NCBI GenBank assembly: GCA_008729055.1
Contig: SDUX01000003.1
Coordinates: forward strand, 1,240,001 to 1,304,000
Direction: 5' to 3'
Source of the DNA: Pyropia haitanensis
Lineage: Eukaryota; Rhodophyta; Bangiophyceae; Bangiales; Bangiaceae
DNA length: 64,000 nucleotides
Below, piece after piece: positions 1 to 64,000 of the stretch (position 1 is its first letter; each line of letters opens with the position of its first letter). The notes under the pieces were generated by a model that saw only the letters and a program-made list of their open reading frames with translations, did no database searches and had not been told where the DNA came from. Both the position numbers and the translations under genes were made by a program.

Positions 1-874
1 AGGGAGAGAAGTGTTGCGAGAGAGAGAGCAAGGAAAAGTGAGGTTGGAGTCCTCCCGGCTACGCGGTCGACCCCCCATCTTTGATGCCAGCCGCGGCCGG
101 CGGTGGCTCGCGTGTGCCTCCGTGCCACCGGGAGCAGCCTTCCCTTCACGCCCTTTCACCGGTCCAGGTACCTCGCCTCCATCACGTCCCCGCCACTCTT
201 GCCTGTCGTCTACGTCCCCCCTCCGCTCCCTCCCCCCCTTCCCCCATCCTCTCCCACTGGCCGCCCGACCGCCGGCAGCGGTGCGGGAAGAAAACGGCGG
301 CTGGAGGCACACGGCGGACACTTTTCACCCGTGATCACCAACGTTTTTGGGTCAGCTGTGTCGCTGAAATCTGGTGTAATCGATGGTTGCTCCAGTATTA
401 CGAGGAGGCGGAGGAGGCGGGTCTCCCGCCGACTGCCGCAGTACACGAGCGACCGCCCGACGAGAAGCGGCGCCGACCGTCCCTACCCCCGCCGAGAAGC
501 GGCGTCGACCGTCCCTACCCCCCCCGCGGTTGTTGCGCCCCCCGCGGCGGCGTCCACCCGACCGTCGCTCCCCATGGCCACCCCAGGACTGGGTCGGCCG
601 CGGCCGGCGCCCCCCTCCGCCGCCGCGTTTGTCGCTCCCCCCTGCCCCACCGGCCGGCCGGCCGGCCGCGGCGGCCTCGCCGGCGGCTGCCGCCGCGCCC
701 CCCCCCCCTCCCCGCCCGGCCGCGCCGCGCGGCCGGCGGCGGCGGTGGCGGTGGCGGTGGCGGCGGCGGCGGCGGCGGCGGAGCGCATCGCCCCCCCCCC
801 CCTCCCCGACCGCGAGCCTCTTCCCCTGGCCCGGCGCCCCCCCCCCATGGCGCGACGCGGACGCGGTGCCGTCC
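1..874. other. Upstream region of the first gene
   Basis: No recognisable gene. The sequence is GC-rich with C-runs and GGC/GGT trinucleotide tracts near 735-780. Open frames run through it on both strands, but they are repetitive Arg/Pro/Ala translations without domain character. An in-frame ATG at 383 would extend the next gene by 164 low-complexity residues, so part of this stretch could be a leader peptide or 5' UTR. Confidence 0.4.
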
Positions 875-2643
875 ATGGCGCCCGCGCCGACGCAGGTCGC
901 GACCGGCGCGGCGGCGGCGGTGGCGCTCCGCTGGCGGCGGCCGCCCCCCGTCATCGCGTCACGGCCACCCCTGTCGGCCGAGCTGGCCGTCGGCCTGATG
1001 CGGTCGGCGTACGAGGTGCTCGACGGGATGGACGTGGTGGGGATGGACGGCTTCCAGCGCGCGTTTTGGCTGCTCCGCGCGGACGAGTGGCCCCGCTTCC
1101 GCGCGGAGAATGTGGGCGTGACGCAGGGCGTGCTGACGGACGTGCGGTACTTTGACTTTATTTCGACGTGCCAGTTCGCGGCGATTACGGGGGTACGTTG
1201 GGGGTATAGAGCGGCGGGAGGGGGGGGGGGGATGGGGATGGGGGGTGGGGGGGGGGGGTGTCATGGGGGTTTGGCTGCGATGCGGGTGGGGGGGGTAGGT
1301 GCCGGCAGTAGAGCTGTGAACTGGTTGCGCTGGTAGTGGGCTGCGGACGGGAGGGGGGTGGTGCCTCGGTGCCTGCAGAGACGCCTGGGGTGGTAGGCAC
1401 GCCCGCGAGCGGGACGGCTGGGTGCGAGCCAGAGGTGGCGCGGTCCGGTACGGCCGGTTGGACTTTGCTGACGCCCGTGCACGCCGGGGAACCGGTGGCC
1501 AGCCTGTTGATGTTCCTCGCTGTGCTCTCCCCTTGTGCTGTTTTTTTTTTCTTTTTGCTGCCGCTGGCGTGGGGTGGTGCCTGGCGCTCTCACGGGCTCG
1601 CTTTCCGCGCCGCTGGCGGTGGTGTGGTGGTGTGGTGTGGCGGGTGTGTGGGTGGCGCAGGCGTTGCGCAACAGCGCCGCGCTGTCAACGGAAAAGTTCA
1701 ACGCGGCGGGTGACACGCGTGTGAGTACGTTGGGCGGCGCGGGTGGAGCTCGTCTTGCAGAGGGGGGGGTCGTGGACGACGATCGCCCGTACCTGTGGGC
1801 CCCTGCGGGGACGGCAGCAGGACCGACTCGTCGTGTTTGTGGGGCTGGAGGGGTGCGGGCGGTGGGGGGGGGGGGAGGGGGCATGGGCAGGGCGGACTGG
1901 CCAGCGCGGTGGGCAATGCCGCTGTCGCCGGCTGTGCCGCTGTCGCTGGCTGTGCCGCCGTCGTTGGCTGTGCCCAGGGCGGCGCGTCGGCGGGCTTGCC
2001 GGCATGGCCCGTCGGCGGCTGACGCCCTCTGCTGCGTGTGTGGCCGCCCCCACCATCCCGCGTGCCGTTTTGCTCACGCAGTGTCCGCCGCGGGCACCCG
2101 CTCCTTGGTGTTGCTGTTCTGTGTTTTCGATTGAACCCCTTGCCCGCATCGACCGCGACCGTGCGCCACTACTTCCCCCGCGCCCCCCCCCCCCCTCCTC
2201 GATCAACTCCCGCTCTCTTTGTTGCAGTCCGGCGACTCCCCGCCTACGACGACCCGACGGAGCGGGTGACGGCGTTCCGCCACCTCCTGGGCGACCGCCT
2301 CGTCGTCCTCCTCGGGTCGCTCCCCACCCCCCTGCGGGAGCCCGCCACCCTCACCACCCTCCCCTTTATCGTCTGGGCGGTGCACGACGCGCTCCTCGGC
2401 GGCGGCTTTGCGCGCTCCTCCGTCGTCCGCCCCGCCGACGACGACCGGTCGGTGGCGGCGCAGTGGGTGACCCCGGCGACGCTGTGGGGGGAAGCGTACG
2501 CCGCCGCGCGCGGGGACATTGGCCACCCGTACGACGTCCTGGCGGTGCAGGCGCTCGCGCGGGCGGCGGGGCTGGGCGTCGTCCGCGCGCGGCTGCGGCG
2601 GGACGACTCGAGCCTGTACCGCGAGTACACGCTCGTGGGGTAG
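875..2643 (+). CDS. Three-exon gene, protein of unknown function
   Basis: Proposed exons are 875-1192, 1661-1724 and 2228-2643, giving 265 residues. Both donors read GTACGT and the acceptors are gcgcag and ttgcag. Phases agree only when the 64-base middle exon is included, which supports the model. I do not recognise the family. Visible features are a globular segment with TDVRYFDFISTCQF at the end of exon 1, then a helical stretch with RVTAFRHLLGDRLVVLLGSL, and a C-terminus ending SSLYREYTLVG. No membrane segment is evident in the globular part. The start is uncertain: 875 is the ATG nearest the non-repetitive part, while 383 in the same frame would add a Pro/Arg/Ala-rich leader that could be a transit peptide. 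Function unknown. Confidence 0.6.
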
Positions 2644-3542
2644 GGAGGGGCGCGTGGCCGGCAGGAGGGGGGGGGGGCGCGGCGGCGAGAGCCGGGGAGC
2701 GGGCACCCGCGGAACCATCCTTCTACTCGGTCTGTGTAAGATACTGTTCTCCGTTCCTATCCGCTCGGCGACCTCGGCTGTCAAAATACCGTGTGGGTGG
2801 CGGGCGGGCATTCCCGCCCGTCTCGCTGGCTGTCCCCCGCCCGCCCGTGTGTGCCTCCGCCGTGCAGCCAGGCGCCGCGTGGCCGACCGCCAGCCCCCGC
2901 CCCCGCCCGGCGCGCGCTCCACCGCGGCGGCCGGGAGCGCACGACGCGGCGGCGGCACGCGGCGAGCCGGCGACGGCCGCCCCACAACCACAGCGGCACA
3001 GCGCCCCCGCCCCGGCCGTTGCCGCGGGCGTGCCAGCACGCTGCGCTGGCGGGCGCCGCGGCGGGCGCACCCCGACGAAGCCCGGCGGGGGCCGGCCGCC
3101 ACGGGCGCGCCGCCACGGCCACGCCCGTCACGCCGCGGCCGCCGCGGCCACGACCGCCGCCACCACTGCCGCGACCGCCGGGTTCCGATGTGGGCCGTTC
3201 CTGCGTTAGTAGGGAGTGGGGGCGGCGGGGGGGGGGGGAGGGCAGTGGGAGAGAGGCCACGCGCCGTCGCGGAGGGTGGCTGTCGCAAGAAACAGAGGCG
3301 TGCCACCTCCGCGCACCCCTCCCCGCTGCGAGACAGAAGCCAGCAGCTGCCCAACGCGCGGCGGCACGTTGCGTCACCCGCGCCGCCCGGCAGGCGCCCG
3401 CCTGCACCAATGACGAGCGCACAAGTGCCGCGCGGGCGGGCGGGCGAGCGGGCGGGCGGGCTAGCGGGCGCGCGCCACGCCCACCGCTGCGCATCCCCCC
3501 CCCTCCCCAAGAGCCCGCGCCCACCACGGTGACGGCCCCACC
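2644..3542. other. Intergenic between convergent genes
   Basis: Holds the presumed 3' ends of the flanking convergent genes. A short less GC-rich patch lies at 2715-2795. The rest is GC-rich with a (GCGG)n-like stretch near 3430-3475. No gene seen. Confidence 0.5.
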
Positions 3543-3687
3543 TCAGCACAGCACCCGCTCCTCCGCGTCGTCCACCAGGTCGGCATCGTCAGGGGCGATG
3601 GCGGCATCCCCCCCCCCCCCAGGTTGCTCCCCCAGCCGCCTGCCACCGGTGCGGTAGTCCCCCCCCTCCCCCTCCCCCCCCGCGCCG

Positions 3688-3734
<47 letters not shown>

Positions 3735-5722
3735 GCCACCCCGGTCGCGGTCGGCCGTCGCGTCTGGGGAGGCGGGGTGGCGGTCCCCCCCCCCCCTCCC
3801 CCACGGCCGCCCAGGTCCAGCCACAGCCACGAGGGGGTGCGGCCAAAGAGGCCACTCCCGCGGCGCCGCCGGCGAGGTGCCGGCGACCCGCCGGCGTCGC
3901 CCCCCCCGGGCGCTCCGCCGGCGCCGGCGCCGGCGCCACGCCCCGCCGGGCGCGGCGACCACGGCAGGGCGGCGGCGCTGGCGAGCGACGAGGACGAGGC
4001 GGCCGCCCCCCCCCTCCCGCCGCCGCGGGGGTCGCCCGGCTCGTCGAGCGCCGCGGCGCGCGCGACCGCCTCGACGCAGCGCTCGAGGGTGCGCTCCACC
4101 AGGCAGTGGTGGCGGATGACGTGAATGGCGGGCCACGTCAGCGCCTCGCCGGCGCGCATCGCCGCGTGCACCGACGCCGCGGTCGGGTTGCGGAAGAGGC
4201 GCGCCAAGTCCATGACGCGCACCGGGCTCATGATGGTGACGTCCCCCTGGTAGGGCTGCACCAGCACCGGGAAGAGGGAGCGGAGAAACTGAGGCAGCAG
4301 GCCCAGCTGGGAGGCCTGCCAGTAGCGCAGCTGCGCTTCCGCCTTGAGCACCCCTGCCAGGCGGGTGCGCAGCAGCGGGGACCCGCGGAGGCCCGTAAAG
4401 TGGGGGTTGGCCTGCGACACGATAAAGTGGTTGACGTTGAAGAGCTCGGCGATGCGCGCCAGCGGCACGTCCGCGTGGATGCTGCCGTCAATAAAGTCGC
4501 CGCCGCCACCAAGGACGCCGCTCGCGCCATCGCCGCCGCCGCCCGACGCGCCCGCGTAGGGGATGATGGCGCCCGACGGGTCCTTGGCGAGCAGCGTCAC
4601 GGGCGCAAACACCACCGGCAGCGCCGACGACGCGGACGCGGCGGACCACACGAGCACGTTGGGGGCGGTCAAGTAGTTGAGCAGCAGCGGTGGGTCCCCC
4701 GACCGGACCGGCGTGACGGTCACGTTGAGGATCCGCTTGGTCCGCCCGTACGCCTCGGCAAAGGTGATGTCGCCGAGGTTCTCCCGCAGCGACGCCTGCA
4801 GACACCGGACGTCGTAGAGGGCGCCGGTGCGGAGGAAGCGGCGGAACCGCACGACCGCGGGCGTGGCCGTGTCGAAAAAGGCAAACGCAAACGGCGTCCG
4901 CCGCCGCGGGTTGACAAACGCGGGCGACGCAAAGATGGCGGCCAGCTCGGCGTCGGTAAACGCGCCGAGGATGGACGCGATGATCGCGCCCGCAGAGGCG
5001 CCCGACAGGACCCGCGGCAGCAGGTTGGCCTCGAGCAGCGCCTTGGCCACCCCCAGGTGGTGCAGGCCCATCGACGCGCCGCCCGACAGCATCAGGGCGG
5101 TGCGGCCGTGGGCGTGGCGGAGCTCGTTGAAGAAGAGCAGCGTGTCCCGGGGGGAGAGCCCGTCGCGGACGGGCGGGCCCGGCCGCCCGACGGGGACCAA
5201 GGGGGGCGGGGAGCGCGGCTGCCGCGCGTGGCCACCGTCCCAGCCGCCGCCGTCGCCGCCGTCAGCACCGTCCCCGGCGGCGCCGTTGGTCACCCCCGGC
5301 GTTGCCTCGGCGTCGACGCTGTCGCCGCCCCCCCCCCCCGACCCCGCGCCCACCGCCCCCGCGGTGACGTCGAGGAGGTACGCCACCACATTCACATAGT
5401 CCTCCACCACCGCCGCGGTGCCGACGCGGGACTGACCGTGCAGCGCCGGGTGGCACAGGCCGCCATCATTGCGAGCCGACGCGGCGGGGCGGAGCGCAAA
5501 CGCGAGCGCCACGCCGTCACGGGCGGCGTGGAGGCGGCGGAGGTCGGCAAGCCGCGAGCGGAGGAGGTCCAGGTTGACGACGCGCGCCACTTCGGAGCGG
5601 ATGGCCTCCAGCTGCCTCGCCGGCAGCCGGGCGGGGGGGGGGCGGGCGTGGCCGGCAGCGCCGTCGCCACCCCAGCCGCCGCCGCCGCCACTCGTGCCGC
5701 CCCCGTCGCGCCCGCCGCCGCC

Positions 5723-5753
<31 letters not shown>

Positions 5754-6762
5754 TCCCGACCCGCCAGGCCAACGCCGTTGGCACCCCCCCCCACCCCGCC
5801 CCCCCCCCGGGCGGCGGCCACCCCCCCCCCTCGGCCTGCCACGCGTCCGCCCCGTCCAGGCGGTCCAGCTCAGCGGCCGCCGCGTACCACGCGGCGTAGG
5901 TCGGGGCGGCCGCCAAGTCCGCCGCCACCGCCGCCACGTACGCGCGGCGCGCGGCCGCGTTGGCCGGGCCACGCCACACCGACCGCGCCGCCGCGGCGGC
6001 GGCGGCGAGCACCAGGCGCGGGAAGAAGAGGCACAGCGCCACCGCCCGGCGGGCGAGGCGTACCGCCAGCCACGCAGACGTGGCCGCCACGGGGGGCGGC
6101 ACCGCTGGCGCGGCGGTCGCGGCGGCGGGGGGCGGCGCCCCCGTGGGCCCGCCGCCGCCGCCGCCGCCGCCGCCACCGCCGCCGCGGCCACCACTACTAC
6201 CGCCGCCGCCGCCGCCAGCCGTGGCGGTCGTGCCGCCCCCCGCCGGGGACGCAACGCCCAGCCACCGCTGGAGCGACACGCAGCGGGCGGCCCAAAACAC
6301 GTCGGCCGGCGCGCCGCCGCTACGCGGCGACGGCCAGCCCCCAACCCGCCCCGCCCGCACAGCCGCCTCGGCGGCAGCCTCCCCCCCCCCGGCAGTGGCC
6401 GTCGCGCCGTCGATGGCGCGCGCGTCCGCCCCTGGCCCAATCCCCCGCCAGTCACCCCCACCGCCACCGCCGCCGCCGTCGCCACCGCCGCCGCCGCCAT
6501 CGTCGGCAGCAGCCCCAATGACGGGGAGGCCCGCAAAATCGCCCCAATCGCCCACCCCCCCACCCCCGGCCGCCGTCCCGTCGCGGCGCCTCCACCCCTC
6601 CCCGTCCCCCGGCGGGTCCGCCCCCCACAGGAGCGCCGACAGGCGCTCCCGCGCCGCCGTTGCGGCGTCGGCAAACCGCCACCGCACCGCCGCGGGCGCG
6701 CGGCGGTGGGCGGTGGAGGAGGCGAGAAAGGAGCCGCCATGGGGCGGATAGCGGCCGGCCAT
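3543..6762 (-). CDS. SDP1-like: Patatin-like triacylglycerol lipase, SDP1 type (frames disrupted)
   Basis: Likely hydrolyses storage triacylglycerol at lipid bodies, as SUGAR-DEPENDENT1 and yeast Tgl3/4/5 do. The N-terminal part has a hydrophobic segment, then the AYVAAVAADLAAAPTYAAWY region typical of the DUF3336 domain preceding the patatin domain in this family. The patatin domain shows the oxyanion loop LSGGASMGLHHLGV, the nucleophile elbow GASAG (G-x-S-x-G) near 4990-5010, and the catalytic Asp in FIDGSIHADVP. The start at 6762 begins MAGRYPPHGG. The frame changes in poly-G tracts about 5770-5830. A second change near 3600-3625 would end the protein with DAAIAPDDADLVDDAEERVLC at 3543; without it the frame runs on to 3461. 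The total span is not a multiple of three. I favour homopolymer errors over introns because no GT/AG pair fits. The C-terminal tail is Gly/Ala-rich. Confidence 0.85.
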
Positions 6763-8330
6763 CCAGGGAACAAGGAGGGCGCACGGGGGGGGAGGGGGGA
6801 GGGGGAGGCGGCGGCGTCACGGTGCTTGGCGGGCGCGTCACATGCAGCCGTGCCGCGCCGGGGCCGGGGGGGGAAGGAGAAGAGGGACGGCAGACACAGC
6901 CGCACCCAATACCGCGGCAAGGTCGTGGGAGGGCGGTGCGTCACGCAGCTGCGACGGTCAAGGCAACGGGCAGTGCCGGGGAGGCGGGCCCTCGCTGGCC
7001 AGGCCACCAGTCCGCGGCCAATCGAGGCGCGGCAGGGTCGGGCGCGGGCAGACACCCGGCCGCGAAACCCGCACGCCCAGCCGGGGTAGGGGCTGCCGAT
7101 ACACAGCGAGCTGACGGTGGGAGGGACAGGGGGGGGGAGGGTGTGGGGGGCGGAGCGGGCGGGGGAGGGGCGGTGTAGCCGGCTGCTCGCCAGACCCGCC
7201 GGGTCACACGGGCGGGGGGGTGCCTCCCCGCCGGAGTGGCGTGGCGCGCTGCCACCGGCTGTGGAGCCAATGGGGTCCCCGCGCGCCCCATCCCGCTTGC
7301 ACGCCGAAGTGTTGCTGTGGTGCAACCCGCGCGGCACGTCCCGCCACCGCGCGCCGGCAGGAGAGGTTGACCCGCTGTCCTGAAAACCAGTCCCCACCAT
7401 ATCGAAGACCTCGTGCTTTGGGGGTGCTCTTTTCCCTCAGCCAATGAGAGGCGATCATGTCATCAAAGTACAGCAGCACGGAAAGGAGTTTCCGGACGGG
7501 CTGTGTGCTCTTCCGCTTGCCCCTTGCAACTACGTTGAAAATCCTGATGACAGCCGCGCCACGGAGGCTCTGTCATCCCCCCCCCACCCACCCGTCCGCT
7601 GCCCCGTGGCCGTGGGACCGGCCGCCGCCTGGGAGCCGTCACCGCCTGTCTCGGTCGTCCACCCACCGCCCGATGCGCGTGCCGTGGATGGCTTGTAGCG
7701 TGCCGCGCCGCGCCTCCCACCGCGGATTGCCCGCGAGCCAGCAGGCGGGCGAGGCGCGCCTGCCCCCCTCCCGCGCCTCCTCTCGCCCACTCTCTTGCGC
7801 CTCGTGGGTGGACCTGTCCACCGCCCTGCTGGTCTGCAGAGCGGCGAGCCCCCCGCGCGAGTGCGACGCGCGACACCAGGGATACATGCCTCCAGACAAC
7901 TTACTGGGGGGGGGCAAGGGCGTGGATCCAAAGGGTGGAGAAGGGGGCGACTCCAGCCCCACCTCGGTGGCGCCCACCACTCATTGTCAGCACAGGGGCA
8001 TCCCCGCAAGTGGCGGTGGCTCGCGCTGCATCCCAGTCGGGTGCACAGCCATCTGAGCACTCCCTATCTGGGACCACACGCCAGGGTGGGGTGGAGTGAC
8101 CACGGGTGGCCACCTGATGGCGCCGCCGCGCGGATAGATGAGCTCGTCTGCCTACATGACGCCCCTTCGTGACGAGAGGGGGCCGTGACGCTCACTGTCT
8201 GCATCGGAGTCGCCTCTCGCCTCGTGACGGTCATTGCTTGGTGGGGGCTCCGCCGCCGTGTTCCCCGTGCGCTCCGCAGCTGTGCGTGGACGCGGACGCT
8301 GCACCTCACCTCCCTCGGGGGTTGGAGAGC
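6763..8330. other. Divergent intergenic region, lipase / BIN4-like
   Basis: Lies between two divergently transcribed genes and should contain both promoters. Composition is GC-rich with long G and C runs at 6785-6810, 7130-7140 and 7568-7580. A short lower-GC patch lies at 7390-7560. Small open frames are present but none has domain character. An in-frame ATG at 8169 could extend the BIN4-like gene by 54 residues. Confidence 0.45.
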
Positions 8331-9281
8331 ATGAGCCCCCGCACTGCCGTGCCCACGGACATGCCAGCTGAGATGGATGCTGTGGGTGGTGCGGAGGTGG
8401 CTGTCTCTCCCCTGGAGGGCATCCCGTGGCCTGGCGGCATCAACGTGGCTGAGCCGTTCGCGTCGACCAACACGGGCGTGGATGGGGACTGGCGGAACAC
8501 GGGGGAGGGTCAGGCTGAGACGGACATCGCCTGCCACAAGGGCCACGCGGACACGTTGGTTCCCGTCGTAGCCGCTGCCGACCCGCCCGAAGATGGTATC
8601 CAGCCCGTGACGGATGGACCATCGTCGTTCCTCCCCGCGCCAGGGTCGCCAACGGCCGTCAAGGCGCGGCGGGTGGCAAAGGCGCGGCCGGCGCACGTAA
8701 CGAGTCTGCCCCTGCTGGGGCCGACGGTCAACAGCCGATCCCTCGTGCTCGCCGCCACGACTGACGCCAGCTTGGACCTGACCGGGGATGTGGGGCCGAT
8801 CGGTCGCTTTGGCGCGCTGCCCCCGCCCGGCGGTCGCGGTATCCAGGTTGATCTCAAAGGCACCATGTACAACACGCTGCGGTCGCCGACCAACACGGCG
8901 CTAGTGGTGGACATGGGCGCCGACGCGGCGCGCGTCGTTGCCGCCTTCCACGAAGTCCTCTGGATGATTCCCCAGGACGAGGACGCCGCCGCCAACCACC
9001 TGAGCGGGGAGGAGGAGGAGGACGACCTCGCGGATCACCAGATGCTTTACTCGGCGGGCCGCACTGGGGGGGCCGGGAAGGCGAGTGGCGGGTCGGGCTC
9101 GCTTGGCACTGACAATGGGGATGAAGATGAGGGGGGAGGGGAAAAGGGAAACGGCGGCAGGGGCACGCCGCGAGCCAAGCGAGGGGGTGGCAAGGCGCGA
9201 AAGCGGGGGCGCGGCGGTGGGGCGGGTGCGTCGGCGACACCGCGGAAGCGTGCGCAGCGGAACGGCGGGGGAGCAGTCTGA
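8331..9281 (+). CDS. BIN4: BIN4/MID-like topoisomerase VI-associated protein
   Basis: In plants BIN4 (also MIDGET) is a DNA-binding component of the topoisomerase VI complex needed for endoreduplication. The middle part here carries what I recall as that family's signature order: LDLTGDVGPIGRFG, then IQVDLKGTMYNT, then TALVVDMGADAARV and an acidic run GEEEEDD. The C-terminus is a basic, Gly-rich tail (KRGGGKARKRGRGGG) suited to DNA binding or nuclear localisation. The single frame is 316 residues from the ATG at 8331; an upstream in-frame ATG at 8169 gives a longer form with no added domain character. The N-terminal 100 residues are unlike anything I recognise. The assignment rests on remembered motif order, not on a search. 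Confidence 0.72.
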   Translation: MSPRTAVPTDMPAEMDAVGGAEVAVSPLEGIPWPGGINVAEPFASTNTGVDGDWRNTGEGQAETDIACHKGHADTLVPVVAAADPPEDGIQPVTDGPSSFLPAPGSPTAVKARRVAKARPAHVTSLPLLGPTVNSRSLVLAATTDASLDLTGDVGPIGRFGALPPPGGRGIQVDLKGTMYNTLRSPTNTALVVDMGADAARVVAAFHEVLWMIPQDEDAAANHLSGEEEEDDLADHQMLYSAGRTGGAGKASGGSGSLGTDNGDEDEGGGEKGNGGRGTPRAKRGGGKARKRGRGGGAGASATPRKRAQRNGGGAV

Positions 9282-9869
9282 GGTGGCGACTGTTGATGGG
9301 TCGCGCCCATAGGAATGCAGATGCGCTCCTGGAGGCGCCGTGTCGCAGCCTGTGCGCCACACGCAAACAGGGGCGTGTCGTTGCGGAGCACGTTGCGGGG
9401 TGCGGGTTTTTTCTGTGTCTTTGGCGTTGTTCTTCTTGTCTTCACCGGCAACGCGCTTGTACAAACGCGGGAAAGAGATGACATGGCTTTTCTTCCAGAG
9501 GCTGGCTCTCCCTCTGCTTCAGACTCGCTCCAGCGAGAAAGCGAAGTCTCTGGTCGGACCGTCGCGGAGGTTGATGATTGATGAGAATGGGTGGAAGCAT
9601 TTCGCTGAGATAGGCAATATTTCTGGTTGGGTAGCCCGACACGCCGTCATCCTATCCCTCGCGTATAATTGTTATCATTTGTTTCGCCAGCGCGTCATTG
9701 GCGGCCGTCCCCAACCAGGCTGCCTTTGGTGCGGCTGCTTGCTTGCTGTCACTGCCTTCGACGAGGTGGGCGGCAGCGGCGACCAGGATCCGTGCGGCGC
9801 TCGGTCTTCAGACACTGCCACTCGTGCGTCTCCCTGCTGCTTGTGTTTTTTTCTGAGGCTGCTGGCGTC
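9282..9869. other. Intergenic, upstream of the E2 gene
   Basis: Separates two same-strand genes. It is less GC-rich than the genes, with T-rich stretches near 9400-9440 and 9845-9855 just before the start codon. No gene seen. Confidence 0.5.
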
Positions 9870-11166
<1,297 letters not shown>

Positions 11167-11711
11167 AAGGGGGGGGAGGGTAATCGCCTCGATGCACGCC
11201 CATTTTCTTCATTGTCGTGTGCCGGCGTGCCCGCGTGTGTGGATATCGTAGCAGGCTTCCCTTCCTCGCGTGCTGGTTGTTGCTCGCTTCTTTTGTCAAT
11301 GCAGCCCGGTTACCCGATGTACACTTCTCCGCTATTGTTCTGGCTCTTTCGATGGTCCCTGTCGAGCGTAGTGCTCGCTTAAACAGTCTCTGCTCTGCTC
11401 TGGACCATATGGGCGACGTGAAGGGGGCAAGGTTGCATGGCCGTGGCCTGCTCCGTGTGTGCTCAACTCATCAGCTGTGCGTTTGTGCCGTCCCTTCCTA
11501 CACGGCCTCGCGATTGTTCGGGAGGCACCAGGTAGGTCCCAGGCTGTGCTCGCATCATCAGCTGCGCGCCACTGCCCACCCTACGCGACCACGCCATCGT
11601 TCGGGAGGTGGCAGACAGGATCTAGGCTGTGCCGCCTCTGTACATCTCTACCCCCCCCAACCACTCCCCAGCCAGCCGACGACGGCCACGACCAACGGCT
11701 CCTCACACACG
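11167..11711. other. Intergenic between convergent genes
   Basis: 3' flanks of the E2 gene (+) and the Hbs1-like gene (-). Moderate GC. No gene seen apart from the two-copy tandem repeat at 11471-11640. Confidence 0.5.
11471..11640. repeat. Two-copy diverged tandem repeat, ~86 bp period
   Basis: The order 'tcagctgtgc ... gttcgggaggcac ... aggctgtgct' beginning at 11471 recurs from 11558 as 'tcagctgcgc ... gttcgggaggtgg ... aggctgtgcc'. Two diverged copies are visible. No coding role is apparent. Confidence 0.6.
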
Positions 11712-14478
11712 CTAGTCAGTCGCCATGGGAGCAGCGGCGGCGGTGCCCGCCGGTAGGTCCGCTCCCCCCCCCACCCCCACCTCCCCGTCCACGACGGGCC
11801 GCCACGCGCCGCCCGCCAGCTGCGAGCGCAGCCGCTTGGGCGGCAGCACGCGGGTGACCACCCCCGCGCCGACCGTGCGGCCGCCGACGCGCAGCGTAAA
11901 GCGGCCGAGCGCCTTGAGTGCCCCGTACGGTTCGAGCACCACGGGCGCCTCGGTGGTGTGGATGACCACCGCCGCCGACTGGCCCGCCACCAGCATCCGC
12001 GGGCGGCGTGGGGCCTGCCGCGGGCCCCTTGGAGCTCCCGTCGCCGCAGAGGCCGCCGCCCCGTCGTCACCCACCGCGGCCGCCCCGTCACCGGCTGCCG
12101 CGTGGGTGGCGTCGGCCGCCCCCCCGCGGCGCGGCTCGCCCAGCCGCGCCACCACCACCGGCACCGCCGCGGCGCCGATCACCGCCACCCCGCGGGCGCC
12201 AGGCAGCAGCACCGGCGCGGCGGCGGTCAGCAGCAGCGTCGCGGCAAAGCGGGTGGCGACGGCCGGCGGCGCCGCCGGGTCACCCAGCACAAAGGCGGGG
12301 GAGAGCGCGAGGCCCGCCGCCCCCCCGGTCAGGCCGAGGGTGACGAGCCCCGCGTGGCCCGCGACGGCGGCGCCCTTGCTAATCCGCATGCCCGCCCCGT
12401 CCTCTACCGCCTTGACGGTGAGGACCTGGTTGGAGGGTGCCGCGAGGAGCCGGTCCCCGGGGGCCACCGACCCGGCCGCCACCCACACGCGGACGGTGAG
12501 GGCGCCCAGCGCGGCCGTGCGGGTGGCGTCGTAGACGAGGAGGCGGGTGGGGTGGCGCGACACCGACCCGCCCGCCACGTCCGCGCCATCCCGCACGGCG
12601 GGCAGCCGCTCCATCGCGGCCAGCAGGGTCGGGCCGGCGTGCCACGGGAAGGCCGCGTCGCGGTCCGCGGCGGCGGCGGCGGCGGCGGCGGACCCCGCCG
12701 CGACCACGTTGGCGCCCGACAAGGCAGAGCACGGGACAAACGTCACGGCCGGCGTGGCGGCCCGGACCGCACCCACCCCCGACGCCGACGCCGCGGCGGC
12801 AAAGCCGACGCGCGCCAGCAGCGGCCGCACCGCCGCGACAACGCGCGCGTACCGGCCGGCCGCGTCGGCGACCGCGTCGAGCGCATTGACCGCCACGACC
12901 AGGTGCGTGACGCCGACGGCGCGGAGCAGCGCGGCGTGCTCGGCGGTCGAGCCCGGCACGCGGTCCAGCGCCGCCTCGGCGGCGCCGTCCCGGCCGTCAA
13001 CGACGATCACCGCTGCTGACGCGTGCGTGGCGGCGGCCGCCGTGGCGGCGCCAAAGTCTGGGTGGCCGGGCGCGTCGAGCAGCGACAGCGCCTCCCCCGA
13101 CGTGGGCGACGTGACCGTGCGGAGGCCAACGTCGACGCTCCGCCCGTGGCGGCGCTCGGCAGGGTCTTCGTCGAGCAGCCACGCCGGCGACGGGCCGTCG
13201 GCGGGGTGGCCCTTGGCAGGTCCTCGCCGGGCGGCGTGCTTCTTCTTCTTCGGCCCCAACGGGGACGGCTGCGCACCCTGCTCCGCACCACCACCACCGC
13301 CGCCACCACCGCCACCACCGCCACCACCACCGCCCTTCCTGCTGCTGGACACCCCCTTGGGCGGCGCCGCCGCGCCGAGGCCGAGCAGCAACGAGCCCAC
13401 CAGCGTCGACTTGCCGCCACCCGTCGCGCCCACAAATACCACCACCGCCGGGCGGCTGGCATCGTCGCGGACGAGCGCCGCCACGTTCAGCCGCCGCGTC
13501 CGCTGCCGCACCCCCTTGCCCGCCGCCGTCAGCGGCGCCGCCGCCGGCCGCGCGCCGCCGCCACCCCCACCCCCACCACCCCCGTCGCGGGGCGCGCCCG
13601 CCGCGCCGCGGCGGGGCCGGCCGCCCGGCCGGGCCGCCCCGCCGCCGCCCCCCAGGCGCACCGCCCCCAAGCCGGCGGTGGCGGCGTCCACGGGCGCCTC
13701 CCCCCCCCCCCCCCGCACGGGGGGCGGGCCCGAGGCCGCTCTTGCCCGTCGGCCCGGTCGCCTTTTTCGGCACCAGCACCACGCTCGACGGCGCCCCCGA
13801 CGCGAGCGCCGCCGCCCGCTGGTCGGGGGAGGGCTCGTCAAAGGCAAAGAGGTACGCCGCGGTCGTGCCGGGGAGGCCGCTGGGGAAGCGGAGGTCCAGG
13901 CCCAGCGGAGGGGACCCGCCGCCGCCGCCACCGCCAACGCCATTCCTGCCGCCGCCGCCCCACCGGCCTTCATCGCTGCTGCTGCCGCTGCCGTCGCTGG
14001 ACGAGCCGTACGGGTCGTCGCCCAGGAGCAGCGCCAGCGTGGACGGGCACGCCGTCGCCGCCGCCCGCCTCGGCGCCGCCGCCGACGGCCGCGCCGCGGC
14101 GGCGGTGACCGGATCACGGTGCGCCGTGGGCGACGCCGCCGCCGCCGCGGCGGGCGCGGTGCCTAGCGCCGAGGAGGGGGTGACGGTGGCGGCGGCGGTG
14201 GTGGTGGCGGCGGCGGTGGTGGTGGTGGCAGCAGCGGGAGCGGCGACGGCGGCCGCGGCCGCCGGCCGCGGCGGCGGCGCGTCGAGGATGTCGTTGGCTA
14301 GGCCCGCCAGCGCGGCTGCCGGCAGAGGCGCTGCCGCCGTGGGCGCCACCGCGGCGGCGGCCGCCGCTGCGGGAGCCCCCGCGGCGGGCGGCGGCGGCGG
14401 GTCACCGTCCGAGTCCCACCCCGCGCCGACGTCGTCGTAGTCGTCACCGCCGCCGTCATCGCTGTAGTCGTCATCCAT
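11712..14478 (-). CDS. HBS1: Hbs1-like translational GTPase (frame disrupted)
   Basis: Hbs1 acts with Dom34/Pelota to split stalled ribosomes in no-go and non-stop decay. The N-terminus is acidic (MDDDYSDDGGGDDYDD) and includes LFAFDEPSPDQRAAALAS, resembling the Hbs1 linker. The GTPase domain shows G1 GATGGGKST, G3 DAPGHPDF and G5 SALSGAN, followed by two beta-barrel domains ending KRLRSQLAGGAWRPVVDGEV. Two motifs deviate: G4 is NALD instead of NKxD (12876-12887), and the G2 segment reads GRSVDVG where RGxT is usual. The N-terminal third and the GTPase part lie in different frames that meet at a C-run about 13699-13712; the span is one base more than a multiple of three, so an extra base in the run is likely. 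eRF3 is the main alternative, but the linker favours Hbs1. Confidence 0.8.
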
Positions 14479-15306
14479 GCGGGGGAGGGGGAGAGAGGGG
14501 GGGGGTTCTGTCCTCGGAGGAAGAGGAGGGAAGGGGGCCGCACCCACAAAAACGTACCAGGCGCTGTCGGCGAGACACCCCGCGGCGGTTACGCCCAGCA
14601 GATGGGCGCGGTGCAGGCGCGGGCGGTGGGTAGCGCTCGGGGGGATGTGGAGGCGGGCGCTGACGTGTTGGCAAGCGGGCGGCACGGCTCGTCAATGAAT
14701 TGTCGAGCCACCAGTGTTTTGATGCAATGAGAATGTTCGTAAGCACAGCTTTGCAGCACGCCTCGGCACGGGACTCCACCCAGGGCGCCACGCCGGTCGC
14801 ACACCGCAGGGTGCATACGGGCGGCAGAGGGCGCCAGTCTGGGCCGAGAGGGGTGTGGGACGCTGCCTCCACGGTGCAAGTTGCACCATCGTCGGCCACC
14901 ACGACGTGCACTCCAGCGACACGGCGTCTACTCCAGCAACGGAGCGTTGCCAAGTCGCTGTCTGGTCATCCTGAACAGGGGGTGCGAGGCGAGGGACGCG
15001 GTGTGCACGGGAAGCAGCAAAAACGTTGCTCTCCCTACAGGCGTCCTGGTCAAGGGCGGGCACCTCCAGCTCAACGACGCGATGGCAAGGAGTCCATGCC
15101 GGCGCGCCAGTAGAACCGCAAGCAACCCGCGCGGGTTATGCAGAGGAGATACAGCGCGCTGCTTTTGTTCTTGGGAACGCGCGCAAGAGACGACAAAAAA
15201 ACGACCCGCACCAGCGATACACAAACAAAGGATTGAAAAGCGTGGTGCCTGTGGCCGGCCCCCATCCACAGCAAAACCACCACGTCACCCCACCCACCTA
15301 CTGCCT
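14479..15306. other. Intergenic between two minus-strand genes
   Basis: Upstream of the Hbs1-like gene and downstream of ferrochelatase. Mixed composition with A-rich patches near 15195-15240. No gene seen. Confidence 0.5.
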
Positions 15307-16599
15307 CTACTCAAACGTGCCCATTGGGCAGCTGTCCTTCATGATCTCGATGAGACCCTTGGCCCACTCGTCGTCCGAGTTGAGGCACGGAATGAGCGTC
15401 AGCTCCTCGCCACCCGCCTCGGTAAACTCCTCCACTCCCCGGATGCCAATCTCCTCAAGAGTCTCGAGGCAGTCGACCGTGAACGATGGCACCACAACCG
15501 CCAGCTTCCGCACCCCCTCCTTGGCAAGCCGCGCAAACTCCAGGTCCGTGTAGGGCTTGATCCACTCGGGCCCCGCCGCGGAGAGGCGGCTCTGGAAGGC
15601 GATGGAGTATTTGCCCTCTGGGATGTCCAGCTCCGCGGCCAGCCGCCGGGCCGTGGCAAACGACTGGGCACGGTAGCAGTTGCGGTTGGCCAGCACCACC
15701 TGCGAACAGCAGTTCTCCACCTTATGGCAGTACATCTCCGTGTCGTCGGTCTGGGTGCAGTGCTTCTCTGGGACACCGTGGAAGCTCATCATCAGGTGGT
15801 CAAACTTGGAGCAACCTTGCCCAATCACGTCCCGCACGAGTGAGCCATACGACTTGATATACGCGGGGTGGTCGTAAAAGGCCGGCACAACGTGGAGGTA
15901 GGGCGTCGAGTAAACACCGGCAGCAACCTTGTACACCAGCTCTACGGCCGCCCCTGTCGAGGACGACGCAAACTGGGGGTACATCGGCACGACCACCACC
16001 CGATCCACGCCAGCCGCCTTGTAATCGGCCATGACCGTCGCGATGTTTGGCTCGCAGTACTGCATGCCCAGCTTCACGTCGAAGCTGTCGCCGAGGAGGG
16101 CCTGCAGCTTCACCGCCAGGTCTTCGCTATGGAACAGGAGGGGGCTGCCGCGCTCCGGGTCCCACACCGACGAGTACGCCTCGGCCGACTCGGCCGGGCG
16201 TGTCCGCAAGATGAACAGGTTGAGGACAAACCACTTCAGCAGCGGCGGCAGGTCTACCACCCGCTGGTCCCCCAGGAACTGCCGCAGGTACTCACGCACA
16301 TCGTCGGTCGACAAGCTCGCGGGCGTGCCAATGTTCATCAGCACAATGCCGGTGCGGCCACGGAACGGGGCGGTCCGCTCTTCCCGCAGCTCCGCCGCAG
16401 CCGCAACCGTCGGGCGTGGGGCCGACACGGCGGCCGGCGGCTCCGCCACCATCCGCAGCCGCGCGGCGGCGGCGGCAGGGGCGGCCGCCGGCGCCGGCCG
16501 ACCACCGCAAATCGATCGGAGACCGGACTGGGGCAAGCCCCGGTGGGTAGAGGCGGCAGCGCCCGCCAACGGCGCGCCGACAAAGCCGGCGAGCGCCAT
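15307..16599 (-). CDS. hemH: Ferrochelatase, probably organelle-targeted
   Basis: Inserts Fe2+ into protoporphyrin IX, the last step of haem synthesis. Single frame, 430 residues. Visible family features are GIVLMNIGTPASLSTDDVREYL at the start of the mature domain, YPQFASSSTGA, the catalytic His in MSFHGVPEKH, AFQSRLSA and the VDCLETLEEIGI region with the conserved acidic residues. The first roughly 90 residues are Ala/Pro-rich and basic, which fits a transit peptide. I chose the ATG at 16599 (MALAGFVGAP) over the one at 16671 because it starts the leader-like segment. There is no C-terminal chlorophyll-binding LHC-like extension of the kind seen in cyanobacterial and plant plastid forms. Plastid or mitochondrial location cannot be decided by eye. 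Confidence 0.95.
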   Translation of the reverse strand: MALAGFVGAPLAGAAASTHRGLPQSGLRSICGGRPAPAAAPAAAAARLRMVAEPPAAVSAPRPTVAAAAELREERTAPFRGRTGIVLMNIGTPASLSTDDVREYLRQFLGDQRVVDLPPLLKWFVLNLFILRTRPAESAEAYSSVWDPERGSPLLFHSEDLAVKLQALLGDSFDVKLGMQYCEPNIATVMADYKAAGVDRVVVVPMYPQFASSSTGAAVELVYKVAAGVYSTPYLHVVPAFYDHPAYIKSYGSLVRDVIGQGCSKFDHLMMSFHGVPEKHCTQTDDTEMYCHKVENCCSQVVLANRNCYRAQSFATARRLAAELDIPEGKYSIAFQSRLSAAGPEWIKPYTDLEFARLAKEGVRKLAVVVPSFTVDCLETLEEIGIRGVEEFTEAGGEELTLIPCLNSDDEWAKGLIEIMKDSCPMGTFE

Positions 16600-18026
16600 C
16601 GTGGTTGGCGGGGTAGCCGCGTCGGGGGGGAGGTCACCCACCTTTGACAGCCGCCACGCCTGCCCGCTCACCTACCACGTCGGAAGCCACACCCACTCGA
16701 CGGAAACAAGCTCGGAGATGCGGGGGCTGCGGTCACAAGGCGAAAAGCGGACGCGAGGTCGGGGGGGGGGGAGAGGGTTGGCAAGATGCGTAGGCGAGAA
16801 CGCGGGTGCCGGGCGGGTGGGGGCGGAACGTAGACAGGTGGCGGTCGTCGCAGACGACGACACACGCTTCCCCCCCGCGGCACACGCACAAACCGGAACG
16901 CCACCAGGCGACGGTCGGGTTCCCAAGCGCAGGAGTGCCGGCCGGGGTGGTGCCACCGGTGGCGGCGGGAGGGGGAGCGAGAGCGGCGCTGGTGCGCCGC
17001 GCGCCCGTCTGCCCCGAGAATCACCTCGTGGCCACACACGCGGCGGGGGCGGTTGAGCTGAAGTCTGGGGGTCGTCTCACCGACAGCCCGGACGAGACCA
17101 CGAGCGCGATCGGGAGCTTCCGCACGAAAGGGGCGTCGGGAAGTGCGCCAAGCCCGGCTCGGTCACCATGATCGGCCGCCGCCAATTTTGAGATCGAGAT
17201 ACCGTTGCATGCTGCGGGACGAGGACGAGCGGTGGGTGGCGCTCCGGGTCCGCCACCCAATGAGAATTGGTGCCTGTACGAGACGACACGGCCATTGCTG
17301 ATCACACCAATCGGGCGTCCGGGCTCGTGTAACGATCTTGTACGTATCTGACGCCGCATTTGGTACACCACGATTGGTTGGCTCGACCCACTGGACCCGT
17401 TTATGTCGGAAACCGAAGACAAGAAACCCACTAACTATGAAAGTGTGTCGAATTAACGGCGAACGCACACGACTTACCGAATACATCCGTGCACAGTAAA
17501 TGATAATAGGTCATTAGTTGTAAGTATTCAAGACAAGTCGAATATGATTTCTTCCTACTCAGTACCTCTTCTGTTCGGATGGGGGGCACCGCCGTGACTG
17601 ACCAGGGACTTCCGCCCACGACGGTGCGCACTGCCAGCGTCGAATCGACGAAGTCGCGCTGGCGGGCCGTCCCCGTCGTCGTCCCCGCTGGTGTCTTGCC
17701 GTCAGCTACGCTGCTACGCCTCGGCGCTGTCCCCGCTGTTGTTTCTGCCGTCAGCTCTGCTGATTTTTTAGGCCGTCCCCGCTGCTGACCCGCCGTCCGT
17801 GGCCGCTGTGGCTGGTCGAGGAGCGCCACCATCTCTTTTTTGTTTTTGGAGCGGCGTCCTCTGGTTGTAGCTGCTGCTTGCGGTCGAGCACTGCGTGTTC
17901 TTCTCTGCAGCCAGCTGACTCTGCTGCAGAGCCTCTTCATACGTTCACGAGCGGCCGCGTTTTCCCCCTCGGTGTGGGGTTGTCCGCCTCTCGTGGGCTG
18001 GGCGCCGTGTGCCCGGCGACGCAACC
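16600..18026. promoter_or_regulatory. Shared divergent promoter region, ferrochelatase / ABCE1
   Basis: 1,427 bases separate the two divergent start codons, so both promoters should lie here. GC content falls sharply at about 17160-17580, with the most AT-rich part at 17430-17570, then rises again towards ABCE1. I cannot identify a TATA box or named element with confidence. No gene seen. Confidence 0.45.
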
Positions 18027-19856
18027 ATGTCGGACAAGCTGACCCGTATTGCGATTGTGAGCGCGGACAGATGCAAGCCCAAGCGGTGCGGTCAAGAATG
18101 CCGCAAGGGCTGCCCTGTCGTGCGGATGGGCAAGCTCTGCATTGAGGTGACGTCCAAGAGCAAGATTTCCTTTATCTCGGAGACGCTCTGCATTGGCTGT
18201 GGCATCTGCGTGAAGAAGTGCCCCTTTGACGCCATCCAGATCATCAACCTCCCCAAGGACCTGGATAAGGACACGGTGCACCGGTATGGCGCCAACAGCT
18301 TCAAGCTCCATCGGCTGCCGATGCCCCGGCCGGGGCAGGTGCTCGGCCTTGTTGGTACCAACGGGATTGGCAAATCCACCGCCTTGAAGGTGCTGGCAGC
18401 CAAGTTGAAACCCAACCTCGGTCGCTGGGACGCACCGCCCGACTGGGAAGAGATCCTCACCAACTTTCGCGGGTCGGAGCTACAAAACTACTTCACCCGC
18501 GTGCTCGAGGACAACCTCAAGGCGAAAATCAAGCCCCAGTACGTAGATCAAATCCCTCGCGCCGTGAAGGGCACCGTCAGCGACATCCTCAACCGGCAGA
18601 ATGAGCGGGACGTGGTGGATGAGCTCATTGAGGAGCTGGACCTGGCGACGGTCGCTGAGCGGGATGTGTCAGTGCTGTCGGGGGGGGAGCTGCAGCGCTT
18701 TGCCCTGGCCGTCACGGCTGTGCAGTCGGCGGACGTGTACATGATTGACGAGCCGTCTTCCTACTTGGACGTGAAGCAGCGGTTAACGGCGGCCAAGGTG
18801 ATTCGGGACTTGGTGACAATCACGCCAGAGACGTACGTGGTGGTGGTGGAGCACGACCTCGCCGTCCTTGACTACCTGTCCGACTTTATCTGCTGCTTGT
18901 ACGGCAAGCCCGGGGCCTACGGCGTGGTGACGTTGCCGTCAGGTGTGCGGGAAGGCATCAACATCTTTCTGGCGGGCTTCATCCCGACGGAGAACCTGCG
19001 CTTCCGCGCTGTGTCGTTGACCTTCCGCATTGCCGAGACGGCCGAGGCAGTACAGGAAGAGGAGGCGCATCACCGGCTCTACTCATACCCGGCAATGTCC
19101 AAAACGCTGGGTAACTTCAAGCTCCACGTGGAAGCTGGCTCCTTCACCGACTCGGAGATTGTGGTGATGCTGGGGGAGAACGGGACGGGCAAGACTACGT
19201 TTATCCGCATGCTGGCTGGCCTCCTCAAGCCCGACGATGATGGTGGCGAGGGGGTGCCGGAGCTCAACGTGTCGTACAAGCCCCAGAAGATCTCCCCCAA
19301 ATTTGACGGCACCGTCCGGCAGCTGCTGCACATCAAGATCCGTGACGCGTATCTGCACCCGCAGTTTATGACGGACGTGACACGGCCGATGCGTATTGAA
19401 GAGCTGCTGGATCAGGATGTGCAGCACCTGTCGGGCGGGGAGCTGCAGCGCGTGGCGTTGGTGCTGGCGCTTGGCAAGCCCGCCGATATCTACCTGATTG
19501 ACGAGCCGAGTGCGTATCTCGACTCGGAGCAAAGAATTATTGCGGCGAAGGTCATCAAGCGCTTTATCCTCCACTCCAAGTCGTCGGCGTACGTTATTGA
19601 GCACGACTTCATTATGGCCACCTACTTGGCCGACCGCGTCATTGTGTACGAGGGGGTGCCGGCCAAGGACTGTACGGCCACGGAGCCACAACCGCTGCTG
19701 AGCGGCATGAATGCGTTCCTGAAGTCGCTCAACATCACCTTCCGGCGGGACCCGACCAACTTCCGGCCGCGCATCAACAAGCTGGAGTCGGTGAAGGACA
19801 AGGAGCAAAAGTCTTCGGGCAACTACTTCTTTGTCGACACAGCGGACGAGGTGTGA
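18027..19856 (+). CDS. ABCE1: ABCE1/RLI1 ribosome-recycling factor
   Basis: Essential iron-sulfur ATPase that splits ribosomes after termination and in quality control. Intronless, 609 residues, the usual length. The N-terminal ferredoxin-like domain has Cys16, 21, 25, 29 and Cys55, 58, 61, 65 arranged for two 4Fe-4S clusters. The first ABC domain shows [22 protein letters not shown] and IDEPSSYLD; the second shows [22 protein letters not shown] and IDEPSAYLD. Switch histidines are in VVEHDLAVL and VIEHDFIMA. The start at 18027 ([11 protein letters not shown]) is where homologues begin; an ATG 18 bases earlier is in frame but adds only six residues. Functionally it pairs with the Hbs1-like factor encoded at 11.7-14.5 kb, since Hbs1-Dom34 precedes ABCE1 in ribosome rescue. 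Confidence 0.98.
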
Positions 19857-20537
19857 GCTTGACTGGGGACATTGTCTCTTCTGGCTTGTCGGCCAGTAGG
19901 CATCACTTGTGAACGGTGGGGGCGTTTTTCATCATTTGAGTAGGGGAGCGCGGGACGTGGGGAATGGGAAGAGTCGGACCCCACGTCGCAGCAATGGTGT
20001 CACAAAGCACTAGTGTTTGCATCTGGTCGCCACGCTCGCCGGCCGCAGTCCGAAACATGCACGCACGGCCTCTGCGCGGCTCACATCGCTTGCGGGCTGC
20101 GGCATATCGAGCAGGCCTGCGGGGAGGTCTGCACACGGCAAGTTTGGACGCAACATCATTTCGGGTGATGTCCTAAGAGACTCTCAAATGCGGTTGCATT
20201 GGCTGGGCTTGCGCACTGTCGAGCTCGTGCAAGCAACCAGCCCCCCCTCATCTATAGCTACTCAAGACATATCCGACGGACCTTTCGAGAGGTCCTCGAT
20301 CCTACAACAGACATGCAAGAAAGAGAAAAGCCACGTAGGAGCAACGAAAGGAAGACACAGTGAGAATATATTTCCCAGTAGGCACGCGGAGGTGCAGAAA
20401 AGGCTCGACACTGTCCCGCACCAACAGATACGCGCAATAGGCACGGAGCCTTCCTCATCTTCGTAGAGCTACAAACATCCACCCAAAAGATGTCCCGCCG
20501 CCATCCGTGTCCACAGAGCCCGCCAGTCCCCACTAGC
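19857..20537. other. Intergenic between convergent genes
   Basis: 3' flanks of ABCE1 (+) and the DnaJ gene (-). Near-average composition with moderate AT. No gene seen. Confidence 0.5.
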
Positions 20538-22320
20538 TCACTTCTTTCGCGCAAACCCAAACAGTCCGTCCTTGTTCTTCTTCTTTGGGGAGCCCGCCCC
20601 GCCGGCGCCGCCCCCGTCTGCCGACACAGACCGGTCTGTACCGTTGGCCATCATGTCCAGCTCCCGAAGCAACTCCCGCTCGTCCGACGAGAGGCGCTTG
20701 GGGATGCTGACCTCCACCGTCACAAAGTGGTCGCCGCGGGCGGTCTTGTTGCCCAGCTTTGGCACCCCCTTGCCCTCAATCTTGAGCACCGCCCCCGGCT
20801 GTGTGCCAGGCGCCACCGTCAGCTCAACGGGCCCGTCCACGGTCTTCACCGTCAGCTTGCGACCAAGGATGGCATCCAGGTAGGACACCTTGGTGGACGC
20901 GTACGTGTTGATGCCCTCGCGCTTAAAGTCTGCCGACTGAGCAACCCGCAGCACCACGTACAGGTCCCCAGGGGGGCCCCCCCGGGTGCCCGCATCGCCC
21001 TCCCCGCGCACCCGCAGACGAGAGCCGCTGTCCACACCAGCGGGGATGTTCACTACCAGCTGCTTGGTCACCTGGTTGGTGCCCTTGCCGCCACACGAGC
21101 CGCAGTACTCGTCCACCTCCATGCCCGAGCCACGGCACGTGGGGCACTGCGTGACCTGCTGGAACGCACCCATGGGAGTGCGCGCCACCTGCATGACGCT
21201 CCCCTGTCCCCTGCACGTGCCGCACGTGCGGCTGCTCGAACCAGGCTTGACCCCCGACCCCTTGCACGTGCCGCAGCTCTCCAAGTGGGAGAAGCGGAGC
21301 TTGTACTCGCCACCAAAGACCGCCTTGGCAAACGGAATCTCCACGTCCAGCCGCAGGTCATCCCCCACCTGCGGGCCCGTAGACGAGCGGCCGCGCGTGC
21401 CGCCACCGCCGCCGCCGCCGCCAAAGAAGGTCTCGAACAGGTCAGAGAAGCCACCGCCAAAGTCGGTCGAGAAGCCAGGGCCGCCGCCGCCGCCCCCAGA
21501 CTTGACCCCTGCCTCTCCAAACTGGTCGTACCGCTGCCGCACGTCTGGGTTGGAGAGCACCTCGTATGCAGTGGAGAGCTCCTGGAACTTGGCCTTGGCC
21601 GACGCTTCCTTGTTCACATCCTGTGTGGGGAGTGGCGCGCACCACACGCGGACGCGAACGTCCAATCGAGACCATCCAGCAAGGCACAAACGACCAAAGC
21701 ATACGCACAACACAACCACAGCACCGTCAACAGTCCGCAACATGGTCAGCCAGCGGCTCGGCTGGGCGCACCATGAGAGCGACCAACAGGCTGATCTCTC
21801 CCGACACTCGACGCAGAGAAGAGTCCTACTGCTGAGAGCCACAAGGGACCGACCGCTACGTCCACAAACGCACCACCCCCCCACCATCCAGGAGTGATGC
21901 CCAGACCCAGTTGCCTGCCCCCGCTCTCGTCCCTATCGCCACTGCTGTGGTGACACCCCTCCCCCTCCCTCCCCGCCCAAACACACAACGTACCGGGTGG
22001 TACTTGCGGGCAAGTTTCCGGAACGACTTCTTAATCTCGTCCTGCGACGCCGACCGCGACACGCCCAGCGTCGAGTAGTAGTCGGCGTCTGCGCGGATGC
22101 TGGCCGCCCCCGACGCCCGGCGCCCAGGTGCCGCCGCACGGCGCGGCAGCGCGCCGGGGAGCGCCGATACGCGGCGGCCGGCGGCAGCCGCGACGGGGAC
22201 CACCCGCGTGCGGGTGCCGTGAAACGACGACGCCGTCGACGACGACGCCGCCGCCGCCGCCGACAGACCGACAGCGACAAAGGCGGGGCCGCCGCCCATG
22301 GGGCACACGACCGGCTCCAT
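20538..22320 (-). CDS. dnaJ: DnaJ (Hsp40 type I), probably organelle-targeted
   Basis: Co-chaperone that delivers substrates to Hsp70 and stimulates its ATPase. Exons are 22320-21994 and 21620-20538, joined in phase 0; the donor is GTACGT and the acceptor acacag. The intron falls inside the HPD motif (KYHP | D). Total 469 residues. After a leader of about 85 Ala/Ser/Arg-rich residues comes a J domain ([20 protein letters not shown]), a Gly/Phe-rich region, four CxxCxGxG zinc-finger repeats ([32 protein letters not shown]) and the C-terminal substrate domain ([18 protein letters not shown]). The leader suggests plastid import; mitochondrial import is the alternative. The start at 22320 gives [11 protein letters not shown]; an internal Met at residue 8 could also serve. 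Confidence 0.95.
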
Positions 22321-22996
22321 CGCCGTGGGGGGGACAGGGGGGGGGCGGGGCAAGCCGACAGGCAAAGGCAGCACTGGTCGGGAAGGGAAGGCCGGAGTGC
22401 TCCCAGAGAGGGATGTAGCGACTGTGACACAGACAAACGGCCGACGCGGTGGGCGCAGGCGGGGGTGGGGGAGAGGAGGGGACGAAGAAACAGACAGGCG
22501 ACCCTGCGCCGCGGAGGTCACAAGGCCGCCGGCGTATGGCGGCTGGGTCGACGGCGGGCGCGGCGGCAGCGGGCGCCGTCTGGTTCAACCGTTCATGCGC
22601 CGGGCCGCCGGGGGCGCCACGGATTTGGCCGGCCGACGCCACGGCCACCCCGCTTGTGGCCAGGAGATTGGCGACTCGCCGCGGCGTCGCGCGGTGGGCG
22701 GGTGGAATGCGCCCGCGCCAGGAACATTCCAGTCGCCGTGCCCGTCAACGGCAGAAACAGCCGGTCGTATCGTGAACGATTGATCGGGTCGATCTATTTG
22801 AATAAATACTTTGGTAAAGGCTAGACAATCGTGCTTCGTAATTAACTTGACACGTCACGCCATCGGTGGAGGGGGCTCTCCTCGGAACACGAGAGACGCC
22901 AACGGTGACGGTGGATCCCTTGTGCGTCCGCTCTCCAACGTTGGCGTCCACCCCGCAACGTCGGCACCCACTTCCAAACGGAACGGGCACCACTCC
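22321..22996. other. Upstream of DnaJ, downstream of FHA gene
   Basis: Contains the DnaJ promoter. A marked AT-rich island lies at 22765-22860, including a stretch around gaacgattgatcgggtcgat. No gene seen. Confidence 0.5.
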
Positions 22997-23484
22997 CTAT
23001 GGAGTACGCAGCCGCTTCCTCCCCCGCCCCCCCTCACAACCGCCGCCCCCATCGGCACCATCTGCCCACAGAGCGCCCTCGCTCACCACCGCCCATAGCG
23101 CCTCGAGGCGGGTGACCTCGGCGGCGGCGGCCGCCGCCGCTGCCGTCGCCGCCGCTACCCGCTCGGCGGCCACCCCCGCCGCAGCGCCCGCCATGTAGGC
23201 ATCGAGGGGGTCTTCCTCCTCGTCCTTCCCCCCATCGCCGCCGCCACCGGCGCCGCCGCGTCGCCGCCGCGCCGCGGGGTCGGGCGCGGCCGCCACCTTG
23301 GCCGCGTCCGCCGCCCGTCGCGCCGCCGCGCGCGCCGCGGCGAGGCGCGGCCGCAGCGTTGCCGCCGTCTCGACGGCGGGCCCGCCGCCGCCGCCGCCAC
23401 CAGTGGCGACGGCGGCTACGCCCGCCTCGCGCATCGGCGGCGCCTCGACCACGTCCTCGTCCGACGGCACGCCCGCGTCGTCCA

Positions 23485-23536
<52 letters not shown>

Positions 23537-23835
23537 GCCGCCGCTCGCCCAGGCGCCACCATCAGCCGCCGCCGCCTTGCGGGCGGTGGCACCCGCTGCC
23601 GCCGCCGCCGCTTGCCGCACCACCCGGCGCGCGTCGGCGAGTGCCGCCGCCGCGGTCGCGATGAGGGTGTCGAGCGTGGCCGCGCGGGCGGCCTGGCCGT
23701 CAGACAGGGGCGCGACGTCCGCCTTGGCGGCGAGCGCGGCCGCCTCGGCGCGGAGGTTGGCGAGCTTGGCCGCCCGCCGCCGCACCGTCGCCGCGGCGGG
23801 CGTGTCGCCAAGCGCCTCCTTACCGCCCGTCGCGT

Positions 23836-23869
<34 letters not shown>

Positions 23870-24559
23870 TGAGTCCCCATCACCGCCGCCGTCGCCGTCG
23901 CCGTCAGCGGCGGCCTCGGCCGCCTCGTGCGCGGCAATCGCATCGTCATCGTCGGCAATGCCCCAGCTCGTGTCCCCACCAGCGGCACCCTCCTCGCCCA
24001 CCGCCCCCGACTGGCGGCCGTCGACGGGCACCCGCCTGCGGGCCGACGCGGCCGCGGCGGCCGCCCCCACCCCCTCCTCCCCCGTCAGCACGTACAGGCG
24101 GGTGCTGGCGCCCACCCCAACCACATCCCCCAGGCGGAGGCGCACCCACGCCCGTGGCGGCACGCGCTTGCCATTCACAGTCGAACCGTTGGCGGAGCCC
24201 GCGTCCCACAGCGCCGCCACCCCTGGCCGCCCGCCGCCGCCGCCGCCGCCGCCACCGCCGCCGACGCCGTCGCCGTCGCCGTCGCCGCCGCCGTCGCCAC
24301 CGCCACTACCGCCCTCCCCACCCGCACCCTCCTCCCCCCAGCCGGCCTGGAACACGCAGTGAAAGCGGCTGACGCTCGGGTGCGCCGCGACGATATCCAC
24401 CTCCCCCTCCCGCCCGAGCGTCAGCGCCGACCGCCCCGCCGGCCACGCGACGGTGCCGACCGGCAGCCGCCGCCGGATGACCGTCAGCGCCAGCGGGGTC
24501 GCCGGCACCGCCGCCCACGCGGGGGGGGTGTAGGCCGCCGCGGCGGCCGCCGCCGCCAC
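22997..24559 (-). CDS. FHA-domain protein, kanadaptin-like
   Basis: FHA domains bind phosphothreonine peptides. The N-terminal region carries TLGREGEVDIVAAHPSVSRF, which is the GR...SxxH-type FHA core, and then WDAGSANGSTVNGKRVPPRAW after a Gly/Asp-rich insertion, followed by GDVVGVGASTRLYVLTG. This insert splits the FHA fold but keeps its conserved residues. Kanadaptin (SLC4A1AP) has the same order, including TSWGIADDDD and the later acidic EEEDPLDAYM motif, both visible here. The last 300 residues are Ala-rich coiled-coil-like segments separated by poly-Gly. 520 residues from the ATG at 24559. The true start may be further upstream because a Pro-rich frame continues beyond a G-run at 24575-24585. 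Role unknown in algae; nuclear localisation is a guess from homologues. Confidence 0.75.
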
Positions 24560-24638
24560 GGGCGGGGGAGGCGGGGGGGGGGGGAGGCCGTACGGACAGC
24601 CGCCGCCCGCGCGGCGGGCGCGTGGGGCGGGGCACCGC

Positions 24639-24675
<37 letters not shown>

Positions 24676-26080
24676 GCCGCCCGCCACGGCCACGTCGCCG
24701 GGCGCGGGCGGCCGCGCCGCCGCGGTGGCAGCGCCGGGCGGTGGCGGCGGCCGCGCCGCGGCAGCCGGGGGGGGGAGGGGGGAAGCGGTGGGCGGCGGCC
24801 GCGGCGGCCGCGACGCCGGGGCCACCACCCGCGGGCCACCCGCCGACGCGGCGGCGTCGTCGTTGCCGTCAAAGGGGGGGGGGCTGCTGCACGCGTGGTA
24901 GCATCGGCGGCCGCGGCGGCGGCCGGCGGACCGGCGGCCGCCGCGGCGGTGGCGGGTGACCCCCCGGTGGCTGGCAGAGGCGAGGGGCGGGGCGGAGTGG
25001 AGAAGCGGGCGCGCCGGCCGGGCGGCCGGGGCGGCCGGCCAGGCCCGCCGCGGGCGGGTGGCGTGCCCGGTGTGGCCATCGCCCACAACGCGACGGGTGA
25101 CAAAGATGGCGGCTGCCGCAGCGGTGACGGCTGCGGCGGCCACGCCGCGACGCGGGGGGGGGGGGGGCGGCCGGCGGCCGCGCCCGCCGGGGCGCGTCGG
25201 CGCACGGCACCGACGCGGCGGCCGCGGCCGGCAGTGCCGTGAGGCGGCAAGGTGGTAGGGGCAGTGAGAGACCAGCAGGCCCGCGTCAGCGGCAGCGAGA
25301 GGTAGGCGTGGAGCGGGGGGGGGGGGGGGGGAGGAACGCGGGCCGAGCCGGAGGGGACGGCCGACGCCGGCGGCGCGCGTCGTTGCAGCGGCCAAGACGC
25401 CCGCGGCGGACGCCGCGCGCCGGCAAGGCGACGCGCGGGCCGGCGACCGCGCGCACCAAGTCCTCCCACGAACCCAAAATGGCCACGCCAATGGCGGTGC
25501 CAAGTCCGTCGGCCACACCCCGGGGTGAGCCTGGCCACGGCAGCGGGCGTCTGCTTACACAACCGCATCCAGGCGGCACACCCGCCGGCGACACGCTGCG
25601 CGGCGAGGTGGGCGGCCCCCCCCCCCACTCGCGCGTCGCCACCCCCCCCCCCCCCTCCCCCGTGCGCAAAGCTGGGCTCCCGCCGCGGCGCGGCTGCGCC
25701 GCCCTTCCCCCCCCCCCCCCTCCCCCCCCGCCGCTCGCCGCGTGGCTGTCGTGGCGGCTGCCAGCCTGGGCCGACCGCTGTCCCCCCGCTCCCTCGGCCG
25801 GGTGGCCGTTCCCCCCCCCCCCCCCGCGAGCGTCGACCCGTCAACGACCGGCGCGGGTTCGCCGTCCGCAGCGGCGGCACCCCCCCTCGTGGCTGTGCGC
25901 GCCCACGCCGGTCTTCTTGGCCGGCACACCCCCGTCCGCCCACACTCATTGTCCCCTCTTTCCCGCCGCCACCAACCACCCCGACCCCCACCGCCACTGT
26001 CAACCCCCTTCCCCCCCCCCCTCGCTGTCGCGCCCACCCCTTACGTTCCTGTGCCCTTCTTTTTGGGCGCGGCCGCCGCG
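24560..26080. other. Divergent intergenic region
   Basis: Lies between the minus-strand FHA gene and the plus-strand gene at 26081, so it should contain both promoters. Extremely GC-rich with poly-G and poly-C runs. Part of 24560-24900 may encode a Pro-rich N-terminal extension of the FHA protein. No independent gene seen. Confidence 0.4.
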
Positions 26081-27321
26081 ATGGCGTCCCCCCCCCCCCC
26101 TCCACCCCCTCCCCCGGCACGCTCGCGTCCCGCACCGCCCTCTTTGACGGCACCGCCGCGGCGGCGCCGCCGCCGTCGGCGGTGGCGGGCCTCGCCGCCA
26201 AGTTCCACGCGCCGTCGTCGGCGGCGGCGCGCGCCGCGCCGTCGGCCGCGATTGCGGGGATTGCGTCGCGCTTTGACACGGCCCGCGACGGCGGCGGCGG
26301 CGGCGGCGGCCGCCCACGGCCGGCCAGGGGCGGCGCCACGGCCGCCGGCGGGGACGGCGGTGGCCGCCGGGCCGGCGCCGCGGCGGCGCCGTCGCCGCCG
26401 CCGCCGCGGGCGGCCAAGGAGGGCGGCCGTGGCGGCGGCGCCGCGGCGGGCGGCCGCGCCGCCGCCGCCCGCCGCTTTGCCGAGCCGCCCCCCGAGTGGG
26501 CGACCGCCACGCGGGCGGCGGCGGAGGCGGGGGACTCGGACTCGGACGCGGACGGCGGCGGGCCGGGGCACTTTGCCGCCGCCGCCGAGGCGTTTCGGGC
26601 CAAGGAGGGGGCGGTGGCTGCCGGCGGCGGCGGTGGTCGCGGCGGTGGGAACGATGGCGGCGGCGCGCCGCTCAGCGGTGTCGCCGCGGCGATGGCGCGG
26701 CTGGAGCGGGCGCAGTCGCCTGGCGGCGTTGGCGGCGGCCGTGGCGGTGCCGCCGGCGGCGGCGTGTCCCCCGACGGTACCCCGCTGTCGGCGGTCGCGG
26801 AGCGGGCGGCGCGGATGGACGCGGCGGCCAAGGTAGAGGCCGCCACCGCCCGCGCCGCGGCGGCGGCGGGCGTACCAGGCGCGTCGGGCCGGGCCGGCTC
26901 GTGGGCCAAAAAGGCGTCCGCCGCGGGTACGCCGGCGGCTGCTGCCAAGGCGCCCGCCCGGTCGGCGTCGTCTGTGTCGGCGGCGACGAGTACGAGCGGC
27001 GGCGGCGGCAGTGACGGCGGCGGCGACAGCGGGGGGGACCGCACGGGCGAACTGCGGGAGCGGTTTTCCGCCGCCAGCCGCCGCTTCTCTGCCGGCGTGG
27101 GGGGCGGGGCGGCGGACGGGGGTGGGGGTGGGGGTGGCGGCGGCGGTGGTGGCGGCGGGGATGGGGCGGCGGCGGCGGCGGCGAACGAGCCGCTGGAGGT
27201 GCGGTTTGGCAAGGCCGCGCAGCTGTTTGAGGCCAAGGCGCCGGCGGCGGGCGCGGGGGAGGGGGGGGAGGACGCACCGTCGGCGTTTGCGTCGGCGGCC
27301 AAGATGTGGGGGCAGCGATGA
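26081..27321 (+). CDS. Low-complexity protein with recurring F-x-x-A-A-x-F motif (frame disrupted)
   Basis: Unrecognised. About 410 residues of Ala/Gly/Ser-rich sequence punctuated by short similar amphipathic segments: AVAGLAAKFHAP, AIAGIASRFDTA, HFAAAAEAFRAKEGA, LSGVAAAMARLERA, LSAVAERAARMDAA, LRERFSAASRRFSAG, LEVRFGKAAQLFEAK and finally FASAAKMWGQR. The ends of the protein are the least repetitive parts. The ATG at 26081 has a good context and is followed by TCC and a 13-base C-run; the remaining frame is recovered only if the run is a different length, so the start carries an apparent frameshift. No signal peptide, membrane segment or catalytic motif is visible. The repeated motif could be a peptide-binding or filament-binding unit, but this is not supported by any family I recognise. 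Confidence 0.6.
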
Positions 27322-28268
27322 GGCTGGTGGGGGGCTGTGGGGGAGGTGGGCGTTTGGGGGGAAGCGGTGCGGCAGCAGAGGACTTTCGCTGTGCGCATGC
27401 TCCTTTTCTGCCTGTTGTTTTTTGGCTGAGGTGATGGTGCCTGTCGCGGCATATTTCGGCCGCATCATGTGTGGGTTGCGGTCTATATTTTTTTAGGGGG
27501 GCTGGGTGGTAGGGGGGGGGGTGGTACCCCGCGGGGCGGTTTGCTTTGCTGCGCCTCTTGGCTCCTCGGGCACTCGCCGCCGGCTGCTCTTGTGGGTCTG
27601 GCCAGAGACGGCCCCCTCGAAGGGGGGCGGGCACACCCTCGCGGGCCAGCGAGTGTGCGCGCTGCCGACTACTACGCGGCAGCGTCTAGCCGTGTGGCGT
27701 CTGCCGCGTCTGCACTGTTTCTTCCCGTATGTGCGGGCCGCCTTGTCCACGGCGGTGTCCGTGCCGCAATGATGGCACTGGCGACGGGGTCAGCGTCGGC
27801 ACCGGGAGCGCTCACGACGAGAAGCTTTGCTTCTTTACTGCGCACACGCACATGCAATGCCAACGAAAGAAGAAAAGAGAGTCCTCCACCTCGACGTCAC
27901 CGAGATACACCTCGGATGCTGGGGAGGGCGACACGGGGTCACGAGCGTAGCCACCGGTCACAGCCAACCTTGCGCGCAAAGGGAATGGTGGCTCCGTCCG
28001 CGGGGCCCCTTCACCGCTCGCTCCTACAACCGCCCGACGACTGGTCCGTAGCTGCGCAGTGCTCATGAAGGTCAGAGAGGTAGGCGCGGTCATCGGCCCG
28101 ACGTGTCGTGGCCTCCGTTTGGCTGTCGCTCAACCGCGGTGCGAGCCACCCGTTCACAGCGCCCCCTCCAACAAAAACGCGCACCGCAACTGCCGAAAAA
28201 AGGACGCCGCAAAGTTGGCGTGGGACCAAACAAATAGCCGCTTGACGCCGACATCCTGTACGTCGCGT
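27322..28268. other. Intergenic between convergent genes
   Basis: 3' flanks of two convergent genes. Moderate composition with a T-rich stretch at 27485-27496. No gene seen. Confidence 0.5.
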
Positions 28269-28303
28269 CTAGTACCCATACCCGGGCGTTGGCCACGGCG
28301 ACC

Positions 28304-28358
<55 letters not shown>

Positions 28359-29032
28359 GTAGGGCGCGGCCGACCATGCGCCCCCCCCCAGCCCTCTGCC
28401 GTCATCAGGGACGGCGGCTGCAGCGGTGGGTAGCCCCCAGCCGCCGCCCCGTACGGCAGGCCGCCGCCACCGCCAAACGTGTCCGCAGCGGGGTGCCAGG
28501 GGGCACCGCCGCCGCCTGCTGGCGGCCCCCAGGGATAGGGCGCAGTTCCTCCGTACGCGGGCGCGCCAAAGCCGACAGGCTGCGGCGGCGGCGGCGGCGG
28601 CGGCGGAAGCGGCGGCGGCGGAAGTGGCACGTACGCCGGGTGTCCAGCCATAGGGCCCCTGCCGGGCGCCGCAGGAGGCCCAGACTGCCAGGTCGGCGGC
28701 CCAAACCCATAGGCGGGCGGCGGCGGCGGCGGCACCGGCGGCGGCGGCTGAGCGCCCCACGTGTCGGGCGCGGCCGGTGGCGCGGCCGGCGGCGGGGAGG
28801 GCGGCGGGGTGGTGCCGCCCCCCCCCCCGCGCGGGCGGTAGCCCGCCGACGCCGCGTCCGACGTGGTGGACGTCCAGGTGCCCGGCGGCACGCCGCCCGC
28901 GCCACCGCCCGGCGGCCCGGCCGGCGGCGGGCGCGGGGGTGGTGGCGGCGGCGGCGGGTGATAGTCGCGGCAGGCGCGGGTGGAGATGCAGCCGTTGTCA
29001 ACGGCGCCCGCGTTGGCCGGCTGATGGGACAT
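28269..29032 (-). CDS. Proline-rich protein (frame disrupted near 3' end)
   Basis: Starts MSHQPANAGAVDNGCISTR and then consists of proline runs separated by aromatic-containing spacers such as AYGFGPPTWQSG, AYGGTAPYPWGPP and YPPLQPPSLMTAEG. The C-terminal frame PRSPWPTPGYGY ends at 28269. It connects to the upstream frame only through a C-run of about 10 bases at 28379-28389, so a length error there is likely; the unshifted frame would run on into poly-Arg to 28154. No signal peptide or known domain is seen. Pro-rich proteins of this kind often bind WW, SH3, EVH1 or profilin partners, but nothing here shows which. Confidence 0.5.
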
Positions 29033-31737
29033 TATGGTTGCCGGGGGGGGGGGAAGGCTGGCACGGCCAACGGGGAAGCGAGGGCAGCGTGGAACGCAAG
29101 GGAGTGAGGAGGGAGCGGAGGCCGGGAGGATGCCTGCCGTCGGCGTGGGTGCCACGACACAAGAAGCAGATGCGCTGAAGGCAGGGGAGGCGACGAGTGA
29201 GGGGTTGCGAGGCGGAAAGCGGGCACAGGATGGATTTTGAGGAGCGCCAGCCACGCCCGGCTCTGGGAAGAAACCGGAGCGGTCGGTTGGGGGGTGGGTG
29301 GGGGGAGCTCGGTGGTGGCCAGCTGCAACGAAGGCGTGTCACCCCCCCCATCCTTTCGGTTCTTGAGAGAGGAACCGCAGCCGCCGCGCAACATGAGATT
29401 TGGGCGGGGCCGTGGCCCCGCACCACTACCACAGGCGAGGAGATGCTCGGGAGATGCGCTGACACGGGGCGGAGAGGGGGGGGGGGGCGCGCGCGGGGGG
29501 ACCAGGACCACAGCGCTGCATCCGCCGTGCGCCTTCCCCCAGGCGACACGCCTCATGACGCCGTCCATAGGAGAGGGGACCCCCCCGGTATAGCCCATCG
29601 CGGGGCCACTTGCCAATCATGCTGCGACTGCCATCCACGTGGACGACAGGACAGCGCAGCCAGCAGGGACCGCCGTGGTCCAAGGCGGGGACGACGCGCC
29701 CGACAGTGGTGTCGCTGCCAATCCTACCCCGTCGAGGTGGCGGCGGGGCACCGCCGCCGCGCCCTGCGCGGCCGAGAGGTGGTGGACGGCCAGCTGGCGG
29801 TCGCCCCCTGCCCGGGGGCGCACGGCGCTTTACACTACAGCTGGATTTACGGCACGTCGGGACGGATGACTCGTTTCGGGACGCGGGGATGGATGGCCAC
29901 GCCGCCGATCGGGGACGCCAGTCGAGGCGGCGCCGTCCCTGCTGTGGGGGCCCCGGCTGCGGGCGCAGCCTCCCTCCCTCCCTCGAGAACAGGCGGAGGA
30001 GATGCCTCGTCCAGCACAGACGGCCGCTGTTAAAACTACTCGCCCTCTGTCTCTCTCTTTCCCGCCCCTGTCCCCATGGATCTGTGGAGACACCAGTTGC
30101 GCGGGGCTGCGCTGGCGCCGCGGGGGGAGCTTTGCGGGCGGCGCCGCGCCAGGTTTCTGTAAGGGCGCCACGAGGCCTGCACGATGAGCTGTTCTGTCTG
30201 ACGCCACGGGTACACGCGGCAGCTGAACACCTCCCCCCCCCCCCATCTTCAGAGCCATGCGAGTCGCCTCGTCAGTCGTACCGTTTCGGAGCCGTGGGCC
30301 CAAGCGGTGGGTATCCACCTGGACCACATCATCCCCGTACGCACCGCGTAGGGACCTGCGTTTTGCGATCTATCCTCGTGACGCAGCCGACGCGCAAGGC
30401 ACGGCCACCCCAGGGTCCGGGGTCGACCGAAACCAAGAGGGGAGGAGCTGCTGTGCGGTGGGCAGCGGAGGAGGAACCACCGCCCTCTGCGCTGGCGCCT
30501 AACCCGTTGAGAGGCGGGGGGGGCTCTGACACAGACGGGTCGGCATCCGCGCCACGGGCCAGCCTGCCACCACCGTGAGCGGTGGAGAGGTCCTGGCAAC
30601 GTCGCGGACGCTTGCTGGGTGCAGCCAAGCCCTCACCGCACACGAGAGAGGGGTCGCTACCTCCAACGGCCGTGACCCATCCAGGCGGCCGCGAGGCACC
30701 CCCAGTCGGACGCTATGAGCCGGCCACTCTGCTCTCCGCTCTGCAAAGACCGCAGGGCGGAACATTCCAGCTGGCGACGCCACACCCCGGGGGAACGCAC
30801 CGCAGGGTAGCGCACAGCCATCCTCGAGGGAGGAATAGGGGGGCGGGGGCTGAAGCGGTCGCACAGGGGGTGCCGTCGCGCCTCCCCTCCACGACGGCGC
30901 GGCCATGAGCTGGGCCCCACGAGGGGGTGGCGCCGCTCGGCACCCTTGCCGGCATCAATCCGTGGAGAGGCGGAGGTACTTGTACCCTGACACTGATGGG
31001 TCGGACGCCCGCGGGTCGGCGTTTGGGAGCCCCGGGAGCGATGGGGAGGTCCCGCCACTAGAGGACCGATGCGGGCTGGTCCACAAGAGCTGCCGAACCG
31101 ATTGCCCATGACGAGGGCACGCTCCCACCGAGGGCCATGACGCACCCAGGGTGGGCGTTGGTGTCTCATCGACACGCGCAGACCTCGTCACCCCCGCTCT
31201 GTACGCCCCGTGTAGCGGCCGCCGCCCTGACCATCCCAGCTGGCGGCGGCACCCGTCGGCTTGCAGTCGGGAGTGCGTACAGTGAGGGCCCGCGCGGCGC
31301 CATCCTCGTGCGGGGGGGAGCGTCGGCGCATGCAACAGCAACGGCGCGCGACGTCGCCGGCCGGCCGGGGGCGTGCCCACCACGACGGCGCGGGAACGTC
31401 ATCCCGTGGACGGCGCGCTCCCCGCGTGGGCGGGAGTCACCCCCTCCCCAAGCCTCGATTGCGTCCTTACTCAGACAGTCTTGGGGTTGGATACCGCCGC
31501 GCGGGTGCCATCGCTGCGGTGGCGCGCCCGCCGCCCTCGTCAGCGCTCCCTCCCGCGTGGAGACCCTCACCGCGGAAAGACGGATGTACGCACAGACCGA
31601 CCCAAACAGCCGCCACGGGTCATCCCTTGGCTGTGACAGCACGCACACCCCACCTGGCCACTCGCCAACTCCAGTCTCCTTCCCAGCTTCCCCAGTCTCA
31701 CGCAAGCCTCCGTCACAGATTCCGACAGAATTTTGCT
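29033..31737. other. Intergenic, contains a diverged ~460 bp tandem repeat
   Basis: 2.7 kb without a convincing gene. Composition is GC-rich but less homopolymeric than the genes. Many short open frames occur, none with domain character. A degenerate direct repeat with a period of about 455-461 bases occupies roughly 30500-31420. Confidence 0.45.
30503..31420. repeat. Two diverged direct repeats, period ~455-461 bp
   Basis: Matching landmarks occur in the same order about 460 bases apart: 'gttgagaggcgg ... ctgacacagacgggtcgg' near 30505-30542 and 'gtggagaggcgg ... ctgacactgatgggtcgg' near 30960-31001; 'ggccgtgacccatccagg' near 30668 and 'ggccatgacgcacccagg' near 31133; 'ccagctggcgacgcc' near 30768 and 'ccagctggcggcggc' near 31228. 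Divergence is substantial. Origin unknown. Confidence 0.5.
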
Positions 31738-32693
31738 TCACTCGCCCACCGCTGCCGCCGGCCGGCGCCCCCCCCGGCCAGACGGCCGCGTCCGTTCCAA
31801 CGCCCGCCCCTGCGTGCCACTCACCACCTCGTACGTGCGGTCACTGAGGCACACCTCCTCGTCGACGGCCAGCTCAATGCCCTCCCGCGCGCGCTCAATC
31901 GCCCCCCACTTGGACACGCCAATGTGCAGCCACGACTGGTGCATCGTCGGCCGCGCGCGGAGGAGCCGCACCACCGTCCCGGGGGGCCCACCGCCGCGGC
32001 CTGCGCGGGGGAGCGCAGGTCGAGCAGCGCCACGCCGCTCGTGTCACCAATGCGCGCCGTGTTGGCCGGCTGCCCGGGCGTCGGCGGCAGGACGCGCACA
32101 AAGAGGTTGACGTCCCCAGACGTTGGCTGCACCAGCGCCAGTCGGATACCTGTGCAACAGGTGGAAAAGGGGAGAGGGGCAAGGCAAAAGGTACGGAAAA
32201 TTGGATGCACCGTTGCGGGGTGGCCGGGGCGGGAGTCCACACACGGAACAGGGCGGCGGCAGCACGGGGGTAGCCAAAAGCGCGGTACCCGCGGCGCAGG
32301 CACACAAAAAAACATACCAAGGCGCAGGGTGCCGGTGCGCGAGTCGCAACCCACGCGGGACCAAGCAGAGCGTGCAGGCGGCAGGGGGGCAGCAAAGAGC
32401 GGGCGCCCACCCGACGAGCAAGCACCAAAACGACGGAGCCGTCGCGGTCAGCAACCGTCGAAAAACCCACACAGACAACGGGCTGCACGGCCTGGCACAG
32501 CGACAGCGGTAGGAGCCGCACCGCACCCCTCTTCCCCCCCCCCCCCCCCACCGCCCGTCTCCCCCCGCTTGCCGCCCTACTTCCGCGTGGCCAGAGCCGG
32601 CCAGTAAACGCAGCCCTGCCGTAAGAGAGCGACACGAGCGCGGGGCAGCCTAGCAGGGCGCAAAAACGTACAGTGCGGATTGCGGGGGGCCAT
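31738..32693 (-). CDS. OB-fold nucleic-acid-binding protein (frame disrupted)
   Basis: Resembles the small plant OB-fold proteins related to the SSB-like SOSS-B fold. Exon 1 is 32693-32672 (MAPRNPH plus one base; donor GTACGT) and exon 2 begins at 32150 after a ttgcacag acceptor. It encodes IRLALVQPTSGDVNLFVRVL, then TARIGDTSGVALLDLRSP, then after a frame change GTVVRLLRARPTMHQSWLHI and GVSKWGAIERAREG with SDRTYEVV. This matches the remembered order in plant homologues (PGTSG...LVVKV, GDETG, KWGRVE...YELV). The break lies in a short C-run near 31981-31988 and is repaired by one extra C. After YEV a GTGAGT could start another intron; unspliced, the frame ends at 31738. ssDNA or RNA binding is inferred from the fold. 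Confidence 0.65.
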
Positions 32694-33146
32694 GGCGCGG
32701 GCGGCAGCAACGGTAGCGGCGGGCGCGGCGGCGGCGACGGCGGCGGCGGCGGCGGCGGGGGATGGGGGAGGCGTCAAAACACACCGGCCCACAGCGACGA
32801 CGTTCGAGAACAGGACGGGGGGGGCAGAGGATAAGGGGTGAGGAGCGGGGAAGGGAGGTGGGGGGACCGCGGCAGCGGCGGTGGTAGCGGCGGAAGCGGG
32901 CGTGACGGCGGCGGCTGCGGCAGAGGCAAAAATTCGGCCGAGGAGCCAGCCGGCGGCGACGCGCAGACGCCGTGCGGCGGCACACCACGCCAAACTTTCT
33001 CATTTCATCGTCACGTGTCGAATCGTTGCGGATCGACTTGGGCGTTGATCCGTAGTTCCACTGTCAAACAAGTACTGTACACGTACGCGTACTGGTACAT
33101 TCGACGGCGTCGGCGCGCGGGTTGGGTGGGCGACGGACCGTCCATG
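32694..33146. other. Upstream of OB-fold gene
   Basis: Promoter side of the OB-fold gene, GC-rich near the start codon and AT-richer at 33000-33100. No gene seen. It ends at the ATG target-site duplication of the adjacent element. Confidence 0.5.
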
Positions 33147-33743
33147 CGCTGTGGTGCTTAAAGGGAGGTTCAGGAAAAGCCTGTTTTGCCCTGTTGCGGG
33201 GCCCGCAGACGAGTCCACAGACGGTGGCCAGGATGGTTGTGGAACGCGTTTTCTCTTGGATTTTGCGGATCCGCTGTGGGCCATGTGCAAAACTTTGCGG
33301 AGCACCGCGCGGCACTCGAGTGCATTAGCCAATTGTCACTCAGCACGCGTGGTGCCCCCGGTCACAAGCCAATCAGTACTCTTTAAAGGCCCGGCGGCTT
33401 CCAGGGAGAAAGCGTGTTCTGAAGCCCTGTCCACAGGTTTTTTGTGGATTCCACAATTTTCTGCTGGGTGTTTTTGACAGCTGCTGTGGGGCGCACAGGA
33501 CGGTAACGGTCGGGCGACATACACCCTGCTCTCTGACATGCTCTTGTAGCTCTGTTCACGGTGCTTCACGTAATGGTGGTACGCAGGGTGTATGTCGACC
33601 GACGGCATGACCACAGGAGATAGGCAAAAAAAATAGAGAAAACTGGGGCGCATCGTACCGTGAGAGGGGGTCCACAAAAGAGTGCGCAACCCGCAAACAC
33701 GATTTCGGGCCGATTCCTGAACCTCCGTTTAAGCACCACAGCG
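33147..33743. mobile_element. MITE-like non-autonomous DNA transposon, 597 bp
   Basis: Both ends carry a 30-base terminal inverted repeat that begins CGCTGTGGTGCTTAAA and continues GGAGGTTCAGGAA after one mismatch; 29 of 30 positions agree between the left end (33147-33176) and the reverse complement of the right end (33714-33743). The element is flanked by the trinucleotide ATG on both sides (33144-33146 and 33744-33746), which fits a 3-bp target-site duplication. Internal sequence is AT-richer than its surroundings and has no long conserved open frame. The superfamily is not clear from the ends; a 3-bp duplication is seen in PIF/Harbinger and CACTA elements, but the ends do not read CACTA. 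Confidence 0.85.
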
Positions 33744-34250
33744 ATGGGGATGGGGGCGGCTGTGCTCCATCTCCTTCCACGCCTGCCACGTCGCCTCGTG
33801 CGGTCGCGCCGCTCCCGCCATCGTCTGTCGGAGCTGGGGCGCTGCTCGCGCACACTTTGCCTTGCCCGCGCACGCTTTGCCGTGCCGGCCGGCCGTCGCC
33901 CGCCGCGCGCGACGCGGCCGCCGCCGCGCCGCCGCCGCGGCGGCGGCGGCCGCCCCGCGTGGACGCGCCCGCCGTCGCGCGTGGCCGGCCCGGCCGGCGG
34001 TGGCGGCCGCCCGCCCCACACCCCGCCGCCGTCCGTCCCCCCCCCCCCCGCGCCTGCTGCCCGCCGCCGCCGCCGCCGCCCCCCCGCGTCGTCTGCTGCC
34101 CGCCGCCGCCGCGGCGGCGGGCCCGCGGCGGCGTCGGCCGGTGCGCGGCCGCCGCGGGTGCCGCCGCTGCGGCCGCCGCGGGCGCGGCGGATGCCCCCCA
34201 GCTACCACCCGGCCGCCCCTCCCCGCACGCCGCCCCGCCGTCCGCCCCGG
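33744..34250. other. 5' region of the DNA ligase gene
   Basis: The ligase frame is open across this stretch, and in-frame ATGs exist at 33744 (inside the target-site duplication) and 34191. The translation is Arg/Pro-rich low complexity, so it may be 5' UTR or an extended leader. No other gene seen. Confidence 0.45.
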
Positions 34251-34371
34251 ATGCTCTCGTCACGGGCGGTGCTGCGCGCCGCCGCCGCGGCCGCCGTTGC
34301 CGGCCGCGCCAGCCGCCGCGGTGGCGGTGGCGGTGGCGGTGGCGGTGGCGGTGGCGGTGGCGGTAGCGGCA

Positions 34372-34405
<34 letters not shown>

Positions 34406-36017
34406 TGGCGGCGGTGGCGGTGGCGGTGGCGCCGCCGCGACCGCCGCCCGTCGCGGTCGCCCGCTGGGGGCGTTTGTGGTGCCGCCGCCGCCGCTGCTGG
34501 GGCGCCTGGCGCTGCGCGGCGGCCGCCGCCGACAGTCGCCTCTGGTTGGCAGGCTGCCGGCGGCGGCGGCCGCCGCTGTTGCCCGCGGCGGGGGGCCCGC
34601 CGCGTGGCGTGCCGCGGCGTCGGGGACGGCGGCGGCGGCGGCGGCGCCACCGCCGCCGCCGCCGCCGCCCCCAAAGCCGCCATCGCCGTCCGGGCGGGGG
34701 TCTGTCAGCTCGGCGCCTGCCAGCGGGGCGGCGACGGACGCGGCGCTACCGCCCCCCGCTGCCATCCTGGCAGGCGCGGACAAGGACGGCGCCGACGATG
34801 GCGACGGCGATGGCGACGGCGATGGCGACGGCAACGACAATGGCAACGACGACGATGGCGGCGGCCTCTGCCCGTGCGCGTCCCGCGCCGAGTACGTGGC
34901 GCTCGTCGAGGAGCTCCTCGCCGCCGACGCGGCCTACTACCGCGACGTGCCGGCGCCGCTCCTGACCGACGAGGCGTACGACGCGCTGCTCGCGTACGTG
35001 GCGGCGGTGGAGGCGGCGGCGCCGGCGTGGGTGGACCCGCGCTCCCCGGCGGGGCGGGTCAGCCACGCGGCGGCCGCCGCGGCGGCGGTCAAGGCGGCAG
35101 CCGCCGCTGCTGCGGTTGCCGCTGATGCGGCGGCCGCGTCACCGGGGACGCCGGGGGCGGCGGCCGACGCGTCGGCGGCCGCTGCCGACACGGCGGCAGC
35201 GGCGGCCGACGCGGCGTCCGCGGCGGCAGCGGCGGCGGCGGCGGCGGCGACGCCACCGCCGCCCGCCCCTGTGGAGACCGACAGCAGCGCGCCGTTGGAG
35301 CCCCCCCGCGTGGCGGGCGCCGCCTTTTTCCCCCCCGCCGCCCACGTGGTGCCGATGCTCTCGCTCACCAACACCTACGCCGCGGCCGAAGTGCACGCCT
35401 GGGCCGCCCGCGTCGCGGCGTCGCGGCCGTCGCCGTCGGCGGCGGGCGCGCCCGCGTCGTCACCACCGCCGCCGGCGCTGGTGGCGGACCTCAAAGTCGA
35501 CGGCGTCGCCCTCTCCCTCCGCTACGTGGGCGGGCGGCTCGTGTCGGCGGCGACGCGCGGCGACGGCCGCTGGGGGGACAACGTCACCGCGAATGTGCGC
35601 GCGGCGCTCGTCGTGCCGGGCGCCGTGCCGGCGGCGCTGCCGCCCGCCGCGGTGGCGGCGGCCGCCACCCGCGTGGCGGCCGCCGCGACGGCAGCGGCGG
35701 CGGCGGTGGCGGCGGCGACTGCCGACAGGCGCGCCGCCGCCGACGCGGCGGCAGCGGCAGCGGCGGCGGCGGCGGCGGGGGTGGTGGTCGACGTCCGCGG
35801 GGAGGTGTACATGGAGCGGGCGGCGCTCGCGGCGCTCAACGCGCGCCCCGGCCCGCGGCTGGCCAACGCGCGCAACGCGGCGGCGGGGGCGCTCAAGCTC
35901 CACGACCCGGCCGCCGCCGCCGCTCGGCGGCTGTCGTTTGTGCCCTACGCGGCGGTGGCGTACCCGGCGGCGGCGCTCGCCGCGGCAGAGGCGGCGGGCG
36001 CAGCCGATGGCAGCGGT

Positions 36018-36082
<65 letters not shown>

Positions 36083-37865
36083 GGACGACGGCGGCGGCGT
36101 GCCCGTGACGGTGCCCGTCACTGACACGCACACGGCGCTGCTGGGCTGGCTCGCCGCCGCGGGCTTTACGCCCATGCCCCGCTGGCGGCGGTGCGCCGAC
36201 GCGGCCGCGGCGGTGGCGTTTGCGGCGGACGTGGCGGCCGAGCGTGGGGCGCTCCCCCTGGACGTTGACGGCGTCGTTGTGCGCGTCGACGACGCGGCGG
36301 CGGCGGCCGCGCTCGGCGCGACCGCCCGGTCACCCCGCGGGGCGGTGGCGCTAAAGTTTGCGGCCGCCGCGGGGGTGACCCGCCTGGTCGGCGTCGCGCA
36401 CCAGGTGTCACGGGCGGGCGTGCTGACGCCCGTCGCGGTGCTGGCGCCGCCGCTCCGCCTGGGCGGCGTGTCGGTGTCGCGCGCGACGCTGCACAACTAT
36501 GGCCACGCGGGCGCCGCGCGGCTGGGCGCGGTGGTGGGCGCGCTGGTGACCGTCGCCCGGGGGGGGGACGTCATCCCCAAGATTGTCGCCGTGCACGCCC
36601 GGCCCGCCGGGGGGGTGCCCGTCGCGCCCCCGCCCGACTGCCCGGCGTGTGGCTCCCCGGTGCACTTTGCAGAGGGCGACGGCGACGGCGGCGACGGCGA
36701 CGGCGACGGCGATGGTGGCGGTGGCGGCGGTGCGGGGGGCGACGACGGCGCCGCGGCCGCCCGCCACGCGGCGGACGCGGCGACCCCCCGGCGCGCCGCG
36801 GCTGTCGCGGTCGCGCGGTGCACCAACGCGGCGGGCTGCCCCGCGCAGGTCGTCGGGCGGCTGACCCACTATGGCCGCCCCGGCTGCATGGACATCCGCG
36901 GCCTCGGCGCGGCGACCGCGCGGCGCCTCGTCGACGCGGGCCTCGTCGCCACCCCCGCCGACCTCCACGCCCTCCCCGCCGACGCCATTGTCGCGGCGGG
37001 CATCCCCGGCCTCGGCGCCAAGGCCGCCGCCAACCTCGCCGCCGCCGCCGCCGCCGCCCGCACCGCCCGCCCGCTGGCGGCCATCATCCACGCGCTCGGC
37101 CCGCCGGGCGTCGGCGCGGTGACGGCGCGGGTGCTGGCGCGGCGGGCGGGCTCCCTCGCCGCGGCGGCGCGCGTGCTGGGCGCGGCCGACGCGGCGGCGG
37201 CGCTGGCGGCGCTGCCGGGCATTGGGGGGCCGTCGGCGGCGGCGATTGGCGCGTTCTTCCGCCACCCGTCGGTGGTGGCGGAGGTGGGGCGGCTGCTCGC
37301 CGCGGGCGTGGCGGGGGCGGACGAGGCGGCGCTGACCGCGGCGGCCGCCGCAGAGGCGGCAGCGGCCGCCGCGGCGGCTGACGCGGCGGCGGCGGCCGAC
37401 GCGGCGGCCGCCGCCGCCGACGCGGCGGGTGCCCCGCCGTCGGCAATCCCCGCGGCGGGCGGTGCCGATGCAGATGGGACGGCCGCGGCGGCGGCGGCGG
37501 CGGCGGCGCCGGTGGCGGCGGCGGCGGCGGCGGCGGCGGGCGGTCCCCCCACCACGGTGGCAGCGCCGCTGGCCGGCGTGGCGGTCGTCTTTACCGGCGG
37601 CCTGTCGAGCCGGTCACGGTCCGCGGCGGCGGCGGCGGTCGCCGCCGCCGGCGGCGCCGTCCGCGCCACCCTCTCGTCCCGCACCGGGGTGGTGGTGGCG
37701 GGCGCGTCGCGGCCGGCGGCGGCCAAGCTCCGCCGCGCCGCCGCGCTGGGCGTGCGGGTGGTGGGCGAGGCGGAGCTCGACGCGCTGCTCGCGGGCGGGC
37801 TCGCCGCGCTCGACGGTGGGGGGGGGGCGGTGGGGGGGGGGGGCGCCGCCCAGCGGGGCGGGTGA
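34251..37865 (+). CDS. ligA: NAD+-dependent DNA ligase, bacterial LigA type
   Basis: Seals DNA nicks using NAD+. One uninterrupted frame of 1,204 residues (bacterial LigA is about 670) containing the LigA modules in order. Ia: YYRDVPAPLLTDEAYDALL. HVVPMLSLTNTY. Adenylation Lys about residue 415 in ADLKVDGVALSLRY. ATRGDGRWGDNVTANVR. DVRGEVYM. LANARNAAAGALK. LDVDGVVVRVDD. OB domain: VLTPVAVLAPPLRLGG, VSRATLHNYG, GGDVIPKIV. Zinc-finger cysteines CPACGSP and CTNAAGCPAQ. HhH repeats (GIPGLGAKAA, LPGIGGPSAA). BRCT: LAGVAVVFTGGLSSRSRSAA. The extra length is Ala- and Gly-rich insertions between modules. The N-terminus MLSSRAVLRAAAAAAV, basic and followed by poly-Gly, resembles a plastid or mitochondrial presequence; in-frame ATGs at 34191 and 33744 are alternatives. 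ATP-dependent ligases are the normal nuclear type. Confidence 0.93.
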
Positions 37866-38578
37866 GCCCGCCGCGGCGCGTGCGGTTGCAGACGGCACGG
37901 CGGCTGCGAGCCGCCCGCGTGGCTGCGGCGGCCGCGGCGCGCGGCGAGGGCCGCGGGGGGGGTCCGCGCCACGACGGCCACGCCGCCGGGCGCGTGTCCC
38001 CTTTGCGGTGCTGCCGGTCGGTGGTGGCCGTCCCTGCTGGGTGGGCTGCCGCCGTCGACGAGCGCCACTGGTCACCGCGCGCGTAGCAACAGTGACGAAC
38101 AGGCGGGTGCCAGCGCAGGTAGCCGGTGTGGCCAGACCCCCCACCACGGGCCGATGCGCGATGCGGCAGGAGTGAGGCAGGACAAGAGCGGGACGGCGCA
38201 TCATGTAACCTCCCCCTCCCGCCCCACTTGCCCGCGACCTCACCTCCACCCTCAACGCCACCGTTGCCTGCTGACAGCAGTGGTCTCTCCCCCGCTGCCG
38301 TTGCCGCCCTCGGCCCAGCACGGGAGGTCTGCCGCCGCCACCGAGCAGCACGCACCGGCACAGGGAGAAAAGAAAAGAGAAAAATAACACGTCCAAGCCG
38401 CGCATATCCATGCAAGCAACCGACAACGAAAAAAAGCACACACAACACACCATACACGCAACGCACACAAGCCCCCGCGCTCGCGTACCACGCCTCCCTC
38501 CACGGCCGCCCCCCACCACCCACCCCGTCCCCCCCGCCGACGCTCCCCACCCCCCCCCCCCCCGCGCGACCCGCGCCA
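37866..38578. other. Intergenic between convergent genes
   Basis: 3' flanks of the ligase (+) and the copper ATPase (-). An A-rich, less GC-rich patch lies at 38360-38470. No gene seen. Confidence 0.5.
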
Positions 38579-41500
38579 TCAGCGCGTCGGCGCGGCCTCC
38601 TCCTCCACCGTCGCCACCTTTTGCAGCACCGGCGGCCGGTACAGCCGCAGCGTCAGCGCGCAGCCGACGACGCACAGGCTGCTCGCCGCCATCGCGACGG
38701 CCGCCATGTACGGCGGCAGCCGCCGCTCGAGCACCGGGTACAGCGCGCCCGCGGCGACCGGGATGGCCGCCACGTTGTAGCCGAGCGCCCACCCATAGTT
38801 GAGGCGGATGCGCGTAAAGGCGGCGCCGGCAAGGTCGACCATGACCAGCGCGTCGGCGAGCTTGGCGCGGACGAGGACGACGGCGGCGGACTCGGCCGCC
38901 GCGGTGCACGCGCCCTTGCCGCCCATCGCGACGCCCACGTCCGCGGCGGTCAGCGCGGGCGCGTCGTTGATGCCGTCGCCGATAAACGCGACGGTGCGCT
39001 TGGGCACGAGCGGCTCCCCCGTGTCGGCGTCGACCGGCGGGCCGCGGCAGATGAGCAGCCGGCCGATGCGGCGCGCCAGCGACGTGGTCGGCGCGACGGC
39101 AACGGCGTCGGGCGGGGGGGGGGGGGGCGCCAGCTCCTCCCCCACCGGCACCGCCACGTCCGACGGGCCGTCCGCGGCGGCCGCGGCGGTCGCCCGCCGC
39201 GCGCCGGCGACCGACGCAAACGACGGCGACGTGCCGCTGTCGTCACCGTCCGACTCCGAGTCGGACAGGTCCGCCGGCGGCGGCGGCGGCGGCAGCACCA
39301 GCGGCACGACGGCGGCGCCCTCGCTGACCGGCGACGCGATCTTGGCGTCGTTGACCGCCTGCACCTTTTGCCACGGGAGCGCCTCGGCAACGACCCGCGC
39401 CTGCGGGATGCCCACCTGCGCGGCGACCGCGTACGCGGTGGCCTTGCCGTCGCCCGTCACCATCCACACCTCCACGCCCTTGCGGTGGAAGCCCGCCACG
39501 ACCGCCGCCGCGTCGGGGCGGAGGCCGTCGGCAATGCCAAACGCGACCGCCGCCTTGCCGCCAACCGCGGCGACCACCACCGTCGCGCCCGCAGACTCCC
39601 ACGCCGACACCCGCCGCAGCGTCCGCGCGTCGGGCGCCCAGCCGGTGGACGAGGTGATAAACGCCTTGGAGCCGACCGCCACCTTGGTGCCATCCGCGAG
39701 CGTGGCGGTCACGCCACGCCCGCGCTCGACGCGGCTCGTGTTGACCGCCGTCGCGGGGTCGGCATTGACGCGGCCGCGGCCGCCGCCGCCATCATGGTCG
39801 CCGCCGTCGTCGCTCTCCTCGGCCTCGGAATCCGACGCGCCCTCCCGCTTGCACTTCTTCACGTACGAGATGATGGCGAGCGCGAGCGGGTGCTCCGACG
39901 CGGACTCGGCCGCCGCGATCGCGTCGAGCACCCACGGCTCGGGCTTCATCGACGACGAGCAGCGGTCGCCCGACAGGCGCAGCATGTGGCACACGGTCGG
40001 CTTGCCGCGCGTCAGGGTGCCCGTCTTGTCAAACAGGATGGCCTTGATGCCGGCGGCCGACTGGAGCGCGTCGCCGCCGCCCTTGAACAGGATGCCGTGG
40101 CGCGTTGCGCCCATCGCCGTGGCCACCATCACGACGGTGGGGGTGGCGAGGCCGAGCGCACACGGACACGCAATGACCAGCACGGCGAGCGAAAACAGCA
40201 GCGAAAAGAGGATGTCGCCCTCGGACGCGGTCCACCGGTCCGGCACCGAGTTGGACGCGGCGAGGCCGTACCACACTGCAAAGGTCGTCACCGCGGTGAA
40301 CACAATCGCCGGCACAAACACCGCCGACACAACGTCGGCAAACGCCTCGATCGGCGCGCGCGTCGTCTGGGCGTCATCGACCAGCCGCACGACCCGCGCG
40401 AGCACCGCGTCAATGCCCACCGCCGACGCGCGCACGACACCGGCGGTGCGGCCGGCATTGAGGGTGCCGCCGTACGCGTCGTCGCCGGCAAACTTGGCCA
40501 CCGGCCGCGACTCGCCGGTGAGCATCGTCTCGTCACACGCCATGAGCGCGCCAACCGCCGCGGCGGCGCTGCCTTCATCGTCACTCTCGGGGCGGCGGCC
40601 GCCGCCCGGCGTGCCGGGCGGCGCCATCACCTCCCCGTCGACGGGCACGCCCGCGCCGGGCTTGACGAGGACCACGTCGCCAATGGACAAGAGCGCGACG
40701 GGCACCTGCTCGGCAACGACGCGCGAGCCGTCGGGGCTCATGAGCGTCGCGATGGGCGGCGCGAGCGACGCGATCGCCGCCACCCCCGCGGCGGCCTTGC
40801 CCTTGGCCAGCGCCTCGAGCCACTTGCCAAAGAGCACCACCGTCAGCAGCAGGGCGGCCGTCTCAAACACCGTCGACTCCTTGACGCTTTCGCCGTGGAC
40901 GCCGCCCAGCTGCCGGTCGCCCGACGTCTGCACCGCCGTCAGAATGACAATGACCACCGAAAAGCCGTACGCGATCGTCGTGCCGAGCACGATGAGCGTG
41001 TCCATCGTCGACCGCTTCTTCTTGGCCGCGTAGTAGGCGCCACGGTAAAACGACGCGCCCGCAATAAACTGCACCGGCGTGGCCAGGATCCACGCGACCA
41101 GGTCGAGCAGCGGCACGTCCGCCGACGACGAGACGCTCTGGATCAGCCGGTTGTGCACGACCGGGATGTGCCGCGTGATCATGGTCATCACAAAGAGCGG
41201 CAGCGTAAAGATGGTGGCAAAGATGAAGCGGCGCAGATAGAGACGTGCCTCCTTGCGCAGCGCGTCCTGTGCGTCCGTGGCGGACGCGACGCCCGCCACC
41301 TCGTTGGGCGGGATGACCGTAAACGGCAGCTTCTCGCCGTGGGCCTCCTCAAACGCCATCACCACCGACACCTTGGGCGTCACGCCCGGCGTGCCCAGCG
41401 GCGGCGGCCCCGACGGCCCGTCCTCCCCACCCGCCGCGGTGGCCGCAGCCGCCGCCCGCGCGGCGGCCACGTCAGCGGGCGCGCGGCGGCCGCCCGGCCG

Positions 41501-43925
41501 CACCGCCGGCGGCGCCTTGACGTCCTCAAACTTGAGCCACACGATCATGGGCAGCGGCGGCCGCCGGCCGGGGAGGAGCGCCGCCACCCGCCGCGCCGCC
41601 GCGCGGAGGCCACAGCAGCCCCGCACGGTGCTGCCGACGCGCTGCTTGGCCGTCCCGTCGGGCGGGGGGGCCTCCTCGTCAACGCCGGCGAGGACGCTGC
41701 CCGCGTCCGAGCCGGTCAGCGCGAGCGACCGCAGCAGCCGGCTGGTCGTGCGGAGGAGGGCGGTGAGGCGGCTGGAGCGGCGTGCCGACGGCCCGTCGGG
41801 CGGCGGCGTGTCAAACGACGTCGACGGCACGCGCTCGGTCACGTCCGCCGGCGGCCCCGGCGCGTCGGCCGCGTCGGCGGCACCGCCACCCCCATCCCCG
41901 CGAATGACCGCCGTCGGCGAGTCGACCAGCCGCGCCGACGCGACGCCCGGCGTCACCCGAAACACGCCGACCGCCGACACGGCCGCCTCGTGCGACGCAA
42001 ACCGCAGCAGCGTCACGTTGGTGGCGAGCCCCCCCCCCCCATTGTCCTCCGCGCCCGTCACGCCCGTCATGCCCAGGACGGTCACCTCAAAGCCGCCCTC
42101 GGTGAGCGCCGCGACCGCCGCCTTGGACACTGCTGTCGCCGACTCGACCGAGCCGGCCGCCTCGGGCGTCAACGACACGATCGCGCGGGCGGCGAGGAGG
42201 TTGACCCGCGCGCCCGCCACGCCCGGCACCTCCCGCAGCATCCCCTCGGCCTTGCCCACACACGCGGAGCAGGTCATGCCCCCAACGGTGAGGCGCACTT
42301 CGGGAGCGCCACCGCCGCCGGTGCCGCGCGCGGCGCCGACGGCGGCCGCGTCGGCGCGTGCCGACGGGGAGGACAAGACCATGGACAGCGCCACCGCCGA
42401 CGGCGACGCGATCGACGCCGCGTCGCCCACCGTCGACGGCGCGCCACACGTGTTGCAGTCGGACGGACCACCGCAGCGGCTGCCACCACGGCGGTGACCG
42501 CCACCACCACCGCCAGCACCCGCCCCGCCCTCCCGGTCGGTGCTGCTGCCATACCCACCGCACACCCCATCCGCCAGCGATGGCGTGCCGACACGCGCCG
42601 GCACACCACCGCGACCGCTGCCGCCGCCGCCGTCCGCAGCCACCGCCACCGACATGGCACGGGGCGTCCGCACCAACAGCCGAGGCGACGCCGCACGCGG
42701 CGCGGCGTCGGTGCGCGGGGAGGACCGCGCCGAGTGCCAGCCCTTGTTCTCCGCCGTCAAGGACGTGGTGCTCTCGCTGTCCGACGTGCCCGTCGTAGAC
42801 CCGTGAAACGAGGACGGCGCAGAGGGAGACCAGGCGCGGCCGCCGCCGCCGGCGCCCCCACCCCCACCCCCACCGCCGCCGCCGCCGACACCCCCCTCTG
42901 ACGACACGACGCGGGGGCGGTCCGACGTGCCGGCGGTGACGCCAGGCAGCTGCCACGGCGTCGCGCGGGTGCCCGCCGCGGCGACCGCGGACAAGACCCG
43001 GCCGACCAGGCTGGGCGAGCTCCCCACCAGCGCGTCATCCGCGGCGGGGGCGGCGCCGTCACGGGCGGCACCCCCCCCCCACGGCCGCCGCCGCGGCTGG
43101 CGCCGCCCCCATCGGCGGCCGCCGCGCCCCGCCGCGGCGCCGCGACGACCGTCAACACCCCCGTCAGTGCCGACACCTCCACCGCCGCCACCCGCGGCAC
43201 CGCGGCGACACGCTCCCGCACACGCGCCACCGCCGCCGCGTCGGCCAGCCCCTCCACCGTATACACCGACAGCGTGTTGGTCGGCGACCGGCCGGCCGCC
43301 ACCGCCGCCGCCGGCGGCGGCGGCCGATCCCGAACGGCGGCGGACTTGCCCGCCGCCGCGACCGCCGCAAACACCGCCGCGTCCGCGTCGGCGGCCGGCG
43401 GCGGCGGCGGCGTCCACGTCACGTCGAGCGCGCCGTCGACGCCCAGCTTGGTCGCCGCCACCCGGTCCAGCTCCTCCACCGCCCCCCGCACCCGCGCCAC
43501 GCAGCTGCTGCACGTAATGCCCGACACGGCGTACGAGGTGACCGCCGCCGCGGCGGCGGCGTCGGCGGCGCCACCCCGCCCGCCACCCCCCCCCGCGGGG
43601 CGGTGGCGGCGGCGGGCGGCGGCCACGCCGCCCGCCCGACGCCCCCGGCGCTCGTCGGCGCCGTCGGCAGCGCCGCCGACGGGCCCCGCTCCCGGACGGT
43701 GGCGGTCTTGGCCGCCGCCTTGACCGCCCCAAACACCGCCGCGTCCGCGTCGGCCACCGCCGGCCGCGGCGGCCGCCACGTGACGTCCAGGTTGCCCGCC
43801 ACGTCGAGCGTGCTGCCCGCCACGCCGGGGAGGTTATCGACGAGGCCTTGCACCCGCTGCACACAGTTGCCGCACGTGATGCCCATCACCGAGTACTTGA
43901 GCACGAGGCCGGTCGACGACGCCAT
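38579..43925 (-). CDS. Copper-transporting P1B-type ATPase (frames disrupted at N-terminus)
   Basis: Pumps Cu+ across membranes using ATP. The start at 43925 (MASSTGLVLKYSV) leads into HMA domains with copper-binding motifs GITCGNC, GITCSSC and, further on, GMTCSAC. Two further HMA-like stretches lack CxxC (EGLADAAAVARVRE region and SHEAAVSAVGVF region). The ATPase core shows MLTGESRPVAKF, the CPC membrane motif (ACPCALGLA), phosphorylated Asp in DKTGTLTRGKPT, SEHPLA, MVTGDGKATA and GDGINDAPAL, plus YN in the last helices. About 100 residues of Pro/Ser/Asp-rich insert separate VQAVNDAKI from TVAFIGDG. The first two HMA domains lie in two other frames that meet at C-runs near 43587-43595 and 43071-43080; the remainder is one frame. 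A role in copper delivery to the secretory pathway or plastid is possible but not shown. Confidence 0.9.
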
Positions 43926-44414
43926 GGTAGCAATGTTAAAAAAAAAAGGGTTGAGGACAGGCAGAGGGCGGGGGGGTGGGGAGCGGGGGGGAGGGGAATG
44001 GGAGGGGGGAAGGGGGTAGAAGGGGGTCGGAGCGCAGAGGACGCTGCCGGCCAACGGCGTGCCGCGACGACCCGCACGTGCGGGATGGTGCGGCAAGAGG
44101 GCGCCGCCGCCGCCGCACCGTGCGGTGCGTCGCGGACGGGCGACAGCCTCGGCGGCGGCGGCGGTGGCCAACGCCGACGGCTCGTACGCCGACGCGGGGA
44201 GGGGGAAGGGGCAGGGGCAGGGGCAGGGGCAAGGGGCAAGGGGCAAGGGGGGGGAGGGGGGGAGGGGAGGGGAGGGAGTCCCCAACCCGGTCCGCCCCCG
44301 CCGCAGCCGAGTGGGTGGAGCGTGTGGTGGGGTGGGGTGGGTGAGCCGTGCGTGGGAGGGAGAAGAGACCGGGTGAGGAGTGGGTGCCGCCGCCGGCAGA
44401 GGGAGGGGGAGGGG

Positions 44415-44454
44415 GAGGAGGAGGAGGAGGAGGAGGAGGAGGAGGAGGAGGAGG
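44415..44454. repeat. (GGA)n trinucleotide repeat
   Basis: About thirteen uninterrupted GGA/GAG units. Confidence 0.9.
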
Positions 44455-46440
44455 GGAGCGACGGCCGGCGTGAGGAGCCCGACGACCCGCCTCTACGCCC
44501 ACGGCCGGTGCGGCGGTGACGGTGAGCCGCGGGGACCACCGACGCCGCGGTTCCCCCCCCCCCAGCCGCGGCGGCGGCGGCTAAAGAAGGGGCACGGCCG
44601 CGGTCGGCGGCGGCGGCGGCGGCGGCGGCGGGCGGTAGCGGGCGGGTGCGGCGGCGGCGGCGGCGGCGGCGGCCGTCGCGCCGTGCGCGACGCGCTGGGC
44701 GGGAGTTTGGGCGGCGCGGCGCGGCGCGGGGCGGGGCGGGGCGGCGGGCGGCGGCCGCGAGGGCTTGGCGGGGGGGGGGGGGGGGGGGAAGGGGGGGGGC
44801 GGGAGCGCGCCCGCCGGCCGGCCGGCCGGCCGGCCGGGACCGACCGCCGGGGAAAACCGCCGACCGACACGACCCGCGGCGGGACGGCGGCGGCGAGGGG
44901 GGGGCGGGAAGCGCCGCCACCGCACGCGCGTGTCGCCGCGGCGGCCGCCGCCGCCGACGCTGCCGGTGGCGGCGACAGCAGCAACCGCAACAGCAGCAGC
45001 AGCAACAGCAGCGGCGGTGGTGGTGGTGGGGGTGGGGGTGGGGGTGGTTGGGGTGGGGGTGGGGGGTGGGGGGTGCGGTTTGGCCACCGCGTGCCGCCGC
45101 GGCGGCGTGACCGACGCGCCGCAACGGCCACGGCGGGGTGGGGCGGGGCGGGGGGGCAGAGTGGCGGCGGCGGGAGGGCGGGAGGGCGGGCCAGGGGGGG
45201 GGGGGAGGGGGGGGGGGGAGGGGGGGGGGGGGGGGGAAGAGGGGAAACCGCCGCGGCGGGAACGGGGCGGGGGGTGGGGGGGGGGGGGGACGCCCGTGTG
45301 CGCCGCGTCGTCGGTGGCGGTGGTGGTGGCCGCCGGGAGGGCGGGGAAGAGGGGGGGGGGGGGAGGGAGGGGGTGGGGGGGGGGGGGGGGGGGGGTGGCG
45401 CTCCTGGTCGCGACGCCGCACTGCCGAGGCGGGAACCGCGGGGCGGGGGGGGGGGGGGGGGGGGGTGCGCTGGGTTGGGAGGGCGCCGGGGAGGACGGGC
45501 CGGGGGGGTGCGGTGGGTTGGGCGGGCGGGAGGGAGGGCGGCGGTGAGGGGGGGGGCGGGGGGGGGAAGCGGCCGCCCTCTTGTGCACAACCGGCGGCCG
45601 GCGGCGGCACGCCCCCCCCCCCCCCCCCCACCCCCCCCCGCCGTCGCCATCCCCCTCGCGGCCGTCACCGGCACCGCCCTCCGCAGCCACGCCACCCCCC
45701 CCCCCCCCCCCCCCCCCGGCCGACGCGCCCGCCCTCCCCCCCCCCCCCCGGCGGCAGCCACCGCCACCGCCGCCGCGGGTACGCCGCCAATGGTCTGACG
45801 CGCCCGCCCGCGCCGCCCGCGCCGCCGGGGGGGGGGGGGGCGACGGCCCGCCGCCGTGGCGGTAGGGCGGCCGCGGGCGGAGGTGGGGGGGGGGGGGGGG
45901 GGAGATGCGCTGGGCGGTTGGGTGGGGGGTACGCTGGGGGGGGGGGGTGGGAGCGTGGTGGGGTGGTTGGGAGGTGCGTTGGTTGGTTGGTTGGGACGTT
46001 TGGGGGGGGGGGGAGGTGGCTGGCCGCCCCGACGCCAACGCCGACGGCGGCGGCTCCGTCGCCCCCCCCCCCCCCCCCTCACCCCGCCCCCGGCCGTACG
46101 CCGACGGCCGCCGCCTGTCCACCCCCCCCCCCCAACAGCCGGTGCGTCGCGGTGCCGCCGCGGCCCGCCGCCGCCGCCGCCGCCGCCGTCGCCGCCGTCG
46201 CCGCCGTCGCCGTCGCCGCCTGCGCCGTTGTCACAACGGGCGGCGGGCGGCCACGGGAGCGGGCGCGCCCCAGCAGCCGCGAGGGTGGGGGAGGAGGGGG
46301 GGGGGGGGGGGGGTGGCGCTGGCGGTCGCGGTCGCGGTGGTGGCTGCGGTCTCGGTGGGGGGGGGGGGGGGGGGGACCGGGCCGGCCGTGGCGGCGGCGG
46401 CGGTCCCACGCGCCGCCCCCACGGCCGACCGCCTGGCTTG

Positions 46441-46479
<39 letters not shown>

Positions 46480-46480
46480 C
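46441..46480. repeat. (CTGC)10 tetranucleotide repeat
   Basis: Ten perfect CTGC units, followed by CCAG/GGCC-rich imperfect units to about 46515. Confidence 0.95.
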
Positions 46481-46799
46481 CGGCCAGCCAGCCAGGCCGG
46501 CCAGCCAGCCGGCCCGCCGGCCAGAAGGGTAGGCCACGAGGCGCGGCGGGATACCGCGGCGGGCACGCTGCCGCCGCTCCTCCTCCTCCCCCCCCCCCCC
46601 CCCCCCCGCCACGCCCGCCGCCGGCCGCGCCGTGCGTGCCACGGTGCGTGTCGGCGGCGGCGGGGCAGACCAACCCGCGGCGAGCGGGGGGTGGAAGGAG
46701 GAACCGGGGGGGGGCTCGGGGGGGGGGGGGGGAAGCCGCCGCCCGGGCCGCCGCGGCGTGCCGCCAGACTGGCGGGGTGGCGGGTTGGGCGGCCGCTGG

Positions 46800-46802
<3 letters not shown>

Positions 46803-46832
<30 letters not shown>
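46803..46832 (+). repeat. 30-base G homopolymer
   Basis: Thirty consecutive G residues, the longest homopolymer in the window. It can form G-quadruplex and its recorded length is likely to be inexact. Confidence 0.9.
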
Positions 46833-46833
<1 letters not shown>

Positions 46834-46867
46834 CGTCTTGTACCCGCTTCTGGCGGGGGGGGGGGGG

Positions 46868-46949
46868 CGGTACTAGAGATCAGCTTCCGCTTGGGGGAAG
46901 GGGGGGGGGGGGGGGGCGGTACCAGAGATCAGCTTCCGCTTGGGGGAAG
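46868..46949. repeat. Tandem duplication, 49-bp period
   Basis: The unit cggtactagagatcagcttc followed by cgcttgggggaag and a G-run is repeated from 46917 with one substitution (tacc for tact). The two copies are separated only by the G-run. Confidence 0.85.
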
Positions 46950-47192
46950 GGGGGGGGGGGGGGGCGGCCGCCGGGGCGGGGCGGTTGGCTGGGGACAGAC
47001 CCCCCACCGGCCGGCCAGCCCGTCCTTTTGAGCCCGCCCCCCCCCCCCCGCCCCCCGCCCTCCCCGCCGGTCAGATTCCCCCAAAACGACGGTGGATAGG
47101 GGGGGGGGTGGCAGATCTCCGCCGCCGCGCGCGGGTGGATCGGCCCGGCCGTCGCCGACCCGCGCCGGCGCGGCCGCCACCCGCCAGCGCGG

Positions 47193-47228
<36 letters not shown>

Positions 47229-48300
47229 TGCGGCGGCGGCCGCCCAACGGGCGCCCAAACCCCCACCGAGCCGTGCCAACGTGCCGACGCGCCGTCGCGG
47301 CGCGGCCGCCGCCGCCGTGGCCGCGTGGCTGCCGTGGCGGGCCCGCCGGCGGGTCGCCCGCGGTGGCCACACGCGCCTCCTTGTTTGCCGTGTCCCTCAC
47401 GAGGTGGTCACGAGGTTGCTTGGGGGGGGGGGGGGTGGAGTGCGTTGCGGACGCCTGCACGACGGACCGTGGGATCCCGCGTCGTCGGCCGGTCGTCGAC
47501 GATGCGGCGGCGTGGCGGTAGGTGGCGGCGGGTGGGAGCGAGGGAGAGGGGAGGGGGTGGGGGGGAAGGGGGGGCCCCGCCGTGGCGGGGGAGCGCCACC
47601 CCCAACGCGTCTGGCGTGTGCGGCGTGCCGACGCGGTGCCGCCGCGGCGTGGCGCCGCCGCCACCCGTGGGGGCGGTGCGCTGGGTGGACCGCGCGGGGT
47701 GGGAGAGGCGTGTGGCCGGCCGCCGGTGGGGTCGTGTGTCTCTGTCTAGAGGGGCGCGCGGATGGGCGGGGAAGGGGGGGTGGGGGGGGGGGGGGAGGAG
47801 GGTGGGTGCCTGGACGGCGGCTTGCCCACCTTTCGCGAGGCCCCTCGGGATGAAAGAGGAGTTGGGGGGGGCGGGGGGGTGGAACCCCCGCCGGCGCCTT
47901 GTCTTGACACGCCCGCCGCGTCGACGAGTGCCAGACTGGCGACGCGCCGTGCCACGACCGTCGGCGCCGCCGCCGGCCGCGTGGCGCAAAGGGGGGGGGG
48001 CCGTGGCGAGGGGGGGGGGGGGATTGGGGGGTGGCTCGTCGCCACGGACGCGGCGCCGCCGCCGTTGCGCCCGCGCTTGATCCGCGGCCGGCGGTGGATT
48101 GGTGGCGGCGCTCTCGCAAGCCCTCATCGACGGCTCCCCCCGGCGTCCGTCGCGGATCTATGGGGGCGCTTCACCACACGGCTCGTGGCTCGATCGATGG
48201 GGTTTGTTTCCGCCCGGCTGTCCACCAACCGCCACGGTTCGGGGGGGGGGGGAGGGGGATGATCCCGGGTTGCGGTTTTTTTTTTTTTTTTGGGTAGGAA

Positions 48301-50940
48301 TGGGGCGCCCGCGTCGCGCGCCGTCCATGGCACTTTTTTTTGGGTCAAACCTGCCGCGCCGTTCGGGCGGCGGTCCGTCCGTCCGACGCCGCGGCCCGCC
48401 GCGGGCGCGGACGACCCGCTGGGTGACTGCTTCGCTCCCTGCCTTTTGGGCAGGGGGGGGGGAGGCGCGGAGGGTTGCGGCGTGCACCCCGGGGTGGCCG
48501 TGCCGCCTGTGCCGCGTCGCGCACGGTGGCTGGCCGGCAGCCGTCGCGCGGCGGGCTGTCCCGAGGCGCGGCGCTACGACCCCCGTCCCGTTGGCTCCCT
48601 ACCGGCAGTGCCCTCTGGCTTGGTGTGCGCAGCGCACGTCACGCGGGATGAGGCGGCCAGTGTCCGATGCGGGACGCCTGGTTGCTGCTTCCATGGCATG
48701 CCCGCGCGCGGGAGGGCCGCGCAGGTACGGTGGCAGTGAGGCGAGCTGAGCGGGGCTCGCCGGTGGAGGAGCGGGCGTAGCGTTGGACGGGTCTGTCGAT
48801 GCGTCAGCTCGGAAATAAAGGTACTTGGGTGCAGCTCGCGCGTTTTTTGTTTCGCTCCCTACCACGCGTACGGAACCATCGTGCGTGCGCTCGGCCGCGT
48901 TGATACGGGTCACAGCAACAGAGACGTCCATCACGGGTGCGTTTTTGCGAGTACAGAGGTTGTCGGACGGACGAGTAGGCTAGAGACGGGCAAGTCCATC
49001 AAGGAGGACGACCACTCCATGCGGAAAGTGGTCGGCAATGGCTGCTGGGACGTTTGCGGGCACGCAGCCGTGCTCTGTTCACACTCGCTGGCACCACGTG
49101 GTCCTGCACGTCGACCGCGTGGAGGAGAGCGGCGATTCCCAAGTCCCGGTACATCACCGCAGCCTTTGAAGTCTGTTTGCCCGTGTGGTACGGGCACAGC
49201 GTGGCGGCTCCGCTGCGGCAAGCAGATCAACTGCCATAACGGCGGCACGGGTGCCTCATGTCGCAAGGATGTACCAACAACGGAACTCAAGACATGACGA
49301 AAAATGCTCGTTTACTTGATTTTCGATACCCATGCGACAAATCTACGAGTGCAACATGCATCAAACATCGATGAGCGCGGATTTGAGCATCGTCCATCCA
49401 GCCAGAGAACGGTTGGGGTACGTCCCCCGCGATGACATTCGCCAAATTCGTCGCAGATTGTGGGTGCTGGCGCAGAGCCGAGGGTCCCACATCGATCGGG
49501 AGAAGAGCCACCGTCGCGGCCCCTACTTCTTCGGGGGACACCAAGGAGAACGCTAGCAGCATAAGGATCGCGCGACGGAAAGCGCAGACCCCTCATAGGC
49601 TCTCGCGGGCGTCGGGATGTGGCTCAATCAGGCTCCATCATGGATGCTGGGGCTTCCCGCTTTCAAGGCGCCGTTGCCGACGGGTGGTCCCCGGTCTCTC
49701 GGGTCTCAGCTCGCTGCTGTGTGCCTGGTTCATCGGGTCTCCCGTCAGTAAGCCAGCGCGTCTAGAGGTGACCACGAGCCTGTGTAGCGTCGGTGGTTGG
49801 TGGCCACGGCAAGCGGTGACCAGTAGGCCGGGGCCGCACTGCTCTACCCGTGGCATCTGCCGGCGGCCTGGCTGAGGCGGCAACGGCAGCATGCGGGAAG
49901 AGGATACAGTCAACAGGACAGCACTTCACGCGCGACAGACGCCATCGTCCGTCCTGTATGTGATAGTGAAGTCTGGTTGTGCGCAGCCACTTTCATGTGT
50001 CGATGTCAATGGAGTGCAGGCATGGTGGGCCGTCAATTGTCGGGAGATATAGTGCCGGACCTGTGCAGCCCGATCGTTCACGATGTCTTGCTTGTTGGGG
50101 GGCAGGATCCCTCTACTGATAGCGCTGAAGTAGTGTTCGCGACACGCCGAGAGCACAGAGATCGGTTGAGCGGTGTAGCGACCAGTAGGTAGGCATAGAA
50201 AACGACGAACCAACCTGGCACTGAATCGTACCGGGCGAGTACGCTTATGAACGCACAATCGGTCAGTTGCAGGCCCCCGCTGCAGCAACTTGTGACTGTT
50301 CTACTCCGCGCAGTGGAGCCATCACCAGATACCTTAGAGATCTGCGTTTTGGCTGCAAACACTGTTTAGAGAGTCAAACAGTCGCGTGCGTTCCCCTGCA
50401 AAAAGCCTGTACACGTACCAAGCCAGCACGTTTAATGCAGCATTTTCTCTGTTTTTACATTTTTTGTGCGCTAGACGTGCGGCTCGCCTTCTCTGACAAG
50501 CGAGCATACCGGTAACATTTTGCGAACATTTTCTCGCGCACAAACAGAACGCTTTTGAGCGCTCTGCGACATGGCTTGTGCGCATTCCCTGCTATTCTCT
50601 GCACGTGCTTGGATTGAGACAGCCGTCAAACAGCAAATCGTATGGTGCTCGGTACAGGTCAAAAACACGATGACTGCACACTTAGTGCGGCGACACCCAC
50701 GCGGTCGCCGTCACCACGCGTCAGGCCCTAATGGCCTCCCCAAGTCTCCGGCGAAGCCCAGTGACCGTTCCAGCGGTTGGCTCTGCGTGCCGCATTCGTG
50801 GGAATGAGCCTGCATGCAGAGCCTGCATGCCAGATGCAGACCATTGCAGGATAGTTGCTGCTGTCTGCATGAGGTGCTCTGCGCCTGAATGAACTATGCG
50901 TCTCCGATCCGCATATTCGCTGCAGGATCCACGCACGTCA
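48301..50940. other. Transition into a lower-GC island, no gene seen
   Basis: GC content declines from about 48800 onward. A T homopolymer lies at 48278-48292 just upstream. Near 50790-50870 there are clustered copies of gcctgcatgc/ctgcatg-type words, including gcctgcatgcagagcctgca. Only short open frames occur and none has domain character. Confidence 0.45.
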
Positions 50941-52022
50941 TCAACATAATGCGGGCAAGACTAGCTGTAAGAGGACAGACAACGTGCAAACGTGTTGTCT
51001 AAATGTTCGATTGCTGCGGCCCTCTCGCAGCAATACCTGCTTCCAGAACGCATAAATCGTGCGGAAAATATGTGCATGGAGAGAGAGAGAAAAGCACGTA
51101 GTAGTCTCAGAAATATGTGCCCAGGTTTCTGGTTTAGTTCTCCTCACCCGCCTCTTCAACGTCATCCTGATCATCGTTGTAGTCGGTCTGGGCGCATATT
51201 TCCGCACAAAGGGTGCACGGGAACATCCATTCTGCCGAGGAAAACGGCTGTTACAGCCGTTCTCCAAAAAAACTGTGCACTCAGAAGCGCCGGCAATAAG
51301 ACGCCAGGAAGATACTTTCGAAATAACCCTTCTTTTTCGGAGCCATTTGGCCATGAGATAGCTTCCTTCAGGAAAGTTTTGAACCAGGCTGTCTGGGGCC
51401 CTCTCAGCTGTCGTATGTGTCGGACACGAGTGCAAAGTCAGACAAGAAGTTTCAGCTTGTCCACGGTTGACCAGTATGACGCGATTGAGGGGGGCCTTCC
51501 CAACGTGGCACTCTTTCTAGCAACCGTGGCGCACCTTTTCAGCGAGAAGGCGTCTCATGTGGGTGGCAAGCGCACGTGTCTGGCGTCTTCCTTGGCCGGG
51601 CGCAACAAGACGCCAAAAAAGGCCAGCCCCGTCTTTTCGCATTGGCAGTCCGAGTTCAGGGAAATGGCTCTTCTTGAGGAGGTGCCGACTGGCCGACGAG
51701 GGCCCGATCTGGAGGCGTTAATGCGGGTCTCGTCATTTGTCCGGTTTTTTTGCAATGGTCGAGTCTCTGACGTTTCCATGGACATTTTGAGCGAGTTAAA
51801 GCTAGGTGGTCCTGATCTTTCAAGCTTTCGCTTTTGTTGGTGGCTCTTGCGAGTGCACAGTTTTTGGGAGAACGGCTGTACAGCCTCGTAGAGACCACCT
51901 TGCGGTCAGCCTGCGTGCTGAAAACAGCCAAATCGCACGATTTTGAGGTACCTGGTGTTGGCCCCACTGCGCCGTCCGTCGTGGGCAAGGATGGCAATAT
52001 CGATCGTTCAGGAATCTCCTAA
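50941..52022. pseudogene. Degenerate mobile-element-like locus with inverted copies
   Basis: Both strands carry broken coding-like segments. On the minus strand one frame ends in a strongly acidic tail, TDYNDDQDDVEEAGEEN followed by a stop near 51136, which looks like a real protein C-terminus but runs into a stop upstream. On the plus strand a 299-residue frame covers 50992-51891, and an overlapping frame at 51834-52022 reads LVALASAQFLGERLYSLVE. A block near 51245-51295 read on the minus strand matches the plus strand near 51855-51885 (gtgcacagttttt, then ggagaacggctgt), so two copies lie head to head. The SAQFLGERLYS string vaguely recalls the hAT transposase dimerisation motif; I regard that as unproven. 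Confidence 0.4.
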
Positions 52023-52631
52023 CGAGTTACCGTCTTGTTAAACGACTTTAACAACATTGTTAAACGAACTAATTAACAATGTAGTTGGATGTCGAATTTG
52101 TGTTTAGTACTAAGTATCGACATCAAACATATCGAGGGCTGTGCTAGATCCGACGAGCTCACTGGGCGAGGTTCAGCCGTGGCACCTCGCGTGCACACAC
52201 AAAAACCCATCATCGGACCCGGGCCGTGACCACATGGGTTGTGCGGCACGTCGGACTTTGGACCATGGGCTGGCGCGCGCACACCGGTCGCGCCGCACAG
52301 CGCACTGGGAAGCATGAGCTGTCCCGCCGCGATGTGGTCGGCCCAAGAGTGCGCGCGGAACACGGTTAGTTGACGGGGCGGACGTGGGCGCAGCGCCGTC
52401 GAACTGGATGAGGCTGAGTGAGGAAAGAGCGAGTCCGGCCATTGCTACTGTGCCCTGTGCTGACGTTATTGCCCTGCGCGCAGGATACAATTGGACGTAT
52501 TTAACGACCTTAACAAGGTCCGTTGCGGAAGCCTTTACCGGATATAACGATTGTTATGATGATCATTTCACGAGTTTTTTGAAACGATATGTTTAACGAC
52601 TGCCAACCTTATCGTGGGCGCTTGTTCGGCA
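52023..52631. other. Non-coding, lower-GC stretch
   Basis: AT-rich ends at 52023-52095 and 52485-52605 share the word TTTAACGAC (or GTTAAACGAC) followed by TTAACAA. No gene seen and no clean terminal repeat could be defined. Confidence 0.4.
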
Positions 52632-53099
52632 TATTGCAGTTCTCTCAATTTTGGCCAATTTGACAAGAACAACAGTGCGAGAACAACAGTGTGAGCCAAT
52701 GGTGTGCTGGCAGCTGAGGGCGAGCCAATAGAGTGCTGTAGGAGCCCGATTGCCTGAAGCTGATGATTGGCTGCGGCTGCAGCGGGCCTCGTCCCAATTG
52801 CTGATTGGTAGGGACAATGTTGTTGTTCTCTCCTCCGATCTCGGCTCAGGTTCCCTTCATCTCGGCTCGATCTTCTCAGGAGCAGTTGTGCAGCTTGCCA
52901 CAGATGTTTGTTCCACTCTGTTCTTACCTTTATGTGCTCGGAATCACCAGAAAATCTTAATTCGGACAAGTTGCACAGCAACGGAGATTCATACGGAGCT
53001 CTCATTGGTCAGAAATGCAACCTGTGAGACAATTCTTTGGGCAGTGGACTGTTGTTAATGTTCTTGTCAGGATCGGCCAAAATTCAGAAAACTGCAATA
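52632..53099. mobile_element. Mariner-like MITE, ~464 bp with TA flanks
   Basis: The left end (from 52634) reads TTGCAGTT, then TCT, AATTTTGGCC and TGACAAGAAC; the reverse complement of the right end (from 53097) reads the same series with a few substitutions and one indel over about 37 bases. Each end is preceded by TA (52632-52633 and 53098-53099), the Tc1/mariner target-site duplication. The interior has no transposase frame and includes repeated gccaat/gattgg words and gagaacaacagtg copies. Non-autonomous element is the best reading. Confidence 0.7.
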
Positions 53100-55254
53100 G
53101 ACTGAACAGAGGGCGCCAGGACACACCAAAACAACGAGACTTTGCCAGCCACGAACCAGCTCTGTTCTAGGCGAAGATGCGCCGTTTCGTGGATTGGCAG
53201 TGAGGCAAAAATCATGCTTCGAGTACAAGCTGGAACGTTCGCGCGTGAAGTATGGACAGGTTCCGCTGACCTCTTGAGTCGAGGCTTGTGGGCCATACCC
53301 GAATGTGAGCCATCAACGACACGTCTCTACACGGACAATGGACGCCCCAATCCGCGGTCGGTTGGGCCGCGCATCCCCGGTGCACGAGACACGAGGACTG
53401 GGTGGAGGATAGTGGGTGCTGTCGGTAGGTCCGCTATCTCGATCGGAAGAACGCCAAAGTTGCGACGGAGGTCCAGGAGCCAGCATGTCCTCCAGAGTCC
53501 AGCCTCCTCAACAGGTCTGTTTGCAGGCACGCCCGCCTCCTTCGCGAAGATTGCGACAACGGCTGCTGCCGGTACATGGGTCCTCACGCGGGAGCGGGTT
53601 TGTAAGCAAGTGTGTGGACGCGAGAAGGTCGATCAGTGACCGTACGCCATGGAATATGTACAGTTCTGCCGGGCAGTTTGGTGGCTCCGAGGCATGGTCC
53701 ACGCGACAGAGTGCTGGTGCGTCGGATCACTGCAAGCCCGACCCGATCGACTAGCCACGGACTCCTGCGATGCCTCACGGGCTGGTATCAGGGTCCCCAA
53801 GTCAGCCGGGCTACGGCAGTTGGTCGACTCACGGCGGGGACCTAGCGCTCGTTTACATTTTGCTCGCCCGGTGTCGGTCGTGTGCTGCCAATGTGAGTGC
53901 CGTTGTGACCAGTCTGATCTACTTGCCTCCACATGCCATTTGGAGGTCCCGCGGCGGCCTTCCTTGTGTCCGAACAGAGGTTGTGGCAGTGCCGCTGCGG
54001 GCACTTTCATGCACGCCGTGGATTTTTCCTCGAGGTCCTCCCGGCTGGATGCCGACAGGGCGTGAAAGCGAGGCCCTCGGAGCCGGCTGGAGGAGCTCCC
54101 CCGGGAGAACGCCACGCGGGATCGGGACGGAAGCCTATTGTTCTTGTATGGAAGATTTTTACAGACAGCTCGACAGGCGCTGCACAGGATAGTCGATCAA
54201 CCCTTCTGCTCCTCTGCAGCGAGACGACCGTGGGGCGCGACGGAGCGTCCTCGATTAACGACGGGCGATGCTCGAGTCGGCACGCTCCTGGCCGTGCGTG
54301 GCGGGCCCCCTTCACCCCTTCCCGTGGACAGCGTGCGCTGGCGGCACATGCCGCCGCCGCCCACTGCTATTGGCACGTCCGCGGGCGGGCCGCGGGTGGC
54401 TCGAGGTCCCCAAGCGCTCGCGGTTGCGCTTGCGCGTGGCCGCGCGCAGCAGGCCTGCCTGAGCGGGTGCCGTTGCCTCGACGGCACCGGCCAGCGCCCA
54501 CGTTTCATAGACGATGGGTTGCTCCGCTTTCGAATGCCTGGCCAGGCGGGGAGAGGGGCGGGGCAGGGGTCTATGGAAGGCGGGGGAGGGGTATTGGATG
54601 TGGGCGGGGGGGGCGGGGGCAGGGCCAGCGAACGGCCCACTGTCGCCACGGCGCGTTTTGTGTGGGTCTCGTTGGCCACCGTCTGATGCTCTGCCGTGTG
54701 GGCGGGCGGGGCGCGCTGGCAGCCGTTGGTTGATGGCGGCAGTAGCCAGCGTGGGCGCCGCCGCGATCTTCTCGCACTGGCCCCCTCAACAAACAGCCTC
54801 GAGGACGTTGGACTCGCTGGCGACAACGAGTGCGGGCGGACCCGCAGGCAACGAGTGTGGGCGGCCCTCAGCCGTGCACCATCACAGGGGATCCTACAGT
54901 GGGTGGCTCATGGGAGCTCGGGTGGCGCGTGCGCATCCCCACCCCGCCCCGTGGTCAGCCGAGGCCAGAGGGCGCCGGTGGTGGAGATAGCGGGTCAAGT
55001 CGCGCTACAAACGAGGCGTGCCCACACACGTCAGATGGACAGCGGAGACGCAAGAAACGCGAAAGGCAGGCAACCAACCGCCGTCGCGACGACTTCGCCA
55101 TGCCTGCCGATCACCGCCGCGCGAATCGCTCGACAGAAGCAGTTGGTCTGACGTGGTATTGCCAACACAGCGGACTCTGCCCAGAGGGTACTGTCTAAGC
55201 AGCAAACACCCCACCTTCCGTCTTCCTCCCTACCCGCCGGGCATCCGACGAGGC
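53100..55254. other. No intact gene; possible retroelement relic
   Basis: Short overlapping frames only. Around 53649-53700 one plus-strand frame reads MEYVQFCRAVWWLRGMVHA, which slightly resembles the segment after the reverse transcriptase core in Ty3-like elements, but the frame breaks soon after and no catalytic motif is visible. 54590-54620 holds a G-run. The 3' flank of the minus-strand gene at 55255 lies at the right end. Confidence 0.35.
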
Positions 55255-57384
55255 TTAAAAAGTCACCGTGGAAACCTCTGCCGACAACGCCGCGTACCGT
55301 GTTTGCCGCCGCGCGCGGACGGCGCGCATCACGGCCCAGCCACCCCCTGCAAGGGCGATAAGGAATACCAGCGTCTTGGCCACCCCCCCCGCCGTGCGCA
55401 GCCCTCCACCCCCCCGCACGATCCGCGTCGGCGCGTCACACACCTTGACAAACCCCCACTCCACGTGCGCGTACGCCATGGACGGGAGGGTGACGAGGAC
55501 CGTCGCGGGGCCAGCGCGGATACACACCAGGCGCACCTTCAGCCGGGCTGCGTCGCCCCGTTCAAGCACCACTCCTGAGGGACCCAGGTAGGGGAGGCCG
55601 CCCATCCCAAAAAACCCCGCGGGGCCACGCGAGGAGGGGGCCTCTACTGACGCGATGAGCACGTGCGGGTCCGCCACGGTCAACGCTACGCTTGCCAGGT
55701 GCAGGTGACCCCCATTGTTTGTCAGCACGAAGGTTGCTTCCGTCGCAGCGGCAGGGAGGGTGTGGTAGGCCCCGCTGCCAGCGCCCGCCGCGGGCGTTGA
55801 AGTGTTCTCATTGACGGCGAATGCCGACTGGACCGCGCCGCCCTCCATCACCAGCGCATCCGCAGGCACACCGTCGCCGGCGACGAGACGGACATCCAGC
55901 CCGGGCGGAGCGCCGCCGCCACAATCTTTCTTCCACAGGGCGGTGATGTCGTCCCAGGGGGGGATCCGCAGGCGTAACGACACGGCAGCCTCTCCCGGGC
56001 GGGCACAGGTGTAGAGCACGCGGAGCTCGGCGGGGGCATCGGCTGACAGGGTACCGGCGGTCACAACTGGACCGCCCCGCAGCTCCACTCCAAGGACGGA
56101 GCCGTCCGAGGAGGTCACCGTCGGCACCGCATAGTCGAGCGTCTGTGCTGGTGACCGCAGGTGCAGCATCACCCGCGTGGCCGACTCCATAGGCCCAATG
56201 GTGGTAACGTTCGTATCCGCACCTGCCACGCCAGTGCCGCCAAAGGGCACCTCCTTCCCATCGTCGTCGGCGTAGCGGAGGTCCACCAGCGTGTTGGGTC
56301 CGCCACCGCAGCGCTTGACCCACCGCAGTCGCACCACGACCGTTGGGGAGAGGCCAAACGCGAGGCCAATGGTGGAAACCGCCCCCGGCGTGCCAGCAGC
56401 GCAGCGGTAGAGGATGGTAAAGGCGCCGGTGAGGCCCTCTGGGTCCAGGTTCCAATGGTCCAGCGCTGGGTGCGCGTTGCCGCCGCTCACCGTCACTTCG
56501 GGAACACCAGAGTTGAGGTGGTCAAACACTTGGCGAGAGAGCACCATCTGAAAGGACATGCGGTCGGCGTAGACACCTTCGGCAAGACACGAGTCCCTAG
56601 CGGCCGACGCGCGGGTGGCCGTGGAAGTGGTAGAACTGCTGCCCGCTGACGCTCCCGCCGGCAAGGTGCAATTTTCCGCAAACGCAGGTCGCACGCCATC
56701 GGTCGGGTTGACGATAGGGATGGTTGAAAACGCCTCGTCGTTACGGTCCTCTGACAACATGGAGAGGGTAAAGCCCGCCCGCGTATCCGCGTCGCTGGGG
56801 GGCGGCTCCGCAGCCGCCGTCGCCGCTGGTGACGCAGCCGCACCTGGCGTCGCCACAGGCGTAGGGGACACTGCATCGGGGGTAGCCCCCGCAGCGGGGG
56901 TGGCGTCCGCACCCGACACCGGTGTCGGCGATACGCTGCTGGCGGCAGCGGGGCCTCCCGTCTCCGTGGCGGCCGACGTCACCGTTGTCGGGCTGACGGC
57001 AGGGGTCGACCCCGCCGGGGCCGCCTCGGCCGCAGGAGTGGCAGCCGCCGCCGCCGTAGCATCCGCCCCACCTGTAGGACCACCGCCAGGGTCTCCTGCT
57101 GGCGCCGGCACCGGCGCCACAGACGGTGCCGCCGCCGGGACCACCTGCCGAGCGAGCCTCACGGCCGGGCGGTCGCCGCGGCCCGCGGCCGTCCATTCCG
57201 CCTCTCCCCGCCGCGCCAGCCACAACCCATCAAGGCCGCTGCCGTCTCTGCTCGTCACCTCCGCCGCCGCAGCTGCCGCGACACCCCCTGGCGCGGCCCA
57301 CCCCGCAACCGCGCACAGCAACCCGACAGTGGCGGCGGTGGCGGCAAAGAGTGTGCCCGCCCAGTGCGCCACCCACATCCCCAT
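55255..57384 (-). CDS. Type I membrane protein with three C...WxKxC modules, unknown function
   Basis: One frame of 709 residues. The N-terminus MGMWVAHWAGTLFAATAATV is hydrophobic (signal peptide), a Thr/Ala/Pro/Ser-rich stretch covers roughly residues 85-200, and the C-terminus has one membrane segment (VAKTLVFLIALAGGGWAVM) followed by a short basic tail. Between them, three related blocks end with LYRCAAGTPG...VRLRWVKRCGGG, LYTCARPGEAAVSLRL...ALWKKDCGGG and LVCIRAGPATVLVTL...VEWGFVKVCD: a cysteine, a beta-like stretch and a Trp/Phe-x-Lys-x-Cys. The paired cysteines suggest a disulfide-closed extracellular beta module. Sequence is less GC-biased and less repetitive than the left half of the window. 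I do not recognise the family; cell-surface or secretory-pathway location is inferred from topology. Confidence 0.8.
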   Translation of the reverse strand: MGMWVAHWAGTLFAATAATVGLLCAVAGWAAPGGVAAAAAAEVTSRDGSGLDGLWLARRGEAEWTAAGRGDRPAVRLARQVVPAAAPSVAPVPAPAGDPGGGPTGGADATAAAAATPAAEAAPAGSTPAVSPTTVTSAATETGGPAAASSVSPTPVSGADATPAAGATPDAVSPTPVATPGAAASPAATAAAEPPPSDADTRAGFTLSMLSEDRNDEAFSTIPIVNPTDGVRPAFAENCTLPAGASAGSSSTTSTATRASAARDSCLAEGVYADRMSFQMVLSRQVFDHLNSGVPEVTVSGGNAHPALDHWNLDPEGLTGAFTILYRCAAGTPGAVSTIGLAFGLSPTVVVRLRWVKRCGGGPNTLVDLRYADDDGKEVPFGGTGVAGADTNVTTIGPMESATRVMLHLRSPAQTLDYAVPTVTSSDGSVLGVELRGGPVVTAGTLSADAPAELRVLYTCARPGEAAVSLRLRIPPWDDITALWKKDCGGGAPPGLDVRLVAGDGVPADALVMEGGAVQSAFAVNENTSTPAAGAGSGAYHTLPAAATEATFVLTNNGGHLHLASVALTVADPHVLIASVEAPSSRGPAGFFGMGGLPYLGPSGVVLERGDAARLKVRLVCIRAGPATVLVTLPSMAYAHVEWGFVKVCDAPTRIVRGGGGLRTAGGVAKTLVFLIALAGGGWAVMRAVRARRQTRYAALSAEVSTVTF

Positions 57385-58214
57385 GAACAGTCAAACCAGG
57401 GATGCAGGTGGAACGACGCGCGGCAGAGCGCAAAACGACGCAATGATGAAGACAACGCGGGGAAGAGGGAGAAGTAAAAAGGAAATGAATAGGAAGTGAG
57501 TGGGAGGGGGGGGAGAATGAGAAGGATGAGGATGAGCCGCGGGTACGAGACCACCGAGCGCCGACCGGCCCCCACAGGCGACTCAGCGGCAGCGGCGATG
57601 AGGTCAGCGGCCAGGTGTGGCCGCGCCAGACGCCCACCGGATGAGAACGCGCCTGACACAGGTGGGACAGCGCCCAGCGGCGGCGCCCCACCCGAGAGTA
57701 GAGCACGCTGCGTGGATCGCGTCGACCCGCGGTTGAAGCGGCGACCTGCAGTTGAAGCGGCGACAACGAGGCCGCTGTGGTCAAGTGGACTCCTCTGATG
57801 CGGCTATGGATGCTGACGACGTCGAAGCGGACACCGCCGCCACGTTGTCTTTCGGACGAACTGACAGTCCAAGTACAACCCCTCTGGACCAATGACCTGG
57901 AAATGTATATCAAGTCCCTGACCAAGCTCATTAGCCTTCTGTGGGCCGATGCAGCGCCTCCTGATCGAGATGGCCAGTGCCTACCCGCTGCAGTGTCTAC
58001 CCGTGCAAGTGCCAATCTCTCTGGCGTGTCCGGTCCCCTCGACAATGTCAGGTTCGCCTGCCGCACGATACTGCACTTTGCAGTCTGCGTTGGTTTCGAC
58101 CAACCCCGACGGGCGACAAAAAGCAGCAGCCCCGTGGCAGAGCGTGAACAGGTTGCCTACGCTCGCGGCCACCAAGACAGCAGTGAGGGCGTCATGTGCC
58201 TCCCAAACACCAGA
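57385..58214. other. Intergenic between two minus-strand membrane-protein genes
   Basis: Contains the upstream region of the 55255-57384 gene, including an A/G-rich stretch at 57450-57535. No gene seen. Confidence 0.5.
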
Positions 58215-59636
58215 CTATCGCTGCATCATGTACAGCCCCCACACCACCACTACAGCCGCCGTCGCGGTCCCCACAAACTCCCCTTGGCTGGACTGGAGCC
58301 ACCCCCGCTGGATGGCTGTGTCCAGCGCCCGAGCAACGGGCCCGTCCGACGCCAGCGCCACATTATCGAGCCACGCCTCTGCTTCGGCGAGCCACCGACC
58401 CGGCGCTGCCCACCCCGCTCCGTTGGCCGCCTCAGCCGCAAGCACCTTGTGCTCTGCGGCAAGGACGCCCAGCCGCCGGTTGCACTCTGCCAAATCAATC
58501 TCCCCTGTCAGCTGCCGCGTGGTCACCAGCTGCGCCAGCCGGCGGCGGTGCTCAGGGGTGTGGCCGAGGCGTGGAGCCGCGGCGAGCACGTCCTCCTCGG
58601 CGGCCAAGCGCGCCGCGGCGGCGCCGAAATCCGTAGGGGAGAGCGCTCCCGCCGCTAAGCGGCGGGACAGGTCGTCCCACGCCGCATTGCGGCGGCGTAA
58701 GCGGGAGCGCACCGTCCAAGCACAGCAAGAGTTGAAAATGGCAGCCGCGCCTGCAACGAGCATCGTGCCTAGGCCACCAAGTAACGCCGTCCACTCGCCA
58801 CGGCTGAGTATCCTCACGGACGACCCAAAGTGCGGAGGCATGTCCGCTGGAGAGACGTCCACCGTAAAGCGGAGCCCGTGGCCAGGCGCCCTCAGCTTGA
58901 CGTCCCGGTCCTCCCACGTCACCGCCTTGCGGCCATCTTCCAATATCGCACGTGCACGGGGAACCGGCCAGTACAGGGTGCCGTCGCGTACCACAACGGC
59001 CCGCACGACTCGCCGGTGCACTCCACCGGGAAATGTTGTGGGGTCCAACCCCGAGCGCCACGACGGACTGTGCACGTGGGAATCGATGTGCCAGGCCCCG
59101 TCCAGTGTGTAGCTCCACAGGTAGACGCCGCCAGACCTCGGCACGCTCCAAACAAAGCGGGCACCAGCAGCTGTGGGGTCTTCCCACTTGTATAGCAGGC
59201 CCCGTGGACGGCAAACCGACGGGACCGGCAGAGGAGTGCCCAACGTCACCCCCACGCCATGGTCGTCCACGCGCTCCGCTGGCCGAATCGGCACATCCAG
59301 GGAGGCACCAAGTGGGACATAGGCCGCCACGGAGGTCTGCCGGCCATCGGCAGGCAGCACCGCCACCATTTCGAACACCCGGAACGTGGGAGAAAGAGCG
59401 TCGCTGACGATGACGACGTGATGGCCGCACGCAGCGGTGTGGTGCACTCCATCTGCAGAGCACTCAAAAAGCCACGACGGGAGTGGAATGGACAGAGATG
59501 AGTTTGGGACGCCAAAAGGGAGGCGCCGGAGGTCAACGGGCGCGAAGGAGCCCCCAGGGGACTCGGCCGCTTGGCAGCCACAACCGGCAAGCAGCAGACA
59601 GATGGCGACACCGCAGACAGCGGCAGACGGCGCCAT
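58215..59636 (-). CDS. Secretory-pathway membrane protein, unknown function
   Basis: One frame of 473 residues from the ATG at 59636 (MAPSAAVCGVAICLLLAGCG), chosen because it begins a clear signal peptide; in-frame ATGs at 59708 and 59684 would add a polar leader. The lumenal or extracellular part includes LSIPLPSWLFECSADGVHH, RFVWSVPRSGGVYLWSYTLD and TLYWPVPRARAILEDG, which look like beta-sandwich strands. A membrane segment (TALLGGLGTMLVAGAAAIF) is followed by an Ala/Arg/Leu-rich helical, possibly coiled-coil region of about 130 residues and a second hydrophobic stretch at the C-terminus (TATAAVVVVWGLYMM). No known domain recognised. It lies in tandem with the other secretory membrane protein gene 830 bases downstream. 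Confidence 0.75.
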   Translation of the reverse strand: MAPSAAVCGVAICLLLAGCGCQAAESPGGSFAPVDLRRLPFGVPNSSLSIPLPSWLFECSADGVHHTAACGHHVVIVSDALSPTFRVFEMVAVLPADGRQTSVAAYVPLGASLDVPIRPAERVDDHGVGVTLGTPLPVPSVCRPRGLLYKWEDPTAAGARFVWSVPRSGGVYLWSYTLDGAWHIDSHVHSPSWRSGLDPTTFPGGVHRRVVRAVVVRDGTLYWPVPRARAILEDGRKAVTWEDRDVKLRAPGHGLRFTVDVSPADMPPHFGSSVRILSRGEWTALLGGLGTMLVAGAAAIFNSCCAWTVRSRLRRRNAAWDDLSRRLAAGALSPTDFGAAAARLAAEEDVLAAAPRLGHTPEHRRRLAQLVTTRQLTGEIDLAECNRRLGVLAAEHKVLAAEAANGAGWAAPGRWLAEAEAWLDNVALASDGPVARALDTAIQRGWLQSSQGEFVGTATAAVVVVWGLYMMQR

Positions 59637-61000
59637 GAAGCCGGCCGTGCGACAGGAACGAGAGGAGCTGCCGTATGCGTGCATGGGCATGGTGCCCAAG
59701 AAGACCAAGAGGCGCCACTCGTGGGGCTCTCGCGCGTATGCCCAGCTTGTTCAGACGCACCTACCCGACCACCTTGTCGGAATGATGGACAAGCAGACCC
59801 TGGCAGTGTTGTCCAGATGTCCCGGTGTCCCAGCCGCCGCCAATTCGCGCAGAAGTCGTGGAATTCAATCTTTGTGCATTAATTTGTCAGTGATTCTCAC
59901 GAGTCACGGGAAGTCACCAGTCTGTCTAAGTCTTCGTATGCAAGCAGTGCTGTAGCCAATAGAATCGTAGAGCGCTGCACAGCGTGGAGAGAGCCTGTCG
60001 GCAACACCACTCGTGCAAGTCCCAAAATGCCGCAACTGATCTTTCGCCTTGGCCACTCCGGCCTTGGACTCCCCCGCAGAGGACTACGCAGTCCTCAGGA
60101 CGACCGGTTGGAGACCCAAGCGGCCAGTTGCATACGTAGCTTTGCAGCGGGAGATCGCGTGTAAGCCGCAAGTGTGCGACTTCCCTTGCCTCGTATCTCG
60201 ACCAGGACCTGCAGCCCCGGTTGCATCGGTGGCGCCTGGCCTATGGGCGCGCGCCTTATCGACCGCGACGGCTTCTCTCGATCACACACTGCTGCCCCCC
60301 CCCCCCGTGTGCTGCCGCGAATCCATTCGCGCGGCATCGCCAGAACTCTCTCAGTGGACTCGGCAGCGTCTGCCAATGTGCGTGTCAGAACCGCCTGGTG
60401 AGGGGTGCGACCAGGGCTGGCTGTCCGTCCTATTCAGGCCCGGTCGACAGGTGTGGTGAGAGCAGCAGCGCAAGATTTCCCGTTCCTCTTATCTGTCCCC
60501 ACCCGCACTGACGCCACGCGCGACGTCGTCGGCGACCTCGCCGGCGCCGATTGCGTACCTGTTTGCTGCTCGGGCAGCCACCTCTGCTGTCTGCGAAGGT
60601 GAGTGCTGCTAGCGTGTCGCTACCCCGTCGTGAGGTGCACACTGCCAGTGTTTGGAGTAGAGCGCCTGTCGCCGTCGGCGAAGTGCGCTAGTTGGGCGCG
60701 CTGTGACTTGGTGCTGTCCGCGGCCTGAAGGCAGGCGGCGTGGTCGACACGCGTGCAGGGGCGACGTTCGCGGGCTGCATGCTGTCGACCTGTGTATGAC
60801 CTTGTGCGTTGTGATACTGACTGCCTATCTTCCTTTTTTAATCTCGCCCTCTCTTCGTCTTGAGGTTGTGCCCCCTCTCGCATGCACTCTTTCTGTACCG
60901 TTCTCCCTCTCGTCGATGCCCTCCTGTCTACCCCCTTCTTGGTTTGCCACCACAGTCACTTTGAAGTGTAGTCCCGTCTGTCCCCCCCCACCCTTTCATC
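59637..61000. other. Divergent intergenic region
   Basis: Between the minus-strand gene starting at 59636 and the plus-strand gene starting at 61001, so it should contain both promoters. GC is near average with AT-richer patches at 59840-59960. A pyrimidine-rich leader precedes the ATG at 61001. No gene seen. Confidence 0.5.
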
Positions 61001-62439
61001 ATGTATAAGCCTGACCATGAGGCCGGGAAGCTGAAGCGGCCAGACAAGTCTACGCTGACTCGGACGGACAGCTTTGACCGCAACCTGTTTTATGGAGACT
61101 CAAAGCTGCACAAGGTGATGGTGCAGCAGTCGGCGGAGTCCTTCACCAAGGTCTCCGACTCTGCGCTGCGGCTGGAGGACTCTGTGTCGGAGGAAGCCAA
61201 GGTCCACGTGGGCATCATTGGCTGCGGCCGTATTGGCCAGTGCCACGCGGCGAATCTGGCCAACAAGGTCCCCGACGCTGAGCTGGTCTGCGTGTCTGAC
61301 TTTTTTGAGGAGTCTGCTCGCCGCCTTGCCAAGCAGTACAACGTGCCCATGGCGTGCACGGACTACAAGGACCTCATCAACAACGCGGACGTCCATGCGA
61401 TTATTGTGTGCTCGCCGACGGACACGCATGCGGACATCATCAAGGAGGCAGCCGCTGCGGGGAAACACATCTTTTGCGAAAAGCCCATTGACAAGACGCT
61501 CTCTGTCATTGACGAGTCACTGGCGGCGGTCGAAGAGGCGGGGGTTAAGCTGATGATTGGATTTCAGAAGCGGTACGACGCCGACTTTGGCCGTGCGTAC
61601 GAAGCTCGCGCCAAGGGCTTCCTGGGCACGCCTGTTAAGCTGCACCTGACTTCGCGTGACCCGGCGCCACCGCCAGTAGGGTACTTGAAGAACTCTGGGG
61701 GTGTCTTCTTGGACCAGACCATTCATGGTACGTGCGGTCGCTGTATACTGGGTAGAAGCCATCCGTGACGCCCGACCTTGTTGCGACGCCCGACCTATGC
61801 TGTGCTGTTCAGTTGGTTCGCTGTGCCACGACCGGGTTTTCCTGTGGTCCTGCCTGTAACTAACCATCGTTTTTCATTTCTTCCTGACAATGTCTGCATG
61901 CCTTGACACCTGGATGCTTGCCTGCGCTTGCCTCTCCTTGCTCTGCGACAGACTTTGACATGGCGCGGTATCTGGTGGGCTCGGACGTGGTGGAGATCTA
62001 CGCCACAGGCCTCGCTGTCAACCCCGAGATTGCGGCGCTGGGCGACTACGACAACACCATTTGTCACCTCAAGTTTGCCAACGGCTGCATCGGGACGATT
62101 GACAACTCCCGTGCTACCCCATATGGCTATGACCAAAAAGCAGAGTTCTTTGGCACCTCGGGCGCGATTACGGTCAACAACAACTTCCCCAACACGGCTA
62201 CCTACGCCGACCGTACCGGGTGCCACACAGACCTGCCGGTCTACTTCTTCATGCAACGCTTTGCGTCTGCGTTTTTAATGGAGATGATTGCGTTCATCGA
62301 CTGCATTGTGCAGGACACGCCAGTGCCGTGCACGGGCAACGACGGCCGCATCCCAGTGGTGTATGCCATGGCGGCGACCAAGAGCATCAAGGAGAACCGG
62401 CCGGTGCGCATCTCGGAGATTGACCCGTCGCTGGGTTAG
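61001..62439 (+). CDS. iolG: Gfo/Idh/MocA oxidoreductase, inositol 2-dehydrogenase-like
   Basis: NAD(P)-dependent oxidoreductase of sugars or inositol. Exons 61001-61727 and 61952-62439 join in phase 1 (donor GTACGT, acceptor gcgacag) to give 404 residues. The N-terminal 65 residues are extra compared with bacterial enzymes and could be a targeting or regulatory extension. The Rossmann motif is GIIGCGRIGQCHAANL, the substrate-side Lys is in CEKPIDKTLS, and the split motif FLDQTIH | DFDMARYL contains the His-Asp pair typical of inositol dehydrogenases. Exon 2 also carries TIDNSRATPYGYDQKAE, as in that subfamily. Myo-inositol 2-dehydrogenase is the best match; other Gfo/Idh/MocA substrates cannot be excluded. 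Confidence 0.9.
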
Positions 62440-63163
62440 ACCGTGTGCGTGGCCCCGCGACTTTACTGGCCTGAAGATGTCGACTCAATGCATTGCACTC
62501 TTGTCTTCGAGACTGCATGCGCTGCGTTGCCACGTCTCATGTGAACCTGCCCGTGATGAGCAGCGTGGGGAGAGCACGTATGTATTGTTGGTCCCGTATC
62601 GTAATGGCGGGCTGCGCAGCGCAGCAAGTTGCGTGTTTGTCCGTGTTCGTCAATATGCCTGTTGCCCTCTCACCCGTTAGCCACTGTTGTTGTATCTCTT
62701 TGGCGCGTGGTGTGGCGAGAGAACCGTGTTGTGTGTTTGTACGTCGTTGAAGTCGCCACACGACTATACCCACGTACGTGACACGCTGCAACCGTCTCAG
62801 AACAGTACGTGTGCGTTCTGCAGCGCGGCCCACCACGGGACAATCCCACAGGTGTCCGAATCAGAATTGGTGGGCAGTCCCTCTGCGCGTCGGCTGCATG
62901 AGAGAATGGGGATGCAAGCGCGCCATGGCGCCAGAAGAGCCCTACTTTCGTAGCTTCCGGCGGGGAGCAAACCTATAATGCGGGCGAACATGACGGTGGC
63001 AATAACGCCAGGCCACAGAGGGAGCGGCTGACTGCCTACGGCGTGGCGCCAGCAGCCACCATGCGCCCAAAAGGCGCCGTACCAGGCGCGCCGGCCACGT
63101 CCATCTGTTGCTCCCCCTTTCGTGACGCGAACCCCTCTTCTCCCCCTGCTCCCAGCCCCCAAT
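62440..63163. other. Intergenic between convergent genes
   Basis: 3' flanks of the oxidoreductase (+) and the glutathione transferase (-). AT content is higher than in the rest of the window. No gene seen. Confidence 0.5.
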
Positions 63164-63355
63164 TCACCACCACCACCACCAGCCGTCCACCCACGCGTCC
63201 TGCACCGCCGGCACAGACCGCGCCCAGGCCGCGTACGCCGCCACCGCTGGCCAGCGGGGCCCCAGCCCGACCGCCTCGTCCAGGCGCAACACAAATGGCA
63301 CGGCCGCCGCGTCGGCGGCCGACCAGGCAGCGCCAACCAGCGGGCCGCCGCCGCC

Positions 63356-63411
<56 letters not shown>

Positions 63412-63695
63412 CGGCGTCGCCGCGGCTGCGCAGCGCCGCATCGGCCCAGTCAAGCTCAGCGGCGAGCGCGGGCAACACGTGGCCGCCGCCGGCGCCCCCG
63501 CCCCCCCGCCGCCGTCGCGCACCCCCGCCCAAGGCGCCGCCCTCCACCGCCGCCCGGCCCGCTGGCGCCAGCCGCCCATCCACCCATTCCCGCCACCGGT
63601 CCGCAGCGGCGGTGGCCGCGGCGTCGGCGCCGGCGCCCGCGCCGTGGGTGGTGCGCAGATAGGTGAGGATCTCTTGGGAGCCCGCCACGACCATG

Positions 63696-63727
<32 letters not shown>

Positions 63728-63934
63728 TGCCGCCGCCTTTGCAGTCGCCTCGGTTGGGGGGGGGGGGTACACCAGCAGCACAGGCACGGTGCCTGCGGGA
63801 TGGAGGGCCGTGAACCAGGAGGGCTTGCCGCCCGCCCCGTAGAGAGAAATGGGGGTGGCCGTGTAGGGCAGGCCCGCGGCGGCGAGCGCCAGGCCCGCCC
63901 GCTGCGCGTATGGGCACGGGGCAGCGGTGAGGAG
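63164..63934 (-). CDS. Glutathione S-transferase, cysteine-type, 5' part beyond window
   Basis: The thioredoxin-like domain starts at LLTAAPCPYAQRAGLALAAAG, where CPYA is the active-site Cys motif of omega, lambda and DHAR-like GSTs, and continues with FTALHPAGTVPVLLV. An alpha-helical GST C-domain follows (DRWREWVDGRLAPAGRAAVE, then FVLRLDEAVGLGPRW) and is interrupted by poly-Gly from a (CCG)n tract at about 63346-63414. The frame ends in five Trp encoded by a (CCA)n repeat. A ttgcag acceptor just before CTCCTC at 63934 suggests that an upstream exon lies outside the window; the frame is also open to the edge. Such enzymes perform thiol transfer or dehydroascorbate reduction. Class cannot be fixed without the first exon. 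Confidence 0.7.
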
Positions 63935-64000
63935 CTGCAAGACCGACCCGGCGGGCGTCGGGCGGGAGGTGGGGGGGGGAATGCCCGCGCGGCTGCCACC

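Follow-up and report, generated by a model that had tools for sequence, protein, structure and literature searches.

Published surveys assign the ligase job of eukaryotic organelles to an ATP-using enzyme. A table of organelle replication enzymes that covers eight plant and algal species, with two red algae among them, gives LIG1 as the only ligase, and the same source reports LIG1 alone in both organelles of Cyanidioschyzon merolae and calls the plastid ligase of Arabidopsis unclear (PMC4166229). A 2019 review, in the part of it available, describes NAD+-dependent ligases as identified only in eubacteria (PMC6728418). The preliminary description of the locus analyzed here held LigA to be otherwise typical of bacteria and some viruses, a view that needs amending in light of Paulinella, for which the available portions of two papers describe nuclear LigA genes with chromatophore (crTP) and mitochondrial (mtTP) targeting peptides (PMC9450145, PMC7826189).

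The LigA of the red alga Pyropia haitanensis resembles the Paulinella proteins, as those portions describe them, in being a nuclear-encoded ligase of the NAD-dependent type; the Paulinella proteins are aimed at organelles, with two of three copies carrying annotated targeting peptides, whereas the alga has one LigA place with a candidate targeting region, a comparison made by description (PMC9450145, PMC7826189). The LigA proteins of NCLDV are likewise NAD-dependent ligases tied to eukaryotes, but in the accessible part of the relevant study they are reported near gammaproteobacterial and phage LigA (PMC2806865), which sets them apart by description, and the algal protein was not drawn to 24 LigA from IMG/VR contigs. 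Plant and red algal LIG1, as an organelle ligase (PMC4166229), is alike in its proposed job but is ATP-dependent and belongs to another family, and the alga has a LIG1-like locus besides LigA. Bacterial LigA (NF005932 / PRK07956; E. coli LigA, PDB 2owo) provides the best sequence and structure matches of the algal protein and shares its modules, their order, the catalytic Lys, the NMN site, the zinc cysteines and the BRCT domain, at 32-43% identity (sets of 22 and 23 sequences). Unlike its bacterial counterparts, the algal protein is encoded by a eukaryotic nuclear gene, and it has an N-terminal extension, Ala/Gly inserts and the paired substitutions E113D/K290R.

Nuclear LigA with organelle targeting is thus of a known kind, going by the available Paulinella sources, and in the literature examined no report of a nuclear LigA in red algae was found. 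Such a gene would mean that the red lineage is able to retain or gain the bacterial ligase, and would open the organelle-ligase question to localization tests, although the surprise is smaller given Paulinella.

The ligA gene and its nuclear setting

The window, that is the whole 64,000-nucleotide stretch of DNA analyzed, contains the gene and the following neighbors:

18009..19856, + strand: ABCE1/RLI-type gene, frame from a GTG (Pfam)
33147..33743, no strand assigned: 597-bp element, dispersed through the alga's own genome; its inverted ends are 30 bp long and ATG lies on either side (genome matches)
34251..37865, + strand: ligA, predicted 1204-residue NAD+-dependent DNA ligase of bacterial type (open reading frame, domains and profile scores)
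38579..43864, - strand: gene for a heavy-metal P-type ATPase, with the frame counted from a GTG (Pfam)

The ligA frame runs from the ATG at 34251, which was taken as the start although further in-frame ATGs lie upstream (33744, 33750 and 34191), to the stop ending at 37865, and is free of stops over 1204 codons. Because long open frames turn up on both strands of the GC-rich DNA of the window, the open frame alone is little proof of a gene. The match to LigA is nevertheless not a chance one, since 71 of 77 near-invariant columns are kept and the conserved core has the periodicity of coding DNA, with GC contents of 0.838/0.635/0.956 at codon positions 1/2/3. The putatively translated N-terminal extension (0.866/0.799/0.809) and Ala/Gly-rich inserts do not have this third-position rise.

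That ligA belongs to the alga's own nuclear genome is supported by its place on a 2.1-Mb contig among eukaryotic-type neighbors, by a host-like core GC3 and by a host repeat whose end lies 507 bp upstream of its ATG. A Pfam scan of ten neighboring frames gave two informative results, the ABCE1/RLI-type gene and the heavy-metal P-type ATPase, and none for the other eight; the eukaryotic flanks proposed earlier are upheld by these two genes. The GC3 of the ligA core (0.956) is near that of LIG1 (0.947) and of the neighboring ATPase (0.922), with 0.824 for the ABCE1-type gene, and together with the Ala/Gly inserts it bears out the GC-rich, Ala/Gly-rich host style noted in the preliminary description. 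The upstream element has 42 long matches in the host genome. Epiphyte DNA does occur in red algal assemblies, according to the part of the source available (PMC8752119), but the contig with its two recognized genes, the inserts, the core GC3, the repeat family and an identity to bacterial LigA of at most 43% in both sets make bacterial contamination or misassembly extremely improbable, in agreement with the earlier judgment that recent contamination is unlikely.

Family assignment, modules and adenine contacts

The preliminary description's claim of a complete bacterial-type LigA with all modules in order (Ia, NTase, OB, zinc finger, HhH, BRCT) is confirmed by the reading frame, domains, LigA profile and residues. 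The parts of the protein are:

34251..34877, + strand: putatively coding N-terminal extension, residues 1-209, a candidate organelle targeting region followed by an Asp/Gly stretch (composition)
34878..35078, + strand: domain Ia with the NMN site, Y229/D240/Y243/D244 corresponding to E. coli Y22/D32/Y35/D36 (residue alignment)
35304..36368, + strand: nucleotidyltransferase domain with the K415 nucleophile and inserts at residues 467-507 and 573-617 (Pfam and residue alignment)
35487..35489, + strand: D413, corresponding to E. coli E113, the adenine N6 contact; D in 0/203 bacterial LigA (alignment)
36282..36284, + strand: R678, corresponding to E. coli K290, the adenine N1 contact; R in 0/203 bacterial LigA (alignment)
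36378..36599, + strand: OB-fold domain (Pfam match)
36639..36839, + strand: C4 zinc finger C797/C800/C857/C863, with an insert of residues 813-848 between the cysteine pairs (residue alignment)
36891..37274, + strand: helix-hairpin-helix region (HHH_5 and HHH_2 matches)
37566..37787, + strand: BRCT domain (domain match)

The product scores 444.7 bits with the NCBIfam LigA model NF005932, above its cut-off of 369, and 388.6 with TIGR00575, below that model's own cut-off of 444.45. Pfam thresholds are passed by the adenylation domain (3.6e-47), OB (3.2e-17) and HHH_5 (5e-8), and there are sub-threshold matches to HHH_2, BRCT and the C4 zinc finger. An identity as LigB was rejected (NF005987, 96.6 bits vs 498); LigB is not known to have a zinc finger or BRCT, and the algal protein has the zinc cysteines and a BRCT domain. 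An ATP-dependent ligase was also rejected, as Pfam gave no DNA_ligase_A_M match in the protein and the two such places in the genome lie elsewhere. The best PDB matches of the predicted structure are LigA proteins, DNLJ chain 9a6z_B at rank 1 and E. coli 2owo at rank 2 (E 1.5e-42); because their TM scores by query are 0.47 and 0.46 and their rmsd values 28.6 and 19.4, the overall domain placement in the model is unsupported. The Ala/Gly-rich inserts that enlarge the protein, including the Gly/Ala/Asp-rich one that separates the cysteine pairs of the zinc finger, fall mostly in low-confidence stretches.

Residues were compared with 203 bacterial LigA chosen by similarity, a near-invariant column being one with at least 97% of one residue. 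Those kept include the catalytic Lys, the NMN-site residues and the four zinc cysteines. Y229, D240 and D244 match residues invariant in 203/203 bacterial sequences (E. coli Y22, D32 and D36), the domain Ia residues for NMN. Motif I (KxDG) is present as K415, D417 and G418, and E518, D673 and K702 are present at the positions of E. coli E173, D285 and K314, presumably functional LigA residues. Both E113 and K290 are invariant in 203/203 bacterial LigA, and the alga changes the two together, conserving charge in each case. Among 60 LigA from IMG/VR contigs, the E113D-type Asp occurs in four, there lacking the partner change, and the K290R-type Arg in nine by alignment (four with a clear DGxVxR), also singly. 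Because these members depart too, the adenine-edge contacts are not a defining feature of LigA, and E113D/K290R is treated here as apparent variation in the pocket that leaves family membership unaffected. Other departures are G332S and three more, and seven bacterial sequences counted alike show 0 to 2. The altered adenine contacts count against the view of a working ligase.

Phylogenetic affinity and age of the acquisition

In three trees, built without any LigA known to be cyanobacterial (the Synechocystis plasmid record held no LigA), the algal LigA joins Chlamydiota and is sister to the 12 sampled (97/96 in the careful tree). Environmental Chlamydiota LigA (L013, L162-L190) are the nearest group, but the alga attaches to the stem outside all sampled members, and Chlamydiota would on these trees be the best-supported neighbor. 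The end branch of 2.86, against a median of 0.49, supports a probably old acquisition, as the preliminary description had proposed. When six AU tests were made, only the union of alga and Alphaproteobacteria fell below 0.05 (p 0.0106, uncorrected; delta lnL 31.8), and a union with Bacteroidota and Ignavibacteria was not rejected (p 0.449).

Pairwise scores were discarded as a donor guide, the best bit scores being a near tie (Chlamydiota 365, Stella 363, Hymenobacter 361, Chloroflexota 361, Bacillota 357). Signature residues gave no decision either: strict thresholds favor Chlamydiota, and the alphaproteobacterial excess is composition-driven. The alga has 8/32 strict Chlamydiota-diagnostic residues, a count reached by 1/173 outsiders (members average 85%), but 3/22 once G, A, R, P and V are removed, with 26 outsiders equal or better, and 9/71 at relaxed thresholds, with 48/173 equal or better. 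The relaxed Chloroflexota signature gave 3/9 (15/173 outsiders equal or better). A viral origin was also rejected: a phage search for LigA relatives and a first viral scan gave no match, a second scan found the 60 IMG/VR relatives, and with 24 of these in the tree the alga remains with Chlamydiota (SH-aLRT 95). As a long-branch control, six randomized mimics of algal composition were made, one per donor group with the donor removed. Five of six returned to their donor's group, the Chloroflexota mimic went to Gamma/Beta, and none of the five non-chlamydial mimics was drawn to Chlamydiota; the mimics were 45-50% identical to their donors and nested within groups, whereas the real algal LigA is on a stem.

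The endosymbiotic source entertained in the preliminary description thus fares unevenly. Arrival of ligA with the mitochondrion from an alphaproteobacterium matches the highest pairwise identity (Stella, 42% in the tree set) and the 15/69 typical residues at relaxed thresholds, reached by only 9/188 outsiders, but the AU result disfavors it and nearly every residue in common is one of G, A, R, P and V (2/36 without these, which 162/188 outsiders reach; 0/13 at strict thresholds), which leaves this source very unlikely. Arrival with the plastid from a cyanobacterial endosymbiont is improbable, although the Chlamydiota stem is a spot where an unsampled phylum could belong and DnaG and DnaB of red algae are, in the part of the source available, reported to be of cyanobacterial origin (PMC3914683). 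Rather doubtfully, an ancient Chlamydiota-related LigA may have been gained by the red algal lineage and become an organelle ligase, its adenine edge rebuilt by the coupled Glu-to-Asp and Lys-to-Arg changes; if true, it would be an extra DNA-replication enzyme among the genes said to be chlamydial at plastid origin.

Proposed role in organelles and its alternatives

We consider it probable that this nuclear gene, an old acquisition under selection, encodes a working NAD+-dependent LigA imported for organelle DNA, with LIG1 and LIG4 for the nucleus. Starting from the nuclear location, the complete modules and the conserved catalytic, NMN-site and zinc residues, all established at the sequence level, we infer activity, NAD+ use, import, organelle identity and a division of labor with LIG1. 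The protein would be synthesized in the cytosol and imported into plastid, mitochondrion or both (we lean to plastid or dual). NAD+ would be bound with its NMN part in domain Ia and K415 adenylated; with the OB, zinc-finger and HhH parts holding the nick, AMP would move to its 5' phosphate and the nick would be sealed. Okazaki and repair nicks would be closed in this way beside other bacterial-type enzymes. A genome search found one LigA place and two ATP-ligase loci, read as probable LIG1 and LIG4, which would serve the nucleus.

An organelle role is favored because the genome has bacterial-type DnaG and 5'-3' exonuclease domains, because of the Paulinella precedent and because of the acid-free N-terminus. 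In Cyanidioschyzon merolae DnaG is plastid-localized (PMC4166229 Table 1). The only ligase reported there for plastid and mitochondrion alike is LIG1, so LigA need not be required in organelles. The N-terminal extension has no D/E in residues 1-162 and 18 K/R ahead of D163, so the basic, Ala-rich N-terminus earlier taken to hint at an organelle stands as basic and acid-free. It is no more amphipathic than shuffled sequence, as 916/2000 shuffles attained the maximum hydrophobic moment found over residues 1-30, which is not significant. By comparison, the alga's LIG4 frame opens with an acid-rich stretch (one protein only). The targeting reading, which is suggestive, is weakened because shuffles match the moment, proteins of the alga are Ala/Gly/Arg-rich in general, several ATGs are possible and the extension has no GC3 rise.

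These same features of the N-terminus would suit an active LigA that does additional repair work beside LIG1 and LIG4, in the nucleus or the cytosol. Basic clusters could give nuclear import, and the genome search found only two ATP-ligase places. This reading is unlikely, given that a published survey assigns the bacterial-type replication enzymes of red algae to the organelles (PMC4166229 section 21) and that two of three Paulinella copies have organelle targeting in the part of the source available (PMC9450145). Less probable still is a decaying or catalytically weakened LigA that lost nick sealing through fast evolution and altered adenine contacts, to which the long end branch, G332S with its three companions and the E113D and K290R changes point, the K290 contact being described as critical in E. 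coli LigA in the accessible part of its source (PMC5052709). Set against decay and in keeping with the organelle ligase are the near-invariant columns kept, the stop-free frame with its GC3 rise in the conserved parts, and the retained charge at both changed contacts, each of which is found singly in IMG/VR LigA.

An NAD+-dependent DNA ligase gene in host DNA

The algal ligA is a real, old, nuclear gene. Its open frame, encoding 1204 residues, lies on a contig of 2,099,417 bases within a 52.9-Mb, 136-contig assembly of Pyropia haitanensis, with the following features around it.

Features of the window at and around ligA
18009-19853 (+), ABCE1/RLI-type gene (Pfam match)
33147-33743, MITE-like element of 597 bp whose ends are 30-bp inverted repeats, with an ATG on either side
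33880-34250, very GC-rich stretch before ligA, GC flat by codon position
34251-37865 (+), ligA open frame
38582-43864 (-), heavy-metal P-type ATPase gene (Pfam match)

The LigA core has a third-position GC of 0.956, compared with 0.947 for the catalytic part of LIG1, 0.922 for the conserved part of the ATPase and 0.824 for the ABCE1-type gene; window GC is 71%, and values of 64-68% are reported for Bangiales (PMC7423979). At least 42 matches to the 597-bp element, each 290 bp or longer, lie on at least ten contigs of the alga's own genome, counts that are lower bounds and include the window copy and three head-to-tail copies on contig C77. At least nine other copies are 97-98% identical to the window copy, and sequence identity of up to 98% suggests that the element spread recently. 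The contig, the eukaryotic neighbours, the host-like GC of the core and this dispersed element all indicate that the locus is embedded in host DNA, so the preliminary description was right to consider recent contamination unlikely. Its view that the flanking genes are eukaryotic holds for the ABCE1-type and ATPase genes, but eight of the ten other frames searched had no informative Pfam match.

The LigA modules, described earlier as complete and in order, were recovered by Pfam in sequence: the adenylation domain first, followed by the OB fold, the zinc finger, a pair of HhH matches and finally BRCT, with HHH_2, BRCT and the zinc finger scoring under Pfam's own cut-offs. The protein passed the NCBIfam LigA model NF005932 (444.7 bits vs a cut-off of 369) and did not pass TIGR00575 (388.6 vs 444.45), and E. 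coli LigA was its top match among 33 matched PDB sequences. An AlphaFold2 model of residues 206-1190, built with 23 relatives, had a mean pLDDT of 74.3 and a pTM of 0.57, with the weakest confidence mostly within inserts. Judged by title, every Foldseek hit of ranks 1-38 was a whole or partial NAD+-dependent ligase, four rows being from phage PR1 and the others bacterial. The first two, a DNLJ chain and E. coli 2owo (E 1.5e-42), gave TM scores by query of 0.47 and 0.46 and rmsd values of 28.6 and 19.4, so in the predicted structure the domains match but their mutual placement does not.

Inserts and an altered adenine pocket

Relative to E. coli LigA, and with boundaries set from the alignment, the algal protein is lengthened by 209 residues at its N-terminus and by Ala/Gly-rich inserts of 75, 41, 45, 36 and 76 residues, the 36-residue insert being in the zinc finger (C800-C857 interval). 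The third-position GC rise of the core is absent from the inserts and the extension, so their full retention in the mRNA is only putative.

In an alignment with 203 bacterial LigA, the alga retains the Lys nucleophile and the four zinc cysteines, as had been claimed, together with the NMN-site residues Y22, D32 and D36. Of the 77 columns in which a single residue makes up 97% or more, six differ in the alga (E. coli residue first): E113 to D413, F181 to L526, K290 to R678, G332 to S720, D373 to A764 and G646 to A1157; seven bacterial LigA counted likewise showed 0 to 2 departures. In E. coli LigA, a review describes hydrogen bonds from K290 to adenine N1, a contact called critical, and from E113 to adenine N6 (PMC5052709). 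Both adenine-edge contacts are therefore altered together in the alga, with charge kept at each, and we infer that E113D and K290R may compensate each other. Among 60 IMG/VR LigA, D occurs at 113 in four (two near-identical) and R at 290 in nine by alignment, four of these with a clear DGxVxR motif; none of the 60 combines D113 with R290.

LigA from IMG/VR contigs relax adenine contacts that are invariant in the 203 bacterial LigA, with T, S, V, G or D at 113 and, by alignment, R, E or I at 290 (loci L094, L095, L097, L149, L136, L140, L144 and others of the 60).

Origin and precedents

The LigA core was matched in 112 of 116 Chlamydiota genomes at E 0.001. No cyanobacterial title occurred among the 80 relatives listed of 588 in the genome scan; two of these 80 had no phylum in the title and were placed with Acidobacteriota and Bacteroidota. 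LigA exceeded the family cut-off in 39/41 Bacillota, 33/41 Chloroflexota and 37/38 Omnitrophota genomes, from each of which groups at most 30 loci were taken on. The alga grouped with 21 Chlamydiota in a quick tree of 87 rows (SH-aLRT 95), with 12 in a more careful one built from 61 rows over 652 columns (97/96), and with Chlamydiota in a quick tree that included 24 of the 60 IMG/VR sequences (95); the three trees overlap in most of their data and hold no rows known as Cyanobacteria, Planctomycetota or Verrucomicrobiota. Six long-branch mimics used as a control argued against a default pull to Chlamydiota.

In AU tests, joining the alga to other groups gave p values of 0.0106 (Alphaproteobacteria), 0.052 (Bacillota), 0.104 (Chloroflexota, which the unconstrained tree does not unite in a single clade), 0.151 (Gamma/Beta), 0.181 (Omnitrophota, four of five rows) and 0.449 (Bacteroidota with Ignavibacteria); with correction for six tests, even the lowest misses 0.05. 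An unsampled sister phylum of Chlamydiota would also place the alga on the Chlamydiota stem, and signature residues did not decide among donor groups. In the phylogeny that had been proposed as a check, Chlamydiota are the nearest group, with proteobacterial and IMG/VR LigA among those compared.

LigA was already known from eukaryotes: three nuclear copies are reported in Paulinella, labelled eukaryotic, of which one carries a chromatophore targeting peptide and another a mitochondrial one (PMC9450145; also PMC7826189), and an older study calls eukaryotic LigA only sporadic (PMC2806865). The earlier statement that LigA is otherwise typical of bacteria and some viruses therefore needs amending for the nuclear Paulinella copies; in contrast to these, the alga has one LigA place. 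None of the top-ranked papers in the literature searches was seen to describe a red algal LigA; "DNA ligase" was absent from the main texts of PMC7423979 and PMC8752119 and, by search count, from PMC2490706, PMC2376095 and PMC2394758. The transfer tables of Bangiales papers (51 and 267 candidates) may already hold the algal LigA. The kind of gene is known; the altered adenine pocket and the host lineage are the new points.

A probable role in organelles

It is reasonably probable that the algal LigA is imported to join organelle DNA. Its first acidic residue is D163, with 18 basic residues ahead, in line with the basic, Ala-rich N-terminus that had been taken as a possible targeting sign; the second-longest acid-free run has 97 residues. 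However, acids are few anyway in a protein rich in Ala and Gly (D plus E, 7%), the first 30 residues show an unremarkable hydrophobic moment (reached by 916 of 2000 shuffles), and GC by codon position in residues 1-70 (0.900/0.929/0.714) is unlike that of the coding core, so import is a reasoned guess. In-frame ATGs lie upstream at 33744, 33750 and 34191, and 33880-34250 is a candidate leader or longer N-terminus. That the extension lacks the core's coding signal slightly lowers the probability of an organelle role and raises that of work in the nucleus, which we nonetheless consider unlikely.

The alga's genome has one LigA place and two ATP-ligase places, read from sequence as LIG1 (C9:1303130) and LIG4 (C9:4771371). 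Two further nuclear genes are candidate organelle replication enzymes.

Bacterial-type replication domains in the nuclear genome
G000:C7:792057-792422, DnaG primase domain
G000:C3:5319572-5320063, 5'-3' exonuclease domain

In C. merolae, DnaG and Pol I are described as plastid-localised and a single LIG1 as going to both plastid and mitochondrion (PMC4166229; PMC3914683).

Elsewhere in the genome, a phycobilisome-domain match (4.8e-17) at G000:C11:3537377-3537640 (L006:1501-1764) lies in an Ala-rich nuclear frame of 658 aa, either a phycobiliprotein-like gene or a plastid-derived relic.
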